Part shown: piece after piece, positions 1 through 64,000 of the stretch
How positions within the stretch are numbered: position 1 is the stretch's first letter
Layout of the letters: every line of letters begins with the position of its first letter
Assembly (NCBI RefSeq): GCF_000009625.1
Contig: NC_002682.1
Location: forward strand, 124,001-188,000
Origin: Mesorhizobium japonicum MAFF 303099
GTDB lineage: Bacteria > Pseudomonadota > Alphaproteobacteria > Rhizobiales > Rhizobiaceae
Direction: 5' to 3'
DNA: 64,000 nt
Made by a program: the position numbers and the translations under genes
Notes under the pieces: model-generated
What the model was told of the DNA's origin: nothing
Seen by the model: only the letters and a program-made list of their open reading frames with translations
The model's database searches: none

Positions 1-659
1 CCCGCGTTCCCAGGATGCTCCATGAGCTTGGCCAGTTGCCACCACCTGTCCCGTCCGACGGCCTTGGCCGAGCCAACAGCCACAATGACTGGCTCGGGGA
101 TATTGCCGGTCACGGAGCGCATCTTCGAAAAGGTCGTGTCATCGAGCGCCAAAGCGGACTTCACCGTGTCCGAGGTGTGGCCGCGCTTGAGAATGCGATC
201 GGCAAACAGGGTCCTCTCGATGAAGGACAGATTGGCCCTGGCGGCATTCTCCTGGCCCTGGGCGATGACATGGTCCTCGTCGCCCATCTTCTTGACGACG
301 GCGCGGACCGGCCTTCCCAGCTGGCGGGCAACCTTGACGCGGCGATGGCCGAATACTGTCTGGAAGCGTCCTGAAACCTCCGGATGCGGTCTGACCAGAA
401 TCGGAGAATCTTGACCTCTCTCGCGAATTGCCGACAGCAACTCCTGATACGCCTGATCGTCTTCGTCCAGGCGGTCCGAGACGAACGAGGTGTCAACCAG
501 GGCAGGATCGAGATCGACGACGGAACTCTTGGAGAGCTCCTCGAAGGATTGCATGATCGAGCGGGAGGCACCACGAACGGCATACCCCGATACATCCTTG
601 TTATCGGCCACCGCAGCGACGGGTCCCATCACACTGCCGAAAATATCCTTACGGGCCAT
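1..659 (-). CDS. repB: RepB plasmid partition protein (ParB family), C-terminus outside window
   Basis: ParB-type DNA-binding partition protein that would bind parS and work with RepA to segregate the plasmid. Only about the first 219 residues are inside the window; the gene runs off the left edge. The minus-strand ATG at 659 follows a GGAGG sequence 7 nt upstream, and the protein begins MARKDIFGSVMG. The ParB nuclease-like region is visible at about residues 75-115, with phrases such as SPILVRPHP and the box-II-like GHRRVKVARQLG, followed by the ENAARANLSFIE stretch usual in RepB. It lies 77 bp downstream of repA in the same direction, as in repABC operons; repC is expected further left. The symbol rests on motif and gene order. 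Confidence 0.93.
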   Translation of the reverse strand, partial: MARKDIFGSVMGPVAAVADNKDVSGYAVRGASRSIMQSFEELSKSSVVDLDPALVDTSFVSDRLDEDDQAYQELLSAIRERGQDSPILVRPHPEVSGRFQTVFGHRRVKVARQLGRPVRAVVKKMGDEDHVIAQGQENAARANLSFIERTLFADRILKRGHTSDTVKSALALDDTTFSKMRSVTGNIPEPVIVAVGSAKAVGRDRWWQLAKLMEHPGNA

Positions 660-714
660 TCAACCGCCTCCGTGAGCGGCTAGCGATCTGATTCCACGAG
701 CAAAATAGCCGGTT

Positions 715-728
715 TTTACTGCCGTAAA
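715..728. promoter_or_regulatory. parS-like palindrome between repA and repB
   Basis: Imperfect palindrome TTTACTGCCGTAAA with 5-bp perfect outer arms around a GC centre. It has the general xTT-N4-GC-N4-AAx layout of repABC centromere sites. A second copy of the same design lies upstream of repA at 2092. Role inferred from placement and symmetry. Confidence 0.6.
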
Positions 729-736
729 GTTCGCCG

Positions 737-1939
737 TCATGACCGACCCCACGCACGATGGATGAGTGTGACGATCTCGGCGTTCACCGCGTCGAGCGAT
801 TCCAAAGCGCGGTCATATGTCGAGCGGGTGAAGGCCGATTTCTCCACCTCGTAAAGTGTTTGCTTGGTGAGGCCTGCATCGGAAATCGCCGTCGACTTCA
901 ACATCGGGTTTTCCAGGATCTGGCCGGCAAGCATGGACTGCATGAAGCCCACCATCTGCGCCTGCGGAATATCGGTCGGTTCGTAGCGCGTGATCAGGTA
1001 GCGAAACCAGTCAAGTTCGATCGCGGCGCCGGCGGCCTTGATGGTCTTCAATATGCCGCCAAGCATCAGAAGAAACTGGCTCATCGACATCAGGTCGAGC
1101 ATCTGCGGATGGACCGTAATGAGAACCGATGTCGCCGCCGACATTGCCGTCAAAGTCAGATAGCCAAGCTGGGGCGGGCAATCGACAACGACGACATCGT
1201 ACCGATCGTCAACCTCCGACAACGCTTTGGCCATGCGCGTGAAGAACTGGCGGCCGGCACTGGAGGTTTTGTCTTGCATGGCGAGCGGCGTGTCATACTC
1301 GTATTCCTGCAGCTCGAGATTGGCGGGAATGATGTCGAGGCCGGGGAAATTTGTCGGTATGATCACATCCGCAATCGATCTGCGTTCGTCGTCATACCTG
1401 ATCGCTTCATAGAGCGAGAGGTTGCGATCGAGCTCGGGCTGGAAGCCGTGCAGAGCAGACAGCGAAGCTTGCGGATCAAGATCGATCGCAAGAACCCGAT
1501 GACCAGTCAGCGCCAGGTGCTGGGCGAGGTGGGCTGCCGTGGTCGTCTTGCCGCTGCCGCCTTTGAAATTGACCACCGCAACCACCTGGAGCTTATCGCC
1601 AAGCTTGCGGTGCGGAACGTACTTCTTGACTTCAGTCCTGCCATGCTGGTCCAGGAACTGCCTGAGCTCGAGCATCTGTGTAGCCGTGTAGGAGCGACGG
1701 CCGGAAGGACTTTGGTCAGGCAACGGCCCCTTGCCTTCGAGATGGAGACGCTTCAAATTGTTCTGCGAGACCCCGAGGTAGTGAGCGACCTCCGCCATCG
1801 AGAATGTGCGTAGCGTCTTCGTCGCATTGGGCGGAAATTTCTCCATCCGAAGCTGGTTCAACCGCCGGGAAATCTCGGCGCCCTGTTCGAGGATTTTGTC
1901 ATCGAACTCGAAACGTGGCAGCCGGATGGAGACATTCAT
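737..1939 (-). CDS. repA: RepA plasmid partition ATPase (ParA family)
   Basis: Walker-type ATPase that pairs with RepB for plasmid segregation and, in repABC plasmids, autorepresses the operon. The 400 residues match the usual family length. An N-terminal helix-turn-helix lies at about 45-66 (EVAHYLGVSQNNLKRL). A deviant Walker A, KGGSGKTTT, is at 126-134 and is followed by the DLDPQASLSALHG switch region. The stretch VVVVDCPPQLGYLTLTA is the Walker B region. The gene is first in the operon, with repB 77 bp downstream. An inverted repeat sits just upstream of the start (1959-1993) and could be the RepA operator. Confidence 0.96.
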   Translation of the reverse strand: MNVSIRLPRFEFDDKILEQGAEISRRLNQLRMEKFPPNATKTLRTFSMAEVAHYLGVSQNNLKRLHLEGKGPLPDQSPSGRRSYTATQMLELRQFLDQHGRTEVKKYVPHRKLGDKLQVVAVVNFKGGSGKTTTAAHLAQHLALTGHRVLAIDLDPQASLSALHGFQPELDRNLSLYEAIRYDDERRSIADVIIPTNFPGLDIIPANLELQEYEYDTPLAMQDKTSSAGRQFFTRMAKALSEVDDRYDVVVVDCPPQLGYLTLTAMSAATSVLITVHPQMLDLMSMSQFLLMLGGILKTIKAAGAAIELDWFRYLITRYEPTDIPQAQMVGFMQSMLAGQILENPMLKSTAISDAGLTKQTLYEVEKSAFTRSTYDRALESLDAVNAEIVTLIHRAWGRS

Positions 1940-1958
1940 TCTCGTCGAAACCTGAATT

Positions 1959-1993
1959 GGCGCTTTTTGTAAGCAATGCCCACAACAAGCGCC
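1959..1993. promoter_or_regulatory. Inverted repeat upstream of repA, candidate operator
   Basis: GGCGCTTTTTGT (1959-1970) and ACAACAAGCGCC (1982-1993) are inverted copies matching at 11 of 12 positions across an 11-bp spacer. The repeat starts 20 bp upstream of the repA ATG. A tandem GGTTAAC motif (2032-2038 and 2043-2049) lies further upstream. An operator for RepA autoregulation is the natural reading, but binding is not shown. Confidence 0.5.
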
Positions 1994-2091
1994 ATTAAGC
2001 TCCGATTCGGACTTACCGGCAAGAAGTTTTGGGTTAACAAAAGGTTAACGCTGGCCAGAGCGCGGCCAATCGCACTGACCGCATCCAGAAA

Positions 2092-2105
2092 TTTACCGCA
2101 GTAAA
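2092..2105. promoter_or_regulatory. Second parS-like palindrome upstream of repA
   Basis: TTTACCGCAGTAAA has the same outer arms and GC centre as the site at 715-728. The two sites flank the repA gene. Spacing and similarity suggest a RepB-binding centromere pair. Confidence 0.55.
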
Positions 2106-2526
2106 AAAATCGCAGAACGATATTGAAAACATGGATTTGCGCGCACCAGACGCGACCATTCGGCGGAGCAAAGTTTCAGATCGTAGGTACGCGGTGGTGT
2201 TGCCAAGACCGCTATGTTGAGACGCATGCTGACGGCCAGCATCGCCAGACCGAGGCCAAAGACTCCTGAAGACGGCTCGTCACATTTCCCGGCTTCAACA
2301 CATCGTCGTGTCAATGCGGATGAAATCTATCGGGGTAGGGGCCGGCAATAGACCAGCGGTACCAACCCGTCACGATGCGCAAACAGCACCGCTTGCTGAC
2401 AAAGTGAAATCGCAAGCCAATCCCGCGCGGACCGCCAGCCGGGCGACGAGGGGGTGTTCCGGCTGGAGATTCCGCATGGCCAAACGAGTGACGAACGCCC
2501 GTCTCCAGCAAGGCTACTTTAGGCTT
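2106..2526. other. Intergenic stretch, no gene recognised
   Basis: About 420 bp between the upstream parS-like site and the 3' end of the PAS kinase gene. Short open frames on both strands show no family resemblance or convincing ribosome binding site. I see nothing that can be supported here. Confidence 0.5.
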
Positions 2527-4314
2527 CTAATCCTGATTGGCAACGGAACGGTCCAGTCCGGCCAACGGCGCTTCCAGGTTCCATGTGATCCCATGCGAAC
2601 CATATTCAAGATTTCCCCGTCCGCCCACGGCTTCAGGTGCAACCCGCTCCAGGACCACGGTTCCAAAGCCGCCCTGTCTGATGGTCGTGACTTGCGGCCC
2701 ATCGGTCTCCGCCCAGGTCAGGTGGAAGAGCCGCGATGTACCGGAACCGCTGATGTTCCATGTAACAGAAATCTGGCCGTCATCGCCGGAGAGCACGCCA
2801 TACTTCGCAGAGTTGGTCGCGAGTTCGTTGAAGGCAATCCCGAGATATTGGACCGCATTGGGGCCAAGCACGAACGACGGCCCTGACATATCGATCATCT
2901 CACCGCGGGGAAATGGCTGGGCCTGCGCCGCCAAAAGTTCACGGATGGTAGCTCCCTTCCAGTCGGCCGACACAAGCAGGTCGTGGGAGCGCGACAATGC
3001 CATGATGCGCTGGCGCACCTGGGCTTCAAACTGCTTGGGCGTCTCCGATCGTTTGTTGGTCTCCCGGATCATCGACAGGATAACGGAATACTGGTTCTTC
3101 ACCCGGTGATTGACCTCGCGCATCAACATGCGGATACGCTGCTCGTTTTCCCTGGCCGATGTGATGTCCCGGGCAATCTTCGAGGCGCCGACGATCTGCC
3201 CTGTTGCGTTACGCACGGGCGATATCGTCAGCGAGACCGGAACCAGGCTGCCATCCTTGCGCCGACGTATCGTTTCATAGGTATCGACGCGCTCGCCACG
3301 GCGGAGGCGCTCAAGGATGCGAGGTTCCTCGTCCTGGTGGTCGTCGGGGATAAGCATGGTTACCGACTTGCCGATCGCTTCGCTGGCGGTATAGCCAAAG
3401 AGCTTTTCGGCGCCTCGATTCCAGCTCTTGATGATGGTGTTGAGATCCTTGCTGACAATAGCGTCAAATGAGGATTCCACGATCGCCGACAGGTGCTGCC
3501 TGGTCTCTTCGGCACGCTGGCGGTCCGTCAGATCGAGCAGCATATTCACGGCGCCAACGAGGCCGCCCTGCTCATCGCGCAGCGGAGTGGGGTAGGGCAT
3601 GAACGGGAAAAAGGACCCGTCCGGACGCTGCGCTATGGCCTGCTGGTTGCGGACCGGCCGGTTTTCCTTGAGGGCGACCGCCATCGGGCATTCGTCGTGC
3701 GGCAGCTCCTTGCCGTCAGTGGTGAACAGCTTGAACGTTACGCACCATTTGTCCTTGCCGACCTGAGGCTCCCGCCCTGCCAGATCGGCAGCGGCTCGAT
3801 TGTAATAGGTAATGATGCCGTTCTGGTCAGTCGTGTAGATGGCGACCGGAAGGCCATCGAGAATCTGGTGATAGGCGTTGTCCTGCTGCCTGAGTTCTGT
3901 CCGTGTCCGCTCGAGGTCAGTTACATCGACAGTAAAGCATCTGGTGTTGACTAGCTTGCCGTCGCGGAAATGGCCGCTCGACGTAAGTTCGACGTGCTTG
4001 ATGGACCCGTCACGGGCGCGCAAACGCGCCGGATATCTGGCAATCTGCTCACCACGGGAGAGCCTACTCAAAATGTTGGTGATCACGTCCCGGTCGGGAT
4101 AAAACTCAGTAATGTGGCGACCGACATAGTCCTCTGCCGGATAGCCGAGGAGATCGAGCTCCGCCTTGTTAGCATGCAAGATTAGGCCATCCGCGCTCAC
4201 CAGATGGAGCGCGATGGCACCGTTTTCGAAAAAGTCCTGATAGTCGAGGTTACCGCCCAGGACCATTGCCGGTTTCTTGACGGCGGCAACGTCGGCCTGC
4301 GGTAGTTCAGTCAT
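2527..4314 (-). CDS. PAS-domain HWE-family sensor histidine kinase
   Basis: Cytoplasmic sensor kinase of 595 residues with no transmembrane segment. Three PAS domains lie at about 28-135, 148-265 and 280-390, then an HWE dimerisation domain with the phospho-acceptor in EVNHRVKN (His403). The ATPase domain carries AFNELATNSAKYG, and the family's W-x-E signature appears as LTWAETDGP. I chose the ATG at 4314 because GGGGA lies 9 nt upstream and an exact EcfG promoter ends about 28 bp upstream; a TTG at 4368 would overlap that promoter. Kinases of this class feed the PhyR/EcfG stress cascade in other alphaproteobacteria. No PhyR is visible here, so the partner is unknown. Confidence 0.92.
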   Translation of the reverse strand: MTELPQADVAAVKKPAMVLGGNLDYQDFFENGAIALHLVSADGLILHANKAELDLLGYPAEDYVGRHITEFYPDRDVITNILSRLSRGEQIARYPARLRARDGSIKHVELTSSGHFRDGKLVNTRCFTVDVTDLERTRTELRQQDNAYHQILDGLPVAIYTTDQNGIITYYNRAAADLAGREPQVGKDKWCVTFKLFTTDGKELPHDECPMAVALKENRPVRNQQAIAQRPDGSFFPFMPYPTPLRDEQGGLVGAVNMLLDLTDRQRAEETRQHLSAIVESSFDAIVSKDLNTIIKSWNRGAEKLFGYTASEAIGKSVTMLIPDDHQDEEPRILERLRRGERVDTYETIRRRKDGSLVPVSLTISPVRNATGQIVGASKIARDITSARENEQRIRMLMREVNHRVKNQYSVILSMIRETNKRSETPKQFEAQVRQRIMALSRSHDLLVSADWKGATIRELLAAQAQPFPRGEMIDMSGPSFVLGPNAVQYLGIAFNELATNSAKYGVLSGDDGQISVTWNISGSGTSRLFHLTWAETDGPQVTTIRQGGFGTVVLERVAPEAVGGRGNLEYGSHGITWNLEAPLAGLDRSVANQD

Positions 4315-4341
4315 TCGAGGTCCCCGATCTAAACGGGCCAC

Positions 4342-4366
4342 AACGCGCCGTCTAAACAATTGTTCC
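4342..4366 (-). promoter_or_regulatory. EcfG (general stress) promoter for the PAS kinase
   Basis: On the minus strand GGAAC (4362-4366), a 16-bp spacer and CGTT (4342-4345) match the EcfG consensus exactly. The ATG at 4314 lies about 28 bp downstream. Confidence 0.75.
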
Positions 4367-4939
4367 AAGTCGCTGCCTACATGTCGGAAGTGAAGGGGGT
4401 GGTTAGCTGAAGGTAAAGGGGTCCGATCTCCTGACGCAGACGCTGACCAACTGGCCCAGAAACAGCTTGAACAATTTACGCACGACGGCGCTTTTAGCGC
4501 GGCGAGTTACCCGCCCCAGGACCTCGAACTGGACATTGACTGGCTGTCGGCGGGCTTGTGCGAGGCAATCGCCCACTGCTGTCGACCGATGAACGTGCCC
4601 CACTTGAGCATTGCCCGCGTTTCGCGCGGTTTAGGTCCGACACCAAGCATGACGGCGACATATAATTCGGCAAGAGTTCCCTTCACGTTGTGAAAGACAA
4701 CCGGCGAGGAACGTTCCCGCTACGCGCCTGGCAACTGGCTCGAGTCCCGAGGGGACTTGCTGACACCCCCCGGCCAGCCCTCGGGCGGGGTGGCCCATGG
4801 CTCCCGCGCTATAGTCCGTTGGGGCCTTCTTTCCACGCTACGCACGGCGAGTAACTTCTCGCTCGAACTTGGCAAGGCCGCCCGCAAAGTAAGCGTGGGG
4901 CGGGCTGTGGGCCGCTGGCTTCAGCGGGCGGGTGTCGTG
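4367..4939. other. Intergenic stretch, no gene recognised
   Basis: About 570 bp between two divergent stress promoters. Short frames exist on both strands, for example a 66-codon minus-strand frame at 4403-4603, but none has a ribosome binding site or a recognisable family. A long open frame running into the PRC-barrel gene from 4757 is an in-frame extension that starts before the promoter and is not believed. Confidence 0.45.
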
Positions 4940-4964
4940 GGAACCTCGATCAGCGCATTCCGTT
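4940..4964 (+). promoter_or_regulatory. EcfG promoter for the PRC-barrel gene
   Basis: GGAAC (4940-4944), a 16-bp spacer, then CGTT (4961-4964): an exact consensus match 71 bp upstream of the ATG at 5036. Confidence 0.75.
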
Positions 4965-5035
4965 GTGATGCATCAAGTTGCCGTCCTGTCCGGGCAACGG
5001 GCAGGGCGTGCGACGACAACGAAAGGATCACCACG

Positions 5036-5866
5036 ATGAGTTACAAAAGTCTGGCTACCGCCACCGCGCTAGCGACCCTTGTTGCCTCAGGCGCTTTTGC
5101 CGCGAATGTTGTGACAGCGGCGCCCGCGGACACCAATGCTGCGACAACTGCTGCGGTCGCGCCAAATGGCAGCCTTGTTTCCAAAATTATCGGCGCTACC
5201 GTTTACAACGGAACGGACGCTAATGCCCAGACGATCGGCAAGGTCAATGACGTCCTGCTTGCGAAGGACGGCAAGGCGCAGTCTCTCATTATCGGCGTCG
5301 GAGGCTTTCTCGGCATCGGTGAAAAGAATGTCGCTTTCGACTTCAACAAGGCCCAGTGGGCCGAAAAGGACGGCAAGCGCTGGCTTGTGATCAAGACCAC
5401 CAAGGAAGATCTCCAGGCCCAGCCGAACTTCGATACCAAGGCCTATGACCCAACCTTGGCTTCCAACACACCCCCCGCGTCCACGACAGTGGTGACCGAC
5501 TCAACCACTACCGCAGCTGTAGATAAGACGGCTTTGACCGCCGTTCCGATCGACAAGATCCGGGCCGAGGATCTGGTCGGCACGACCGTCTATGGCGCCA
5601 ACGACGCCAAGGTTGGAAAGATCGGCGACGTTGTGCTGACGGGTGACAAGAAAGTCGACGCAGTCCTGATCGATGTCGGTGGGTTCCTCGGGATAGGCGC
5701 CAAGGAGGTGGCCGTTGGCATGGACAACCTCAAGTTCATGACGGACAAGTCAGGAAATAAGTATCTATATACAAACTTTACAAAAGAGCAGTTTAACGCG
5801 CAGCCGGCCTATGAAAAAGGCAGCTACGCTAACGCGCGTGACAAACAACGCATGATCGCGAACTAG
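5036..5866 (+). CDS. Exported protein with two PRC-barrel domains
   Basis: 276-residue envelope protein. The start at 5036 has AAAGGA about 10 nt upstream and is followed by a signal peptide (basic SYKSL, hydrophobic core, Ala-rich cleavage zone near residues 22-30). Two PRC-barrel repeats follow at about 46-115 and 175-250. Each contains a variant of 'GKVNDVLL...LIIGVGGFLGIGEKNVAF', the second reading AVLIDVGGFLGIGAKEVA. A Thr/Ser/Ala-rich linker separates them. Proteins of this type are common in rhizobia, often stress-induced and of unknown role. The EcfG promoter directly upstream agrees with that. Confidence 0.9.
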   Translation: MSYKSLATATALATLVASGAFAANVVTAAPADTNAATTAAVAPNGSLVSKIIGATVYNGTDANAQTIGKVNDVLLAKDGKAQSLIIGVGGFLGIGEKNVAFDFNKAQWAEKDGKRWLVIKTTKEDLQAQPNFDTKAYDPTLASNTPPASTTVVTDSTTTAAVDKTALTAVPIDKIRAEDLVGTTVYGANDAKVGKIGDVVLTGDKKVDAVLIDVGGFLGIGAKEVAVGMDNLKFMTDKSGNKYLYTNFTKEQFNAQPAYEKGSYANARDKQRMIAN

Positions 5867-6103
5867 AGGGGCTTGGCCTGTCCGTTGAATGGACGGACGC
5901 GCTCTCCGCGACCTGGTTCCTATCGACCGGGTCGCGGGCGATTCGTTGGGCGGGTCCAGCGGCAGGCTAATACAACCAAAATAGGGGCGGCTTGTGCCAA
6001 ACGAGTTCAAACCGAAGAGTATTTGCGCTTCGCGCAACACTGTGTGCGCGGCGCCTAATGATACGGATAGGTGCTCGCCTGCCCCTAGAGGCTCATCTTT
6101 CCA

Positions 6104-6688
6104 TTACCGCGCAGCTCTGACAAGCCGCTCAAGTATCTGGAAGTCATCCAAATCCTTGTAGGGCGTCAGATCCAAGTCCACCGGGACGCGTTTCAGCTTT
6201 TCCTCATCGATCGGCTTTTCATGGGCTTTCATCATCCGTTGGTAGGTTCGCCATGGCAGCCCCGCCCCTCGCACGGCGTCGCGCTCGGCGCGCAAGGCGA
6301 CCTGGTGCGCGTGTAGGTAGTGAAGCCGCAGCTCATCGAGCAAGGCCTTTTCGATGATTTCGTGGGTTACCAAGAACGGCGCTAGCCTGAAGTCCCGTCC
6401 CTTCCAAGCTAGTGTCCGGGGCAGGTGCCGGTCGATGTAAATGGTCTTCGCGTCGTCGCTGTAGCCGGCAATATATGGAATGTCGAAGTCATGGCTAACG
6501 TTGACCCGCCTGTTCAGTGCCGTCACGACGTCAGCCAAGACGCGATCATCCAGCTCCTCGGAGGTGTGGCGAACTTCGTTGTCGAGCTTCAAGGCGGCTA
6601 TATCCGTTGGCCCCACCGACGAACCCCGCAATCCATGAAAGGTTCCGATCGCGCAGTCAGATGGTCTCGATGTGGAAGGTTTAGACAT
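6104..6688 (-). CDS. Conserved hypothetical protein, 194 residues
   Basis: Soluble protein with no recognised family name. It has a plausible structured core (IPYIAGYSDDAKTIYIDRHLP, then FLVTHEIIEKALLDELRL) with a His-Glu pair that could bind metal, and a charged C-terminus (DLTPYKDLDDFQILERLVRAAR). The ATG at 6688 is preferred over an in-frame TTG at 6709. The GAGGA candidate Shine-Dalgarno is about 13-15 nt upstream, which is rather far. No stress promoter was found upstream. Function unknown. Confidence 0.7.
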   Translation of the reverse strand: MSKPSTSRPSDCAIGTFHGLRGSSVGPTDIAALKLDNEVRHTSEELDDRVLADVVTALNRRVNVSHDFDIPYIAGYSDDAKTIYIDRHLPRTLAWKGRDFRLAPFLVTHEIIEKALLDELRLHYLHAHQVALRAERDAVRGAGLPWRTYQRMMKAHEKPIDEEKLKRVPVDLDLTPYKDLDDFQILERLVRAAR

Positions 6689-6950
6689 AGAGGAGTGCTG
6701 CGTCCTCAAAGTATTGCGCTCGGCCTGGAGTAGGCCGCATGCGCACCCAGCACCAGCGCAGGCCGACCATGCACCCCCGCGGGGCGTGCGGCGCTACCAG
6801 GAAAGAGGCCTGATCGCTTCGAAGACTCCGCGGGTAAGTTCCTTTTAGCGCCCGGTACCAATCCTCGCAGAAATCGCAGGCTGCGTTCTTACCGGTCTTT
6901 TCGCGGCGGCTAAATGAGGTGCGCAGGTTTTTCGGGTTCGGCGGAGCCAT
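6681..6950 (-). CDS. Possible small hypothetical protein
   Basis: 89-codon frame ending 8 bp inside the next gene's 5' end, so the two could be translationally coupled. The product has a CDFCEDWYRAL motif and two further cysteines (GCMVGLRWCW), which might form a metal site. No clear ribosome binding site or family resemblance. Reported as possible only; it may be a chance frame in GC-rich DNA. Confidence 0.3.
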   Translation of the reverse strand: MAPPNPKNLRTSFSRREKTGKNAACDFCEDWYRALKGTYPRSLRSDQASFLVAPHAPRGCMVGLRWCWVRMRPTPGRAQYFEDAALLYV

Positions 6951-7243
6951 GCGCTTGAGCATCGGACTGTGCAGGAGTCGCGCAGGCCGGACAGTCGATC
7001 GAGACTGTGCTGCGGGAGCGTGCTACGGCGCTCGACGAGATGATTGCGGCAAGCGCCGCGGCACGTGGGCAGGGCGTCGCCTTCGACCGCCAGCCGACTT
7101 AGGTCAGAGGATGCTCGTCGCTCTAACCCCTCGTCTCGCTCCCCGGGCGTCTTTGAGGCTAGCGCCGGATGTCCGTCGACACGCGAGGGCTTGTAGCAAA
7201 CCGGCGGGTGAGGGGTCCTAAACGGGACCCCTCCACTGACGGA

Positions 7244-7771
7244 TCAGGCGGCCTGCTGTTCGGCAGCCCGGTCGTTTACGCCCGCCTCGCCAAGCGACGT
7301 CAGTGCTTCGTCGGTGGCTTTTTCTTCTTCCAGGTTGGCGTTGAGCAGTTCCGCGACATCATCCCTGCCAAGAGATGTCGCCCACGCAATCAGAGTGCCA
7401 TAGCGCGCGATCTCGTAGTGTTCGACCGCCTGCGCGGCGCCTACCAGACCTGCGTCCAGTGAGACCGAGCCTTTGTACTCCTCGAGAATGTCGGAGCCTT
7501 CCTCGAGAATGCCGTCGATGGCCGGACAGGTTTTGCCTCGGGCCGCCGTGCCGAGAATCTCAAATACTTCTTCCAGCCGCTCGACTTGGCCTTCGGTCTC
7601 CGCAAGATGCTTTTCGAAGGCGGCGGTGACCTGCTGGTCGTCCGCGCCCCTTGCCATCTTCGGCAGCGCCTTCAAGATTTTCTTCTCGGCATAGTAGATG
7701 TCTTTCAGGCCTTCGACAAACATGTCCTCGAGGCCTTTATTGGTGGCGGTTGCCTTCTTCGTAGCTGCCAT
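7244..7771 (-). CDS. DUF892 (YciE/YciF-like) ferritin-fold protein
   Basis: 175-residue four-helix-bundle protein of the DUF892 family, associated with general stress in bacteria. The N-terminus is the Ala/Lys/Thr-rich MAATKKATATNKG tail, then GLEDMFVEGLKDIYYAEKKILKALPKM-type sequence containing the family signature. EHYEIARYGTL and LEEEKATDEAL carry the expected helix-bundle acidic and His residues. The ATG at 7771 is chosen because AAGGAG sits 7 nt upstream; the in-frame ATG at 7792 has none. A near-consensus EcfG promoter lies 45 bp upstream. Confidence 0.92.
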   Translation of the reverse strand: MAATKKATATNKGLEDMFVEGLKDIYYAEKKILKALPKMARGADDQQVTAAFEKHLAETEGQVERLEEVFEILGTAARGKTCPAIDGILEEGSDILEEYKGSVSLDAGLVGAAQAVEHYEIARYGTLIAWATSLGRDDVAELLNANLEEEKATDEALTSLGEAGVNDRAAEQQAA

Positions 7772-7815
7772 TGCGATGTTCTCCTTGTTCATGGACCCGT
7801 GCGGGTAAGATCTCC

Positions 7816-7840
7816 AACTTCATTGGACGCGCGGGGTTCC
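7816..7840 (-). promoter_or_regulatory. EcfG-like promoter for the DUF892 gene
   Basis: Minus strand GGAAC (7836-7840), 16 bp, AGTT (7816-7819). The -10 differs from CGTT at the least conserved first base. Position 45 bp before the start fits. Confidence 0.55.
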
Positions 7841-8060
7841 ATAGCAAGTGACCAGGTCAGCCTTCCTTGGGTTACCTCTACCGTCCCGAACTATGGACCC
7901 CATCGGGCCGACAGCTGCGACGAGCCCTTCAGCAGGATGAGAACGGTTGTGCCGCTGGCTGCTGGCCGAGACTGCGCTATCAAAGTGCTCGCCTGCGCAG
8001 CAGGCCGACCAAATGCCGTTCAGGACGACTTTTCGCGATAGGTGGGGCCCCGCGGCACCA
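7841..8060 (-). other. Possible HipA-like remnant, heavily decayed
   Basis: On the minus strand, directly downstream of the HipB-like pseudogene, short frame-shifted phrases resemble the start of HipA kinases (a VLNG... / LVGLLRR pair followed by an FDSAVSASSQRH-like stretch). No frame is open for long. This is suggestive only; its position after a HipB remnant is the main support. Confidence 0.25.
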
Positions 8061-8247
8061 TCAGAACAACTCCTCGATTTCGGCAGCGCTGCTTTTGCTG
8101 CGCGGACGAACGACCAGTTCTAAGTCGCGTTGCCTGACGCAGATGAACCTTATTTCCAAGGGCCAGTTGCGTGAGGTCGGCCTGCCTGCGCACGCGACGG
8201 AGGGTGGCGCCGAGTTGCCTTTCATTGCGTGCGATCTGGCAGGCCAT
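8061..8247 (-). pseudogene. HipB-like XRE antitoxin, internally deleted and frameshifted
   Basis: The minus-strand ATG at 8247 begins a helix-turn-helix of the XRE/HipB type (QLGATLRRVRRQADLTQLAL, then NKVHLRQA). After RQA the frame is lost. The typical HipB C-terminus, DLELVVRPRSKSSAAEIEEL, resumes in another frame and ends at 8061. The recognition-helix-to-linker segment (about 30 residues in relatives) is missing. So the gene has an internal deletion plus a frameshift and should not make a working antitoxin. Three operator-like palindromes directly upstream are still well preserved. Confidence 0.6.
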
Positions 8248-8268
8248 GATAAGCCTTCAGAGTTTGAT

Positions 8269-8341
8269 ATACGCATTCGCGTATTGTGACCCAATATACG
8301 CGATTGCGCGTATACAGCGCCATTATACGCGAAGGCGGATA
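8269..8341. promoter_or_regulatory. Three tandem palindromic operators upstream of the HipB-like remnant
   Basis: Site 1 (8269-8284) is ATACGC-ATTC-GCGTAT. Site 2 (8295-8314) is TATACGCG-ATTG-CGCGTATA, perfect over 8-bp arms. Site 3 (8324-8341) keeps the left arm TATACGCG and a degraded right arm. Centres are 28 and 29 bp apart. Tandem evenly spaced palindromes 22 bp before an XRE antitoxin start are typical of toxin-antitoxin autoregulation. Confidence 0.7.
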
Positions 8342-8401
8342 GGCACTATTGCGCCGGCCCACTGAAATCTCGGACGCGAAGCAAGCCGGCCCCGCCAGAC
8401 G

Positions 8402-8603
8402 ACCATCGACGGCATATTCACGCCGGACTGGACCGTCGCGCTGGACGACGTGCGCAGCAGGCACGCGCTGCGTGGGTCGTGCCAGACCTGCTTGCATCAC
8501 GCGCAAGTCGCGCCCTTGGTGCCGAAAGCGTTACCCAAGTGATCTTCGAGGCGATGCGTCGTCGCAAGCGGCCCGGCCAGCCTTCAGGTGGAAACAGGAC
8601 TAA
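8402..8603 (+). pseudogene. Decayed paralogue of the 153-residue Cys-rich protein
   Basis: The frame beginning near 8402 reads DGIFTPDWTVALDDVRSRHA then LRGSCQTCLHHAQV. This clearly parallels DGSIHAGLDVALGDLRGWHT and LRAWCKTCSHHAEV in the intact gene at 10468-10929. It lacks the first half of that protein and stops soon after the CxxC-HH motif. Later parts continue out of frame (VTQVIFEAMRRRKRPGQ). Interpreted as a truncated, frameshifted duplicate. Confidence 0.6.
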
Positions 8604-8859
8604 CCGGGCCGCGCCGGCCGTTTGAGGAAGCCGGGCGAAGGAACGAATTTTACTCTCCTGTCGTCTGCTCTCAACAGAAAATGAATGGACGATTTTAACG
8701 GATCGTGATTGCTGGTTTGTGAGCCGATATCCCTATGGCGGGAAGCGGCCCAAGAGCATGCGGGCCGCGCCAAAACGGTTGAAGCGGACCGAACGCAATG
8801 GGTTCGCCGACGCATCAGCCAGCGGCGGTCGTCTCGAAAATACTGCCCGAGGAGCAAGC

Positions 8860-9552
8860 ATGATTGGCACTATCCGCATCGCTATTGTCGACGATCATCC
8901 GCTGTTTCGCGAAGGCGTGACGCGCAGCCTGTCGGAGATCGGAGGTTTCGAGATCGTCGGCGAAGGCGCGACAGCGCAAGATGCCGAACGCATCGCCTCG
9001 ACGGTGCAGCCCGACATATTGCTGCTCGACATCTCCATGCCGGGCGGCGGCCTGTCGGCGGTTGCAAGCATCCTTGCCGTCCATCCCGCCCAGAAGATCG
9101 TCATGCTGACCGTTTCGGAGACCAATGCCGATGTAACCACGGCGCTGAACGCCGGCGTGCAGGGCTATATCCTCAAGGGTGTCGGATCGCGCGCGCTTGC
9201 TGAAATCCTCCGCAACGTGGCGGCCGGCGAGAGCTATCTTTCGCCGATGTTGTCGGCGCGGCTGCTTTCCGATCTCCAGTCCCCGCAATCCGCCAACGGC
9301 GTGGCGGACCGGTTGCGGCAGCTGACCGAACGGCAAACGGAAATCCTGCGGCTGGTGGCGGAAGGGCTCTCAAACAAGGAGGTTGCCTTGCGCCTGGAGC
9401 TGCAGGAGAAGACGGTCAAGCACCACATGACCGGGGTGCTGTCGAAACTCAATGTGCGAAACCGCACTGAGGCGGCTCTCATGATGCGCGACCGTGAAAG
9501 GAACCCGCGCTCGAAAGCGCAAAAGAGGGTGCCATCAATCGGAGCTTCCTAA
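8860..9552 (+). CDS. NarL/FixJ-family response regulator
   Basis: 230-residue two-component transcription factor. The receiver domain (1-120) has the acidic pair in IAIVDDHPLF (Asp11, Asp12), the phospho-acceptor Asp57 in PDILLLDISMPGGG, a conserved Thr in VMLTVSE and Lys106 in GYILKG. A LuxR-type helix-turn-helix follows at about 150-215 (LTERQTEILRLVAEGLSNKE, then EKTVKHHMTGVLSKLNVRNR). The ATG at 8860 is preceded by GAGGAGC; the open frame extends upstream to 8719 without support. No histidine kinase is adjacent, so it is an orphan; the partner is unknown. Confidence 0.94.
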   Translation: MIGTIRIAIVDDHPLFREGVTRSLSEIGGFEIVGEGATAQDAERIASTVQPDILLLDISMPGGGLSAVASILAVHPAQKIVMLTVSETNADVTTALNAGVQGYILKGVGSRALAEILRNVAAGESYLSPMLSARLLSDLQSPQSANGVADRLRQLTERQTEILRLVAEGLSNKEVALRLELQEKTVKHHMTGVLSKLNVRNRTEAALMMRDRERNPRSKAQKRVPSIGAS

Positions 9553-9794
9553 AAGGACTTTCCGGCCCGCATCATGGCCCGAGCAATGGCAAGCTGTGTT
9601 TCGGTCCTGGCGTTCTCTTTCTGGGTCATACTGTCCGCCGCGATAAGCCGCTTGAGTGACTGCAGAGTTTCGCCGCGCGACCAGCCTGCCTCCAGCATGC
9701 AATCGACGATGGCTTGGAAGCCGGGCTCCATCGCCTCCTGGCAGTCGATGACGCGGTCCGGATAATCGTCCGTTTCTCTTGGTCGACTAATCAT
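9549..9794 (-). CDS. Small conserved hypothetical protein, 81 residues
   Basis: Predicted mostly helical, soluble protein (FQAIVDCMLEAGWSRGETLQ, then SLKRLIAADSM and TETQLAIARAMMRAGKSF). The ATG at 9794 has GGGGTGAG directly upstream and lies 1 bp beyond the stop of the preceding minus-strand gene, so the pair is probably co-translated. The 3' end overlaps the convergent regulator gene by 4 bp. No family recognised. Confidence 0.7.
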   Translation of the reverse strand: MISRPRETDDYPDRVIDCQEAMEPGFQAIVDCMLEAGWSRGETLQSLKRLIAADSMTQKENARTETQLAIARAMMRAGKSF

Positions 9795-9795
9795 C

Positions 9796-9990
9796 TCACC
9801 CCGCCAAATCCATGTCGCCGTGTTCGCGATGCTCGAAACAGAACCAAAGCGATGGCTGTCTCGGTTTGGCAAATCCGAACGGCGCCCGTTTCCCGCACCC
9901 CCTAAACTCGCAGACATGATTTTCGATCCGTCCACTTTGCCGCAGCGCCGCCATCATGCCCTCGGCAAGCTTGATTGGTTCGTCGCTCAT
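9796..9990 (-). CDS. Small Cys/His protein, possible zinc-binding, 64 residues
   Basis: The C-terminal half reads CEFRGCGKRAPFGFAKPRQP then WFCFEHREHGD: two cysteines, a third Cys and His residues in a zinc-ribbon-like order. The N-terminus is a short helix (IKLAEGMMAALRQSG). The ATG at 9990 follows AAAGGAAATG. It forms a two-gene unit with 9549-9794. Function unknown; zinc binding is inferred from spacing only. Confidence 0.7.
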   Translation of the reverse strand: MSDEPIKLAEGMMAALRQSGRIENHVCEFRGCGKRAPFGFAKPRQPSLWFCFEHREHGDMDLAG

Positions 9991-10200
9991 CCGTAGATCA
10001 TTTCCTTTTGCGCCCTCATCGCCCTTGTGCGCAAACGACGAACTTGTCACCGACAGCCTGCAAGGCTGTATGGCGGGCATCTCGCGCCAAACCGCGGCAC
10101 ATCTCGGGCTGCTCGGACTTGTTGCGGTGACCGGTTTCACGGCTTCTGTCTCCAAATTGCCTACAGTGAACAAAATGAGAACATTAAAGTCAATACCCCC

Positions 10201-10229
10201 TTGACCTGACAGGAATATGTTCCTTATTT
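10201..10229 (+). promoter_or_regulatory. Sigma70-type promoter with palindromic operator in its spacer
   Basis: TTGACC (10201-10206), a 17-bp spacer and TTATTT (10224-10229) lie 29 bp before the start of the next gene. The spacer contains the perfect palindrome AGGAA-TATG-TTCCT (10211-10224), well placed for repression. Confidence 0.6.
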
Positions 10230-10257
10230 CTGACTGCATCTGAGCAGGAAACGGGCC

Positions 10258-10467
10258 ATGGGAAAGCGCCAAAATGCGCCGATCGGCGAAGCTATGTCCG
10301 AATTGGGGTTGGCGGCCCAGCAAGCCATTGCTGCAGCCGGTGGCGACGCTGTGGTCGCCTTGCTGACCGCTCTAGCTAGGAACGCCGAACTTGAACGGGA
10401 ACTCGCTTTGTCACGCGCGGCGGTCTCCAATGGCTTTTCTCGCGGCTGGCATAAGGCGCGCCCCTAA
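10258..10467 (+). CDS. Small hypothetical protein, 69 residues
   Basis: Starts at ATG 10258 with GCAGGAAA about 9 nt upstream. The product is Ala-rich and helical (ELGLAAQQAIAAAGGDAVVA, then LLTALARNAELERELALSRA). It ends with TAA directly abutting the ATG of the next gene, so the two form an operon behind the TTGACC promoter. No family recognised. Confidence 0.7.
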   Translation: MGKRQNAPIGEAMSELGLAAQQAIAAAGGDAVVALLTALARNAELERELALSRAAVSNGFSRGWHKARP

Positions 10468-10929
10468 ATGGTGGACACCGCCGAAGACAATTTCCGGATC
10501 GAGGTATGGGACCGGGAGGAGAAGACGCATCTCGAAACCATCTGTCGATCGCCGGACGCTGTGGTGAGCCAGGCGGCCTGGCACGCCGCCATCCGGCGCC
10601 GGCCGGGCATGATGCTCATTCATTACAACAGCCGCCACGTCATGGAGAAGATTATTACGCCGGGCGAGGTGAAGGTCTCGCCCCAGACGATCATCGACGG
10701 CAGCATTCACGCCGGACTCGACGTGGCTCTCGGCGACCTCCGCGGCTGGCACACGCTGCGAGCGTGGTGCAAGACCTGCTCGCATCATGCGGAAGTGAAG
10801 CCCGCCAGCTTGATCAAGAGGTACGGCAAGGAAGCCCTGTTCAGCTCGGTGGAGCAGGCGCTCTTGTGCACGAGTTGCGAACGGGGCGGACCGGTGAGGT
10901 TGGAAATCCACAAGCTTCCAAGGAACTGA
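10468..10929 (+). CDS. Cys-rich conserved hypothetical protein, 153 residues
   Basis: Begins immediately after the stop codon of the upstream small gene. The N-terminal half is a small alpha/beta region (IEVWDREEKTHLETICRSPD, then MMLIHYNSRHVMEK). The C-terminal half contains two cysteine pairs, CKTCSHHAE and CTSCERGG, likely a zinc ribbon. A decayed paralogue of the second half is at 8402-8603. Two of its phrases (TLRAWCKTC and LLCTSCERG) suggest a nucleic-acid or metal-binding role, but no function is assigned. Confidence 0.75.
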   Translation: MVDTAEDNFRIEVWDREEKTHLETICRSPDAVVSQAAWHAAIRRRPGMMLIHYNSRHVMEKIITPGEVKVSPQTIIDGSIHAGLDVALGDLRGWHTLRAWCKTCSHHAEVKPASLIKRYGKEALFSSVEQALLCTSCERGGPVRLEIHKLPRN

Positions 10930-11032
10930 AGGGATTTTGAGAATGCACGACTTGATCGAATTCTTCCGGACCAATGCCGCTCTGGTGGTCGCCAACCCCT
11001 TTGCCCTGCCAAGGGAATGTTGCATTTGGAGC

Positions 11033-11057
11033 GGAACCAGCCCCTGCAGGGGTGGTT
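11033..11057 (+). promoter_or_regulatory. EcfG-like promoter (weak match)
   Basis: GGAAC (11033-11037), 16 bp, GGTT (11054-11057), 28 bp before the ATG at 11085. The first -10 base deviates from CGTT. The spacer contains the palindrome CCCCTGCAGGGG. Confidence 0.45.
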
Positions 11058-11084
11058 ATCGTTGATCACACGGAGGACCAAGAC

Positions 11085-11300
11085 ATGTCTGACAACGAAA
11101 ACCATCGCGAAACCGGGGCGACAAAATATCCGGCAAAGACTGGCGCCGACGCTTCGGATACTTTCTCTCAGGACGCGGCCGGAAACAAGAAGCCGAAGAA
11201 TGGCGTCGGACTGACGCGCCCCGTCAATGAGGTGGACGACAAAACCCACCAATCAGACGGGCAGAACCCATCCGGCCAGGTAAAGAGTTCTCGGCCATGA
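11085..11300 (+). CDS. Small hydrophilic protein, 71 residues
   Basis: The ATG at 11085 follows GGAGGA at good spacing. The sequence is highly polar and probably disordered (SDNENHRETGATKYPAKTG, then NEVDDKTHQSDGQNPSGQV). Its last bases (ATGA) overlap the start of the next gene. Such hydrophilic small proteins are common among stress-induced genes; a weak EcfG-like site lies upstream. No family name. Confidence 0.7.
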   Translation: MSDNENHRETGATKYPAKTGADASDTFSQDAAGNKKPKNGVGLTRPVNEVDDKTHQSDGQNPSGQVKSSRP

Positions 11301-11440
11301 ACGTCGACAATCTTCAGCTGGAAGGTCTGATGACGGCAGTCGCGTCGATCAACTATCTGCTGGTCCAAAAAGGCCTGCTTTCAGTTGACGACATCGATAT
11401 CGCGTTTGCGGAAGTCCGAAGCCAATGTCATGGGCGATGA
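11297..11440 (+). CDS. Very small protein, 47 residues
   Basis: Starts with ATGA overlapping the stop of the upstream gene and ends 11 bp inside the next gene, so translation of all three is probably coupled. Sequence: MNVDNLQLEGLMTAVASINY then LLVQKGLLSVDDIDIAFAEV, an amphipathic helical design. Function unknown. Confidence 0.6.
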   Translation: MNVDNLQLEGLMTAVASINYLLVQKGLLSVDDIDIAFAEVRSQCHGR

Positions 11441-11606
11441 GCGCACCTACGAAGACATGTCGCCGTCCAATAGCGATGCCATCTGCTTCCTATCAGGGGT
11501 TCTGCAGATCGCGAACAATGCCCAAGGTGTATCCAACATTCCACCGTTTGTGGAACTCGCGAAGATGGTTGGACAAACGAAAGAGCCTTACCACGATCAT
11601 AGGTAG
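11430..11606 (+). CDS. Small hypothetical protein, 58 residues
   Basis: The ATG at 11430 lies inside the end of the preceding gene. Product MGDERTYEDMSPSNSDAICF then LSGVLQIANNAQGVSNIPPF has a single Cys and a central hydrophobic helix. The overlapping three-gene layout (11085-11606) argues that it is real. No family recognised. Confidence 0.55.
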   Translation: MGDERTYEDMSPSNSDAICFLSGVLQIANNAQGVSNIPPFVELAKMVGQTKEPYHDHR

Positions 11607-12046
11607 TGCCATTCCTTTACTTAAGTGACCGCTACATCTCGCTGTTTTGAGTAATGCCCGCTTCGCCATTCTGGATACGCGCGGGGACACCGTCGATTTT
11701 TTGGGCCGGACGCCCGCGGGCCACCATGGATCGTCTCGCCATCACTTAGAAAGCCAACTCCCGCCAGTGCATCCGAGCGCATGGCAACGAGCATGTCGCC
11801 GACCGGTGCGTTTGCCTTCTCGCGGTTATTGATCATCCTACTTGGATGGAATGTTTCCATTGATCGCAGTTCGGGCAATGGCAGTAAATTCCATCCATCT
11901 CTTCGCTGCCGCAAAGCCGGACTGCCCGCCACAGGACAGCGCCGTGCGAGCGTCCAACTCGGTGGGCCGGCATCCTGCGGGCAATGACATGACTGGCTGT
12001 CCAAGCGCTCCAAAGGGAACTTATTACCGTTGGTGAAATGTGGCAG
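11607..12046. other. Intergenic stretch, no gene recognised
   Basis: About 440 bp. Minus-strand frames contain a Cys-rich phrase (MDGIYCHCPNCDQWKHSIQ) that resembles a small zinc-binding tail but is broken by stops and shifts. It may be a decayed small gene. Nothing else is supported. Confidence 0.35.
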
Positions 12047-13162
12047 TCAATCCGCGGTCTTGCCCAACGTGTCGGCCACCACCGCGCCACGCTTGCCCAT
12101 GGGCAGGGGCGGGCCTGTGGTCGAGTCTACGGCTGTCTGATGCTCCATCTCGGCATTGATGGCTGCGCCAGCAATAAGGATGATGACGGAAATCCACGTC
12201 CACATCATCAAACCGACAACGGCGCCGAGCGACCCGTAGGTAGCGTTGTAGTTAGCGAAATGCTGCAAATAGAACGAGAAGAGCCACGACGCTGCGATCC
12301 ACGCCACCGTCGCAATCAAGGAGCCCCAACTCAGCCAGCGCCACTTGGCTCGTTCGCGGCTTGGCCCAAAGCGATAAAGGAGGGATATTCCGGTCAGCAT
12401 CGCACCCACCAGGATCGGCCACCGGGACACCGCGACAAGCGTCTCCGTCCAAGCATCAAGATAGAAATAGCGCAAAAGTGCCGGAACGACGCCCACGGTG
12501 AGGAGCAGCAGGATGCCGATCAGCAACGCTCCGACGGTGAACAGGATCGACATGAGGTTGAGCGCGATGATGCTGCGTTTTTCGCGTTCCTCATAGGCGA
12601 TGTTCATCGCATCAAAGAGGGCTTTCATGCCGCTGTTGGAACTCCACAGCGCGATACCAAGGCCAATGAAGAAGCCTATGCCGAGAGCACCGGGTTTCTG
12701 GCTGGCCAAGGCTTGCAGCTGGCCGCGAATGAGGTCCAGCCCCCCTGACGGAAGCAATCCGCCGAGATATGCGACATGGTCCGCAACCGTAACTGGATCC
12801 GCGACAAAGCCGTAAATTGAAATGAACGCGGCCAAGGCCGGAAACAGTGCCAGGAGCAGGTAGAATGTGGCGCCAGCCGCGACGAGCAGAACCCGGTCCT
12901 TGCTGAATTCCTCCCACAGGCGCCAGAAAATATCTTTCCACCCAAGCGCTGGTATCTGGGAGGGCCAAGCCGCGTCACGTCCGCGGTCTCCCTCCTCTGC
13001 TCTCAGAGCGGCCTTGCTCTCTTCCGTTGTTGAAGCAGCGCGACTGGCCGCTTCTTCATCGATTAAGGATGCCCCTTTGCGGAGTGGCTGCTGACTCCGT
13101 TTCGCGTTCGAAGTCACTCTTTTAGCCTCACTGTACGCCACATTCGACCAAGACTCTAGCAT
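12047..13162 (-). CDS. YihY/BrkB-family inner-membrane protein (paralogue 1)
   Basis: 371 residues. A long polar, charged N-terminal tail (about 75 residues) precedes the YihY core. The core begins GWKDIFWRLWEEFSKDRVLL with AAGATFYLLLALFPALAAF as its first membrane helix, and includes about six membrane segments and the signature NATYGSLGAVVGLMMWTWIS. The family is widespread and poorly understood. The ATG at 13162 lies about 97 bp downstream of an exact EcfG promoter with a 17-bp spacer. A second paralogue is at 29208-30230. Confidence 0.92.
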   Translation of the reverse strand: MLESWSNVAYSEAKRVTSNAKRSQQPLRKGASLIDEEAASRAASTTEESKAALRAEEGDRGRDAAWPSQIPALGWKDIFWRLWEEFSKDRVLLVAAGATFYLLLALFPALAAFISIYGFVADPVTVADHVAYLGGLLPSGGLDLIRGQLQALASQKPGALGIGFFIGLGIALWSSNSGMKALFDAMNIAYEEREKRSIIALNLMSILFTVGALLIGILLLLTVGVVPALLRYFYLDAWTETLVAVSRWPILVGAMLTGISLLYRFGPSRERAKWRWLSWGSLIATVAWIAASWLFSFYLQHFANYNATYGSLGAVVGLMMWTWISVIILIAGAAINAEMEHQTAVDSTTGPPLPMGKRGAVVADTLGKTAD

Positions 13163-13258
13163 GTGCGACCAGCGCGTCCCTCCCTTGGCGTGGTGCTGGG
13201 GTGCCGTCGAGCGCTTTCACCAATTAGCCTCCTTATGCCCGCGATTGAGTCCTCTCAA

Positions 13259-13284
13259 CGCCATGAGCAGCATAGCTGTTCCCG
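13259..13284 (-). promoter_or_regulatory. EcfG promoter for YihY paralogue 1
   Basis: Minus strand GGAAC (13280-13284), 17 bp, CGTT (13259-13262): an exact consensus match with the longer permitted spacer. Confidence 0.65.
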
Positions 13285-13579
13285 CCTGCGGGCCGCCAAA
13301 GCCGTCGGGCTGCATTTTTCGGCGAGCGCGCATCTTTCTCAGACACATCTACGTTTGATGAAGTGCCCATCAGAGGATGGAAAGATGAAGGGTTAGCAAG
13401 GCCGATCGCTCCGAAGAACTTGCCAGCCAACACATTGCCCGTCTGAGAGGTGAGGTATCGCCGCCATCAAGAAATACATCGCGGAAACGATCGATGGAGT
13501 AAGGCGCCCTTGGCATTGGGCCCATGCGCTGCCGGCATTGACGCATTGCAGCTTGTCTCAGGTCGGGTTAACCGTGCGG

Positions 13580-13765
13580 TCAGTTCGCTGACTTCTTCTT
13601 GGCCGCCGTTGGATTTTGACCGGTCGCTGCCGACGTCTTGGCGTCCTTGGAATGAGCCGCGATCGCAGGGCCGGCGCCGGTTGCTTTGCGCATGTCTCCG
13701 CTCGGTTTTTTGTCGGCTGGCGCCTTGCGATCCAGGCCGGAGAAGAACTTGCCGAAGAAGCCCAT
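13580..13765 (-). CDS. Small basic Ala/Lys-rich protein, 61 residues
   Basis: The ATG at 13765 has AGGAG about 8 nt upstream. It starts MGFFGKFFSGLDRKAPADKK and ends in a Lys-rich TAAKKKSAN tail, so it may bind membranes (aromatic N-terminus) or nucleic acid (basic tail). No family recognised. Confidence 0.65.
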   Translation of the reverse strand: MGFFGKFFSGLDRKAPADKKPSGDMRKATGAGPAIAAHSKDAKTSAATGQNPTAAKKKSAN

Positions 13766-14180
13766 GTCATGCTCCTGTTCGCGCCTCTGCGGCGCCGATG
13801 CGTTGATTGCGGACGAGCCCTGGTGAACAATTGATCAAGGCTCATCCAACGGCGACGAACCTTGCTACGCAGCTTCTGCGGCGACGTTGACCGCCGACCC
13901 GGGGTCCGTCATCTTCTCTTCGGCCAAGGGCCAGCAGTTGGACCGCTCGGTCAATCCAAGCTCGGACGCCCAGGCCTGCGTCGCCATCTCGGCTTCTCCT
14001 GGTTTGCTGGCCTCTATAATGAGGAACTTCGCGCTTGCCGACTGGTTCCAGCATCGAGCCAAAAAGCGAGGTCAGGATGTCGACGCGGCCCGGCGCCGGC
14101 GTAGCCTCACAGCACGGCGAACACAACCACCAGCACAAACGCTACACCCGTAACCAAAACCATTCCCGGCGTCCGCCCAA
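13766..14180. other. Intergenic stretch with a possible small minus-strand ORF
   Basis: About 415 bp. A 65-codon minus-strand frame (13865-14062) encodes MARCWNQSASAKFLIIEASK then PGEAEMATQAWASELGL. It looks weakly coding but has no family or clear ribosome binding site. A GGAAC-N16-GGTT string on the plus strand (14023-14047) may be chance. Confidence 0.3.
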
Positions 14181-14420
14181 TTGGAACGCCGCAAACACGT
14201 CTTGCGAGAGTTAACGAGCCTCAGCGGCCTGGCGACTGAGGCCAGTATATTTCATTCAGCCGAAATGGCTCTGCTGGATCGGGTGGTCGAGCAGCTGAAG
14301 CTCGAAAACCAATCATCTGACGCGCGTGACGCAATAGCCTCCGGAATCATCGGCAACTACATGGCAGGCATTGTAGACGAGGATGAACTGATTTCGCTGT
14401 CCAAGCCATTGGGACGTTAG
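14181..14420 (+). CDS. Small hypothetical protein, about 79 residues
   Basis: Open frame from TTG 14181. The helical, acidic product contains ASIFHSAEMALLDRVVEQLK and ARDAIASGIIGNYMAGIVDE and has a natural end (SLSKPLGR). The start is uncertain; no strong ribosome binding site is visible, and an internal start is possible. Unknown function. Confidence 0.45.
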   Translation: MERRKHVLRELTSLSGLATEASIFHSAEMALLDRVVEQLKLENQSSDARDAIASGIIGNYMAGIVDEDELISLSKPLGR

Positions 14421-14572
14421 AGGAGAGCGCGGAACTTAACCTCGCGGTCAAACTTATCGCTCCATGAGTACGCGCGGAACGCGCGCGTCCAAGGCATCGG
14501 ATTTGAGAGATGTTCGTTTCAGTTAAAAACCCGCCGCCTTGAGAGGCGACGGGGTTTGGCCGGCAAGGTTGG

Positions 14573-14872
14573 TCAGTCGTAGACTTTGACGATCTTGTGG
14601 GTGCTTGGATCGACCAGGACCGTCCGGTTGTCAATCACGACATAGCGGTATTTGACGTTGGGAACTTCGCGAAGTTCGACCGTGTCGGGCAGCGCCGTGC
14701 CGATGTTGAGTTCCACTCCGGGAACCTTCACCGACGCAAGCGGCTGCTTCTTCACATATTCACGGATAACCGTGTCCTGCTCCGGCTGAATAATGATGTC
14801 TTCGGCCCTCGCGATGCCGACGCCTGCGAGCAGAAGAAATGCCGCGGCTGCAGCAGAGACATGCAATTTCAT
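14573..14872 (-). CDS. Exported DUF1236-family protein, 99 residues
   Basis: N-terminal signal peptide (MKLHVSAAAAAFLLLAGVGI, then ARAED), then the compact DUF1236 fold with VIREYVKKQPLASVKVPG and the C-terminal YRYVVIDNRTVLVDPSTHKI-type sequence that ends the family. The periplasmic location is inferred from the signal peptide. Function is unknown, but the family is common in rhizobia. An EcfG-like promoter lies 55 bp upstream. Confidence 0.88.
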   Translation of the reverse strand: MKLHVSAAAAAFLLLAGVGIARAEDIIIQPEQDTVIREYVKKQPLASVKVPGVELNIGTALPDTVELREVPNVKYRYVVIDNRTVLVDPSTHKIVKVYD

Positions 14873-14926
14873 CGTTGTGCTCCTCGTGAGGTTGGCTCCG
14901 ATCGGTGGTGTCGAAGCTCAACGGCC

Positions 14927-14951
14927 AACTTGGCGTGGATGCAATCGTTCC
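14927..14951 (-). promoter_or_regulatory. EcfG-like promoter for the DUF1236 gene
   Basis: Minus strand GGAAC (14947-14951), 16 bp, AGTT (14927-14930), the same variant -10 as at the DUF892 gene. Confidence 0.5.
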
Positions 14952-15237
14952 CTGGGGTGGACTTCAGTAGGGGAGACGGCTGGACCAAAGTCGGGTCGAA
15001 TCCCGCAATGGTCTTGCCGGCCACGCAACTTGGAACGGTCAGCTGTCGCGGAAGTTGTCGGCCACGAAACCGGAGGAGCGAATTCATGGGCAGGAGTGAT
15101 TGGTCAAGCGCGCTGGTTGCCATCGGCCGTTTTCGTTTTGGCGATAGCCCTGGTCATGATGGGTGTATGCCTTGATCGGACCTGGACAACCCACATTTCA
15201 AAATCAGCGCAGCTATGTCCCTTCCTGCGCTGATAAC

Positions 15238-15269
15238 GGTTCGCTCGCTGCATTGCCGGCGAGCGAACC
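15238..15269. repeat. 10-bp perfect inverted repeat (hairpin)
   Basis: GGTTCGCTCG (15238-15247) and CGAGCGAACC (15260-15269) with a 12-nt loop. No T-run follows on either strand, so it is not a standard terminator. It lies 36 bp before the small membrane-protein gene. Confidence 0.5.
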
Positions 15270-15304
15270 CGTCAACTTGAATTTAGCCAGCGACGGGCGA
15301 TTGA

Positions 15305-15415
15305 ATGTTCAACGACAAAAAGACTCGCTTCATAGAGGCCGGTTTCCTCCTGGCTATACCTATTTGCGTCGGCATCACCGCGCTGATAGCCGTATGCGCC
15401 TTGGCCAGGATATGA
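15305..15415 (+). CDS. Small single-span membrane protein, 36 residues
   Basis: MFNDKKTRFIEAGFLLAIPI then CVGITALIAVCALARI: a charged N-terminus and one hydrophobic helix covering the remainder, the usual plan of a small inner-membrane peptide. No strong ribosome binding site. It sits 70 bp upstream of a larger two-helix membrane protein in the same direction. Function unknown. Confidence 0.5.
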   Translation: MFNDKKTRFIEAGFLLAIPICVGITALIAVCALARI

Positions 15416-15485
15416 TGGCTCGGTTGTATTCACGGCCCCGCTTGCAGCATCAGGGCCCGGTAACGCAATTGTGGGGCCGCACAAG

Positions 15486-15830
15486 ATGAACCGCATCCTT
15501 TTCGTGGCGGCGGACTTCCTTTCCCGGCCACCGGGCTTCTACGTCATGATGGTCGCGATGGTGTTGTGCACCGCGCTGGTGCCGTTCGGAATGACCAACG
15601 CAGTCACCTATGCCCTTTCGGTGGCCGCCATTGTGATCACTGGCATTGTTCTTATACAGGGCTATCGCGATACCGCCGCCATTCACGCCAAGCTGGATGA
15701 GATCGTCGTTTCGCTGAGGGAGACCAGAAACGACGTTGTCGGCCTGGAGCATGCCGAGCCGGAGGAGATCCGCGAAAAGATTGCGATGCTCGAACAAGAA
15801 GCAGCGCAGCGAAATGGGCGAGCCACCTGA
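15486..15830 (+). CDS. Low-affinity iron permease-like small membrane protein
   Basis: 114 residues starting at ATG 15486 (GGGG 9 nt upstream). Two membrane helices occupy about 15-38 and 43-60 (FYVMMVAMVLCTALVPFGMT and AVTYALSVAAIVITGIVLIQ), followed by a charged coiled-coil tail containing AIHAKLDEIVVSLRETRNDV. The layout matches the small bacterial proteins assigned to the low-affinity iron/copper permease family. Transport activity is inferred from family resemblance only. Confidence 0.65.
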   Translation: MNRILFVAADFLSRPPGFYVMMVAMVLCTALVPFGMTNAVTYALSVAAIVITGIVLIQGYRDTAAIHAKLDEIVVSLRETRNDVVGLEHAEPEEIREKIAMLEQEAAQRNGRAT

Positions 15831-15956
15831 TCATCATACAGGCGAGCTGTTCGTGAGCTCTCAGCAGGCTCAAGACCCTCGTGCAACCAGATCAGCGCTC
15901 GCGGGTTCTTGACCTAATGAAACGGCGCCTCGTTCTCCTCCGAAACTGGTCAGTCC

Positions 15957-17357
15957 ATGGACGTCTCGATTACGCAAACATCGACCGATAAAATCAAAGC
16001 AGGTAAGAGCGGCCTGCTGCTGATTTCAGACAATTACGATGCGTTCGCCGCGCGTGTTTTGGCGGCAAGGGGCGCGGTTCGCACGCTCGATCTCATGTAT
16101 TATCTCTGGCACGACGACCACACGGGACGCTTGCTTTTGCAGGAAGTTGTCCGGGCGGCCCAGCGGGGCGTGCGCGTCAGAATGCTGCTCGACGACGTCA
16201 ATCCGCGCAAGAGCGATGCCGCTTATTTGGCGCTGAACAACCACCCAAACATCGAACTCAGATTGTTCAATCCGAGCGGCATCAGAGCGCGCGGCATCAT
16301 GCGCGGCGCGGAAGTCCTCTTGCGGCTTTTTGCATTGACAAGGCGGATGCACAACAAGGCGTGGATTGCCGACGACAGCATCGCCATCGTCGGTGGGCGT
16401 AATGTCGGAGATGCCTATTTTGACGCGGCGGAGACGAATTTCCGTGACCTCGATGTGCTGGTCCTCGGTCCCGCCGTGCAACAAACTGCTCGAATCTTCC
16501 AGACTTTCTGGGCATGCCAGGACGCCAAGCCAATAGGTGAACTCGGCGCAGCCGCGCCGGGCTCGCATGCCCCTAATTTCGAGAGAAGCGACGCCGAAAC
16601 CGAGTCGACGCTTTTGAGCGGTATCGGCGACAAGGGCTCCACCGCCGAGTTTATAGCAGCGAGCAGCGACGTACATTGGGTCGACCGCGTGCGCGTGATC
16701 TCTGACCCTCCGGAGAAGGTCCGAGGCTGGAGACCGCGCGGTTGGCTGATGAAGGAGTTGCTCCCAATCATTCAGTCGGCGCGCAAGCGCGTGGAAATCG
16801 TGTCCCCGTATTTTATCCCCGGCAAGAAGGGTTCAAAAATCCTCGGCGACCTCGTCGACGACGGAGTGCAAGTCGCTGTTTTGACCAACTCCTTGGCCGC
16901 GACCGATGTCGCCGCCGTCCACGGAGCCTACGCCAACTATCGCAAGCGCTTGTTGAGAAAGGGCGTACAGCTCTTCGAGCTTCAGCCCTTTAGTAGGCAG
17001 CCCAAGATTTCTGTATTTGGATCAAAGGGCGCCAGCCTCCACACCAAAGCGTTCAGCGTCGACGACAGGATCGGTTTCGTGGGATCATTCAACTTCGATC
17101 CGCGGTCCGTATCGTTGAACTCGGAAATGGGAGTGCTTTTTGAAGACCAGAAACTGGTCATGGAACTGCGGCACCGCTTCAAATCCGAGACTGCGCCGGA
17201 AGCAAGCTACCGGCTTGAACTCAAGAACGGGGTTCTGCGCTGGCATGGCAGCGATGAAGGCAGACCGCAAACCTATGCTCGCGAACCCGAGGCAGCATTG
17301 TTCCGCCGCATCCTGTCCGCCCTGGTCAGGTACCTCCCGATCGAATCCCAGCTTTAG
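15957..17357 (+). CDS. Phospholipase D-family protein (cardiolipin synthase-like)
   Basis: 466 residues with two HKD catalytic motifs: His132-Lys134-Asp139 in HNKAWIADDSIAIVGGRN, and His362-Lys364-Asp369 in LHTKAFSVDDRIGFVGSFNF. Both are complete, so phosphatidyl transfer or hydrolysis is expected. No N-terminal membrane helix is obvious, unlike classical cardiolipin synthases, so a soluble or peripheral enzyme is likely. It is convergent with the operon encoding a metallophosphoesterase, lipid kinase and PAP2 phosphatase, suggesting a shared membrane-lipid theme. Exact substrate unknown. Confidence 0.92.
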   Translation: MDVSITQTSTDKIKAGKSGLLLISDNYDAFAARVLAARGAVRTLDLMYYLWHDDHTGRLLLQEVVRAAQRGVRVRMLLDDVNPRKSDAAYLALNNHPNIELRLFNPSGIRARGIMRGAEVLLRLFALTRRMHNKAWIADDSIAIVGGRNVGDAYFDAAETNFRDLDVLVLGPAVQQTARIFQTFWACQDAKPIGELGAAAPGSHAPNFERSDAETESTLLSGIGDKGSTAEFIAASSDVHWVDRVRVISDPPEKVRGWRPRGWLMKELLPIIQSARKRVEIVSPYFIPGKKGSKILGDLVDDGVQVAVLTNSLAATDVAAVHGAYANYRKRLLRKGVQLFELQPFSRQPKISVFGSKGASLHTKAFSVDDRIGFVGSFNFDPRSVSLNSEMGVLFEDQKLVMELRHRFKSETAPEASYRLELKNGVLRWHGSDEGRPQTYAREPEAALFRRILSALVRYLPIESQL

Positions 17358-17605
17358 CGGTGGCTTGTACTGCGGACTTTGGAACTGCTGCCTTGCCTTG
17401 CCGAGCGATGGGGATGGCGCAGCCAAGGCGAGCGTGGGACCAGCCGCAGTCGAAGTCCCGCAGGCTCGAGCAAAGCTTATGCAATTGCTGCTAACTGACA
17501 CCTCGCAAGGCTGCGGGGATTGTTGCGCGAGCCTTCTCAGAGCGGCGAACCCGCTGAAGCGGGCGCCCGTTTTGGTGGGGGATGCCCTCTCCCCGACCGC
17601 GCCAT

Positions 17606-18415
17606 TCACGTAGGTTTCCACCCGCCAGGACCTTGCCGAAAGGAATAACTGGCTGATGTTTCAAACCCAGACTGTGAAGGCTGCCAGGCCCGACACTCGA
17701 CGGAGATCCTAGGGTGCTCAATGCGAATGATGTTAAACGAATTTGCCGCTCGGCGAAGCCGCGACGAAACCGCCGTGCCCGCTTGAATAAGCAGTGCCGC
17801 ATAGCCGTCGATAAGGTAGCGCCTTGCGCTCGAACCGGCGCGGTGAAGATGCTGGTGGCCAGACAATATGATGTCGACGCCGCTGCGCGAGAAGGCATGC
17901 ATTGCCAGATCCGCGCGGCCAACGATGCCGTCGTCGCTTTCCAGATCCCGCCCTTCGAAAGGATGATGCGTGACAACTATCCGGGTAATGTCATCGGACA
18001 TATGTGCGAATTTTTCCGTCGCCGCCTTGAGCTGGCGGACGTTGATCCTGCCGTCCTTGATTGTCAGGGATCGTGCCGTGTTGATCCCGACAACAGCGAC
18101 TTCGCTATCGGCGTAGAACGGGTCCGTGTCCGCCTCGATGTAGCGCCTGTAACGCGACAGAGGCGTCATGGCACGCGCGAAGACATTCCAGAGCGGCACG
18201 TCGTGATTGCCGGGCACCACGATACGGGGCCCAGGAAGGGAATCAAGGAAGGCGCGCGCCTGCAGGAATTCGTCTTTCCGGGCGCGCTGCGTTAGATCCC
18301 CCGACACGACGAGCAAATCAGAGTCGACGGCACGAACCTCAGCCGCGATCGCGTCCACAAGCTGGCTTTCTGTTTTTCCGAAGTGCAAATCCGAAAGGTG
18401 GACGAGGGTCTTCAC
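17606..18415 (-). CDS. Calcineurin-like metallophosphoesterase
   Basis: 269 residues carrying all the family's metal-binding blocks in order: HLSDLHFGK (residues 6-14), VSGDLTQRARKDEF, VPGNHDVPLWN, VVTHHPFEGRD and SGHQHLHRAG. Predicted dinuclear-metal phosphohydrolase, resembling bacterial cyclic-nucleotide/phosphodiesterase-type members; the substrate is unknown. The ATG overlaps the stop of the upstream lipid-kinase gene (ATGA), so it is the third gene of the operon driven from 20149. Confidence 0.9.
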   Translation of the reverse strand: MKTLVHLSDLHFGKTESQLVDAIAAEVRAVDSDLLVVSGDLTQRARKDEFLQARAFLDSLPGPRIVVPGNHDVPLWNVFARAMTPLSRYRRYIEADTDPFYADSEVAVVGINTARSLTIKDGRINVRQLKAATEKFAHMSDDITRIVVTHHPFEGRDLESDDGIVGRADLAMHAFSRSGVDIILSGHQHLHRAGSSARRYLIDGYAALLIQAGTAVSSRLRRAANSFNIIRIEHPRISVECRAWQPSQSGFETSASYSFRQGPGGWKPT

Positions 18416-19392
18416 TGAATTTCTCCGCTTTCAGCTACGACCACCGGTTCCGGTATTTTGGCAGGTGCGAAGACCTGCAGAGCCGCTGGCCGAATCTGAA
18501 AATTCAGGGGCGTGTTTATACTGACGGCTTCGCCGTCCAGAGAGATCAGCATGGCGCGTCTATGCGATGTGATTTGGAGCGAATTGGTGCGATAGATTTC
18601 CAGATCTCGTGTGGCGTCGACCATGCCGAAGGCGATCTTGAACGGAAGCAATGCCAGTCCAAACCAGGACTGCTGCTTGACGACATAAACGCACAGCTCT
18701 TTCGACGACAGGCTGCGGCGGCGGCCAAGATCGGCGATGTCGTAGAAATTGTTGCCAACAAACACGCAGGGCGTCCGCAGTCTTTCGCGGGTACCCTGGG
18801 CGGCGACGTGGACAGCCTGCCAGGAGGCGAATCTCAACGTTCTCATCAGAGCGGGTCCGATAGCCGCGAGCTTGCCTAACCCGCGGCGCCGCTGCTCGGC
18901 TGAACGCTTTGCTACAAAGAAGGGATAGATGCCGATCGATGAGTTGTTGAGAAAGACGCGGCCGTTGACCTCGGCGACATCGACCGCGACAGGCTTGCCG
19001 GTCGCGATTGTATCGATCGCCGCCGTCAGGTCGAGCGGCACACCCAAATCCTTGGCAAAGTGGTTTAACGTGCCGAGCGGAAGAACACCGAGCACCACAT
19101 CCGTCCCCGCCAGCGCGGAGGCGGCGCTGCCGAGAGTGCCGTCGCCGCCGCCCACCACCAATATCGATCCATGGCCGGAGCTCGACTTGTTTTCGGCAAC
19201 AAAGCGCTGAGCGAGCTCTCCCACCTCTCGCCCTTCTACCAATCGCACATCGGCCTCGACGCCACGTTCGGCGAACCCATCCCGCACGGCTCTCTCTATG
19301 TCGCCCTCGCGCGCCGCAGCGCCGGCCCTTTTGTTGATGAGCGCCATAACCTTCAAGTCTTTGGCCCCCGCTTCGGCCTTTCCTGAAACCAT
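18412..19392 (-). CDS. Diacylglycerol/lipid kinase family protein
   Basis: About 326 residues. The catalytic-domain signature GGGDGTLGSAASAL lies near residues 80-95, followed by LGVLPLGTLNHFAKDLGVP with the expected nucleotide-binding loop. The C-terminal beta-sandwich includes LISLDGEAVSINTPLNFQIR. The start at 19392 keeps the first beta strand (LKVMALINKRAGA) and overlaps the upstream PAP2 gene by 40 bp; an ATG at 19347 is the alternative. It probably phosphorylates diacylglycerol or a related lipid, opposing the PAP2 phosphatase encoded just upstream. Confidence 0.9.
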   Translation of the reverse strand: MVSGKAEAGAKDLKVMALINKRAGAAAREGDIERAVRDGFAERGVEADVRLVEGREVGELAQRFVAENKSSSGHGSILVVGGGDGTLGSAASALAGTDVVLGVLPLGTLNHFAKDLGVPLDLTAAIDTIATGKPVAVDVAEVNGRVFLNNSSIGIYPFFVAKRSAEQRRRGLGKLAAIGPALMRTLRFASWQAVHVAAQGTRERLRTPCVFVGNNFYDIADLGRRRSLSSKELCVYVVKQQSWFGLALLPFKIAFGMVDATRDLEIYRTNSLQITSHRRAMLISLDGEAVSINTPLNFQIRPAALQVFAPAKIPEPVVVAESGEIQ

Positions 19393-20099
19393 AAAGCGAC
19401 TATCCAGCACAGGACCGCCCAGCCAGAGCCAACGCACCATCCGGCCAAGACATCCGTAGGATAGTGGACCGCCAGATAGACCCGGCTTATGCCAACGGCC
19501 ACCGTCAGAAACACGGCAAGCAACATGAAATACACTTTGAGGCGCAGATCCTGACTTGCATGTGAAAGGAGAGCGCCTACGGTCAGGAACGTGATCGCCG
19601 AGAGCATTGCATGTCCACTCGGGAAGCTTGCCGTGAATACTCGCGTGACATGAGGAATTTCCGGCCTGGGCCGGTTGAAGCTCAGCTTGAGGATCGTGCC
19701 AAGCAGTTCGCCGCCGGCCACCGCCACCGCCATCCAAATGGCCAGTGCCCGCTTGTGGACCAGAAGCAGATAAACAACCGCTGCCAGCAGCACGAAGCCA
19801 AGAAACACCATGCTGCCGAACGAGGTCACATCCCTGGCCGCTTCCTGAAGCCATGGTGGACCGATCGGGTAGGCCGGATCGGCTGCGCGAAGGGTCGACA
19901 TAATGGCCATATCAAATTTGGTTGTATCGCCTTCCAGGACTTCCTCGGCGAGCACCCCGAAGCCGAGAACGAGGCATGCGACAAGCACCCCCGCGATAAG
20001 CCTGTACTTACCTTGTGCGGAAGCACCACTGATCCGGGATGGCAAGGGAGGGCAGTCGCCGAGACGCACGCGCTCGATATCTGGGAATGGTTCTTTCAA
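19353..20099 (-). CDS. PAP2-family membrane phosphatase
   Basis: 248 residues with about five membrane helices. All three PAP2 active-site blocks are present: KLSFNRPRP, SFPSGHAML and SRVYLAVHYPTDVLAG. It probably dephosphorylates phosphatidate or polyprenyl diphosphates at the periplasmic face. The start is TTG 20099, with GAGG about 12 nt upstream; no ATG is available before the first helix. It heads a three-gene operon (PAP2, lipid kinase, metallophosphoesterase) whose exact EcfG promoter ends about 26 bp upstream, implying stress-induced lipid turnover. Confidence 0.9.
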   Translation of the reverse strand: MKEPFPDIERVRLGDCPPLPSRISGASAQGKYRLIAGVLVACLVLGFGVLAEEVLEGDTTKFDMAIMSTLRAADPAYPIGPPWLQEAARDVTSFGSMVFLGFVLLAAVVYLLLVHKRALAIWMAVAVAGGELLGTILKLSFNRPRPEIPHVTRVFTASFPSGHAMLSAITFLTVGALLSHASQDLRLKVYFMLLAVFLTVAVGISRVYLAVHYPTDVLAGWCVGSGWAVLCWIVALWFQERPKRGPKT

Positions 20100-20124
20100 G
20101 CGCCTGACCTCACGCTAGAGGCAT

Positions 20125-20149
20125 AACGGGCTCGCGAGAACGAGGTTCC
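20125..20149 (-). promoter_or_regulatory. EcfG promoter for the PAP2-lipid kinase operon
   Basis: Minus strand GGAAC (20145-20149), 16 bp, CGTT (20125-20128): exact consensus, with the TTG start of PAP2 about 26 bp beyond the -10. Confidence 0.75.
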
Positions 20150-20270
20150 GCCAGCCATCACCGCGCTGAGACGTTAGAAATCTGCAACGACACGGTGCGA
20201 CAGCCCCGACAACCTAACGCCGTCATTCCCTTTCTTGCGACTGACCCAAATTGCCTCTCTTGCCGAAGAG

Positions 20271-20295
20271 GGAACCATCGAAAATGGTATCCGTT
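20271..20295 (+). promoter_or_regulatory. EcfG promoter match at the 5' end of the KaiC-like gene
   Basis: GGAAC (20271-20275), 16 bp, CGTT (20292-20295), an exact match. It overlaps the ATG at 20284. If it is used, translation must start downstream, for example at GTG 20326. Confidence 0.55.
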
Positions 20296-21813
20296 AAGGA
20301 GTTCACGAAGAGCGAGCACGGCAACGTGGATCAAGACGACGCTTCACCAATATCATCTGGCGTGGAAGGCCTCGACTATGTCCTGCGAGGCGGATACGCA
20401 AAATTCCGTTCACATCTTGTAGAGGGCAGGCCAGGTTCAGGTAAGACCACACTTGGTCTGCAGTTTCTGATCAAAGGCGCGGCGGCTGGCGAGAAATGCC
20501 TTTATATAACGCTGTCCGAAAGCAAGCGTGAACTGCACTCGGTCGCGGAACGGCATGGATTTTCTCTTGACGGTATCGAAATCCTCGAGCTCGTCCCGCC
20601 GGAGCTGAGCCTCGATCCGTCGCAGTTACAAACTCTGGTTCATTCGTCCGATCTCGAGCTTGGTGAAACCGTCCAGTCAGCGCTCGCCGAAATCGAGCGC
20701 ATGAAGCCAGATCGCGTGGTCTTCGATTCCCTGTCGGAAATTCGCCTCTTGTCGCAGGGCTCGTTACGCTATCGGCGGCAGGTTCTGGCTTTGAAAAGCT
20801 TTTTCCTGCTCAACAATGCGACGGTGCTTCTGCTTGACGATCTCACGGCTGAACATGACGATCTCAACCTGCATTCCATCAGTCATGGCGTCATCCGGAT
20901 GGAACAGCTTTCGCCGATCTATGGCGGAGAGCGGCGGCGCCTGCGCATCATCAAAATGCGCGGCGTTCAAATTCGAGGCGGGTTCCACGACTTCGTCATT
21001 CGACCTGGCGGCGTGATGGTCTTTCCACGCTTGGTTGCCTCCGAACACGAGATGGCCGAGCATGGAACACCGGCTACCGGAAACGGTTCTGTCGACACGC
21101 TCGTCGGTGGCGGGCTGGACCGCGGAACCAGCACTCTCCTGATGGGGCCTTCTGGCGTCGGCAAATCGACCATCGCGTGCAGCTATTGTCATGCCGCTCT
21201 CAATCGCGGCGAGCATGTGCTGGTGCTTTTGTTCGATGAAACCAGGCGGATTTTCCTGGCGCGCGCGTCAGGCCTCGGCATGGACCTGGGGCCATTCGCC
21301 GACAACGGCAGTTTGCTGCTGGAACAGATCGACCCGGCGGAATTGTCGCCTGGTGAATTGTCGTCGCGCATCCAGTCGGCTGTGGAGCGCTCAAGGGCAA
21401 GGATCGTCGTCATCGACAGCCTGACCGGATATCTCAATGCCATGTCGGAGGAGCAGCATCTTGTGCTGCAGATGCACGAGATCCTGACATACCTTAATCA
21501 AAAGGGCGTTGTGACGATCCTGCTGTTGGCCAATCATGGGCTGATCGGGCAAATGTCAGCCCCCGTCGACATGACCTATCTCTGCGATTCCGTAATGCTC
21601 CTGCGCTTCTTCGAAAGCGGCGGCCGTCTGAGACGAGCTATTTCCGTGGTCAAAAAACGCGTCGGACCACATGAGGACACCATTCGCGAATTCAAGATAA
21701 GCGCCACCGGCCTGGCCGTTGGTGAACCACTAGAGGAATTTCGAGGGATCCTGACTGGCGTGCCCACCTACGAGGGTAAGCAAGGCAACCTGCTGCAAGA
21801 CAAGGCGTCGTGA
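20284..21813 (+). CDS. KaiC-like double-domain RecA-family ATPase
   Basis: 509 residues from ATG 20284, made of two KaiC domains: CI about 20-260, CII about 270-500. Walker A motifs are GRPGSGKTT (about 48-56) and GPSGVGKST (about 288-296). The CII C-terminus (RLRRAISVVKKRVGPHEDTI) is clearly KaiC-like. By eye, the cyanobacterial Ser431/Thr432 phosphosites align to Thr-Tyr in VDMTYLCDS, and the paired catalytic glutamates of CI to Ser-Glu. No kaiA or kaiB is nearby. The TGA overlaps the ATG of a histidine kinase, and a second kinase follows, so the cluster is probably a signalling operon. The start may be lower (see the promoter at 20271). Confidence 0.92.
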   Translation: MVSVKEFTKSEHGNVDQDDASPISSGVEGLDYVLRGGYAKFRSHLVEGRPGSGKTTLGLQFLIKGAAAGEKCLYITLSESKRELHSVAERHGFSLDGIEILELVPPELSLDPSQLQTLVHSSDLELGETVQSALAEIERMKPDRVVFDSLSEIRLLSQGSLRYRRQVLALKSFFLLNNATVLLLDDLTAEHDDLNLHSISHGVIRMEQLSPIYGGERRRLRIIKMRGVQIRGGFHDFVIRPGGVMVFPRLVASEHEMAEHGTPATGNGSVDTLVGGGLDRGTSTLLMGPSGVGKSTIACSYCHAALNRGEHVLVLLFDETRRIFLARASGLGMDLGPFADNGSLLLEQIDPAELSPGELSSRIQSAVERSRARIVVIDSLTGYLNAMSEEQHLVLQMHEILTYLNQKGVVTILLLANHGLIGQMSAPVDMTYLCDSVMLLRFFESGGRLRRAISVVKKRVGPHEDTIREFKISATGLAVGEPLEEFRGILTGVPTYEGKQGNLLQDKAS

Positions 21814-22850
21814 TGCCTTCGGACCCTGGTGTGCTCGTGTTGGCACCGGTCGGGCGCGACGCGAAGGTCGCGTCGGCAATTCTCGCGCAGAACGACATCA
21901 CGTCCCACATCTGCGCCACCCTCGACGAAGCAGTACCACTGTTGGACCAAGCCCAGTGCTTTTTGGTTACCGAAGAAGCCTTGATCAGTTCTGATCGAAA
22001 TCGGTTCGCATCCTGGCTCAATCACCAACCGGCGTGGTCGGATTTTCCGATCGTGCTGCTGACGATGCGGGGGACGGAGATCGACAAGCGCCTGGCCTTT
22101 CTGGACCGCTATCTGATCGTTCTCGAGAGGCCTTTCCTGGCGTCGAGCCTGGCAAATTCGGTACGTTCGGCTCTGCGAGCCCGCACCCGTCAGCTTGAGG
22201 TCAAGTCCTATATTGAACAGAAGCAAGAGGTCGCCGACCGGCAGAAACTGCTGATCAGGGAGCTGCATCATCGCGTCAAGAACACACTGGCAAATGTCCG
22301 GGCGATGATGGGGGCGACCGCCAAATCGAGTGGCAGCGTCGATGATTTCGTGCGCGATTTCTCCGCTAGGATCGTCTCTCTCGCCGACACGCACTCGATG
22401 CTCACCGATGACTATTGGCAGATGGCTTCCTTGCACAAGCTGCTGGAGTCGGAACTGCGCCACTACGATACGAGCGACAGGTCGCGTGTTGTGCTCGAAG
22501 GGCCAAACGTAGCACTTGTCGCCGATATCGCGATCCCGATCGGGATGGCCTTTCATGAACTTGCGTCCAACTCATCGAAATATGGTGCGTTGTCCCGCCC
22601 TCACGGTCGTCTCGAAGTCAGATGGTCGCTGAGCAATTCGGGAGACGTGCGAATCCTCAATCTGGAGTGGCTTGAAATGGGCGGGCCGAAGGTCGAGCCA
22701 CCAAGGCGGCACGGCTTCGGTACGACACTGCTGGAGAAAGTCGTAACTGTGCAGTGCCAAGCCAAGGTCGAGTTGAACTATCGCCCTGACGGTCTGCGGT
22801 TTACAATGGCCTTGCCGCTACGCGACACGAGGCTGGTCCCGGCATATTGA
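21813..22850 (+). CDS. HWE-family histidine kinase with N-terminal pseudo-receiver
   Basis: 345 residues. The ATG overlaps the kaiC-like stop (TGATG). Residues 5-120 look like a receiver fold, but the beta-3 phospho-acceptor Asp is absent (QCFLVTEEALI), so this is a pseudo-receiver. A coiled segment precedes the HWE dimerisation domain with ELHHRVKNTLANVRAMMG (His153), then AFHELASNSSKYG and the W-x-E block LEWLEMGGPKVE. No membrane segment. Predicted partner of the KaiC-like ATPase; the phosphate acceptor is unknown. Confidence 0.9.
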   Translation: MPSDPGVLVLAPVGRDAKVASAILAQNDITSHICATLDEAVPLLDQAQCFLVTEEALISSDRNRFASWLNHQPAWSDFPIVLLTMRGTEIDKRLAFLDRYLIVLERPFLASSLANSVRSALRARTRQLEVKSYIEQKQEVADRQKLLIRELHHRVKNTLANVRAMMGATAKSSGSVDDFVRDFSARIVSLADTHSMLTDDYWQMASLHKLLESELRHYDTSDRSRVVLEGPNVALVADIAIPIGMAFHELASNSSKYGALSRPHGRLEVRWSLSNSGDVRILNLEWLEMGGPKVEPPRRHGFGTTLLEKVVTVQCQAKVELNYRPDGLRFTMALPLRDTRLVPAY

Positions 22851-22913
22851 CCTCTGAAGGTGGCCCCGCTTCGGCGGTGGCCTATCTCCCCTATCGCTGA
22901 TACTGATAGGGGT

Positions 22914-23987
22914 ATGACATCGGATTCAGGGAAGCCCGAGGTGGTCGAACAGTTGCTCGACACGCCCGAACTTGCGACCGCGCTGGAGAGCGAACAGTTC
23001 AAGAAATTCCTCGACCAGGTGCCTATTGCGATCGCCGTTTCAGACCTCACCGAAACGGAGCGCGTAGTCTATGCCAATCCGGAATTCGAAAAACTCTCTG
23101 GCCTGAAGGCTGCCAGTCTCGCACGGAAAAACTGGACAGCGCTTGCCGGGACCGGAATCCGTGAGCAGAAGGACAAGGCGCTGGCCGAGCGCGTTGTCAA
23201 TGAAACTGATTTCGTAGGTACTTTCCGCCTGGAGCGCGGCGCCGACGGACCGGCAGTCGTTGACGCCTACTCAAATTTGATAGTGGACGACGACGGCAAG
23301 ACTTGTTTCCGGCTGGTTGCCTTGGTGGACGTATCCATTCACGGTGAAGAAGCGCCCTCGGTTGAGGAGCGTGTTCGGGAGAAGGACACCTTGCTTCGGG
23401 AACTGCAGCACAGGGTAAAAAACAATCTCCAGATGATCACCGCACTCATCCGGCTGGAGACCCGCAACGCAGCGGAGCCCGATCAGAAACGGTTCGAGAG
23501 GTTGGCCGGGCGCGTCGACGCTCTTGCGATACTCTACCAGGCACTGTCGAATGACGAGCAGAGCGATGAGATCGATCTCGGCATCTACCTCAGCCAGATA
23601 GCATCCGCGGTAATGGCTTCACATGCCGTCGAAGGCATACGCCTGGACATGAAGGTGGATACCTATCCCGTCTCGATCAATGTTGCGATGCCGACTGGGC
23701 TGGTTGTGAATGAATTGCTGACCAATGCGCTCAAACACGCCTTCAAGGGACGAGAAGGCGGCACGATAACGCTTCACAGCGTGGTCGATGGCGACGGATG
23801 CCGCATCACTATTGCCGATGACGGAATTGGCTTGCCGCAGGGCGAGATATGGCCGAAGCCCGGCAAGCTCGGCGCTCTCATCGCGCGCTCCTTGACCGAG
23901 AACGCCAAAGCGCACTTCGAAGTCAAATCCAACGCCAGCGAAGGGACGAGGGTCACCATCGTTTTCAAACGTTCGGCCGCGAACTGA
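22914..23987 (+). CDS. PAS/HisKA_2-family histidine kinase
   Basis: 357 residues. A PAS domain (about 30-145) starts FKKFLDQVPIAIAVSDLTET; the HisKA_2 block RELQHRVKNNLQMITALIRL has its phospho-acceptor at His167. The ATPase domain has VVNELLTNALKHAFKG (N-box) and ADDGIGLPQGE (G1). Start ATG 22914 has AGGGG just upstream, though close. It lies 63 bp after the second kinase and completes the kaiC-like/kinase/kinase operon. Kinases of this family activate PhyR in other alphaproteobacteria. Confidence 0.92.
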   Translation: MTSDSGKPEVVEQLLDTPELATALESEQFKKFLDQVPIAIAVSDLTETERVVYANPEFEKLSGLKAASLARKNWTALAGTGIREQKDKALAERVVNETDFVGTFRLERGADGPAVVDAYSNLIVDDDGKTCFRLVALVDVSIHGEEAPSVEERVREKDTLLRELQHRVKNNLQMITALIRLETRNAAEPDQKRFERLAGRVDALAILYQALSNDEQSDEIDLGIYLSQIASAVMASHAVEGIRLDMKVDTYPVSINVAMPTGLVVNELLTNALKHAFKGREGGTITLHSVVDGDGCRITIADDGIGLPQGEIWPKPGKLGALIARSLTENAKAHFEVKSNASEGTRVTIVFKRSAAN

Positions 23988-24305
23988 CGTTGTTCTATGC
24001 TGCGGTTTGAATGGCTTGGTCGGCCCAAAGACGCCCGACCGTGCGAGGCCAACTCCATGAGGTTCACTCACGGCGATTTGCTCGTCCATGCCAACCGTCG
24101 CGCTGAACGCTTGCGCCCGCCGCGCCCGGTCCACGCGGAATGGTGGAACGGCTCCATGGACTTGACGGCAATATCGTCGCTCCGCGGCACCCCGTTAGCT
24201 TGCCTTGGGCGCGGGTATGACGAGCCACACCCGCGCCATCTCGAATTATTCAACGGGTCCCGGGGCATGTCGGCCGCATGCACAAGGCCAGAGGCTCCCG
24301 GCCAG
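23988..24305. other. Intergenic stretch, nothing recognised
   Basis: About 318 bp between the convergent kinase and host-attachment genes. I see no gene, promoter consensus or strong hairpin. Confidence 0.5.
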
Positions 24306-24710
24306 CTAAGCGGCGGCAACCACCTTTTGTATCTCATGCGCTGAATGCCCCGTAAGATCCTTGGGGATCTCGCCTACGAGCACGGCCGAAAGTTTCTGGT
24401 GGTAATGCTTGCGAAGTTCCCCAAGCGTTCGCGGGGCAGCGATGACGATCAGGTTGGCGATCCGACCGCCGAGGACCTGTCGATTGAGCAGATCAGCGGT
24501 ACCGGCCGCAAAACTGTCTTCCTCGATCTGACTGCTGTCCGGGTTCGAGGAACTGCTTTGATGTCGCGCGCCTGAGCCCTTGTTGTCATTTGTCACGTCT
24601 TCGGCCGCCGAAGCTGTCAGCTTTGGATTGGCTTTGTCCCCGGAGTTGCGAAATAGGTTGAGCTTCTCGCCGTCAACGACCGCGACAGTGGCGCCTCTAG
24701 GAATATCCAT
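24306..24710 (-). CDS. Host attachment family protein, 134 residues
   Basis: Resembles the rhizobial/agrobacterial 'required for attachment to host cells' family. It starts MDIPRGATVAVVDGEKLNLF, has a polar variable middle (SGARHQSSSSNPDSSQ), then a conserved second half with RIANLIVIAAPRTLGELRKH and KDLTGHSAHEIQKVV. Soluble, no signal peptide. The family name comes from genetics in Agrobacterium, and the biochemical role is unclear. Only a poor EcfG-like string is present upstream. Confidence 0.85.
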   Translation of the reverse strand: MDIPRGATVAVVDGEKLNLFRNSGDKANPKLTASAAEDVTNDNKGSGARHQSSSSNPDSSQIEEDSFAAGTADLLNRQVLGGRIANLIVIAAPRTLGELRKHYHQKLSAVLVGEIPKDLTGHSAHEIQKVVAAA

Positions 24711-25025
24711 TGGTAAGTCTCCGAATTGCGCCAGTTCTTGCCATCCGATAGATGCCCTGCTGACGTCAGGCTCAACGCCTCAATTCAACATTGGATGCCT
24801 TAGGCCTGCTCCTGATTGCGGATGACGTAGAAAACACTGTGTGGCGTGTGACTTCGGCGGCCCCAGCGTCATAACGTATTGTCGCATTCAAGCGGCGCGT
24901 AACATCTCGCAAGGAACCCAGATGCGGTCTTCTGAAGCGGCGCCGATCGCCGATGCGAAGGATAGGGACACGCATCGGTTCCCATTCAGAACATGATTAC
25001 CGCGATTGATCGAGAAGGTCTCAGA
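24711..25025. other. Intergenic stretch, nothing firm
   Basis: About 315 bp upstream of the host-attachment gene. A minus-strand GGAAC at 24976 is followed after 16 bp by CCTT rather than CGTT, so I do not call it a promoter. No gene is supported. Confidence 0.45.
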
Positions 25026-26039
25026 CTATTCTAACTGCTCGAACGTACATTGGAGCGGCGCCTTATCCGGACGCCAGCGCACGAGCTTTGTTCCATGCCG
25101 GAAGCGGTCGCCGGTAACATGGTCGAAGCGAACTTCGACAACCAATTCCGGTCTGACGGGTTCCCATTCGCCGCTACGCTCGGTGCTCCAACGGCTCGGG
25201 CCGCCCGGCGCCTTGCCGGTGAAGCCGGATCCGCCGCGCAGGTTTTCGAGCTTTTCCGTCAGCACCGCGCGCTCGTCATTGGCGATGGTGGATGTGAACC
25301 CTACATGGTCGAGCAGACCATCGCCATTGTAGAGGCCGAGCAGCAGCGATCCAACCTGTCGTTTGCCGTTCAGATAGCGGAACCCACCCACCACGCAGTC
25401 GGCGGTGCGCAGGCGCTTTACCTTCACCATCGCGCGTTCGCCCGGCCTGTAGGGACCGTTGAGCAACTTGGCCACGACGCCGTCGATGGAACCACTACCG
25501 GCGCCCTTCAACCAGTTGTCGGCTGTCGCCAGGCTGGTGGTGGCCGGCGAAAGCCGCAAGGTCTTGGTCTTTGCCTTGGCAACCAAGTCTTCAGCTTCTG
25601 CGCGCCGATCACGCAATGGCAGTTCCATCCGCGGCCGACCTTCCGGAGCCACGAGCATATCGAAAACGACCAGGCGTGCGGGAGTTTCCCGACTGAGCTT
25701 GCGGATGCGGCTCTCTGCTGGATGAAGCCGCATCTGCAGCGCGTCGAAAGAGGCACGGCCCTCGATCTCGATTATGATTTCACCGTCGATGACGAATTCC
25801 GTTGCCGCAAGCGCACTCAAGGCCGCCATCAGTTCGGGAAAATAACGACCAAGCGGTTTGCCGGATTTTGCCCTGAGGTCGACGGCCTTGCCGGCCTTGA
25901 AGGCGAGGCAACGGAAGCCATCCCATTTCGGTTCGTACTGCCAGGGACCATCGTCCCGCGGCAATACCCCTGCGGCGCGCGCTTCCATCGGCTGCGTGTT
26001 CAACGGCAAGGGAAACTCGACGTCGTATACCGCTACCAT
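25026..26039 (-). CDS. ATP-dependent DNA ligase (LigC/LigD ligase-domain type)
   Basis: 337 residues: adenylation domain plus OB fold, with no polymerase or nuclease domain. The active-site lysine is in EPKWDGFR (Lys38). Further nucleotidyltransferase motifs are EFVIDGEI, RLVVFDMLVAPEGR, IDGVVAKLLNGPY and RAMVKVKRLRTADCVVGGFR. The ATG at 26039 gives a normal start; the longer open frame upstream reads through an unrelated GFA remnant. Such stand-alone ligases take part in backup DNA repair, usually with Ku; no ku gene is seen here. Confidence 0.93.
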   Translation of the reverse strand: MVAVYDVEFPLPLNTQPMEARAAGVLPRDDGPWQYEPKWDGFRCLAFKAGKAVDLRAKSGKPLGRYFPELMAALSALAATEFVIDGEIIIEIEGRASFDALQMRLHPAESRIRKLSRETPARLVVFDMLVAPEGRPRMELPLRDRRAEAEDLVAKAKTKTLRLSPATTSLATADNWLKGAGSGSIDGVVAKLLNGPYRPGERAMVKVKRLRTADCVVGGFRYLNGKRQVGSLLLGLYNGDGLLDHVGFTSTIANDERAVLTEKLENLRGGSGFTGKAPGGPSRWSTERSGEWEPVRPELVVEVRFDHVTGDRFRHGTKLVRWRPDKAPLQCTFEQLE

Positions 26040-26287
26040 CGCTCTTCCATATCGCGATAGGGGACGGTCCACGCCGCAGCAAACCCAGCTGAGCCGCCGT
26101 TCCTGGCTTTGCCATGAAACTTCGCCAGAAGGCAGCCAAAGGCGCTGCCGGTCGCACGCCGGCACATGTCGCAACGGCGGTAACGCGCGCGTGGATCGCC
26201 TGTCCCCCGATAACGGATTTTTCCGCGGAGGCATGGGCCTGTGCGCTCGATAGCAATGGCACGGGTGGAATTCCCTGTTGTGTCCAT
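26033..26287 (-). pseudogene. GFA/CENP-V-family protein fragment
   Basis: 84-codon frame whose middle matches the N-terminal zinc site of GFA-domain proteins: CLRGKIRYRGTGDPRARY then RRCDMCRRATGSAFG. The second half of the fold, with the remaining zinc ligands, is missing, and the frame ends just inside the ligase gene. Relatives are about 130 residues. Interpreted as a truncated remnant. Confidence 0.6.
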
Positions 26288-26324
26288 CCAATTTGAACGC
26301 GCGGCGCCGGAACTGGTTTCCAAA

Positions 26325-26349
26325 GGAACGCGTAGCCGGGCAAGGCGTT
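26325..26349 (+). promoter_or_regulatory. EcfG promoter for the isochorismatase-like gene
   Basis: GGAAC (26325-26329), 16 bp, CGTT (26346-26349), exact consensus, 102 bp upstream of the frame at 26451. Confidence 0.65.
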
Positions 26350-26435
26350 TGTCCCACATTGCGGGGATCAACCATTGAATCTCAAGAACCGCTGCGGCTC
26401 GCCGAAACAGATGTTGTCCTGCTTGGCGCTCGTGA

Positions 26436-26993
26436 GGTCTTTGCGTCGATATGCAAAAGCTGTTCGCCGAGCCATCCGAACCGGCGACGCCCTGGATCAC
26501 CCGAGTCCTTCCAAGAATTGCGAGCCTTGTCGAAAGGAAAGCCGAGCAAACGATCTTCACCCGCTTTATTCCGGCTGCAAGGGTCGGGCAGGGCACCGGG
26601 ACCTGGAAGCGCTATCACGAGCGCTGGGCATCGATGACGATGGAGGCCGTCGGCCCGGAGATGGTGGAACTGCTGCCGCCACTGCCTGCATTCACTCCGC
26701 TGGCGAAGATAATCGACAAGCATATTTATTCGCCGTGGCCGGAGGGAAGGTTGCAATCCGAACTCGCTGGACGTCGGATCGATACGTTGGTGACCACGGG
26801 GGCGAAACCGATGTCTGCGTTCTCGCGACCGTTCTTGGCGCGATCGATATCGGGTATGGTCGTTCTGGTCACCGATGCGCTTTGCAGCTCTTCCGACGCC
26901 ACCCATGACGCGCTGATGACCGTCTATCACCAGCGTTTCGCCCAACAGGTCGAGACGGCGGGGATGGAGGCAGTTCTCTCTGCCTGGAATTGA
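26436..26993 (+). pseudogene. Isochorismatase-family hydrolase with compensating frameshifts
   Basis: Reading GLCVDMQKLFAEPSEPATPW, the family start LCxDMQ (catalytic Asp) lies upstream of the only in-frame ATG (26451), and an in-frame TGA blocks extension. In the middle, the frame reads TTGAKPMSAFSRPFLARS, while the catalytic Cys block GGETDVCVLATVLGAIDIGY is one base out of frame. The C-terminus (VVLVTDALCSSSDATHDAL) is back in frame. So there is a single-base loss in a G-run near 26800 and a second, restoring deletion near 26865. As read, both catalytic Asp and Cys are lost. Confidence 0.7.
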
Positions 26994-27005
26994 CGAGCAC
27001 TACCG

Positions 27006-27298
27006 CTAAGCTCCGAGGTCGATCAACGCGATTTCGGGACGCTTGCTGCGCCGAAGTTGGATAGGTGGTCCAGCCCTCCAGCGTTCGGCTGCACTGACCC
27101 TATCAGCAGATAGCCACCGCGCGTCGATCCAACGCCGAGACCAGGCACGGCATCGACATGAAGGCACGGTCGGCCGCTGCCGTCCACTGCGATTTCGCCG
27201 ATCTCGCTCAGCATTTCGCATTGCTGATCGACGGGGATTCGCGATGGGACTTGGAGCGACCCCCGCGTATGCTCGATATTGCTTTCATCAAAGAGCAT
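27006..27298 (-). pseudogene. DUF296/PCC-domain protein remnant
   Basis: A minus-strand frame contains RIPVDQQCEMLSEIGEIAVD, GSGRPCLHVDAV and STRGGYLLIGSVQP, the core of PCC-domain proteins (IPV.EQ.E.LSL.GDIA.....KPKLH.H....GGHLL.G.V.PT). The following block, LRRSKRPEIALIDL, is found in a different frame. The N-terminal third cannot be followed. A frameshift near 27070 and loss of the start make this a pseudogene. Confidence 0.55.
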
Positions 27299-27512
27299 GC
27301 GCGCACGTGCCGAACTGGCGCGGAGGTCTACAGTGGCGCCCCAGCGGCCGGCGGACAGCGTCTACCGGTGCGGCTGCGCTGTGCGTCGTTGCATCATCAA
27401 GCGCCAGGACCGGTTTCGCGATACCCGTAATCACCAGCGATGTCTCCGCGTCCTCGGGTCTGGAGAAGTTTCTCGAGATCTTCGTAGCCCCGGAGCGAGC
27501 ATTTCGAGCCGC

Positions 27513-27791
27513 TTAACGCCGATCGAAATCGGCAAGTCCGAGGCGTCGTCGTTGGCCTTCGGCATAGGCCAGGGCGAACGACTCAAGTACGAAAGTTCGA
27601 GTTAGCTCTTCGTCGCCATCAACCACACGGACGAACCACTCACCGCAGGCTTCGAGCACTTCAACACAAGGATTGACCTTGCTGCCAGGCGTCAAGCTAT
27701 CCATCGCAAGCTCCATGGAAAGCAATGGTGAAACGTCAATTTTGTATCGTTTGGCGGAAACGGTCTTCAATATCAAATGTGCGTCGGACAT
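27513..27791 (-). CDS. Small hypothetical protein, 92 residues
   Basis: ATG 27791. A compact alpha/beta sequence: LILKTVSAKRYKIDVSPLL, CVEVLEACGEWFVRVVDGDE, LTRTFVLESFALAYAEGQRR. The conserved-looking 'EW.VRV' strand and an even hydrophobic pattern argue for a folded protein. No family name, ribosome binding site weak. Function unknown. Confidence 0.6.
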   Translation of the reverse strand: MSDAHLILKTVSAKRYKIDVSPLLSMELAMDSLTPGSKVNPCVEVLEACGEWFVRVVDGDEELTRTFVLESFALAYAEGQRRRLGLADFDRR

Positions 27792-27993
27792 TAGACGTCT
27801 CTAAAAGTTGATCCCTGCGGAAGAGCGCTGTCCTCCATCGCCTGCCGAAGATCTAGTCGTCGGTCCGCGGCCTTGGCCGAGAAGGCACTGGGTTAACATT
27901 GCGGCTGAGAATGACCGACCCAAGTCGGCAAACGTCTTGAAAAACCCGGAGTGGCGCACACGGTGCCGAACAGGCAGAAACCGATAGGCGCTC

Positions 27994-28018
27994 GGAACCG
28001 AGTTCCGCGAGCGACGTT
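27994..28018 (+). promoter_or_regulatory. EcfG promoter for the small secreted protein
   Basis: GGAAC (27994-27998), 16 bp, CGTT (28015-28018), exact consensus, 49 bp before the ATG at 28067. Confidence 0.75.
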
Positions 28019-28028
28019 TTTTTTCCGG

Positions 28029-28047
28029 AGGTCACGTCCAGTGACCT
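28029..28047. repeat. Perfect 7-bp inverted repeat in a 5' untranslated region
   Basis: AGGTCAC-GTCCA-GTGACCT lies just downstream of the EcfG -10 element, at or near the transcription start, so it could be an operator or an mRNA 5' hairpin. Confidence 0.5.
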
Positions 28048-28066
28048 GACGATGGAGGATAGAGAA

Positions 28067-28348
28067 ATGAACATCAAGATGCTCACTCTGGGCGCTACGG
28101 CGCTTGCAATGATGGCGGGTTCAGCCCTTGCCGCTGGCAACACCTCTGCACTTGACGATCCGGCCAAGATGTCGCCGTTCTTCACCGATGCCGGCATGAA
28201 AACTTTGAAGACGGAAAAGGATTTCAAGGCCGCATGGACGGCGATGAAACCCGATGAACAGAAAGCGGTGTTGAAAGATTGCGGCGATACCACGCTGAAC
28301 AAGTCGCACGCAGATTTCTGCGCCATGGCAAAGAAGATGGGCGGCTGA
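28067..28348 (+). CDS. Small exported stress-associated protein, 93 residues
   Basis: Start ATG 28067 with GGAGGA 8 nt upstream. Signal peptide MNIKMLTLGATALAMMAGSA with cleavage after LAA, then a helical mature part (KTEKDFKAAWTAMKPDEQKA, then VLKDCGDTTLNKSHADFCAM) with two cysteines that could form a disulfide in the periplasm. No family name is certain. A perfect EcfG promoter, a 5' palindrome and a downstream hairpin frame it as a single-gene stress unit. Confidence 0.82.
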   Translation: MNIKMLTLGATALAMMAGSALAAGNTSALDDPAKMSPFFTDAGMKTLKTEKDFKAAWTAMKPDEQKAVLKDCGDTTLNKSHADFCAMAKKMGG

Positions 28349-28399
28349 CGCCGAGCCTGGCGTGGAAGGCTGACACGCCTCCAAGTTGATGCTTTACAT

Positions 28400-28430
28400 C
28401 CGGCGCCGCTTCGCACCGAAGGGGCGCCGG
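28400..28430 (+). terminator. Strong hairpin downstream of the secreted protein gene
   Basis: CCGGCGCC (28400-28407) pairs with GGCGCCGG (28423-28430), with an inner CTTCG/CGAAG stem. No T-run follows, so it may stabilise the 3' end or be a Rho-assisted stop. Confidence 0.5.
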
Positions 28431-28764
28431 GCCGAGTAGAAAGGCCTCAGCAACCGTCGTCGATAAGGATGGCGGGATCGCGCGGAGGTACGTTTAGTTA
28501 CACTGCCTTCACCAGCGAACATTGCGGCTGCGGCCAGGAGCAAGGTGGCGCCCCTGATATGAGTTGCCTGCCAAATGGGTTTGCGGCCAGCTGAACGGCC
28601 GTAAACTAAGGGGTGTCGTGCTTAGTGATGTCTCCAGCGGATCCGGGGTTTCGAAAAGCCTTCCGGAACTGAAGCCGTTTCCCGCCGACAACTCCTTCGA
28701 TCGGGTCCTTGTTTATTCGGGCGGCGAAGGAGCCGATGAGGCTCGGCGACGGGGCTCAGTTCGC

Positions 28765-28875
28765 CCTCCGATGCCGGGCAGCTCGAACGTGCGCTGATGA
28801 ACCTTGTTGTCAACGCACGCGATGCCATGCCGTCGGGTGGAACTATCAGCGTGCTTGCGCAAAATCGTTCCCAGC
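28765..28875 (+). pseudogene. Histidine-kinase ATPase-domain fragment
   Basis: One plus-strand frame reads SDAGQLERALMNLVVNARDA then MPSGGTISVLAQN, which is the N-box segment of a hybrid-type histidine kinase ATPase domain. Both ends are abruptly lost, with no start or stop at sensible places. A relic of a larger gene. Confidence 0.6.
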
Positions 28876-29207
28876 ACCCTGTTCAGTGCGGGAACATGCA
28901 ACAAGTGGAATGAGAAGGCTTAATACGAGCAATGTCCTTTTCATGAGTCGTCCTCCAGCAGCCCGAAAAGTGAGCCGGATATTAAATGCGCGGTTCCCGC
29001 TTTGGATCCACCTCTCTCTAGTTTAGATCTGGCTAACGATGGTTTTTGACGGGTCCATATGGGTATCTCGGCGGGATGCCCGAATGCGGACCTCGATTCC
29101 CGCCGCCTTTCGGCACCCTCGGATCTACCCAAGCCAAGCGGAACATCCGAAGCGTCGACGCATTGCTAGTGAGGACATGGAGCTCTGTCGGTTTTTTAGG
29201 GACCAAC
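28876..29207. other. Intergenic stretch upstream of YihY paralogue 2
   Basis: About 330 bp. A GGAAC near 29136 is followed after 16 bp by CATT, an imperfect EcfG -10, so it is only a weak promoter candidate. No gene is supported. Confidence 0.4.
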
Positions 29208-30230
29208 ATGCCCCTAGCTTTCAAGGATGTTTGGAACGTTGCGCGCGAAGCCGTGGTTGGTTTTGTCGACGACGATGCCCTTAGTCATGGCGCGGCGATG
29301 GCCTTCTACGCCACGACTTCGCTTGCACCGGTCCTGTTGATCGTGGTCGCGATCGCTGGTTTGGCTTTCGGTCATGACGCTGCGCAGTTGGCTCTATCGG
29401 CACAGATTTCGGGTCTTATGGGAGCGGGGAGCGCGGGGATCCTCGAAGACATCCTGAAAGGGGCGTCTGCGAAATCGTCGGGAACCGTGGCGGCGATCCT
29501 AGGCACGGTCACTTTGTTCATAACCGCCTCGGGTGTCTTTGGCGAAATGCAGCAGTCGCTCAACAAGATATGGAAGGTTGAGCCGAACGGCGGTTCGATT
29601 TCGCGCCTTGTTCGGGCCCGCGCAGTAAGTCTGGGTCTTGTGGCTGCACTCGGTTTCATGCTGCTCGTATCTTTGGTGGCGAGCGCCGCAATCTCGACAC
29701 TCGGCGACTTCATCAGCGCTCGATTGCCTTTCGGCACAATCGTTTTGAGTGTCATCAATACCTTTGTTTCCTTTGTTCTGATTTCTGCGATGTTCGCCGC
29801 GATCTATAAAGTGTTGCCCGACCGGACCTTGAAATGGCGCGATGTCGCAATTGGCGCTTTGGTGACCGCTGCCCTGTTCACGATCGGAAAATCACTAATT
29901 GGTTGGTACCTTGGCACAAGCGCCGTTGCATCATCATACGGGGCTGCGGGAGGACTGCTCGTTATCCTGCTGTGGGTCTACTATTCGTCGGAAATTTTCC
30001 TGCTCGGAGCAGAATTCACCCGCGCCTTTTCCATCCGACATGGAAGCAGATCCGATCTGGCCAGGCTAGTTCCCCAGCCGTTGCCGGCAGACACGGCGAT
30101 CCCGGCTCGCAGCGAGCGAATGGCTCTCGATGATAAAAAGGGCAAGTCGGGCGGGGTTTTGGCTGTAGTCGCCGTGGCCTCCGTGAGTGCGACGATAACC
30201 GCTATCGTGCTGGGTCCACGCCGCCCTTAG
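29208..30230 (+). CDS. YihY/BrkB-family inner-membrane protein (paralogue 2)
   Basis: 340 residues. ATG 29208 has AGGGA 8 nt upstream; the frame is open further upstream without support. The YihY core runs from VWNVAREAVVGFVDDDALSH and AMAFYATTSLAPVLLIVVAI through about six helices to the signature SSYGAAGGLLVILLWVYYSS. A final hydrophobic helix (GVLAVVAVASVSATITAIV) is an extra tail absent from paralogue 1. Role unknown in the family. Confidence 0.92.
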   Translation: MPLAFKDVWNVAREAVVGFVDDDALSHGAAMAFYATTSLAPVLLIVVAIAGLAFGHDAAQLALSAQISGLMGAGSAGILEDILKGASAKSSGTVAAILGTVTLFITASGVFGEMQQSLNKIWKVEPNGGSISRLVRARAVSLGLVAALGFMLLVSLVASAAISTLGDFISARLPFGTIVLSVINTFVSFVLISAMFAAIYKVLPDRTLKWRDVAIGALVTAALFTIGKSLIGWYLGTSAVASSYGAAGGLLVILLWVYYSSEIFLLGAEFTRAFSIRHGSRSDLARLVPQPLPADTAIPARSERMALDDKKGKSGGVLAVVAVASVSATITAIVLGPRRP

Positions 30231-30410
30231 CATTTGTTGATGAAAACGCATGTCGACGAAGCCGGTAGGCAGGAGTGTCGGAGACTAGGAACGCTATGAG
30301 CATGAACAATCACCCAGGGCCCCTGCCTCGGAGGGTTTCCGCGTTTGCTACGGAACGCGCCGGCCTCTTGCCAGTTCGTCAAGTCACTTCAGCAGCTTGT
30401 CGGCAGGCCG

Positions 30411-30870
30411 TTATTTCGTTGTGGTGTTGAATTCGCGGTTTGCTGCATAGTCGATGGTGAAGGTGCCTGGAGGAGCGCGAACGCCCTCCTTCACATTAGA
30501 GATAGTCACTGTCGTCCTCTGCCCTCTTTCGTCGGTGAGGCTCCATCTGCGTAGATGGAGCGATTTCTTGTCGAAGACCACCGTGATGTTCGAGTTTCCG
30601 AAAGCCGACCTGTCGGCCAGCTTAATGATAACCTGGTCACCATCGTCTCTGATGCCTTTGACGCGGTTGCCAGAAAATTCGACCTTGTCGTCCAGGAGGA
30701 GTTTAAGCGGCGTCTTCGAGAGGGCATAAAGGTGCGACGTCTTGAGCTTTTTGTTATAGATTACGACGGATTTTCCATCTGCAATCAAGCTGACCCCGGA
30801 TTGGCCTGCATAGTCGAACCGAAGCTTGCCCGGGCGTTGGAAAAAAAATCTACCGCTGGTCTTTTCCGCC
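30411..30870 (-). pseudogene. LolA-like lipoprotein carrier, 5' end lost
   Basis: The intact 125-codon part matches the C-terminal two-thirds of LolA-type proteins: SVVIYNKKLKTSHLYALSKT, PLKLLLDD and LRRWSLTDERGQRTTVTISN. Upstream the reading continues without an ATG as TSGRFFFQRPGKLRFDYAGQ, a diagnostic LolA segment. It then shifts frame near 30875 (GFV-LQ / IGERAEKT) and has no signal peptide. A frameshift plus loss of the N-terminus means no export, so it is called a pseudogene. Confidence 0.65.
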
Positions 30871-31005
30871 CTCTCGCCGATTGCAACACAAAGCCCGGCT
30901 CGGCTGGCGTGCTCAAGCTGCGACCAACCGCCAACAACCGTACCTTACCTCATTGCTGTGAATTCGGTTTAGCTTTCGCCGATGGCTGCATCGCAACGCG
31001 TTCAT

Positions 31006-31032
31006 GCCCGGCTCTCCAAGCGAGAGCCGGGC
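31006..31032. terminator. Perfect 11-bp hairpin between LolA remnant and His-rich gene
   Basis: GCCCGGCTCTC (31006-31016), loop CAAGC, GAGAGCCGGGC (31022-31032). It lies 14 bp past the stop of the minus-strand His-rich gene. No T-run, so efficiency is uncertain. Confidence 0.5.
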
Positions 31033-31045
31033 CAAAAGGCTGCGG

Positions 31046-31345
31046 TCAGTAACCGCCATTCTCCTGCTGAATAACAACGTGGCGGTGACGATGGTGCGAT
31101 CGGTCCATCGGGCTTCGGATAACAACCGCGTCGGAGCGATGGTGGCGACGACCGTGATCGAAGAAAGCAATTTCACCATGGTGGCGGTGATGGAGGCGAT
31201 GTCCGTCACGATAGACCACGACACGATCATTGTTCCAGTGATGGTGTCGGTGGTGCCGATGGGTCTGAACTACGATCGCGTCGGCCGAGGCGACCGAGGG
31301 CACAAGTAGGCACAGTGCCAAAGCACTAAGAATGGCGACTTTCAT
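31046..31345 (-). CDS. Exported histidine-rich protein, 99 residues
   Basis: Signal peptide MKVAILSALALCLLVPSVAS-ADA, then a mature part dense in His and Arg: THRHHRHHHWNNDR, GHRLHHRHHGEIAF, HGRRHHRSDA, DRSHHRHRH. About a quarter of the mature residues are His. Periplasmic or secreted metal binding (Ni, Zn or Cu) is the obvious inference, but the pattern also suits a simple basic polymer. No family name. An EcfG-like promoter lies 41 bp upstream. Confidence 0.75.
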   Translation of the reverse strand: MKVAILSALALCLLVPSVASADAIVVQTHRHHRHHHWNNDRVVVYRDGHRLHHRHHGEIAFFDHGRRHHRSDAVVIRSPMDRSHHRHRHVVIQQENGGY

Positions 31346-31385
31346 TTAAGATCCTCAACGATTTAACATGGCCCTTCGCCTGCTT

Positions 31386-31410
31386 AACATCGTCGGATCG
31401 CTTTGGTTCC
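31386..31410 (-). promoter_or_regulatory. EcfG-like promoter for the His-rich protein
   Basis: Minus strand GGAAC (31406-31410), 16 bp, TGTT (31386-31389); one deviation at the first -10 base. Confidence 0.5.
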
Positions 31411-31776
31411 GCACGTTGAAGGAAGCCTTGGGAGGGTGTTCTGGTTTGCTACGCAAATAGGCCCCGACTCTCTGGACAACGCACCGGCCTATCAAGAGCC
31501 GAACTGAGAGAACGGTGGCGGCATTTCAAAGAAGGATGTCCTGACGACGTTACCGCGGGACCCGCTGGGGGCGTTGAGAGGTGACCGAGTGTCGGCCGAT
31601 GGCCAAGGTCCGATGCGAGTGTTGCGCATTCCTAGACGCAATTTCGGAGGTAAACGGATGTTCGTTGCCGCGCCCTCCAAGGATCTCGGTCGTGTTACCG
31701 GCCATTTCAACGGAATAAAGTAGCCAAACCCGCTAAAGCCGGCCGAGGGCGACGCCCTAAAATACGGCCCACCTAT
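31411..31776. other. Intergenic stretch, nothing recognised
   Basis: About 365 bp between two divergent EcfG-like sites. A 72-codon minus-strand frame at 31492-31710 has no support. Confidence 0.45.
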
Positions 31777-31801
31777 GGAACATTAGGCAGTCCGAAATGT
31801 T
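31777..31801 (+). promoter_or_regulatory. EcfG-like promoter for a 25-residue membrane peptide
   Basis: GGAAC (31777-31781), 16 bp, TGTT (31798-31801), 69 bp before the ATG at 31870. Confidence 0.45.
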
Positions 31802-31869
31802 GATTTCGACGCAATGACCAGATGGCAGGCAAAATAGCGTGACCTGCCTATTATTTTGGAGTCCGATCG

Positions 31870-31947
31870 ATGCACAGCATAATCTACCTTGTAGGGCTAG
31901 TCGTCGTTGTTCTCGCAGTGCTGAGTTTTTTTGGCCTCAGGAGATAG
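31870..31947 (+). CDS. Tiny single-span membrane peptide, 25 residues
   Basis: MHSIIYLVGLVVVVLAVLSF followed by FGLRR. Ribosome binding site TTGGAG at 8-9 nt. The peptide is one hydrophobic helix with a positive C-terminus, and it resembles a small conserved rhizobial peptide with the ending LSFFGLR that I recall from alphaproteobacterial genomes. Too short for most gene finders. Role unknown; membrane insertion is inferred. Confidence 0.6.
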   Translation: MHSIIYLVGLVVVVLAVLSFFGLRR

Positions 31948-32186
31948 GCACGGCGAGTGGGAGGCATGATCGTTGAGGGATCACAGCTCTCCAGGCTAGG
32001 CAACCGACCCATCGATGCCCGAACTGATGATTGCCCTGCGGCCGCAGTGGCGATGATGCCTGATTGAATGAGCCCGAGGAACGCTTCGCAGACATCCTCC
32101 TAGGGCTCTTGGCGGGACATCAAGGGCACAGCCTTTGTGCAAACGTTGAAGCGGCGTGTTGTAGTCTCGACCTGGGGCCAATGCGT

Positions 32187-32330
32187 TTAGAACACGGTCT
32201 CCACGCCAAGCGCGTCGGCGAGCCACAAGCCGAAGGACGCCTCGCCATCGGTTTCGGTGACGCTTTTGTGCTGCGTCAAGCCAACCACCCAGCGCTTGGC
32301 GCGCTCAAACAGATGCTCGTGGTCGCGTTA
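32187..32330 (-). pseudogene. C-terminal fragment of an unidentified gene
   Basis: The minus strand reads RDHEHLFERAKRWVVGLTQH then KSVTETDGEASFGLWLADAL and a natural stop at 32187. It looks coding (no internal stops, sensible composition) but has no start, and ends upstream near an IS5 fragment. Family not recognised. Confidence 0.4.
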
Positions 32331-32389
32331 CCCATCATGTTCCCGGCCAATTGGCAAAATTCGATAGTAGACGTTGGGAACGGGGCCTG

Positions 32390-32649
32390 ATGCAGCCGAT
32401 CGCATCCGCGAACTGATCCAGGAGCAGGGCGCGACGCCCAACATCCCGCCGAAGAGCAACCGGCGCTGGAAGCCCTGCTTCAGCAAGCGGCTCTACCGCG
32501 AGCGCAACCTTATTGAGCGCTTCTTCTCCAAGCTGAAGCACTTCCGCCGCGTCGCGACCCGCTACGACAAGCTCGCCGCCAACTTCTTCGCCATGATCCA
32601 GCTCGCCTCAATGCGCCTGTGGCTCCGCGCTTATGAGTCTACGGCCTAG
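32390..32649 (+). pseudogene. IS5-family transposase C-terminal fragment
   Basis: Reads DRIRELIQEQGATPNIPPKS, NRRWKPCFSKRLYRERNLIE and RFFSKLKHFRRVATRYDKLA, the DDE-domain end of IS5-group transposases with the catalytic Glu in RNLIERFFSKLK. The N-terminal two-thirds and the left inverted repeat are absent, so the element is dead. It marks an old insertion or rearrangement point. Confidence 0.85.
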
Positions 32650-32802
32650 CGTTCGCGGACGCGTTCCGACGTTCTGCCTAACGCTCTGCGCGAGGATGAT
32701 GCGACTGGCCGAGAACGGCGGACGAGCGCCCGTAATCGCGTTCAGCGGCTGCGGTGATCCGGTCAGCGGCGAATGCTCGATAGGCTTTATTCGTCGGGGG
32801 CA

Positions 32803-32827
32803 GGAACCGCTTGATGGCGGCGAAGTT
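32803..32827 (+). promoter_or_regulatory. EcfG-like promoter for the three-gene stress operon
   Basis: GGAAC (32803-32807), 16 bp, AGTT (32824-32827), 29 bp before the ATG at 32856; the same -10 variant as at the DUF892 and DUF1236 genes. Confidence 0.55.
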
Positions 32828-32855
32828 CAATTCTTAGGAACAGGAGTTAAATATC

Positions 32856-33380
32856 ATGGACACGCCAACCACAGACGACTTTACGGGACCAGGTACCGCC
32901 AACGAGAACGGCTGGCGGGGCAACGCGGACGGCGAACGAGCCGAGACGAGCAAAGAAGCTCTCGGCAAGCTCAAGACAAGTGCGGCGGAGACCGCGTCGC
33001 ATCTGAAGACCGCCGCCGCCTCGGTGTCGAGCGACGCCAAGGATTATGCCGGGTCTGTCGCCGCTGAAGCCGCGGGCGCCTTCAAGGACGCAGTCGAGTC
33101 CAACAAGACGGCGGGCGCCGACGCTATTGCCAACATCGCCCATTCCGTGAAGGACGCGGCGGACGGCATCGAAAAGCAATCGCCGCAGGTCGCAAGCATG
33201 GTGCGCAGTGCTGCCGAAGGCGTCGAGCGGATCTCTACCGATATCAGGGACCGCAACGTTGGCGAGTTGCTCGATTCCGTCACGAAATTCGCGCAGCGTC
33301 AGCCTGCCGCCTTTTTCGGGGTCGGCATCCTGGCGGGCGTGGTCCTGACGCGAATGATGCGAAGTTCTGATCGGTCCTGA
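32856..33380 (+). CDS. Stress-type membrane-anchored Ala-rich protein (nutrient-deprivation-like)
   Basis: 174 residues. A long hydrophilic, helical, Ala/Ser/Lys-rich body (SAAETASHLKTAAASVSSDA, then GAFKDAVESNKTAGADAIAN) ends in a C-terminal single membrane helix (QPAAFFGVGILAGVVLTRMM). This plan matches ElaB/YqjD-like or 'nutrient deprivation-induced' rhizobial proteins. Ribosome binding site AGGAG. First gene of an operon with a YqjE-like and a DUF3618-like gene, a common trio in rhizobia. Confidence 0.8.
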   Translation: MDTPTTDDFTGPGTANENGWRGNADGERAETSKEALGKLKTSAAETASHLKTAAASVSSDAKDYAGSVAAEAAGAFKDAVESNKTAGADAIANIAHSVKDAADGIEKQSPQVASMVRSAAEGVERISTDIRDRNVGELLDSVTKFAQRQPAAFFGVGILAGVVLTRMMRSSDRS

Positions 33381-33395
33381 GGAAGGATCATTCGC

Positions 33396-33809
33396 ATGGA
33401 TGATGGAACGGATCACCGGCCCTTGGTGAGCGTGCTCGGCCAAGCGGTAAGCCAATTTGGCTCGTTGATGCGCCTCGACCTGCGCCTGCTTGAGGCGGAA
33501 ATGCGAGCCAAGTCCACGACGCTCGTGTCTTCGGGCGCATGTGGGATGGCCGCTGCCATGTTTTTTGCGCTGGCGGCGTTCGCACTGGTTCAGTGTCTCA
33601 TCCTTGCGATGATCTTTTTAGGGATTGGCCCGATGCTCGCCTGTCTGGTTGTTGCAATTGTCTTGATCGGGGCCGGCCTCATGTCCCTCTATCTGGCCAA
33701 GCGTGCGCTGACCGGATGGACGATCACGCCCGTCGAGACGGTCAATCAGGTGCGGACTGACTTCGCGGCCTTGAAGCAGGGAATACGCTATGGCTCAACT
33801 CAGCAATGA
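33396..33809 (+). CDS. YqjE-like (phage holin superfamily III-type) membrane protein
   Basis: 137 residues. An amphipathic N-terminal helix (LMRLDLRLLEAEMRAKSTTL) precedes two adjacent membrane helices (CGMAAAMFFALAAFALVQCL and IGPMLACLVVAIVLIGAGLM). This is the standard layout of the YqjE/DUF1469 family. It sits 15 bp after the preceding gene and overlaps the next by 20 bp, so it is co-translated. Probably an envelope stress component; mechanism unknown. Confidence 0.85.
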   Translation: MDDGTDHRPLVSVLGQAVSQFGSLMRLDLRLLEAEMRAKSTTLVSSGACGMAAAMFFALAAFALVQCLILAMIFLGIGPMLACLVVAIVLIGAGLMSLYLAKRALTGWTITPVETVNQVRTDFAALKQGIRYGSTQQ

Positions 33810-34455
33810 AATCAGGGACATCCTGGTGCGGAGCCGAACTGAACGGCAAGCGCTGTTCGGCCCGGTGAGCGAGGTGAGCCGCCGGCTGCAACCCAGGCAT
33901 TTGGCGGACGTTTCCACGCACTACGCCAAACAGAAAGTCGCCGGGGTGCTGGGTGGCATCTCGGATGCCGTCAAGGAGAATGGCGGAACAGCGGCCGCTG
34001 TGGCATTGGGCGCAGTCGCCGTTTTTGATGCGGGACGAAGGAGTGCAGACGGCAAAGTCGCTGCTGGCCGTGTCGAAGCACCCACGGCCAAGTCGACGAG
34101 CGGCGGAGATGGCGATGCAGGGTCAATGGGCTATCAGTCTGGCAAGCGTCGCGCCGTTACCAATCTCGATCGGGCCAAGATGATCGCCGGATCGGCGGTA
34201 GGAGTGTTGGTAGGCCATGTCATTGGCCGGGCCTTTAAGCCAACGGCCAAAGAGCGCGCGCTGTTTGGCGAGTTTGCTCACGAAGCTCGGGAGGTGGCGG
34301 CAAAATTCGTCGGTGAGCATAAGCGCGGTGCAAAGATTGCGGCGGCGGAGGCCTTCGGCTTCGCGCGATATGGCGCCACCTTCCTGGCGGTCCTTGCGGC
34401 GGCCAGCGACTATTTCGTCAGCAACGAAGAGATCCGGGACACCTCCGAGAAGTAG
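33790..34455 (+). CDS. DUF3618-like protein, third gene of the stress operon
   Basis: 221 residues. The N-terminus (SNEIRDILVRSRTERQALFG) resembles DUF3618 proteins. Two short hydrophobic stretches (NGGTAAAVALGAVAVFDAG and AKMIAGSAVGVLVGHVIGRA) are joined by a polar linker, and an Ala-rich helical tail follows. The ATG at 33790 lies inside the YqjE-like gene. Family assignment is by plan and context rather than strong motif. Confidence 0.7.
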   Translation: MAQLSNEIRDILVRSRTERQALFGPVSEVSRRLQPRHLADVSTHYAKQKVAGVLGGISDAVKENGGTAAAVALGAVAVFDAGRRSADGKVAAGRVEAPTAKSTSGGDGDAGSMGYQSGKRRAVTNLDRAKMIAGSAVGVLVGHVIGRAFKPTAKERALFGEFAHEAREVAAKFVGEHKRGAKIAAAEAFGFARYGATFLAVLAAASDYFVSNEEIRDTSEK

Positions 34456-35084
34456 TTGTCAGCCAGCCCCAGGCGCACCGAGCCGGAACTCCTGACCGTC
34501 TGAGCGCGTAATTTTCAGCCTCGAATGGGAATGTCAGCGTGTTGCCATCGGCCGTTACGCGGACGGTCGCCGTGTCGCTGTGTCTGAAACGGCCGGCGCT
34601 TATCCTCGGGGTCTGCCTGCGGCAAACGGCATAGGACGGCCAATTGGAACGAAGGCGGCCGGTGGCTTGTATGCGTCGTTGCGAATAATGAAGCGACCGG
34701 CAGCAGGCAAGCGAGGCAGCGACAAACTGACAGCAAGGTGGGGCGAGTTCAGTGTACGTTATGGGCTGACGGATCGTCACTACCGAGGCTAGGTCAAACC
34801 ACGATGCTTCTGAAGCGGCCTGGATGCCTTTCATGACGGCCTGGGTGCCGACATGCCACCTTCTTCGGAGATATTTTACAGGTGTAGCGACATCCGTTTT
34901 CGATCCGGCGCCCTTCGCCGGGGGCGGTCGGTCCCGCATCCCGCCTGGCGGCGGCGCTATGCTGATGCTCCTTCGGCCGCCCTGTTCAACCGGTCTCAGG
35001 GCCACGAACGTGCTCCAGCACCGAACTGACTTGGTCCCACTGACGGACATTTCGGTGCCTGCGCTTTGTACGTCCTTTTCATTT
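34456..35084. other. Intergenic stretch before the plasmid module, no gene recognised
   Basis: About 630 bp. A long minus-strand open frame (to 35209) has an unusual composition and no family; fragments such as TATVRVTADGNTLTFPFEAE look weakly coding near 34515-34600 and could be a relic. No promoter consensus stood out. It separates the stress region from the ArdC module. Confidence 0.35.
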
Positions 35085-35109
35085 GGTCGGGAGGATGGCT
35101 CTCCCGACC
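35085..35109. repeat. Upstream hairpin in the ArdC leader
   Basis: GGTCGGGAG (35085-35093) and CTCCCGACC (35101-35109), a perfect 9-bp stem with a 7-nt loop, 84 bp before the ArdC start. Confidence 0.6.
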
Positions 35110-35136
35110 GAGAGTTAGAGGATGGGGCAGGTTTTT

Positions 35137-35182
35137 CGCGACGGGTCGAAAGCGGAAGGAGAGGCCTTCGGCTCCCGTCGCG
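35137..35182 (+). promoter_or_regulatory. Structured 5' leader of the ArdC gene (hairpin abutting the RBS)
   Basis: CGCGACGGG (35137-35145) pairs perfectly with CCCGTCGCG (35174-35182) across a 28-nt loop. The 3' arm touches the GGAGAA ribosome binding site of the gene starting at 35193. A matching element precedes the parB-like gene (36243-36289). Confidence 0.65.
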
Positions 35183-35192
35183 GAGAATCGCG

Positions 35193-36155
35193 ATGTCTGT
35201 CCGGACCAATCGAACACATGACGCCGCCGACCGGTCGAACCTCTACGACGAGATCACCGGCAAGATAATTGCCGAGCTGGAAGCCGGTCGTTTTCCTTGG
35301 GTCCAGCCATGGGGGGCTTCCGCCGCAGACGCGTCGCTTTCCCTGCCTACGAATGCGAGCACCCATCGTGCGTATAGCGGGATCAATGTGCTCATCCTCT
35401 GGGATGCCGTCGTTGAATGCGGGTTCCCCACGCAGAATTGGATAACCTATCGACAGGCGTTCGCGCTCGGCGGGAACGTCCGCAGAGGCGAGCACGGGAC
35501 AACGGTCGTCTATGCCGATCGTTTTGTCCCGGATCACGAGAAGAAGCGCGCTCGCGATACGGGCGAGGATGCTCAAGCCATACCGTTCCTCAAGCGCTTC
35601 ACCGTTTTCAACATCGAGCAATGTGAAGGGCTCCCTGACGAAGTCGCAGCTTCGGCCCCGCTGTCAGTGGCAAGCCCGATCGAACCGCGTGTCGAGGCGC
35701 TGATCAATGCCACCGGTATCGACTTCCGGATTGGCGGCGACAGGGCGTTTTATGTGCCTGCCCACGATTATATCCAGGTGCCTCCGCCCCAAGCTTACTT
35801 CGAGCCGATCAATTGGCATCGGACAGCCTTGCATGAGCTCGGTCATGCCACCGGCCATGGTTCACGCCTGGATCGCAAATTATCCGGCTCTAGCGCCTCC
35901 AGGAAGTATGCGTTCGAGGAGCTCGTGGCAGAAATCAGCGCGGCTTTCTGCTGCGCGACCCTTGGCATCGTGCCCACGGTTCGGCATGCCGACTACATCG
36001 GCACATGGCTGGAGGTTTTGCGCGAGGACAACCGCGCCATCGTCCGCGCCGCCAGCCAGGCCAGCAAGGCGGCCGACTGGCTTCTTGGCCACCTGCCGGC
36101 GGAGGCCGAAGCATCCATCGGGCTGGGCGCAGGCAATGATAGATCGGCGGCATAA
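35193..36155 (+). CDS. ArdC-like antirestriction/ssDNA-binding protein
   Basis: 320 residues. The N-terminal ArdC ssDNA-binding domain starts at about 15 (LYDEITGKIIAELEAGRFPW, then VQPWG), with NVLILWDAVVECGF and QNWITYRQAFALGGNVRRGE. The C-terminal zincin-like peptidase domain has HELGHATGHGSRLDR (HExxH variant) and FEELVAEISAAFC. ArdC proteins protect incoming conjugative DNA from restriction. The ATG at 35193 fits GGAGAA at 7 nt; the open frame upstream is unsupported. First gene of the ArdC-ParB-helicase-Toprim module and preceded by a structured leader. Confidence 0.9.
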   Translation: MSVRTNRTHDAADRSNLYDEITGKIIAELEAGRFPWVQPWGASAADASLSLPTNASTHRAYSGINVLILWDAVVECGFPTQNWITYRQAFALGGNVRRGEHGTTVVYADRFVPDHEKKRARDTGEDAQAIPFLKRFTVFNIEQCEGLPDEVAASAPLSVASPIEPRVEALINATGIDFRIGGDRAFYVPAHDYIQVPPPQAYFEPINWHRTALHELGHATGHGSRLDRKLSGSSASRKYAFEELVAEISAAFCCATLGIVPTVRHADYIGTWLEVLREDNRAIVRAASQASKAADWLLGHLPAEAEASIGLGAGNDRSAA

Positions 36156-36242
36156 CCTTCGCCGACCGACGTGCGCGCTCGGCTGTCGACCAACGGTATG
36201 TCGGATTGTGCAGGCAGGAGAGGGAGAGGGTTGGAGGAGTCT

Positions 36243-36289
36243 TGTGACGGGTTCAAAGCCGAGAGAGAGGCTCGCGGCGGCCCGTCGCG
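36243..36289 (+). promoter_or_regulatory. Structured 5' leader of the ParB-family gene
   Basis: TGTGACGGG (36243-36251) pairs with CCCGTCGCG (36281-36289): the same 3' arm as in the ArdC leader, with two C-to-T changes in the 5' arm that keep pairing as G-U wobbles. Loops share an AAAGC-GA-GAGAGGC pattern. GGAGA follows the 3' arm directly. Confidence 0.65.
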
Positions 36290-36299
36290 GAGACCTTCA

Positions 36300-38414
36300 A
36301 TGACCACTGCCGTTCAAAAGATCACGCTGTCGTCCTCGCGCGACATCCCCTTCAGCAAGCTGGTCCTCGGCCAGTCCAATGTGCGTCGCATCAAGGCAGG
36401 CGTCTCGATCCAGGACCTGGCTGCTTCGATCGCTCGCCGCGGGTTGATCCAGAGCCTACACGTTCGACCTGTGGTTGATACCGATGGCCAGGAGATGGGG
36501 ATGTTCGAGGTACCAGCCGGCGGCCGCCGATATCGCGCCCTCGAGTTGCTTGTGAAGCAAAAGCAGCTTGCCAAAACAGCGCCGGTTCCCTGTGTCGTCG
36601 GCAGTTCTTCCAGCGCCATTCTGGCGAGGGAAGTCTCACTGGCAGAGAACGTCGAACGCGCGCCACTTCACCCGCTGGATCAATATCGGGCCTTCAAGGA
36701 TTTGCTCGACCAGGGTATGTCAGAAGAGGAGATTGCGGCTGCTTTCTTCATCTCGGTCAACGTCGTCAAGCAGCGGCTCAAGCTCACGACCGTTTCGCCC
36801 GCGCTTCTCGACGTCTATGCCGAGGACGGCATGACGATCGCCCAGCTTGAGGCATTTTCGGTCAGCAGGGATCATACAAGACAGGAGCAGGTCTGGGAGG
36901 CGATCAAGAACAACTGGTCGAAAGAGCCATACCAGATCCGCCGCATGCTCACCGAGAACACAGTGCGCGCCTCCGACAAGCGGGCCGTGTTTGTCGGCCT
37001 GGAGCGCTATGAGGCGGCGGGCGGCGAAGTGCTGCGCGATCTGTTCCAGTCGGATGATGGCGGCTGGCTGCAGGACGTTCCGCTGCTTGAACGGCTGGTG
37101 AAGGACAAGCTCCAGATGATGGCCGACGAAATAGCCAACGAAGGTTGGAAGTGGATCGAAGTCGCCGTGAGCTTCCCCTATGGCGCGGCCGACGGCCTGC
37201 GTGAGCTCGAGGGCGCACCGGTTGACCTCAGCAGCGAGGAGAAGGCAACGCTCCACGCGCTTCGCGACGAGCTCAGGAGTCTACAAGCGGAGTACGAGGA
37301 AGCTGATGAATTGCCCGATGAGGTCGACCAGCGCTTTGGCGAACTCGAATCCGCGATCAAGACGCTCGAGGCGCGCCCGGTCCGTTTCGATCTCGCCGAA
37401 ATTGCGCGTGCGGGTGTCTTCGTCAGCATCGACACGGACGGAGCAATTCTCATCGAGCGCGGCTATGTGAGGCCGCAGGATGAGGCGCCCGTGACACCCG
37501 AGGGCGACAACGATCCCGGCACCGACGGGTCCGACGTCGAAGCGACGGGTTTGGTTCAGCGGGCCGTCATCACCATCGGTGGCCCGCCGGCGGGCCCGGA
37601 GGAGGATGATGAGGATGGCATCAAGCCGTTGCCGGATCGCCTGATCACGGAACTGACCGCGGATCGCACCCTGGCTCTGCGCGACAAGCTCGCGAACGAT
37701 CCGGCAACCGCTTTTCTGGCCGTGCTTCACAAATTCGTCCGTGACGCTTTCTCTGGCTACAGCGCGCAAGGCGTGGCGATGGAAGTATTTGTCCGCGGCA
37801 CGGTCTTTCCGGTCCAGTCCGAAGGGCTTCGGGATACGAATTATGCGCGCTCGATCAAGAACCGCCACGAGGCCTGGGAAAAGCGTCTTCCAACGGACGT
37901 CGCCGACCTGTGGGACTCACTCTCTGCACTGACGGGTACCGAGCAAACTGAGCTGTTCGCGCATTGCGCATCCCTCGGCGTCAACGCCCTCTACGAAAGG
38001 GCCGATCGCTACGGTAACGGCGCCATCTCGACGCACGGTGTCCAACAGCGCCTTGCGGATGCCGATCACCTTGCTCGGGCAGTTGGGCTCGACATGATCG
38101 CCGCCGGATGGCGCCCCACTGTCGGCAACTATCTCGGCAGTGTCACCAAGGCGCGTATCCTCCAAGCCGTTCGCGAGGGTGCTGGGGAGCGCGCCTCCCA
38201 GCTCATCGATCACCTCAAGAAGGGCGACATGGCCAAGGAAGCCGAACGGCTGCTCGCCGATAGTGGCTGGCTGCCCGAGCCTCTGCGGCTTGCCGACGTT
38301 GATATCGAAGCAGTCGGCAGCAACGCTGGCGACGAGGATGAGACGCTGCCGGAATTCTTGGCAGGAGGCGACGCCGGCGATGAGGACGTAAAGCAGCTCG
38401 ACGCTGCCGAGTAG
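36300..38414 (+). CDS. Large ParB/Srx-family plasmid protein, 704 residues
   Basis: N-terminal ParB nuclease-like domain (about 10-120): FSKLVLGQSNVRRIKAGVSI, SLHVRPVVDTDGQEMGMFEV, PAGGRRYRALELL and LAENVERAPLHPLDQYRAF. A KorB-type helix-turn-helix follows at about 135-170 (EEEIAAAFFISVNVVKQRLK). The long C-terminal region (about 200-704), with an acidic linker, is not recognised. It is over twice the length of partition ParBs and is encoded far from repAB, so a role in plasmid establishment or DNA handling rather than segregation is more likely. An intrinsic terminator follows. Confidence 0.88.
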   Translation: MTTAVQKITLSSSRDIPFSKLVLGQSNVRRIKAGVSIQDLAASIARRGLIQSLHVRPVVDTDGQEMGMFEVPAGGRRYRALELLVKQKQLAKTAPVPCVVGSSSSAILAREVSLAENVERAPLHPLDQYRAFKDLLDQGMSEEEIAAAFFISVNVVKQRLKLTTVSPALLDVYAEDGMTIAQLEAFSVSRDHTRQEQVWEAIKNNWSKEPYQIRRMLTENTVRASDKRAVFVGLERYEAAGGEVLRDLFQSDDGGWLQDVPLLERLVKDKLQMMADEIANEGWKWIEVAVSFPYGAADGLRELEGAPVDLSSEEKATLHALRDELRSLQAEYEEADELPDEVDQRFGELESAIKTLEARPVRFDLAEIARAGVFVSIDTDGAILIERGYVRPQDEAPVTPEGDNDPGTDGSDVEATGLVQRAVITIGGPPAGPEEDDEDGIKPLPDRLITELTADRTLALRDKLANDPATAFLAVLHKFVRDAFSGYSAQGVAMEVFVRGTVFPVQSEGLRDTNYARSIKNRHEAWEKRLPTDVADLWDSLSALTGTEQTELFAHCASLGVNALYERADRYGNGAISTHGVQQRLADADHLARAVGLDMIAAGWRPTVGNYLGSVTKARILQAVREGAGERASQLIDHLKKGDMAKEAERLLADSGWLPEPLRLADVDIEAVGSNAGDEDETLPEFLAGGDAGDEDVKQLDAAE

Positions 38415-38437
38415 GCCCGGCGCCACTCGCCATCCGA

Positions 38438-38472
38438 ACGCCTGGTACTCGCAAGAGTGCCGGGCGTTTTTT
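38438..38472 (+). terminator. Intrinsic terminator after the ParB-family gene
   Basis: The stem ACGCCTGGTACTC/GAGTGCCGGGCGT with a GCAA tetraloop is followed by TTTTTT (38467-38472). It is a textbook Rho-independent terminator, so the downstream helicase gene needs its own promoter. Confidence 0.85.
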
Positions 38473-38526
38473 GTTCTGTCTGAGAGTGAGTGTCCGGTCG
38501 GGGCGGGTTGAGCCCGTGCGGTCAAA

Positions 38527-38560
38527 GAGAGCGCCGGGGGCTTTTCCCGGTCTCGCTCTC
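38527..38560 (+). promoter_or_regulatory. Structured 5' leader of the methylase-helicase gene
   Basis: GAGAGCG-CCGGG (38527-38538) pairs with CCCGG-tct-CGCTCTC (38546-38560), a 12-bp stem with a 3-nt bulge. It ends 2 bp before the AGAGGAT ribosome binding site. The 5' flank contains GGTCAAAG, recalling the AAAGC motif of the two leaders upstream. Confidence 0.55.
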
Positions 38561-38573
38561 CAGAGGATCTCCA

Positions 38574-41500
38574 ATGAATTTCTTGTCCCCGACAGCAACC
38601 GGCGATTCCGCCACGCCCGTCGATCCGGCCGCGGCAGTTTGTTCCGCAGCCCTGCGTCTGCTCCCCCACCTCGAATGTGGCCGGCGCGTCGATGCCGTTG
38701 TCCTGCGAAGCGCGATGGAAGCCTCATTCGGAGCCTCGGACACAAGCGGTGCCTGGAACTGGGCAATGGCGTATGACGCCTGCGAGGCCGCGACCGTCCT
38801 GTTCCTTCGCAAATACGGCAGGTTGCTTCTGCGCAAGGCCGGCTCCATGGCGTCCGCCCAACCGCTCTTTAGCCGGATAGCGGACCTTCTGCCCACGCAT
38901 ACCCGCCGCTCCGAGGAAAGCCAGGCGCTGCAGCAGTTCTCAACGCCTATCCCGCTGGGTCTCGCAGCCGTCTCGGCGGCGGCCATAACGGCATCCGACC
39001 GCGTGCTAGAGCCTTCCGCCGGTACTGGTCTGCTCGCTGTTCTCGCCGAGACGTCGGGCGGGTCGCTTGTCCTGAACGAGCTTGCGGAGGTTCGTGCGGG
39101 TCTTCTGTCTGTTCTCTTCCCGGGCCTTACCGTCACGCGGTTCGACGCGGCCCAGATCGATGATTATCTCGATCCCGCCAGCTTGCCCACCGTCGTGCTG
39201 ATGAATCCGCCGTTCTCGGTCCTCGCCAACGTACATGGTCGCGTCGCGGATGCGGCCTATCGCCATGTCGCCTCGGCACTCGCCCGGCTTGCCGCCGGGG
39301 GGCGGCTGGTCACCATCACCAATGCGAGTTTCGGCCCGGAGACCCCGGCCTGGCGTAACGCCTTCGGGCGCCTCCAGGAGCAGGGTCGTGTCGTTTTCAC
39401 GGCCACGATCAGCGGCGCCGTCTATGCCAAGCATGGCACGACGATCGACACCCGACTGACGGTCATCGACAAGACGCTGGCTGGCGATACGTCCTTCATT
39501 CCGGGCACGCCCGGCTTCGCGCCGGATGTCGCCACGTTGCTCAGCTGGATCGAGAAGCATGTCCCGGCACGTCCGCCGATCGCCGAAGCGGCGAAGGTCG
39601 TTCCCGCCATCACCGCGCCCCGGACGGTTCGCGGTTATCTCGCCCGCCCTGTCGCAGGCTCAGTTCACCGGCAGCTGTCCGAGCCTGTCGGCGTTGAACT
39701 GTCGTACGAGACGGTCGATTGGGCACCGGACGAGGGAGCGTGGCTGACCGACGCGATCTATGAAGACTATGGATTGCAGACGATCCGGATTCCCGGATCA
39801 CAGGCGCACCCGACCAGGCTGGTCCAGTCCGCGGCGATGGCGTCGGTCGCGCCGCCAAAGCCCACTTATCGGCCGACCCTGCCCAACCATATCTTGACCT
39901 CGCTCTCCGACGCGCAGCTCGAAACGGTGATCCTGGCCGGCGAGGCCCATTGCGGGTTTCTCACCGGATCGTGGTCAGTCGACCACACGCTCGATCTTGT
40001 CACCGCAGCACCCGAGGAGGCGCCAACAGCGGTGCGCTTCCGGCGTGGCTTCTTCATCGGCGACGGAACCGGCGTCGGCAAGGGCCGGCAGTCGGCGAGC
40101 ATTGTGCTCGACAACTGGCTGCAAGGCCGGCGCAAGGCCGTGTGGATTTCCAAATCAGACAAGCTGCTTGAGGACGCGCAGCGCGACTGGGCCGCGCTCG
40201 GCACGGAGCGTCTGCTGGTCACGCCGCTCTCACGCTTCCCGCAGGGACATCCCGTCACGCTTCCAGAAGGCATCCTGTTTACAACCTATGCCACGCTACG
40301 CTCCGACGACCGTGGCGAGAAGGTTTCGCGCGTCAGGCAGATCGTCGAATGGTTGGGCTCGGATTTCGACGGAGTGCTCATATTCGACGAGGCGCACGCC
40401 ATGCAGAATGCCGGCGGCGGCAAGGGAGAACGTGGCGACGTCGCGCCCTCACAGCAAGGTCGCGCCGGCTTGCGCCTGCAACATGCGTTGCCTGGCGCCC
40501 GTGTCGTCTATGTCTCCGCCACCGGCGCGACCACCGTCGCCAATCTGGCCTACGCCCAGAGGCTTGGCCTCTGGGGTAGCGAGGACTTCCCGTTCTCGAC
40601 CCGAGCGGAGTTCGTCGAGGCGATAGAGGCGGGTGGCGTGGCGGCAATGGAGGTGCTCGCCCGGGACCTTCGCGCGCTCGGCCTCTACACGGCACGCTCG
40701 CTCTCCTTCGACGGCGTCGAATATGAACTGGTTGAGCATGAACTGACGCTTGAGCAGCGGCGCATCTACGATGCCTACGCGGGCGCCTTCGCCGTCATTC
40801 ACAATCATCTCGACGCGGCCATGCGGGCCGCCAACATCACCGGCGACAGCGGCACGTTGAACCGCCAGGCCAAGTCCGCCGCGCGCTCGGCCTTCGAAAG
40901 CGCCAAGCAGCGCTTCTTCGGTCACCTGCTGACGTCGATGAAGACGCCGACGCTGATCCGCTCGATCGAGCAGGATCTCCAGTCCGGGCATTCGAGCGTT
41001 ATTCAGATCGTCTCCACCGGCGAGGCGCTGATGGAACGCCGGCTGGCGGAGGTGCCGACGCAGGAATGGAACGATGTCCGCGTCGACATCACGCCGCGCG
41101 AATATGTGCTCGATTACCTCGAGCATTCCTTTCCAGTTCAACTCTACGAGCCCTTTACGGATTCGGAAGGGAACCTGTCGTCGAGGCCGGTGTTTCGCGA
41201 CGGCCAGCCCGTTGAAAGCCGCGAGGCGCTCGCGCGCCGCACGGCGCTGATTGAGAAGCTGGCGAGCTTGCCACCGGTTCCTGGGGCGCTCGACCAGATC
41301 GTCCAGCTCTTCGGCACCGACATGGTCGCGGAGGTGACGGGTCGGTCGCGACGCATCGTCAGGAAGGGCGAACGCCTGATGGTCGAGGGCCGCGCAGCCT
41401 CGGCCAATCTCGCCGAGACGCAGGCCTTCATGGATGACGTCAAGCGCATCCTGGTGTTCAGCGAGGCCGGCGGGACCGGCCGAAGCTACCATGCGGAGCT

Positions 41501-42881
41501 TTCGGCACGGAACACACGTCTGCGCGTCCACTATCTTCTTGAGCCTGGCTGGAAGGCCGATACCGCCATCCAGGGGCTTGGCCGCACGCATCGGACCAAC
41601 CAGGCGCAGCCGCCGCTGTTCCGGCCGATCGCCACCAATGTGAAAGCCGAGAAACGCTTCCTCTCCACGATTGCCCGGCGTCTCGATACGCTGGGCGCGA
41701 TCACGCGAGGCCAGCGCCAGACCGGCGGGCAGGGCCTGTTCCGGCCGGAGGACAATCTGGAATCGCATTATGCGCGCGATGCGCTGCGCCAGCTTTATCT
41801 GCTGATCGTCCGCGGCAAGGTGGAGGGCTGCTCACTCAAGCTGTTCGAGCAGACCACAGGGCTGACGCTGACGGACGAGAACGGCATCAAGGACGAGTTG
41901 CCGCCGGTCACCACTTTCCTCAATCGCCTGCTGGCGCTTACCATCGAACTGCAGGACATCCTGTTCGCGGCTTTCGACCAGTTGCTCACAGCCAGGGTGC
42001 AAGGCGCCATCGCGGCTGGGGTTTATGATGTTGGGCTCGAAACGCTGCGAGCGGAGAGCTTTGTCGTCACCGATCGGCGGGCGATCTACACCCATCCGGG
42101 CACGGGCGCCGAAACGCAGCTCCTCACCATCGATCAGCGCCAGAGCAACCGACCCGTGCCTGTCGAGGAAGCTGTCGCCCAGCTCGACGACCAGCGCGCC
42201 ATCCTGCTGGTCAACGAACGCTCAGGGCGTGCTGCCCTGCAGGTCCCCGCGCCGTCGTTCATGCTCGATGATGGCGAAATCGAACGGCGGGTCAGGTTGA
42301 TCCGGCCGATGGAGCAACACCATGCCTCCCTGCGTATGATGGGGGACAGTCATTGGCAGCAGGCTGATCGGGAGACTTTCGCCGCCGCCTGGAGTGCGGA
42401 GGTCGCGGGCGTCCCGGCATTCTCGGACTCGACCATCCACATCGTCGCGGGGCTGCTGTTGCCGATCTGGAAGCGACTACCAAACGAATCGAGCCGGGTC
42501 TATCGGCTCCAGACCGACGAGGGGGAGCGCATCATCGGACGCAGGGTTTCGGCCGCATGGGCCGCCGGCGCGCTCGCAACCGGCGTCAGCACCCTTACGG
42601 CACGAGATGCCTTCAACGCCCTTGCGGACGGACGAACGATGCTCGACCTCGCCGAGGGACTTCATCTGCGCCGCGTTCGTGTCATGGGCGCCAATCGCAT
42701 CGAGCTGTCGGGCTTCACCGATAGCATGCGCGAGCGGCTGACGGCCTACGGGCTTTTCCACGAGATCATCTCCTGGAAGCTGCGGATGTTCGTGCCTGCG
42801 GACGCGAGTGGACCTGCGGTGCTCGCCAAGGTCATCGAGCGGTATCCCATACACCGCATCAGCGAGAAGGAGGCCACCTGA
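38574..42881 (+). CDS. Adenine-methylase/strawberry-notch helicase fusion (DarB-like)
   Basis: 1,435 residues. The N-terminal methyltransferase-like domain has the SAM motif VLEPSAGTGLLAVL (about 144-157) and catalytic NPPFS (211-215). A superfamily-2 helicase core follows, with a P-loop GDGTGVGKGRQ (about 496-506), FDEAHAM (about 603-609) and the late motif GLGRTHRTNQAQPP (about 1000-1013) typical of strawberry-notch helicases. The arrangement resembles the DarB antirestriction protein of phage P1. Predicted to act on incoming plasmid DNA, perhaps methylating or remodelling it. ATG 38574 follows AGAGGAT. Confidence 0.9.
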   Translation: MNFLSPTATGDSATPVDPAAAVCSAALRLLPHLECGRRVDAVVLRSAMEASFGASDTSGAWNWAMAYDACEAATVLFLRKYGRLLLRKAGSMASAQPLFSRIADLLPTHTRRSEESQALQQFSTPIPLGLAAVSAAAITASDRVLEPSAGTGLLAVLAETSGGSLVLNELAEVRAGLLSVLFPGLTVTRFDAAQIDDYLDPASLPTVVLMNPPFSVLANVHGRVADAAYRHVASALARLAAGGRLVTITNASFGPETPAWRNAFGRLQEQGRVVFTATISGAVYAKHGTTIDTRLTVIDKTLAGDTSFIPGTPGFAPDVATLLSWIEKHVPARPPIAEAAKVVPAITAPRTVRGYLARPVAGSVHRQLSEPVGVELSYETVDWAPDEGAWLTDAIYEDYGLQTIRIPGSQAHPTRLVQSAAMASVAPPKPTYRPTLPNHILTSLSDAQLETVILAGEAHCGFLTGSWSVDHTLDLVTAAPEEAPTAVRFRRGFFIGDGTGVGKGRQSASIVLDNWLQGRRKAVWISKSDKLLEDAQRDWAALGTERLLVTPLSRFPQGHPVTLPEGILFTTYATLRSDDRGEKVSRVRQIVEWLGSDFDGVLIFDEAHAMQNAGGGKGERGDVAPSQQGRAGLRLQHALPGARVVYVSATGATTVANLAYAQRLGLWGSEDFPFSTRAEFVEAIEAGGVAAMEVLARDLRALGLYTARSLSFDGVEYELVEHELTLEQRRIYDAYAGAFAVIHNHLDAAMRAANITGDSGTLNRQAKSAARSAFESAKQRFFGHLLTSMKTPTLIRSIEQDLQSGHSSVIQIVSTGEALMERRLAEVPTQEWNDVRVDITPREYVLDYLEHSFPVQLYEPFTDSEGNLSSRPVFRDGQPVESREALARRTALIEKLASLPPVPGALDQIVQLFGTDMVAEVTGRSRRIVRKGERLMVEGRAASANLAETQAFMDDVKRILVFSEAGGTGRSYHAELSARNTRLRVHYLLEPGWKADTAIQGLGRTHRTNQAQPPLFRPIATNVKAEKRFLSTIARRLDTLGAITRGQRQTGGQGLFRPEDNLESHYARDALRQLYLLIVRGKVEGCSLKLFEQTTGLTLTDENGIKDELPPVTTFLNRLLALTIELQDILFAAFDQLLTARVQGAIAAGVYDVGLETLRAESFVVTDRRAIYTHPGTGAETQLLTIDQRQSNRPVPVEEAVAQLDDQRAILLVNERSGRAALQVPAPSFMLDDGEIERRVRLIRPMEQHHASLRMMGDSHWQQADRETFAAAWSAEVAGVPAFSDSTIHIVAGLLLPIWKRLPNESSRVYRLQTDEGERIIGRRVSAAWAAGALATGVSTLTARDAFNALADGRTMLDLAEGLHLRRVRVMGANRIELSGFTDSMRERLTAYGLFHEIISWKLRMFVPADASGPAVLAKVIERYPIHRISEKEAT

Positions 42882-43939
42882 TGTCGCCTTGCGATGCATC
42901 GGAACTAGCAAGCCGTCTCGCCCATCGGGCGGAGGCGGTCTGCCGCCGCTACCTTTCCAACGGACGCCGTGAGGGCCGCTACTGGCTGGTTGGCGACGCC
43001 CGCAATGCGCCGGGACGCTCGATGTTTGTTCGTCTCAAGGGATCGGATTCCGGCAAGGGCGCCGCCGGGAAATGGACTGACGCCGCCACCGGTGAGCATG
43101 GCGACCTGCTGGATGTCATTCGGGAATCGCTTGGCCTTGTCGATTTCAAGGACGTCTGCAACGAGGCGCGCAGCTTTCTGTCCATGCCCCTGACGACGAA
43201 CGAACCAAAGGACCAGTGGGAGCAAGCCGTTCCCGCTGCCGGCGGCTCTCCCGAAGCGGCGCGGCGGCTGGTCTCCATGTCGCAGCCGGTATCAGGAACG
43301 CTCGTGGAGGCGTATCTGCGCGGACGCGCGATTACAGCCTTGCATGAGACCGGGGACCTTCGGTTTCATCCGCGCTGCTACTACCGTCCAGAGAGCGGCC
43401 CGACCGAAACATGGCCGGCAATGATCGCGGCAGTCACCGACCTCAAAGGCAAGCTCACCGGCGCCCACCGCACCTGGCTCGATCCGGGCGGATTCAGCGA
43501 AGCACATCTCGGCCGTGCTCCGATCGACACGCCGAGACGAGCCATGGGCGAACTGCTCGGTCACGCTGTCCGCTTCGGCTGCTGTCGTGATGTCATGGCC
43601 GCCGGCGAAGGCATCGAGACCATGCTTTCGCAACGCTCTGTCCTGCCAACCATGCCAGCACTTGCGGCGCTGTCGGCGGCGCATCTGTCCGCAATTCTGT
43701 TCCCTGACACATTGCGGCGGCTCTACATCGCCCGCGACAATGATCCGGCAGGCGACGCAGCAGTGGCAACCCTGATTGAACGCACCAACGCGGCCGGCAT
43801 CGAGGCGATGGTCCTGACGCCACGGCTCGGCGACTTCAACGAGGATTTGCGTCTGCTCGGTCCCGATGCCCTGAGGGCGATCCTGCGGGTACAGATCGCG
43901 CCGCAAGACGTCGCTCGCTTCATGACGCTGAGGGCCTGA
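42881..43939 (+). CDS. Toprim-domain, primase-like protein
   Basis: 352 residues. The N-terminal half resembles plasmid/phage primase-helicase-like proteins (RCYYRPESGPTETWPAMIAA, LTGAHRTWLDPGGF). The C-terminal Toprim fold has the acidic motifs AAGEGIETML (about 238-247) and LYIARDNDPAGDAA (about 281-294). No N-terminal zinc-finger primase motif is evident. The start overlaps the stop of the helicase gene (TGATG), so translation is coupled. Predicted to aid DNA synthesis after transfer or in replication. Confidence 0.85.
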   Translation: MSPCDASELASRLAHRAEAVCRRYLSNGRREGRYWLVGDARNAPGRSMFVRLKGSDSGKGAAGKWTDAATGEHGDLLDVIRESLGLVDFKDVCNEARSFLSMPLTTNEPKDQWEQAVPAAGGSPEAARRLVSMSQPVSGTLVEAYLRGRAITALHETGDLRFHPRCYYRPESGPTETWPAMIAAVTDLKGKLTGAHRTWLDPGGFSEAHLGRAPIDTPRRAMGELLGHAVRFGCCRDVMAAGEGIETMLSQRSVLPTMPALAALSAAHLSAILFPDTLRRLYIARDNDPAGDAAVATLIERTNAAGIEAMVLTPRLGDFNEDLRLLGPDALRAILRVQIAPQDVARFMTLRA

Positions 43940-44062
43940 CCGGAAAGGGAGGAAGCGGGCGTGCCAGCTGCGTGGCACGGCTGCGCATGCGGACCTGCGC
44001 TCGTTCGAGGCCGGTCCACGGCCTTCCAGAGGGCGATCGGGCGCCGGCGGTCCGGACAGGCA

Positions 44063-44173
44063 ATGGCTGCGCCCGGCTATTTTCCGGCGGCCCTTGCCAT
44101 CCCTCACGGCAAGCCGCGCGGGACCCGTCTTCGGGCCTTTCCATCGCGAGGCAAAATAGCCGGGCGCAGCCAT
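44063..44173. repeat. Perfect 21-bp inverted repeat enclosing nested hairpins
   Basis: The arms at 44063-44083 and 44153-44173 are exact reverse complements (left arm begins ATGGCTGCGCCC and ends GGCTATTTT). The 69-bp interior has a CTTGCC/GGCAAG hairpin extended by GCGG/CCGC (44087-44117) and a CCCG-TCTT-CGGG hairpin (44124-44135). It is intergenic, between Toprim and DUF2493 genes. It could fold as ssDNA or RNA. Confidence 0.9.
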
Positions 44174-44227
44174 CCTCCACGTTCGTTGCGGCCCTGCGCT
44201 GACGCTGCGGGTGCAAGTCCAGATCGT

Positions 44228-44260
44228 CCATCGCCTTCGTCGCCATGAAGGCCGCGATGG
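44228..44260 (+). promoter_or_regulatory. Hairpin upstream of the DUF2493 gene
   Basis: CCATCGC (44228-44234) pairs with GCGATGG (44254-44260), with an inner CTTC/GAAG stem. It ends 30 bp before the ATG at 44291. Confidence 0.5.
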
Positions 44261-44290
44261 GCGCGGCCGATCCCGCGAAGGCAAGCCGCC

Positions 44291-45217
44291 ATGAGCACCG
44301 AGCACGATACCGATATCGAGCCGCAACCCGCATCCCCCATCGACCACGTCCTTCAGGAGCTTCAGCTCTACGGCTACCGTCCCTTCGAGGACGAACCCGA
44401 TCCGCGCCCGCTTCCCGAGGGACGTGTCGTCGCCGCCAGCATCGCCGACATCTTCGATGCTCTCGTGGTGGCGATGGCCGACACACGCCTTGAGCCCGAC
44501 CTCGAGGAACTATTGTGGGGTACGGTCAACCTGTTCCATCGCGCGACCGCGCGGATCGAACGCGAACTCGATGAAAACGAACTTGGCCAACAGCGCCTGC
44601 AGCGTGAACAGGATGGGTCCGAGGTCAAGTCTGTCGAACTCGAACAACTGATTGCCCAAGGTCAGACGCTGCTTGAACGCCGCAACGCGTTCGAATTGAT
44701 GCGCGACCAGGCCGCCGAGCATTTCGAGCGCCACACCCATTCGATCTGGCGGCCGCGCTCAGGCTCTAGGGTCAATCACCGTCATTTCACGGCGGCAATG
44801 ATCGACAGTCGTGACTTCCTTGCCGCCAAGAAGGCTGCCGACACCCAGGCATTTCTCCCCCAAGGCCCGAAAGTCGCCTTCACCGGTGGACTGCATTGCA
44901 ATGACCACCGCCTGATTTGGGACAAGCTCGACCAGGTGCACGCCAAGCATCCCGATATGGTCCTTCTTCACGGCGGCTCACCCAAGGGCGCCGAGCTGAT
45001 CGCCGCGAAATGGGCTCACCACCGCAATGTGCCGCAGGTCGCCTTCAAGCCTGACTGGACCCGGCACGCCAAGGCCGCACCCTTCAAGCGAAATGACGCG
45101 ATGCTGGATCTGATGCCAATCGGCGTGGTTCATTTCCCAGGGACCGGCATCCAGGACAATCTTGCCGACAAAGCGCGCAGGCTCGGCATCCCGGTCATGC
45201 GTTTTGGCGCGACGTGA
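44291..45217 (+). CDS. DUF2493 (SLOG-superfamily-like) protein
   Basis: 308 residues. The N-terminal half is acidic and helical with a coiled-coil-like segment (ATARIERELDENELGQQRLQ). The C-terminal half is the DUF2493 fold: KVAFTGGLHCNDHRLIWDKL, MVLLHGGSPKGAELIAAKWA, NVPQVAFKPDW and KRNDAMLDLMPIGVVHFPGT. DUF2493 is common on plasmids and phages and belongs to the Rossmann-like SLOG group of putative nucleotide-ligand sensors or processors. Ribosome binding site GAAGG. It lies 350 bp after the Toprim gene, downstream of the large inverted repeat. Confidence 0.88.
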   Translation: MSTEHDTDIEPQPASPIDHVLQELQLYGYRPFEDEPDPRPLPEGRVVAASIADIFDALVVAMADTRLEPDLEELLWGTVNLFHRATARIERELDENELGQQRLQREQDGSEVKSVELEQLIAQGQTLLERRNAFELMRDQAAEHFERHTHSIWRPRSGSRVNHRHFTAAMIDSRDFLAAKKAADTQAFLPQGPKVAFTGGLHCNDHRLIWDKLDQVHAKHPDMVLLHGGSPKGAELIAAKWAHHRNVPQVAFKPDWTRHAKAAPFKRNDAMLDLMPIGVVHFPGTGIQDNLADKARRLGIPVMRFGAT

Positions 45218-45512
45218 CAGTCGCCTGACGGACCGATGTCACTGGGGTCGCCTATCGCCGCTTCGAACCTAAAGGCTCGGTCAGCGTACTTGCTGGCATG
45301 GCCGCGACGCAGGCGGAGCAGTGAGCCTCGCACGATGCCTCAGGGTCCTGACAACAACGGATAGATCGATCCCCACGTTCTTGGCGCAAATCCTTGGTCT
45401 GGTCAAAGGGCCTGTCGCCATCAACCCGTGAAGGGTCGGACTACGCAAAGCGTGCCGCCACTTTGGCTTCGCCCTGCGGTGATTGCAGCCTTTTGGCCAG
45501 CCTCGTCGGGCG
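45218..45512. other. Intergenic stretch, no gene recognised
   Basis: About 295 bp after the DUF2493 gene. Apart from the leader hairpin at its right end, I see no supported feature. Confidence 0.45.
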
Positions 45513-45549
45513 CCTGTCACGCGGGGATCGATCCCCGCTTCCAAACAGG
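45513..45549 (+). promoter_or_regulatory. Structured leader of the 55-residue protein
   Basis: The 18-bp perfect palindrome GCGGGGATCGATCCCCGC (45521-45538) is nested in an outer CCTGT/ACAGG stem (45513-45517, 45545-45549). The outer 3' arm runs into the AGGAGC ribosome binding site. Confidence 0.6.
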
Positions 45550-45559
45550 AGCCAGGACG

Positions 45560-45727
45560 ATGTCTCTCGCAGAAGCAAATGCCTTCGCCTTCAGTCTCGC
45601 AACGACCCTGATGGTCAGCATCATCATCTTCCGGGCCGGCGACGGGTCGCTCACCGTCGTGCCGGCCGACGAGTATGACGGAGAAGCCTCACAGATCGTT
45701 CGCGAAATCGATCCGCATGCGCGTTGA
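45560..45727 (+). CDS. Small protein, 55 residues, end of plasmid module
   Basis: ATG 45560 with AGGAGC 9 nt upstream. Sequence MSLAEANAFAFSLATTLMVS then IIIFRAGDGSLTVVPADEYD: a hydrophobic/strand-rich first half and an acidic end. Probably a small folded or DNA-associated protein of the plasmid module. Not recognised; the well-formed leader hairpin and ribosome binding site support it being real. Confidence 0.7.
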   Translation: MSLAEANAFAFSLATTLMVSIIIFRAGDGSLTVVPADEYDGEASQIVREIDPHAR

Positions 45728-45771
45728 CACTGAGAGCCTGCGGTTGGTTTTTCCCCCGGCCGTGGAGATAC

Positions 45772-46857
45772 CTAGAGTTCGAACCGCAACTGCCGCTGAT
45801 CCGGCGGCAACACGTCGCCCAGCGACGAAAGCGTCACGCCCAACAGGCGGATTCCCTTCCGCACCGGAAACACCGATCCAAGGAGATCGGCTGCGAGATG
45901 CTCGAAGTCGGAAAGTTCGATCGGCACCGCCACAGTCCGGCTGCGCGTGATCTGCTGGAAGTCGGCAAATTTGATCTTCAGCGTGACGGTCCGGCCCCGG
46001 ATGCCTTTGCCCTCACAGTATCCCCACACTTTGGCCACCAGCGGCTTGAGTTCGGCGAGCGATGTTTCGAGATCGACGATGTCGGCTGCGAACGTGTCCT
46101 CGGCGCCGATCGATTTGCGTGGCCGATCCGGATCGACCGCACGTTCGTCGATGGCGCGCGCGATCTGATAGTACCAGAGCCCCGACTTTCCAAAATGCTG
46201 CTGCAGGAAGGAAAGGGACCTTTCCTTGAGATCAGCGCCGGTCTCAATGCCGAGCGCCTCCATCTTCGCGGCTGTCGCAGGACCGACACCATGAAATTTG
46301 TTGACCGGCAAGGTTTCCACGAAGGCCGGCCCGTGGCGTGGCGTGATGACGAACTGGCCGTTCGGCTTGTTCTGGTCGGACGCCATCTTGGCGAGAAATT
46401 TGTTGTACGAAATGCCCGCGGAAGCGGTGAGACCGGTCACCTCCAGGATCTTCGCCCTGATCATCTCGGCGATCGTCGTGGCAGACGAAATGTTGAGCCG
46501 GTTCTGCGTCACGTCGAGATAGGCCTCGTCAAGCGAGAGCGGCTCGATGAGATCGGTGTGTTCGGCGAACACGTCTCGGATCTGAGCCGAGACCGCCCGG
46601 TAGACGTCGAATCGGGGCGGCACGAAGATCAGTTCGGGGCATTTGCGCTTTGCCGTGACCGAAGGCATCGCGGAGCGAACACCAAAGGCTCGGGCCTCGT
46701 AACTTGCGGCAGCAACCACGCCGCGGGCGGCGGCGCCGCCGACGGCAAGCGGCTTGCCGCGCAGTTCTGGATTGTCGCGCTGTTCGACCGACGCATAGAA
46801 TGCATCCATGTCGACATGGATGATCTTGCGAGGGTCGGCGCCGCGTTCAGGGACCAT
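45772..46857 (-). CDS. dinB: DNA polymerase IV (Y-family translesion polymerase)
   Basis: 361 residues, full length. Catalytic acids are in HVDMDAFYASVEQRDNPELR (Asp16, Asp18) and PLSLDEAYLDVT (Asp110, Glu111). Further family blocks are SYEARAFGVRSAMP, GISYNKFLAKMASDQNKPNG and KFHGVGPATAAKM, with a little-finger domain at the end. Translesion synthesis after DNA damage. No GTTC-N7-GTTC LexA box is visible immediately upstream, although one controls the SRAP genes 550 bp away. Transcribed toward the plasmid module. Confidence 0.96.
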   Translation of the reverse strand: MVPERGADPRKIIHVDMDAFYASVEQRDNPELRGKPLAVGGAAARGVVAAASYEARAFGVRSAMPSVTAKRKCPELIFVPPRFDVYRAVSAQIRDVFAEHTDLIEPLSLDEAYLDVTQNRLNISSATTIAEMIRAKILEVTGLTASAGISYNKFLAKMASDQNKPNGQFVITPRHGPAFVETLPVNKFHGVGPATAAKMEALGIETGADLKERSLSFLQQHFGKSGLWYYQIARAIDERAVDPDRPRKSIGAEDTFAADIVDLETSLAELKPLVAKVWGYCEGKGIRGRTVTLKIKFADFQQITRSRTVAVPIELSDFEHLAADLLGSVFPVRKGIRLLGVTLSSLGDVLPPDQRQLRFEL

Positions 46858-46915
46858 TTGCCTGCAATATCATTTCACCAGGGTCTAAGCCTCGTATTGA
46901 AAGATCCTACAATCT

Positions 46916-47403
46916 TCAGATCGCAAATTCAGCCTGTTTGCGAGCCTGGCGCAGATGCGAAATCGCAAGACTTGCTCCTGGAAGGGGGCGAAGGACTTCG
47001 TGTTCAGGATGCGTCATGTCGAGCCAAACCGAGCGCTCGTCCCGGCGCAGCACAACCATCTGACGGTCATGATAGGGGGAAATGTCGTCATAGGCCTGGA
47101 TCGTGAGGATTGCGTAGGCTTCCGGCCAATCGCGCGTCGCCGGCCGCCAGATGCCGACGAAATAGAACCAATCACCGCTTCCAAGGCGAAAGCTGTCGTT
47201 CTTTCCCTGGCTGCGATACCGGAATTCGGACGCCGGTACCAGGCAGCGATGGCTCGGAAACGTGCGCTCCTCCGCACGCACGACCGTGAAAGGGCGTCCG
47301 CCTGGTTCCTTGGCTGAAGTCCCCACGGCAACTCAAGCATCTCAACATCGTCGCCATAGCGCCTTATGATGACGCGGCGTTCAGCGAAAACTCTTGCGCG
47401 CAT
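46916..47403 (-). pseudogene. SRAP (YedK/HMCES-like) gene, frameshifted and lacking Cys2
   Basis: From ATG 47403 the product reads MRARVFAERRVIIRRYGDDV then EMLELPWGLQP, so the catalytic Cys2 (Met-Cys start) is replaced by Arg. Near 47310 a one-base loss shifts the frame. The rest (CLVPASEFRYRSQGKNDSFR, then DISPYHDRQMVVLRRDERS) continues in another frame to a stop at 46916. Two independent lesions make it a pseudogene. It is divergent from an intact SRAP gene. Confidence 0.75.
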
Positions 47404-47411
47404 GGTAAAAT

Positions 47412-47426
47412 GAACATAGCCGGAAC
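47412..47426. promoter_or_regulatory. LexA-type SOS box (GTTC-N7-GTTC) between the SRAP genes
   Basis: GAAC-ATAGCCG-GAAC on the plus strand equals GTTC-CGGCTAT-GTTC on the minus strand, an exact match to the alphaproteobacterial LexA consensus. It sits in the 58-bp divergent region, 36 bp before the intact SRAP start. Confidence 0.75.
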
Positions 47427-47461
47427 ATGATTGCCGGGCAACGCCAAGAGACGGGTGACCC

Positions 47462-48052
47462 ATGTGCAATGATTATCGGCTGATGGTGGACGTCGCCTCG
47501 ATCGTGGAGGACTTCGCAGATCTCAAGATCAAGATCCGCTTTAGCGAAGGCGCGCCGAACATCGAGGCGCGCGAGGATATCAAGATTACGGATGTCGGGC
47601 CGATCATCCGGACGGTCGACGGCGCCGAGGGCGAGGGTGATCTGGTCCAGCGCCGATGGAGTTGGCCAGGGCAAAACAAGCGGCCCGTCTACAATTTCCG
47701 ATCGGATGGCCGCGAGTTCACATCAAACCGCTGTCTGATTCCAACCGACGGCTTCTACGAATTCACCGACCCGAAGGAAAAGGGGAAGAAGCGCAAGGAC
47801 AAGTGGCTCTTCACCAAGCGTGGAGAGCGAGTCTTTTGCGTTGCCGGCATCTGGCGCGAGGCGAATGATGTCGGTGAGGCATTCACGATGCTGACGATGG
47901 AGCCCGGTCCGGACATCGCCCCTTATCATGACCGTCAAATCGTCATTCTCGAACGGAAGGATTGGGCCGCTTGGCTCGATCCGTCGGTCTCCGCCAAAAC
48001 ATTGATTAGGCCGTTGCCGGCTGGGACATTGTCGGTCGAGCAGGTCGGCTAA
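47462..48052 (+). CDS. SRAP-family abasic-site processing protein (YedK/HMCES-like)
   Basis: 196 residues. Begins MCNDYRL: the catalytic Cys2 is exposed after Met removal. Conserved residues are in place: YNFRSDGREF (Asn78), RCLIPTDGFYEF (Glu100) and PYHDRQIV (His156). The protein crosslinks abasic sites in ssDNA through Cys2 to shield them. A LexA-type box 36 bp upstream predicts SOS induction, and dinB is close by. The 3' end overlaps the convergent CGNR gene by 4 bp. Confidence 0.93.
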   Translation: MCNDYRLMVDVASIVEDFADLKIKIRFSEGAPNIEAREDIKITDVGPIIRTVDGAEGEGDLVQRRWSWPGQNKRPVYNFRSDGREFTSNRCLIPTDGFYEFTDPKEKGKKRKDKWLFTKRGERVFCVAGIWREANDVGEAFTMLTMEPGPDIAPYHDRQIVILERKDWAAWLDPSVSAKTLIRPLPAGTLSVEQVG

Positions 48053-48708
48053 TTTGACTTCAGGTCATGCCCCTTTGCTCGTTGATAGTGGCGATGCGCC
48101 TTCGCGCGATTTCCACAATCTCCCATCGAGCACCATCGGCGGTTCTGGGCTCTGCTCTCGTCGACAAAAAGCCAGCCGCACCCTCTATCATCCTGACACT
48201 GCCTGACTTTGCCTGAGCGGATTCCCGTCAGCAGCTCAGCAGCCGACAGGGTGATCGGAGTTAGAAGGCTCGCCATGCCCTTTGTCGCGCGCCAACCGTA
48301 GTCGCCTGCGCGCCAAACGAGGGTTGCGCCCGCCCCGCAAGCGGTCAGGAAATTATTGAAGGCCTCAAGGTCCTTGGTGCGCGGCGTCTGGCCACCGATC
48401 CGCGCAATCAACAGATTGTAGATCAGTTCGCGCAAAGCGATCGCGCTCTCACAAAGGGAGTTGGCAGCCTCGACGTCGGATTTCCAGGCCCTCTGCAACG
48501 CAGTTCGTTCGCCACGGGAAAGCAAGTCGTTGGCATGAAACCAGTCCAGCAGAGCTTCCGGGCCAGGGAGCCGCTCTTCAACGTCCGAACGCAACCTCCA
48601 GGCCGCCGTGTTCACAAAGCGGATCGCCAGATCCTCGTTCGCGAGATGGTGCTTCGCAACGCGCGTGACACTTGATTTTGGAGAGCTGGTGGAACCAATC
48701 GGGCTCAT
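48049..48708 (-). CDS. CGNR zinc-finger (ABATE-domain) regulator
   Basis: 219 residues. The N-terminal ABATE-like domain (DLAIRFVNTAAWRLRSDVEE) is followed by the C-terminal zinc finger CGWLFVDESRAQNRRWCSMG then DCGNRAKAHRHYQRA, which includes the diagnostic CGNR motif. Members are putative transcription regulators often next to exporters. The start is 27 bp from the divergent EamA gene, so it probably regulates that promoter. Confidence 0.9.
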   Translation of the reverse strand: MSPIGSTSSPKSSVTRVAKHHLANEDLAIRFVNTAAWRLRSDVEERLPGPEALLDWFHANDLLSRGERTALQRAWKSDVEAANSLCESAIALRELIYNLLIARIGGQTPRTKDLEAFNNFLTACGAGATLVWRAGDYGWRATKGMASLLTPITLSAAELLTGIRSGKVRQCQDDRGCGWLFVDESRAQNRRWCSMGDCGNRAKAHRHYQRAKGHDLKSN

Positions 48709-48724
48709 GCCGCTTAACCTTACC

Positions 48725-48742
48725 TAACCTGTTAAATGGTTA
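48725..48742. promoter_or_regulatory. Inverted repeat in the CGNR-EamA divergent region
   Basis: TAACC (48725-48729) and GGTTA (48738-48742), 8-bp spacer, within the 27-bp gap and overlapping the ATG at 48736. Candidate operator for the CGNR protein; weak by itself. Confidence 0.35.
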
Positions 48743-49713
48743 TAAGCCCGATGACCGGTTCTTCAAGAGAAAAGCTTGCGATCGTGTGCGGATTTGCCGC
48801 CATATATCTCATATGGGGCTCGACATATCTCGCGCTCGCGGTCGCTGTCCAAACCATCCCACCATTTGCGCTGATGGGTACGCGCTCGATTGTCGGCGGA
48901 GTGATCCTGCTGGCGTATTCGAAGGCCAAAGCCGACGACGGCGGTTCGATCCGGTCCTGGATCCGCGCGAGCCTCTGTGGCGTGCTGTTCTTCGTAGGCT
49001 GTCACGGTGTTTTGGCCTATGCCGAGCAGCGCATGCCGTCCGGCCTTGCAGCACTGCTCCTGGCGACGATCCCATTCTGGATCATCGTCGGCAGAAGCAT
49101 CCTCGGCAGATCGGACAAACCTCTTGTCAGGACCATTTTGCTGCTGCTCCCCGGGCTGCTCGGAGTCGTCCTTGTCGCATGGCGCAGCGTCGCCGGTCCC
49201 GCCGCGCTCCATCTGTCCGACATCTTGCTCTTGCTGATGGCGTCCGCCTCTTGGGCGCTTGGTACGCTCATTGCTGAAGGACACAACAACAAGGGTTCGT
49301 CGGTGGCACTTGCCGGCCGGGAATTGATCACCGGCGGCGCGGCGCTGATGTTTTTGAGCCTGGCGCGAGGCGAACCGATTGGAGCCGTGGAGCAGATTTC
49401 GCTGTCATCCTTCCTTGGCTGGAGCTACCTCACGCTCGCCGGTACGGTGGTGGCGTTCGGTTCGTACATCTGGCTGCTCAAGAAGATCTCGCCCGCCCTT
49501 GTCGCGACCTACACATTCGTCAATCCCGTGATTGCGATGTTCCTCGGCTGGGCATTTCTTGGTGAAGAGGTCAGCGTAACCACCGTGATCGGAGGCTTTC
49601 TCGTTGTCGCTTCCGTGGCCTGCCTGCTGGTTGCCAACCGCAATTCCACTCACAAGGAGGCCGCCTCATGGTCGACGCCACCAAAAACCGCAGCGGCGAT
49701 CGCAAAAGGATGA
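48736..49713 (+). CDS. EamA/DMT-family transporter
   Basis: 325 residues with about ten membrane helices and two EamA repeats: AAIYLIWGSTYLALAVAVQT and FALMGTRSIVGGVILLAY in the first, GTVVAFGSYIWLLKKISPAL and PVIAMFLGWAFLGEEVSV in the second. It resembles YedA-type metabolite or drug exporters. The start is ATG 48736 or 48751 (MTGSSREKL); neither has a good ribosome binding site. Divergent from the CGNR regulator; the substrate is unknown. Confidence 0.92.
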   Translation: MVISPMTGSSREKLAIVCGFAAIYLIWGSTYLALAVAVQTIPPFALMGTRSIVGGVILLAYSKAKADDGGSIRSWIRASLCGVLFFVGCHGVLAYAEQRMPSGLAALLLATIPFWIIVGRSILGRSDKPLVRTILLLLPGLLGVVLVAWRSVAGPAALHLSDILLLLMASASWALGTLIAEGHNNKGSSVALAGRELITGGAALMFLSLARGEPIGAVEQISLSSFLGWSYLTLAGTVVAFGSYIWLLKKISPALVATYTFVNPVIAMFLGWAFLGEEVSVTTVIGGFLVVASVACLLVANRNSTHKEAASWSTPPKTAAAIAKG

Positions 49714-50534
49714 GGATCGGGGTCGTCGCCCCGCTAACGGGACGTCCTGCCGATCTCGGGATCGAGATGGCGCAGGCAGTTGGACTGGCGGTCGAGGACG
49801 CCAACGACACGCCTGACGGTATCCTGTTTGAGGCGATCAGGCGCGACGACAAAGGCGACGAGGCCGAGGGCGCCAAGGGCGCATCAAGCTTGATAGCCGA
49901 TGACGGCGTGCTGGGCATAGTCGGGCACTACAACAGCAACGTCGCGCTCGCCGTGGCGCAGCGCTATTGCGATGCGTCGATGGCGCTGATTTCGCCCATC
50001 CTTTCCAACCTGAGGCTGACGGATTCGGGCTGGAACAATGTGTTCCGCTTCACAAGCCGCGACGACGTCACCGCGTCCATCATATCCGACCGTCTGACCG
50101 CTGAAATGGGGAAACGGCGCGCTGTCGTGGTCAGAACCAACACCGCCTACGGACACAGAATGACCGACGAGTTTGTCCACGCCTTTCGGCGCCGCGGAGG
50201 CAGTATCGTGCAGGACATCGCTGTAGAGGAAGGAACCACCGAGTTCGGCGCCTTGGTCGGAAGCTTTCCAAAAGACATCGACCTGGTGTTCTACGGGGGC
50301 ACATTCGAGGGCGCGCCGTTGCTAAAGGCAATGCGGGCGGCGAAGGTCGGGCATCTGCTCGCGACCGGGGACGGTTGCTGGGATGGCTGGAATTTCCTCG
50401 AGCCCGCCGGCGAGGCGGCCGAGCAGGATGAAGGCGTCCTCGTCCTCTCAGCCTGTCTGGAAATTGGTGTCGTCCAAGGGTCGCGAGAATTTGCTTTGCA
50501 CGTGGTTCCGAAAGGCCGGTTCAAGCAGATCTGA
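49668..50534 (+). CDS. Branched-chain amino acid-type periplasmic-binding-fold protein, leaderless and C-terminally truncated
   Basis: 288 residues. Type I binding-protein fold: IGVVAPLTGRPADLGIEMAQ, GILGHYN-like VLGIVGHYNSNVALAVAQRY, and VVVRTNTAYGHRMTDEF. No signal peptide: it starts MVDATKNRSGDRKR at an ATG with a strong AAGGAGG, overlapping the EamA gene by 46 bp. The family's last 80-100 residues are missing; after SACLEIGVVQGSREFA the sequence turns unrelated. Either a cytosolic sensor or a decaying transporter gene with a recent frameshift. Confidence 0.7.
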   Translation: MVDATKNRSGDRKRMRIGVVAPLTGRPADLGIEMAQAVGLAVEDANDTPDGILFEAIRRDDKGDEAEGAKGASSLIADDGVLGIVGHYNSNVALAVAQRYCDASMALISPILSNLRLTDSGWNNVFRFTSRDDVTASIISDRLTAEMGKRRAVVVRTNTAYGHRMTDEFVHAFRRRGGSIVQDIAVEEGTTEFGALVGSFPKDIDLVFYGGTFEGAPLLKAMRAAKVGHLLATGDGCWDGWNFLEPAGEAAEQDEGVLVLSACLEIGVVQGSREFALHVVPKGRFKQI

Positions 50535-50599
50535 ATGCTTGCTCGACCGACAGAGAAGGCCCTTTGAGCAATCAGCGCTGACGCGACGCCTCTGATTTG

Positions 50600-50880
50600 A
50601 GATTCGCCAGGAGATCTCGCTTTGGCGCTCCTTATGAAGTCGCCGGCGGCGGTGGAGCCTACCTCGGCCTGACTCTGCGACGAAAGCAGTCGGGTGAAAA
50701 GGCCATCAGTGGCCGCGTGTCACGCTGGGGCGATTGGCTGTTGCGAACCTACCCCTCCGAGGCGGAGCGGATTCAAGAAGGCAAAGATGGCGGTCGCTGG
50801 AAGATCGCCGTTCTGATCCGCTGCCTCTGGCTTGATGGCACCAGCTTTGAGTGGGGCAGCGAAAGATGGCGACAGATCCG
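50600..50880 (+). pseudogene. IS110-family transposase remnant
   Basis: Reads [20 protein letters not shown] then [18 protein letters not shown], the diagnostic C-terminal region of IS110-type transposases (LGLTPRR.QSGE...GRISRWGD..LR). It then jumps to [20 protein letters not shown], skipping about 30 residues. An internally deleted, 5'-truncated relic. Confidence 0.75.
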
Positions 50881-51118
50881 CGAGTCGATTCCAATTGGGC
50901 CGTTCCCGGAACCCGTGATGTCCCCGCCGGACGGTGGTCCTGGTGATCTCGTTGAACCGGCTGACGTCGACTTCGAACTTCGTTGCAGATGTTGAAGCGC
51001 CCGATATCATCATGAAGCATCTGACCTCGGAAAGGACCATGCCCGACGATTACAGAACGACAACTCGGATTGACAATTACCCACAATAAGGCCGGTTCAC
51101 ACTTCTAAAAAGACTCTT

Positions 51119-52402
51119 TCAAGTCATGAAGAGACCTGGGGAATGGGCGAACGCTATATGATGCGAGTCTTCACTGCTGGCATGGCTATCGAAAGAAAGC
51201 GCTCCGGTAGAACTGTTGTAGATGATGTGGTCGCCACCATGTTGCGCGCCTGGATCGGCGAAAAGCGCGGCTGTCGGGGCGTCCGTGCGAAGGCCCAAGG
51301 CGTGGTCGAGGTGAGGCTGGTGGTGGGAGACGCTGAAGTCCGGAGCCCTGTCCGCATTTCCGGCCGCGGGAGCGGTGCTGAATACGAAGGCATCGCTGCC
51401 GTCGACGACGCTCACCGGGCCTCTGCCGCCAGCCGATTCTGTCACCCCCTGGCTGGCATTGGCGACATGATCGGCACTCTGGACTGCGTGGGGCAAATCG
51501 GCACCATTAATGTGATGATATCTACCATCGCTGGGATTGTCGCCAAATGGAGCGCTCGGTGCACTGGAGGTGCTGGGAGCACTGGGGGTGGTAGGAGCAC
51601 CGAGGGCAACAGTGGTGCTGGGAGGACTGGAGGTATCAGACGTGATGGGAGTGCCTGCGGCACTGCTTAGATTGTGTTGCTGGAAAAAGGCTTGCAGTTC
51701 CGGCGAGTTTCCAAGCGCTGTGTCGCCTTGTTGCGAACCCCAGGCATACGCGTAGTCGAAGGCGGGTGACGGAACCAGCTGGTCCCAATGATCCATCATT
51801 GTCTGCATCTGGGACGTGGAAGGGACGACAAATTTGCCATCCGTATCGGTGGTCCAGTTGCCGCCTCCGAACGTCTGATAGACGGGAACGATCTGGCTGT
51901 TCGGGACGCCCGACGCCACGGCTGCCGCCACGGTTCTGTCGATCATGTTGTAGTCGACCGCACTTGTTCCAGTTTGCACCGGATAGGGATCCACTCCGTA
52001 GTAATCGATATGCGTGTTGGCAGGATTGAATGTGTTCGAAAAGTCCGGATTCGCGGCAGACCCCATGTTCATCATGGTGATAAAGGTCTTGGCGCCTGGC
52101 AAATTGGAATGGATCCAGTCGGACTCCGCTTTCAGGTTGTCGGCGGTTGCGTAGACACCCCATTTGCCGGTGGGATCCGGCTCGTCGGCGAGGAAAAAGC
52201 CAAAGACCTTCGGATTGCCGATGAAGGGGGTGACTTTCTGGATGAAGGACGATGATGTTCCATCGACCTCGTTGAGCCAGACCAAGCCCTTCATCCCGGC
52301 TGGCAGCGCGTTGAGTTCGTCGACGGATTGAACATCAACCAGATTGAAGCCGGCCGTTGCGACGTCCGCGGCTGATCCACCTGATGTGTAATGGAGTGTC
52401 AT
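51119..52402 (-). CDS. Exported glycosidase-like protein with C-terminal secretion region (copy 1)
   Basis: 427 residues. TIM-barrel-like glycoside hydrolase domain (1-245): LVWLNEVDG, FFLADEPDPTGKWGVYATAD (candidate catalytic Glu), TFITMMNMGS, DYYGVDPYPVQTG. A Ser/Thr/Pro-rich linker leads to a region with DGSDAFVFSTAPAAGNADRA and HIIYNSSTGALSFDSH, typical of C-termini of type I-secreted rhizobial proteins. No N-terminal signal, in keeping with type I secretion. GAGGAAA precedes the ATG. It lies near exopolysaccharide genes and could trim that polymer. Confidence 0.8.
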   Translation of the reverse strand: MTLHYTSGGSAADVATAGFNLVDVQSVDELNALPAGMKGLVWLNEVDGTSSSFIQKVTPFIGNPKVFGFFLADEPDPTGKWGVYATADNLKAESDWIHSNLPGAKTFITMMNMGSAANPDFSNTFNPANTHIDYYGVDPYPVQTGTSAVDYNMIDRTVAAAVASGVPNSQIVPVYQTFGGGNWTTDTDGKFVVPSTSQMQTMMDHWDQLVPSPAFDYAYAWGSQQGDTALGNSPELQAFFQQHNLSSAAGTPITSDTSSPPSTTVALGAPTTPSAPSTSSAPSAPFGDNPSDGRYHHINGADLPHAVQSADHVANASQGVTESAGGRGPVSVVDGSDAFVFSTAPAAGNADRAPDFSVSHHQPHLDHALGLRTDAPTAALFADPGAQHGGDHIIYNSSTGALSFDSHASSEDSHHIAFAHSPGLFMT

Positions 52403-52423
52403 CCGATTTCCTCATTTGATTCG
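51682..52423. repeat. 742-bp direct repeat, copy 1
   Basis: Aligns without gaps to 54763-55504 (constant offset 3,081). The first roughly 500 bp differ at only about three positions, while the last roughly 230 bp (the gene's 5' end) differ at about two dozen. Confidence 0.9.
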
Positions 52424-52861
52424 ACAACGCCCCGACCCCTGCTTACCGGAAGGCGTACATTAGCGCATAATCAAATACCGGCACTCGTTGATAGAATCTT
52501 TGATCGACGGCTGAGCCGTCTCACGGCCGGAAATATTTACGCGAATACCCTTGACACCGTTTCAACATATAGATGATTGATACTAATATATTAACCTAAC
52601 TCTTTCGAAGATTACACTACCTTTCGCAGGGATTTTCTTTGAAAGTGAAAAATCTTGTTAGTCTTTATGGGGAAATATTTCGTCTGTTAAAAGTCTTTTT
52701 TTTAAGTCCCCTATTTGCATGACGACGCCATATAAAGAATTCCTGACTGTGTCAGTTTCCGGGCTCTCTGGCCCGCGGCGTCAAGTAACCGGAGCTGAAA
52801 AACCGGTTCTGAGCCCGCCAGGCCAAGAAAGGCCCGGCACGTTGAACAGGAATGAAACCGG
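52424..52861. other. AT-rich upstream region, no gene
   Basis: About 440 bp including a strikingly AT-rich block (about 52480-52740) in an otherwise GC-rich window, with A/T runs and several TATA-like strings. It leads into the start of the broken UDP-glucose dehydrogenase gene. Probably a regulatory region for polysaccharide genes or an acquired segment. Confidence 0.5.
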
Positions 52862-53195
52862 ATGAATTTGACGGTCTTTGGAGTTGGCTATGTTGGCCTC
52901 GTGCAGGCGGCGGTGCTGGCGGAAGTCGGCATCAGATGATGTGCGTCGATATTGACGCTGACAAGATCGAGTGGCTCATCCAAGGCATCGTACCGATTTC
53001 GAACCGGCTCGAAAGCCTTGTCAGGGAGAACCATGCCTCCCGCCGCATCACCTTCACAACAATGCCGCGCCGCGGTCAGGCATGGCGGATCCAAATGATC
53101 GTGGTCGGCACGCCGCCGGGCGAGAAAGGCTCGGCTGACCTCAAATATGTGCTGGCCGTCGCCGTCCTTCGATGCCCTGGAAGGGTGCCTTGACG
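52862..53195 (+). pseudogene. UDP-glucose 6-dehydrogenase, N-terminal fragment with frameshifts
   Basis: ATG 52862 starts MNLTVFGVGYVGLVQAAVLA, the Rossmann nucleotide-binding start of UDP-glucose/GDP-mannose dehydrogenases, and hits TGA after 25 codons. The next blocks, VDIDADKIEWL and LESLVRENHAS then ITFTT, continue in another frame to VGTPPGEKGSADLKYVLAVA, then homology ends. Relatives have about 430 residues. Multiple indels and loss of three-quarters of the gene. Confidence 0.8.
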
Positions 53196-53375
53196 ACCCT
53201 TCACGTTCCCCTCAACCCTCCGTCATCCGCGGACAAGCGATTGTAAACGCTGTAAAATACGCGCATTTATGGACGGAAACTAGCTAGTTGAGCGTCATTT
53301 TTCACCGTCAGCAGACGAATTCAATCAGGTAAATGTCGCATCGCCATGCCGCTGTGGGCCGCCTTCTAAAAGCTG

Positions 53376-54386
53376 TCAGCGATTTTGGAAACTGTCGTTG
53401 GAGAATCCTGGGGGTTCGCCCGTCGATCGGTCTGTCACACCCATATCGAGCGCGGCAGCGACGGCATTTAGGTGCTCGGGGGTTGGATCGCTCTTCAGTC
53501 GCCGCAGATTGAAATCGAGATGCTCCTTCTTGAACATGGAGACCAGGGTGACGCCGGCCGAATTCGTCGCGAATGCGTAATCGGCGAGAAATGCGATAGC
53601 AACTTCGTTGGGACTACCGCGGTATCCGAGGTCACCAAGAGCGGCCAGTATTTCCTTCCGCGTATTGAATTTCGCGACGATTCGATCGAGGCCCGAGAAT
53701 GTCCCGTGCGTTACGAACGTCCTGTGCCGGTGAGCGCGCGCCTTCAACTTCGCGAGGTTTGGCTTCAGCGGAGTATTGGCAATCTGCACCAACCGATAAG
53801 GCAGCGATTCCTTGAGAGCCGTCATTCCAGCCTCGAGGTCTCCCGCGACCGAAATGGCCCGGGCTTTCCCGTCCTGAACCACGCGTTCCACGGCCCGGAT
53901 GATATCCTCGCGAACAAGTTCTTCGGCGGTCGCACGATGCAGTGCGAGGACATCGACATAGTCCGTGCGAAGACGCCCCAGGCTCTCCTCGACGCTTGAT
54001 CTTATCAACTCCGCGGACAGCGGCACCTTGAAAGGCGTGGGGCGCACTCTTGAAGCGTACTGCTTAAGCGCCGGAACCACCGCGATAGCCATCCGCGACA
54101 ACGGCTTCAGCAGCCGCATGGCGGTGGGCGTATTCGGCGGACGCATGCCAACCTTGGTGCAGACGCAGACGCGATCGCGCTTCCTGGATGCAAATTCGCC
54201 CCAGATCGATTCAGCCATCCCGTCGCCATATGAAGGCGCCACGTCGTACCAGGTCACCCCCGCTTCGTAGGCGCGTTCGAGCGTCTCGATTCCCTGGCGC
54301 GCTCCGATGCGCGAACCAAGCGAAGCGCAGCCAAAACCGATACTTGATACCTTGCTGCCGATTGCTTCGACAAAGACCTGCTTCAT
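53376..54386 (-). CDS. Aldo/keto reductase
   Basis: 336 residues. Catalytic tetrad segments: AGVTWYDVAPSYGDGMAESI (Asp, Tyr), VCVCTKVGMR (Lys) and DVLALHRATAEE (His). It fits the short-chain sugar-type aldo/keto reductases (NADPH-dependent oxidation/reduction of an aldehyde or sugar). ATG 54386 overlaps the stop of the upstream hypothetical gene (ATGA). It lies between the two copies of the secreted glycosidase-like gene. Substrate unknown. Confidence 0.9.
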   Translation of the reverse strand: MKQVFVEAIGSKVSSIGFGCASLGSRIGARQGIETLERAYEAGVTWYDVAPSYGDGMAESIWGEFASRKRDRVCVCTKVGMRPPNTPTAMRLLKPLSRMAIAVVPALKQYASRVRPTPFKVPLSAELIRSSVEESLGRLRTDYVDVLALHRATAEELVREDIIRAVERVVQDGKARAISVAGDLEAGMTALKESLPYRLVQIANTPLKPNLAKLKARAHRHRTFVTHGTFSGLDRIVAKFNTRKEILAALGDLGYRGSPNEVAIAFLADYAFATNSAGVTLVSMFKKEHLDFNLRRLKSDPTPEHLNAVAAALDMGVTDRSTGEPPGFSNDSFQNR

Positions 54387-54697
54387 CGCGAAGGCTCGTC
54401 TCTCAAGCCGGCATCAAACCAGAGGCCATCCAAGGCGAATGATCTTTCTGTGTTTCCGTGACGGGAGACGAAAGGCATGGCATCCCGCATAACGGTTGCT
54501 GCCGGCGGGGCAAATTGTTTCTTGACGTTGGCTGCCGGAGCCATGCTTCGACAGGCTAGGTCTCGGCAACGACTATCAGACGCTCGCTCTTTCACCCTGG
54601 CCCCGAACTCTTCATCGTTGTACCAGCCGATGATCGAAACGATTTCCCCGAACTCAACGTCGTTTCCGAACTCGTTCTGGAACGCAGGATGGCTCAT
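54383..54697 (-). CDS. Hypothetical protein coupled to the aldo/keto reductase
   Basis: 104 residues. Start MSHPAFQNEFGNDVEFGEIV then SIIGWYNDEEFGARVKERA; the C-terminal part is less ordered with several cysteines. No family recognised. Its 4-bp ATGA overlap with the reductase supports co-translation, as does its position 3' to the second glycosidase-like gene. Confidence 0.5.
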   Translation of the reverse strand: MSHPAFQNEFGNDVEFGEIVSIIGWYNDEEFGARVKERASDSRCRDLACRSMAPAANVKKQFAPPAATVMRDAMPFVSRHGNTERSFALDGLWFDAGLRDEPSR

Positions 54698-54718
54698 TGG
54701 ATCCTCCGACTTAGAACG

Positions 54719-55483
54719 TTATCGACGGGGGAGATCATCGACATTATGGAGATTATGTTTAAGGAAAAAGGCTTGCAGTTCCGGCGAGTTTCCAAGCGCT
54801 GTGTCGCCTTGTTGCGAACCCCAGGCATACGCGTAGTCGAAGGCGGGTGACGGAACCAGATGGTCCCAATGATCCATCATTGTCTGCATCTGGGACGTGG
54901 AAGGGACGACAAATTTGCCATCCGTATCGGTGGTCCAGTTGCCGCCTCCAAACGTCTGATAGACGGGAACGATCTGGCTGTTCGGGACGCCCGACGCCAC
55001 GGCTGCCGCCACGGTTCTGTCGATCATGTTGTAGTCGACCGCACTTGTTCCAGTTTGCACCGGATAGGGATCCACTCCGTAGTAATCGATATGCGTGTTG
55101 GCAGGATTGAATGTGTTCGAAAAGTCCGGATTCGCGGCAGACCCCATGTTCATCATGGTGATAAAGGTCTTGGCGCCTGGCAAATTGGAATGGATCCAGT
55201 CGGACTCCGCCTTCAGGTTGTCGGCGGTTGCGTAGACACCCCATTTGCCGGTGGGATCCGGCTCGTCGGCGAGGAAGAAGCCAAATAGCTTCGGATTGCC
55301 GATGAAGGGGGTGACTTTCTGGATGAAGGACAATGATGCCCCGTTAGCCTCGTCGAGCCAGACCAAGCCCTTCATCCCGGCTGGCAGAGCGTTGAGCTGC
55401 TCGACGGATGAAACGTCAACCAGATTGAAGCCGGCTGTTGCGATTTCTGCGGCTGATCCACCTGATGTGTAATGGAGTGTCAT
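54719..55483 (-). CDS. Glycosidase-like protein, copy 2, lacking the C-terminal secretion region
   Basis: 254 residues, nearly identical to residues 1-245 of copy 1 (same FFLADEPDPTGKWGVYATAD and DYYGVDPYPVQTG). It stops soon after LGNSPELQAFF with the unrelated tail LKHNLHNVDDLPRR. The linker and the type I-secretion-like C-terminus are missing, so it may stay inside the cell or need another route. GAGGAAA precedes the ATG, as in copy 1. Differences from copy 1 cluster in the first 75 codons. Confidence 0.75.
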   Translation of the reverse strand: MTLHYTSGGSAAEIATAGFNLVDVSSVEQLNALPAGMKGLVWLDEANGASLSFIQKVTPFIGNPKLFGFFLADEPDPTGKWGVYATADNLKAESDWIHSNLPGAKTFITMMNMGSAANPDFSNTFNPANTHIDYYGVDPYPVQTGTSAVDYNMIDRTVAAAVASGVPNSQIVPVYQTFGGGNWTTDTDGKFVVPSTSQMQTMMDHWDHLVPSPAFDYAYAWGSQQGDTALGNSPELQAFFLKHNLHNVDDLPRR

Positions 55484-55504
55484 CCGATTTCCTCTTTTGA
55501 TTCG
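54763..55504. repeat. 742-bp direct repeat, copy 2
   Basis: Partner of 51682-52423 in the same orientation. It contains nearly all of the second glycosidase-like gene and its ribosome binding site. Confidence 0.9.
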
Positions 55505-55550
55505 AAACGACCAGGCTTGAAAGGTACGATGAACCAGAAATCCTCCGCTC

Positions 55551-58493
55551 TCACCTGCCGCTCGTCAGGAAGGCGCTCTCTATCAGGGGGCGGTTGTGAC
55601 TGAGGTGGGGCTCAACGAGCATGTCCAGATGTCCCCCGACGATTGGCACCACGTTAAGACCGGCAAAGAATTTGCTCCAGCCAAGATCTGATGGAAAGCC
55701 GGTGCGCGGGCACCGAAACAAGGTGGCGATTATTGGCAGCGCGGTTTTCGGTTGCCCGAGCCACTGGCCGAACGCGCGCATCCGCAGGATTTCCTCGAGT
55801 TCGAGACGCAGGATGAATCGTATTCTGGCCAGGGACTTCCATTTCAATCGATCAATGCCGCGAGCGAGCAAGGCTTCGGCACCCAGATTGGCAAATATTT
55901 TCGCCAGCGCCCGTAGCATCATGCGATCAACGGTCACTCTGTGGGTCCGAATGCGCTGTGCAGTGCGGGCAAGAGTTTCACGGACGCTGTGTTGCCCAGG
56001 TCCGATATTGGTGTCCAGGATTCCCAGGAACGTGACCGATCGACCCGCGGCGACAAGCTTGCTGGCAACATCGAAAGCGACGCCGCCGCCAAGCGAATAG
56101 CCGATGAGCTTCACATTGCCTTCAGGCTGGACCTGGCTGATCTGGGCGACAACGGCATCGACCATCCGGGCCATCGGCCCCTGTCCGCTCAACAGGTCGT
56201 TCAGATCTTCGTAGCGCGCCGCAACAACCCGGGCGACATTGCCCATCTCCACCCCGAAGGCCGCGAGGCTTGGCCCGTAGCCGATAGATCCCGGCACAAT
56301 GAACAAAACGGGACGCGGATCGGAGGCTTCAACAAGCGGACCTCTCGCTGTTTCATCGATCGATGCCGCCCTGACGATGTCGGCAAAACTCATGTCGACG
56401 GTGAACGCGTCCAAACTGAGGTCCCGGCCAAGGGCCGTCTCAAGTTCCATCACAAGTTGCAGCAGCTTCAGCGAGTCGCCGCCGGCTTCATCCCAGCGGC
56501 TGCTTCCCGCTCCCTTGCCCTGGAGTATCCTTTCCCAAACGGTCCCGACCGTCTCTTCGACGGCAAGGGAACCCGCTGGCAGCCGGGCGCTCGGAGCGTC
56601 CTGGCTTCCTTTTCGTTCACGCAGCGCGCGATCCAGCTCCCGCAATCTGATTCCATCGACCTTCCCGCCCTGGAGTCGTGGGATTTCGGCAAGACCATGC
56701 AGTCGTGTCGGATGGACGGCGGCGGGCAGCGCTTGTCTGACCAAGTCGCGCAATTCGGGGATGAGATCCCTGCCTGCGTCTTCAGCTGGAACGACAAAGG
56801 CCACCAGTTCATTCGTGTCCGATACAACCGCGACGGCATCCTGCACGCGGGGAGCGCGCCGCAAAACAAGTTCCAGCTCGGCCGGCTCGACGCGCCGCCC
56901 GTTGATCTTTATCTGACGCCCTTTGCGTCCAACGATCCACATCAGACCGGCATCGTCCACTTTGACCAGGTCGCCTGTTGCGAAGACGCGAGTCCGCGGG
57001 GCGGACAGGCTCGCCGGAAGAGGAACATGTCTCCCGCCATCCCAATATCCAAGGGCGGTGTATCTGCTCCTGATCAGCAACTCGCCCTCTAATCCTGGAG
57101 CAGCCTCGCATCCGTTCTCGTCAACGACAGCGAACTCAATGCCAGGCAGGATGAAGCCGACCGGCACGGTTGCACCTTGTTCCCGATAATGTCTTGGCAG
57201 GAACCACTGAGCTCCTGTGGTCTCGGTCGACAGGTAGCTTATCTGGATGAAGCAGGATTCTGGAACAGCGTTGCGGAGGAGGTCGATGTCGGACCAGAGG
57301 ACTCTTTCTCCTCCAACACGAACAATCCGCAGCGAAGAAAACGCGTCGGGCGCAGAGTTGTTCAGCAATACGCGCAGCAAGGTCGGTACGATATAGGCGA
57401 CGGTGACTTTCCATTTCTGGAAATGCTCGCGAGTACTGCGAATGCCTGCCCTTTCGACGTCCAACAGGTATAACGTGGCACCGCAGAGCATCGGGGTCAT
57501 CATTTCGCGGCATCCCGCGATGGTTGCAGGCCCGGTCAGCGGCATGAATACATCATCAGAACCGATATGGCCGGCATTGACGTATTGTTGAACGCGCTGG
57601 AGGAGCGCGCGCTGGCTATTTACAACCCCCTTCGGTGTTCCGGTGCTGCCCGATGTGTAGAGAACGATTGCCGGCGAATCGACGGACGTACCCGATGACA
57701 CAAGGGGGGATTTGTCGGGTGCCGTTTCGGTGACGCCTTGAGACGGATCGATCCATTGCAGCGGTACGGCATCCGGCCAGCCGTCTGGTTGGCCTGTCCC
57801 GGCCCTCACGATTGCCTTCAGGCGTGCGCCCGTCGCGATGGCGGCAAGGCGTGGCAAAGGATCCCTGGGATTGAGTGGCACCGCGGGTCTGCCGGCATGC
57901 ATGGCGGCAAGCATGGCCACCGGGTGCCAGATCGCGTTGCCGAGAAGAAGTCCGACAGCCTCGCCGGGTGAAACCGCATCGGCGATCACGCGGGCGAGGT
58001 TCTGGACAGCATGCAACAATGTCAAGAAAGTCAGCGATGTCATGCCATCACTAAGTGCGATCTTGTCCGGATGCTTTTGGACAACCCGCTGCAGATGCTC
58101 GAACGCCGGCGCATCTGAAAAACTGTCGCTCATTCTTTCAAAAGGATGGCTTGTCGGACCGTCCTTATCAAGGGCGCGCGCTGATGGCTGTCTCCACGTC
58201 GAATGGTCCCGATCGCTATTCCAGGCGATCGCCACGTCCTGTTCTCTCCCTTCACCCGGAATGGATGGCAAGGCATGGGCAGGCGAGCCTTCAGAGCGCC
58301 GATGCTCAAACGCTTCCAAAACGGCCCCCATCTTGCTGACCAGCTTTTGCGTGTCGTACGGGACCGCATCGGCCGCTGCATCGTTAGAATGAATGATGAC
58401 CGTACTATCCTGGCGCGACCGTCCAACCGTGCCCGTTTCCAAATGGCTGATGCGTGACAACGTCACAAACCGAACGACGTTCACGCTAGGCAA
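55551..58493 (-). CDS. NRPS-like adenylation-thiolation-thioesterase protein
   Basis: Up to 980 residues. Adenylation domain about 125-640, with VLYTSGSTGTPKGVVNSQRA, YLSTETTGAQW, ATGDLVKVDDAGLMWIVGRK and GRQIKINGRRVEPAELE (catalytic Lys region). A carrier domain follows with GGDSLKLLQLVMELETALGR (phosphopantetheine Ser), then a thioesterase with IGYSLGGGVAFDVAS (Ser). No condensation domain, so a single amino or aryl acid is activated and released. The start is unsure: TTG 58493, or an internal ATG such as 58331 or 58133. It overlaps the upstream FkbM gene by 13 bp. Confidence 0.88.
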   Translation of the reverse strand: MPSVNVVRFVTLSRISHLETGTVGRSRQDSTVIIHSNDAAADAVPYDTQKLVSKMGAVLEAFEHRRSEGSPAHALPSIPGEGREQDVAIAWNSDRDHSTWRQPSARALDKDGPTSHPFERMSDSFSDAPAFEHLQRVVQKHPDKIALSDGMTSLTFLTLLHAVQNLARVIADAVSPGEAVGLLLGNAIWHPVAMLAAMHAGRPAVPLNPRDPLPRLAAIATGARLKAIVRAGTGQPDGWPDAVPLQWIDPSQGVTETAPDKSPLVSSGTSVDSPAIVLYTSGSTGTPKGVVNSQRALLQRVQQYVNAGHIGSDDVFMPLTGPATIAGCREMMTPMLCGATLYLLDVERAGIRSTREHFQKWKVTVAYIVPTLLRVLLNNSAPDAFSSLRIVRVGGERVLWSDIDLLRNAVPESCFIQISYLSTETTGAQWFLPRHYREQGATVPVGFILPGIEFAVVDENGCEAAPGLEGELLIRSRYTALGYWDGGRHVPLPASLSAPRTRVFATGDLVKVDDAGLMWIVGRKGRQIKINGRRVEPAELELVLRRAPRVQDAVAVVSDTNELVAFVVPAEDAGRDLIPELRDLVRQALPAAVHPTRLHGLAEIPRLQGGKVDGIRLRELDRALRERKGSQDAPSARLPAGSLAVEETVGTVWERILQGKGAGSSRWDEAGGDSLKLLQLVMELETALGRDLSLDAFTVDMSFADIVRAASIDETARGPLVEASDPRPVLFIVPGSIGYGPSLAAFGVEMGNVARVVAARYEDLNDLLSGQGPMARMVDAVVAQISQVQPEGNVKLIGYSLGGGVAFDVASKLVAAGRSVTFLGILDTNIGPGQHSVRETLARTAQRIRTHRVTVDRMMLRALAKIFANLGAEALLARGIDRLKWKSLARIRFILRLELEEILRMRAFGQWLGQPKTALPIIATLFRCPRTGFPSDLGWSKFFAGLNVVPIVGGHLDMLVEPHLSHNRPLIESAFLTSGR

Positions 58494-59380
58494 AAACCGG
58501 TCCGGGCGAGCGCGTCCGGCAGGTCGGACCCGCGAACAGCAATCAAATTCTCAGTAAGTGGGCCTGCCGCTTGCACCGAAACCCGCTCCAATCGTTTCCC
58601 CCTGACATGGAACAGCTCGAATCCCCCCTCGCTCAGGCGATCGTATAGCTCTACCCGCGAACTGCCGGCTCGCCGCAAATTGGGCTCGGAATCTTCAATG
58701 TAAAGACATCGGCAGTTGTGGAGTGTTTGCGCGGCGCCCCGGAGAAGGTCGCACTCAAATCCCTCAACATCGACTTTCAGCAAATCCACGGGCCGTTCGC
58801 CGATGATGGAATCCAGGGTAGCGACCGGAACACGTAGTGCAGAGCCGTTTCGCGGCGAGGCTGCATAGGCGAAGTTCATGTCGTCGCTACGAAAATTGGT
58901 AAAGAACAGCTCGCCGCATTCACTGCCCACGGCGACATTGTGGATCTCGATGGGCAAACCATTGAGGCGGACGTTGCCACGCAGGAAATTGCAGGTGCGC
59001 GGGTGCGCTTCGATAGCGATGGTTCGTCCGGACGACGTAACACGCCGCGCGGCCACGAGGCTGAGCTGGCCCACATTTGCACCCACGTCGACAAAGGTTT
59101 CGCCCGGCCGAAGGTATCCTGCCACGAAATCAGCGTCTTCGGAACGAAAATTCCTGTCCCGCCAGAGTCCTGCGGAGATCGCGCTGGGATAAAAGCGCAT
59201 CCTGTAGCCTGCGGGGAAACTGAAAGTAATCAAGCGACACAATCCGGTCACCCACAGCGCGCGAGACAGCACAAACCTGAATTTGTCAGGCTCTTCGCGG
59301 AGGCGGTCGCCAAAATGGCGGAGCTTGCGCACCACATCTTCTCCATTGTGCGATTGTGGGCCAACGCTGGATATGGCCAA
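58481..59380 (-). CDS. FkbM-family SAM-dependent methyltransferase
   Basis: 299 residues. SAM-binding motif ETFVDVGANVGQLSLVAARR (about 94-113), AIEAHPRTCNFLRGNVRLNG, and the FkbM signature DLLKVDVEGFECDLLRGAA. An O-methyltransferase of sugars or small metabolites. It overlaps the NRPS-like gene downstream, so the methylated product may be the same compound. Divergent from the flippase gene with a 257-bp shared upstream region. Confidence 0.92.
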   Translation of the reverse strand: MAISSVGPQSHNGEDVVRKLRHFGDRLREEPDKFRFVLSRALWVTGLCRLITFSFPAGYRMRFYPSAISAGLWRDRNFRSEDADFVAGYLRPGETFVDVGANVGQLSLVAARRVTSSGRTIAIEAHPRTCNFLRGNVRLNGLPIEIHNVAVGSECGELFFTNFRSDDMNFAYAASPRNGSALRVPVATLDSIIGERPVDLLKVDVEGFECDLLRGAAQTLHNCRCLYIEDSEPNLRRAGSSRVELYDRLSEGGFELFHVRGKRLERVSVQAAGPLTENLIAVRGSDLPDALARTGFCLA

Positions 59381-59637
59381 CGTCAGTCACAATTAATCAA
59401 GACTATGGCCCAAGCTGATTGGGTGTCGGGAGAAGCCACGCAATATTGTCTCCACCTTTGTCGCGCCCGGAGGTAGTTCCTCTCTGGATCAAGTTTTCGG
59501 GACATATGAACGAAAACCTCTGTAGTACTGAAGCTTCCCGATCTGGTCGACATCATACGAATGAATGATTGTGAGGCCCGGAACCGATTATAAGAATCTG
59601 AAAAAGCGAAAGGTCGTTTGCATAGGCGCGATCGCAC

Positions 59638-60987
59638 ATGTCCAGAAACGATTTTCCGACGCCTGGGACGTTCACTATGATCGCGAAAGTAATGGCCGGC
59701 GCAACGCCAAGCCCGATCCGCACCATTATTCGCGTTGCGGGGGGCGTCTCGGCCATGGCGATCATTGGCCAGTTCACTCTGGTCGCTGCCATCCCTCTGC
59801 TGGCTCGACTTTATTCGCCAGCCGATTTCGGTATTTTCACAATCTATCTGTCGATCGTAAATATCCTCGGCTCCATCGCGGCGCTTCGTTTCGAATCCTC
59901 GATCTACGTCGTTGAGAACAAGGTTCGAGGGCAGGTGGCGTTCAAACTCGTTCTCTTGGCTGTCTTCGTCACGTCGGTTACGACCTTGGCGGCTGGATAT
60001 CTGCTGTTGCGCGTCGCGCCGGGGCGGCTCAGCCATCTTGTCTGGCTCGTTCCAATCGGGATGGCCGGCGCGGCCATCGCCGAAGCCATGAGCTGCTGGA
60101 GCCTGCGCTTTGGTTACGTACGCGACTTCGCCATTGGACGCGTGATCCAACCGGCGACCATGGCATTTCTGCAATTGATCTTTGGCGTCGCCCAACTCGG
60201 AGGTGAGGCGATGGCCTATGCACATATCCTCAGCCAGGCAGTGCTCATATTAGTAATCGGCACCCGCATCCTGAGTTGGGAGGATGCGTCTGGCATCGTC
60301 CGAGCCCCGTGGCTGACCGTAGTCGCTGCGGCCAGACGAGAATACAAGTTTCCTTTGTTCGACCTTCCCGCAGCCCTCGCGGGCTTCACAATCATCAACC
60401 TTCCCGCAATTCTCATTGGATCGCTGTTTGGTGCCAGTTTCGCGGGATTTTTCGGAGTCGCCGCGCGCTTCGTGACCGCGCCAATCGCGTTGATCGCAAA
60501 TCCCCTCGGCAATGTTTTTGTTGCTATAGCGAATGAAGGGCGTAACGACCGGAGTCTGCTCGGCACCGCCCGCGGCCTGCTGATTCTCGCGGCCGGCGTG
60601 ATTGCCCTACCAATATTGGGGCTTGGCCTTGCCGCCCCTTATTTTGTCGTTCCACTTTTGGGCGAGCCTTGGATGGTCGCGGGACAGATTATGAGCGCTC
60701 TCGCGTGCATGGGGGCGGCGCAGGCACTGGCGACACCGCTTCAAATGGTCCCGACCATCCTGCGGCGACAGGAGGTGCGGCTTCTGGTTGAGGTGGCCCG
60801 GACGTTGCTTATGTTTGGACCGCTCGCGGTCGGTGTTCACGCCGGCTGGCAACCGTTGCACGTGATTTATCTGATGGCAGCCGGCGGTGCGGTCGGATTT
60901 GCTTTGAGCGCGGCCGCCTCTCTCCTTCTCTTAACTCGCGACGCGCAATCGGATGGAGTGTGCACAACAACAGAGCTGGTTGAATGA
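59638..60987 (+). CDS. Polysaccharide flippase (Wzx/RfbX-type membrane protein)
   Basis: 449 residues with about 12 membrane helices. The start region AGGVSAMAIIGQFTLVAAIP then LLARLYSPADFGIFTIYLSI is the typical opening of oligosaccharide flippases, with FPLFDLPAALAGFTIINLP in the middle. It should translocate lipid-linked sugar units across the inner membrane. The start is ATG 59638 or 59674. Its stop overlaps the next glycosyltransferase gene (ATGA), so the two are co-translated. Confidence 0.9.
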   Translation: MSRNDFPTPGTFTMIAKVMAGATPSPIRTIIRVAGGVSAMAIIGQFTLVAAIPLLARLYSPADFGIFTIYLSIVNILGSIAALRFESSIYVVENKVRGQVAFKLVLLAVFVTSVTTLAAGYLLLRVAPGRLSHLVWLVPIGMAGAAIAEAMSCWSLRFGYVRDFAIGRVIQPATMAFLQLIFGVAQLGGEAMAYAHILSQAVLILVIGTRILSWEDASGIVRAPWLTVVAAARREYKFPLFDLPAALAGFTIINLPAILIGSLFGASFAGFFGVAARFVTAPIALIANPLGNVFVAIANEGRNDRSLLGTARGLLILAAGVIALPILGLGLAAPYFVVPLLGEPWMVAGQIMSALACMGAAQALATPLQMVPTILRRQEVRLLVEVARTLLMFGPLAVGVHAGWQPLHVIYLMAAGGAVGFALSAAASLLLLTRDAQSDGVCTTTELVE

Positions 60988-62003
60988 GGGAGAACAGCAC
61001 GAAGCCACCGCAGCCGCACATATCCGAACCCGCCGATGTTGCGGAAAGCCGTTTCATTTCGGTAGCCATTCCGACTTTCCGTCGGCCGGACACAATTCGT
61101 CGGGCCATCGATAGCGTCTTGCATCAGGACTTTTCGAACTGGGAGCTGATCGTCAGCGACGATGAGGGGCCAGACGGACAGACATGGGCCATGTTGACTG
61201 ACTACGCGCGGGCAGACCCTCGCATCCGCATTGTCGAAAACCGTCGGGGTCGGGGACAAGTGGAAAATACCAATAACGTCATGCTGGCCTGCCGTGGAAG
61301 CTGGATCAAGTTGTTGCATGACGACGATTGGCTGGCGCCAAAAGCGCTGGGGACATTTGCACAGGTGGCTCAACAGTATCCCTCTGCAGCATTCATAACC
61401 TGCGCCACAAATAGAGTCGAAGATGACCGAGTAAAACTCCGTTCGGCTCGTCCCGGTAAGAAGCACGTCACAGTCTGTTCGAGTCAGCAAACCTTGAAGG
61501 ATCTTTATTTGGTCCGCACGACGCGCTCATTTGGGATTATCCCATCATCGTTGTTGGTCAACAGCATCGTTGTTCAAAACGGCTGCCTTATGCGGACATA
61601 CAAGTCTATCACAGCCGGGGTAGATCAACTATTCTTCATCGATCTTGCCCGCCACGGAGACATGGTTATGATTGAAGATGGCTTAATCTTCTACGATGCG
61701 ACGAACCATTCGAGCGTCACTGCTTCTACAACCTTTGATGACGTTGACCGGGAAACCATTGATCTCAAGCATCTGACTTGGAGCCTGATTGAGGATAAGC
61801 ACGAGCTTCCGGATCCGGAGACGATAGCGGGCGCCCTGCAGGTTGCTCGTCTGCGGAGTCGATTCCGCCACCAGCCTTGGGGCTCGACGATCCGCCACGC
61901 ATTGCAAATTTTTCATCCATCGGTCACGAAAGCGGTGAACCAAGACATCTTTGCCCGCGTCCAGGCAGTCTTACGACGTCGGCTTCGACGGACAAATTGG
62001 TGA
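60984..62003 (+). CDS. Family 2 glycosyltransferase
   Basis: 339 residues. GT-A fold: ISVAIPTFRRPDTIRRAIDS then VLHQDFSNWELIVSDDEG (nucleotide-sugar binding), VENTNNVMLACRGSWIKLLH then DDDWLAP (DxD-type metal motif). No membrane helices. It adds a sugar to the repeat unit exported by the flippase upstream. Starts within the stop of the flippase gene. Confidence 0.92.
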   Translation: MRENSTKPPQPHISEPADVAESRFISVAIPTFRRPDTIRRAIDSVLHQDFSNWELIVSDDEGPDGQTWAMLTDYARADPRIRIVENRRGRGQVENTNNVMLACRGSWIKLLHDDDWLAPKALGTFAQVAQQYPSAAFITCATNRVEDDRVKLRSARPGKKHVTVCSSQQTLKDLYLVRTTRSFGIIPSSLLVNSIVVQNGCLMRTYKSITAGVDQLFFIDLARHGDMVMIEDGLIFYDATNHSSVTASTTFDDVDRETIDLKHLTWSLIEDKHELPDPETIAGALQVARLRSRFRHQPWGSTIRHALQIFHPSVTKAVNQDIFARVQAVLRRRLRRTNW

Positions 62004-62097
62004 ATGCTGCGGCCATGCATCCCCCGGCACGCACTCTGCGAGCAGGACACCTAGTGCGTCGTCCGTTCAGGAGATAGCGCTTGCGTCCCGGCGAAAC

Positions 62098-62610
62098 ATG
62101 GTCTTGAAGCTCGTCGCGCCCGTTACCAGACCCGATATGAAAAAAGCAGGCTCATTCGCCAGGGATGAGATCCAACGGCAATTAGATCGATCAGCCGGCT
62201 ACTCTCTTCTTGAAAGGAAATCTGTCGACGAAATCCGGAGGTCGCGGACACGGCAACTGCTGCCGCCTTTGGTTGTGGGTGTTTTCCTGATCGTCCCTTC
62301 GCAAATATACTTATCCCAGTTCAACGCTTTTCCGGACGTGTCATACTGGGAGTTCCGGGAGGCTTCGTGATCTCCGGCCTTCGCCTGGAACACATGTGGT
62401 TCTTCGCCTATCTTTGGAGTTATGTCTTCGTGTGGTCCATCACATGGCCACGGCTTCAGCGATATTGGCCGGGAATATCCTGCGCTTTTGCGTCTTCCCT
62501 CAAAGGAGCAACCCTGTTCGTGGCTCCGATCGTGTTCCTTTCAATCCTTGGACTCTGGATCTACCCAATCGTTGGGGAGACCTCGGTCATCACAAACGAC
62601 CCCCTATGGA
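62098..62610 (+). pseudogene. Acyltransferase-3 family membrane protein, broken
   Basis: Frame 1 contains RRSRTRQLLPPLVVGVFLIV then PSQIYLSQFNAFPDVSYWEF. It ends in TGA, and the next frame starts at once with LRLEHMWFFAYLWSYVFVW and a further membrane stretch. These are consecutive blocks of acyltransferase-3/OpgC-like proteins that normally lie about 30 residues apart on one frame. The N-terminal catalytic His region and the C-terminal half are absent. Degraded polysaccharide-acylation gene. Confidence 0.65.
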
Positions 62611-63097
62611 CACATCCTCTATCGTTGGGCGCGGGGAGGGGATTGAGGCCGACCTTGACTATCTCGATGTCCGGACGGCGGAGCAAGGCGAGGCCGAAAA
62701 GGCCGATGCCTTGTTGGCTGAGCTTGCGGCGACGCCTGCGCAATCCTTGGCGGGCGTCGTTGCCAAACTTGCGGTCATCCTTCGGGAGGCGAGCGACAAC
62801 ACCGACCTTTGCGAATTTCCGCTGCCGCACCTCCGCTCGGCCTTGGCCGATCTGCATCGTCTCACGCATGAAGCGGCAAGCGATCAGCCTGCCTGGTGGC
62901 CCGCCGGCGATCAGTCGATCGGATCACTGTTCGAGCAGCCTGCATCTTCTTTCGCCGCATGGCGCGCTTTCAGCGCGTGGAGCCAAGGCGATGAGGGCGC
63001 CTATCGAGCCTGGGCGGACACATTCAAACACTGCAAGGCGCGAGCCAATAGGCAGCGCACACTTCTAGGGCGATCCTCGCTCGAACGGTCTTGTTAA
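62606..63097 (+). CDS. Hypothetical protein, 163 residues
   Basis: Soluble helical protein, Ala/Leu-rich (ALLAELAATPAQSLAGVVAK, LPHLRSALADLHRLTHEAAS) with a Trp-rich segment (FAAWRAFSAWSQGDEGAYRA). The start near 62606 lies within the end of the acyltransferase remnant and has no ribosome binding site, so the true N-terminus may have been lost at a junction. Not recognised as a named family. Confidence 0.5.
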   Translation: MDTSSIVGRGEGIEADLDYLDVRTAEQGEAEKADALLAELAATPAQSLAGVVAKLAVILREASDNTDLCEFPLPHLRSALADLHRLTHEAASDQPAWWPAGDQSIGSLFEQPASSFAAWRAFSAWSQGDEGAYRAWADTFKHCKARANRQRTLLGRSSLERSC

Positions 63098-63263
63098 GCG
63101 GATCGGTCTCCCTGCTCCGCGATTTTAGAACAGGGTAGTCGTCCGTTCCCGGCATAGCACGCTTGCCCCTCGCCTGACCGACGGGCTTTCGGGAAAGTGG
63201 AACCGATTACCGATGAGCAGCTTCTCTGTCGGAGTGTGTGAGAATCGGACACAGGAGTTGAAC

Positions 63264-63365
63264 ATGGGAAGCACATCGGACAGGATCAAAGGTAACGCCA
63301 ACGAAGTTGCCGCAGCAAGCCCGCGGCGACGCGGGCTTTTCCTTGGAAAAGCGCCATGCGGATAA
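63264..63365 (+). pseudogene. CsbD-like stress protein, truncated after 18 residues
   Basis: ATG 63264 with AGGAG 7 nt upstream. The product begins MGSTSDRIKGNANEVAAAS, the N-terminus of CsbD-family proteins (about 60-70 residues), then reads into PRRRGLFLGKAPCG and stops. The unrelated tail is encoded by a terminator hairpin (63318-63340). The rest of the CsbD helix is missing, so it is a deletion remnant. Confidence 0.65.
63318..63340 (+). terminator. Intrinsic terminator inside the CsbD remnant
   Basis: AGCCCGC (63318-63324), loop GGCGAC, GCGGGCT (63331-63337) followed by TTT. Probably once the terminator of the full gene, brought close by deletion. Confidence 0.6.
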
Positions 63366-63445
63366 TAGCAGCATCAGTGGTTTTCGCGTTGCTGGCAGGA
63401 CTCGCCCACGCTCAAACCTCCGACGACCCAGCCGTCACCGCTTGA
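63356..63445 (+). CDS. Very short exported peptide, 29 residues
   Basis: MRIIAASVVFALLAGLAHAQ then TSDDPAVTA, a signal peptide with a 9-residue mature end. GGAAAAG lies 6 nt upstream of the ATG. It looks like the first 29 residues of a larger secreted protein, so it may be truncated by a premature stop. Role unknown. Confidence 0.4.
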   Translation: MRIIAASVVFALLAGLAHAQTSDDPAVTA

Positions 63446-63500
63446 GGATCAATCAAGACGAGTGAAATCTATTGGCAAGCCCAGAACGGAGGTTGTTGTG

Positions 63501-64000
63501 ATGGGCGGTTCTCATGGTGATGTGTTGACCGAGCGGTCATTCGAGGGGAGCGCTTATAGCGATTACCGATCGAGCCATCAAAAGCCAGGCTACGGCACCG
63601 ATTACGCCGAAACCTTCCGTTCCGGCTACTATGCTGCCTTGTGGTCGCGGATCGAACGCCCCCTGGTGGAAGGCATTCTCAGCCCTCTTGGCGGGCCGGG
63701 TCGCAGCTGCCTCGACTTCGCGTGCGGCACGGGCCGCGTCGCAGCTGTTGCAGGCCCATTGTTCGGTGAGGTCGTTGGCGTCGACGTGTCTCGATCCATG
63801 CTTGCTTGCGCGCGGGTTCCGGGCAACGTCAAGCTGGTGGAAGCCGATCTGACGGTTGCCCCCCTTTCCAGAAGATTCGACGTGGTTACAGCTTTTCGAT
63901 TCTTCTTGAACGCTGAAGACACTCTTAAGCGGGACGCACTGTCGGCCATTCATGAGCATTTGAACGACGGTGGGTTGCTGGTTTCGAACGTCCACATGAA
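63501..64000 (+). CDS. Class I SAM-dependent methyltransferase, C-terminus outside window
   Basis: ATG 63501 with GGAGG 9 nt upstream; open to the window end (about 166 residues). SAM motif I is SCLDFACGTGRVAAVAGPL (about 70-88), followed by VGVDVSRSMLACARV (motif for ribose binding), VEADLTVAPL and the post-motif NDGGLLVSNVHM. Probably a small-molecule or sugar methyltransferase; the substrate cannot be told from the visible part. Confidence 0.85.
   Translation, partial: MGGSHGDVLTERSFEGSAYSDYRSSHQKPGYGTDYAETFRSGYYAALWSRIERPLVEGILSPLGGPGRSCLDFACGTGRVAAVAGPLFGEVVGVDVSRSMLACARVPGNVKLVEADLTVAPLSRRFDVVTAFRFFLNAEDTLKRDALSAIHEHLNDGGLLVSNVHM

Follow-up and report, generated by a model that had tools for sequence, protein, structure and literature searches.

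Why should neighboring genes with unrelated products begin with the same leader, and does that leader work as DNA or as RNA? The question arises in a 64,000-nucleotide stretch of Mesorhizobium japonicum MAFF 303099 (hereafter the window), in which ardC is followed by a ParB-family gene and then by a strawberry-notch-like helicase gene, a Toprim gene, and a YAcAr gene (Pfam). The window is part of a 208 kb contig in a genome of 7.6 Mb. Because VirB4-family and relaxase matches both occur on that contig (33.4 bits against a cut-off of 21, and 25.1 bits, barely above the cut-off of 24.6, respectively), it is likely, to judge from sequence, to be a conjugative-type plasmid.

To our knowledge, the timing of the proteins that protect or establish incoming DNA in non-enterobacterial conjugative elements is largely open. 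A common leader signal names a gene set, unknown proteins included, and can also be used as a probe to search sequences for more members of that program. With it, translational control can be tested directly in ordinary soil bacteria.

Two Neighboring Genes Share a Structured Leader

The original prediction was that ardC and the ParB-family gene each have a stem with an identical 3' arm and a changed, but still pairing, 5' arm. Both stems are present in the sequence (Table 1), with the same 3' arm in each and 5' arms that differ as claimed; since both altered bases are U facing G, pairing survives the change. The 3' arm had also been described as abutting the ribosome binding site. It does lie at that site, but it overlaps the Shine-Dalgarno (SD) sequence rather than adjoining it, because each 3' arm ends on the G that opens GGAG. 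When the two leaders are folded alone, the stem runs on through the SD in both. Compared with dinucleotide shuffles, the ArdC leader has a z score of -4.38 (1 of 200 shuffles equally good), and the ParB-family leader scores -3.17 over 94 nt (1 of 200) and -3.41 over 69 nt (0 of 200). We refer to this form as type 1.

Table 1. Positions of genes and leader elements in the window
Feature	Position	Strand	Basis
Type 1 leader of ardC, whole	35102..35198	+	model R1, 82.6 bits (itself a row of R1)
AGAG box AGAGTTAGAG, ArdC leader	35111..35120	+	sequence; columns conserved in relatives
Core stem 5' arm CGCGACGGG, ArdC leader	35137..35145	+	sequence, folding
Apical hairpin, ArdC leader folded alone; loop AGAGG 35160-35164	35151..35173	+	folding
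Core stem 3' arm CCCGTCGCG, ArdC leader; last base is first G of SD	35174..35182	+	sequence
SD GGAG of ardC, within predicted extended stem	35182..35185	+	folding; P(unpaired) 0.0017 at 37 C
ardC (start codon at 35193)	35193..36155	+	ArdcN and MPTase-PolyVal metallopeptidase domains (Pfam)
Type 1 leader of ParB-family gene, whole	36210..36305	+	model R1, 75.6 bits (itself a row of R1)
AGAG box AGAGGGAGAG, ParB-family leader	36219..36228	+	sequence; columns conserved in relatives
Core stem 5' arm TGTGACGGG, ParB-family leader	36243..36251	+	sequence
Core stem 3' arm CCCGTCGCG, ParB-family leader	36281..36289	+	sequence
SD GGAG of ParB-family gene, partly sequestered in model	36289..36292	+	P(unpaired) 0.26
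ParB-family gene, 704 aa (start codon at 36300)	36300..38414	+	ParB_N (Pfam)
Type 2 leader, through helicase start codon; AGAG box variant 38483-38492	38478..38576	+	pattern; RNAalifold of relatives
Strawberry-notch-like helicase gene	38574..42881	+	AAA_34 and Helicase_C_4 (Pfam)

Pairing Is Conserved by Compensatory Change

Chance is excluded as the source of the resemblance because relatives show the same leader and the same pairing. The loci that we compared comprised 80 recruited by the ParB-family protein alone and 30 from whole genomes of the family. From 43 non-redundant leaders, picked by the two-arm pattern and aligned without structure, we built a covariance model, R1; both window leaders are among these rows, and their own scores are to be read with this in mind. 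Other R1 matches in the window (E <=10) number only two, of 7-8 bits, on the reverse strand of the same two places, and the genome holds no third match at E <=1. The 13-mer CCCGTCGCGGAGA occurs in two exact copies in the window and three in the genome, the third copy being no R1 match.

Selecting rows with a pattern or model of the element biases both of our alignments toward paired arms. In the 43-row alignment, 96.7% of pair cells are standard, seven of 18 pairs show double changes, and the covariation score was reached by 0 of 500 shuffles, which ignore relatedness. When the partner is slid by 1-3 columns, pairing falls to 40-46%. A second alignment, also structure-free, holds 90 of the 92 representatives supplied, drawn from ParB-family, ArdC, DUF932-like, and 182-aa genes and one 323-aa gene (no Pfam match; we take it to be PAPS-reductase-like). 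Here 93.2% of pair cells are standard and slid partners pair in 39-48%; double compensatory changes occur in 13 of 20 pairs, with 104 cells compensated. For instance, A-U is replaced by G-C in the core stem, and exchanges are numerous in the apical stem. Destroyed pairing was sought among the homologs, and only one of these 90 model-picked rows is less than 80% paired (75%). Within the SD, the A (columns 36/92) is unpaired in 31 of 90 rows, 24 of them G-A, and the last G (columns 35/93) in 15. The loop pattern proposed for the two leaders holds generally, with G57, A58, G59, and G61 of the loop region at least 90% conserved across the 43 leaders.

These data bear on the idea that the leader is the end of a recombination cassette, kept similar by gene exchange through it. 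Upstream of parB, the leader does occur on ardC in some loci and on a DUF932-like gene in others. Exchange would keep sequence, however, not pairing, and here the arms differ with pairing kept; type 1 leaders also differ strongly from the type 2 leaders described below. We consider a cassette end very improbable.

A Sense-Strand Fold That Encloses the Shine-Dalgarno Sequence

A G-U pair on one strand is an A-C mismatch on the other, and the excess of G-U therefore identifies the sense strand as the one that folds. On the mRNA strand, paired columns hold 149 G-U against 11 A-C in a first count and 343 against 37 in the 90 rows; type 2 leaders give 74 against 10. This bias points to an element that acts as RNA. 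A double-stranded operator, an inverted repeat bound by a dimeric repressor, would likewise place inverted repeats before neighboring genes, but it fits poorly with the strand asymmetry of the wobbles, the compensatory changes in the apical stem, and the placement fixed to the SD. We give it scarcely any weight.

The same strand asymmetry bears on an Frpo/ssi-type promoter, which would act on the strand that enters during conjugation. Such stem-loop promoters work from single-stranded DNA and drive early genes of the leading region of conjugative plasmids (PMC9849209, PMC11541004), and the leaders resemble them in being stem-loops before antirestriction genes of conjugative elements. The difference lies in the strand. 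In the F plasmid, the transferred strand, which is the one that folds, serves as template for the leading genes tested, ygfA excepted (PMC9849209); here it is the sense strand that folds and carries the G-U wobbles, a contrast that presupposes the same direction of transfer in this plasmid, and the SD is enclosed. The stem is also locked to the SD and start codon, and no sigma-70-type -35/-10 pair was found in 34900-36320 (sigma-70 consensus only; 0.4 expected by chance). We hold a single-stranded DNA promoter to be highly unlikely.

The placement is indeed tight: among 132 regex matches, 125 have the end of GGAG 7-9 nt upstream of the start codon. For a sample of 60 leaders, out of 132 usable among 152, the mean P(unpaired) of the SD was 0.105 for native sequences, and shuffling the 20 bases that lie 5' of the core stem raised it to 0.449. 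Because the SD opens when these bases are shuffled, the bases opposite it are kept for pairing, the unpaired A in 31 of 90 rows notwithstanding. An SD-sequestering cis-regulatory leader is marked by a conserved structure that takes in the SD immediately ahead of a start codon, and this is what we find; from the modeled sequestration we infer that the leader would act on translation. An RNA thermometer was rejected in silico, since the SD barely opens between 20 and 50 C (median P(unpaired) over the 90 rows 0.048 and 0.112, respectively, in the model).

A Box and a Loop Are Shared by Unrelated Genes

Outside the stem, a box of the form AGAGNRAGAG lies 5' of it, at a distance of 16 nt for ArdC, 14 nt for the ParB-family gene, and mostly 15-19 nt in relatives (regex). 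The box columns are at least 90% conserved in the 90 leaders, across several gene classes, and a GAGAG apical loop occurs in the main gene classes. Because the proteins encoded downstream are unrelated, this signature suggests that the RNAs have a reader in common. We found no candidate trans-acting factor for the leaders.

Other readings of the box were considered and set aside. In local folds, 45-68% of its positions are unpaired, depending on gene class. At the 160 of 225 sites that have a regex box and sufficient upstream DNA, we compared the frequency of a box-enclosing hairpin (at least five enclosing pairs) with that after shuffling the upstream sequence. The values were 0.84 versus 0.63 for the ParB class (45 tested of 104; mean z -1.41), 0.58 versus 0.78 for ArdC (24), 0.53 versus 0.67 for DUF932-like (15), 1.00 versus 0.87 for helicase (6), and 0.78 versus 0.56 for other genes (9). 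Given these mixed figures, inconsistent across gene classes, we rejected such a hairpin as a common part of type 1. A leader peptide was rejected as not conserved: a start codon stands 3-14 nt behind the box in 28 of the 90 rows and is missing from 48, the remaining 14 having no regex box. CsrA-type recognition of GGA was dropped on the look of the alignments, GGA being absent from many boxes and loops.

Directly before the ardC box, at window positions 35085-35109, there is an extra inverted repeat, GGTCGGGAG ... CTCCCGACC; several relatives have other hairpins at roughly that place.

The Leader Precedes Many Mobile-Element Genes

Which genes carry the leader? Starting from the proteins in the ParB-recruited loci, R1 matched 108 of 109 start sites of the ParB family, 46 of 48 of ArdC, and 29 of 29 of DUF932-like genes, counting sites with at least 100 nt upstream (1, 9, and 1 further sites, respectively, lay too near an edge) and with some contigs counted twice because the loci were not deduplicated (L014 and L090, for example, are one contig). 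The label DUF932 rests on the plasmid annotation and a sub-threshold Pfam match. The starts without a match are a ParB-family gene with different upstream DNA (L077), an ardC 119 nt from a contig end (L072), and a distant ArdC paralog with 44% identity over 109 residues (L016:9798).

Starting from the element instead, 310 of 316 distinct R1 sites lead an open reading frame (ORF) that is 40 aa or longer or extends past the locus edge, a figure biased toward start sites because R1 includes the start codon; the protein-first tally is free of this bias. The six other sites lie at a locus end (two) or before short or broken frames (four). By blastp, the 310 ORFs form 16 clusters, ten of them singletons: 144 are of the ParB family, 82 ArdC, 49 DUF932-like, nine helicases, nine of a 182-aa family, seven of a 120-139-aa family, and ten singletons. 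The rarer followers have low-scoring leaders, several of 23-37 bits and some without the GAGAG loop, and some of the short singletons may be spurious. Among them are a RadC gene (NCBIfam; leader of 35 bits without a GAGAG loop) and an antirestriction gene of Pfam family PF03230 (26 bits, type 2-like leader), so that the antirestriction followers come from two families, ArdC and PF03230.

The claim that unrelated genes carry an RNA element whose pairing is conserved is therefore well supported, by the compensatory changes, the G-U bias of the sense strand, the fixed placement at the SD, and the many gene families that carry it.

Some individual loci deserve mention. Loci such as L024, L036, L041, L044, and L073 have, where other loci carry ardC, a DUF932-like gene that bears this leader and starts about 1.37 kb upstream of parB. 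In L219, L222, L236, and L237, three to four R1 matches follow one another within about 7.5-11 kb before different genes, and some of these copies keep the stem and have lost the GAGAG loop. At four sites (L139:1501, L192:1501, L213:1501, and L223:775), leaders stand before short or broken frames that start like the usual genes, as if the leader outlived its gene.

A Related Leader Precedes the Helicase Gene

Weak R1 matches of 19-24 bits upstream of the helicase were the lead to a second form, type 2. It comprises an AGAG box, GGGACGGG together with CCCGTCCC, a loop reading GAGAGAGAGCG, and, immediately upstream of a GAGG SD, CGCTCTCC. A permissive pattern for this layout, composed after the sequences had been seen, is present at 73 of 81 distinct helicase starts, compared with 18 of 3000 pieces drawn at random from these loci. 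RNAalifold of 29 type 2 sequences gives 19 pairs, five with double changes, in a fold in which part of the AGAG box pairs with CUCU beside the SD. Type 2 is related to type 1 yet differently folded. The copy in the window, folded alone, is not significant (z -1.37). A type 2-like form, identified by sequence resemblance only, stands before an apparent antirestriction gene at L056:7621.

A New Family within a Known Kind

No family among the 4227 of Rfam matches the window at the gathering cut-off. In a relaxed search (E 10) of 35000-36400, one chance-level match lay over the ParB-family leader, to sno_ZL8 on the reverse strand at 16.9 bits (cut-off 52); similar searches of six loci at E 5 and seven at E 2 gave no match over any leader.

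Known RNAs with related surroundings were compared in turn. The radC RNA precedes radC, antirestriction, and other DNA-related genes. Like the leader, it is a conserved RNA structure of Proteobacteria, and it is classed as probable cis-regulatory (PMC2864571). Unlike the leader, it spans 149 positions with several hairpins, and its consensus structure shares no sequence or fold that we could see with that of the leader. We rejected it (RF01754): in 13 genomes with R1 sites, none of the matches listed for its model, above or below its 40-bit cut-off, falls on an R1 site, and it is absent among matches up to E 10 in 35000-36400. Above the cut-off, these 13 genomes hold only four sites, all in one genome and on a contig without R1 sites (G410:C4). 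The STAXI motif is described (PMC2864571) as lying near antirestriction, single-stranded DNA-binding, and integrase genes and as made of tandem pseudoknots, often with UUCG tetraloops. The leader is likewise near antirestriction genes, but tandem pseudoknots are a feature of STAXI, and STAXI is absent from the Rfam scans of the window and loci.

More broadly, leaders that sequester the SD include translational riboswitches, ribosomal-protein leaders, and thermometers. As in these, a conserved stem holds the SD directly before the start codon; unlike them, one leader serves many unrelated mobile-element genes, has no known ligand or protein, and melts little with temperature in silico. Because no Rfam family matches at its cut-off, the radC RNA is distinct, and no earlier description was found in the literature searched (titles and abstract starts, with most subscription papers and all preprints outside), the leader is best called a new family within a known kind, the structured cis-regulatory leaders on mobile-element genes.

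The four radC RNA copies in G410:C4 lie at 37277-77169, within 40 kb, and score 86-143 bits; L149 holds the first of them, and the two R1 sites of that genome are elsewhere.

A Proposed Model for Joint Translation

The element, its fold, its compensatory conservation, its strand, its position over the SD, its gene set, and its host class were all computed here. On balance, we think it probable that this is a new SD-sequestering hairpin leader on mobile-element genes that is opened or stabilized by a common trans-acting factor for joint translation. Each leader would be the 5' untranslated region of its mRNA and would fold into a long hairpin; since the lower stem takes in the SD, the default state would presumably be poor translation. 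Two shared signals, the AGAGNRAGAG box some 14-19 nt upstream of the stem and the apical GAGAG loop, would mark the mRNAs for one factor, a putative protein or small RNA that would open or stabilize the hairpin. Antirestriction, ParB-family, DUF932, helicase, and related mobile-element genes might then be translated together. Unrelated conjugative-plasmid genes with the same leader are thus probably controlled together at the level of translation. In the folding model, the SD of the window's ParB-family leader is only partly closed (0.26), which counts against the mechanism.

The hairpin might instead be a fixed brake without a switch, which only lowers translation and keeps costly DNA-binding proteins scarce, with the AGAG box as a ribosome standby site. 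The SD is closed and hardly sensitive to temperature in the model, and the box is purine-rich, as the SD is, and largely or partly unpaired, all of which would suit a brake. A brake needs no conserved loop or box, yet both are kept across unrelated genes while the stems vary, and we consider this explanation unlikely.

Returning to a trans-acting factor, the gene set fits a possible coordination after plasmid entry. A bolder proposal, which we advance only tentatively, is a post-transcriptional regulon, in which one factor made by the element or by the host reads box and loop and jointly opens leaders of both types, on arrival or before moving. Antirestriction, ParB-family, DUF932, and helicase proteins would then appear at once, and an element-wide RNA code would extend across Alphaproteobacteria.

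The Leader Is Found in Alphaproteobacteria

At E <=0.01, R1 matches 52 of 151 genomes of the family and 20 of 289 of the class. It also matches 34 of 398 genomes of a phylum sample whose listing does not give the share from outside the class; all 34 belong to the same class (Alphaproteobacteria) or closer. Phage records gave no match to one ardC leader in a blastn search, a weak test with a single query, and viral contigs gave none to one strict exact pattern, again a weak test. Among plasmids, one leader matches 159 of 72,556 records (blastn, E 1e-3).
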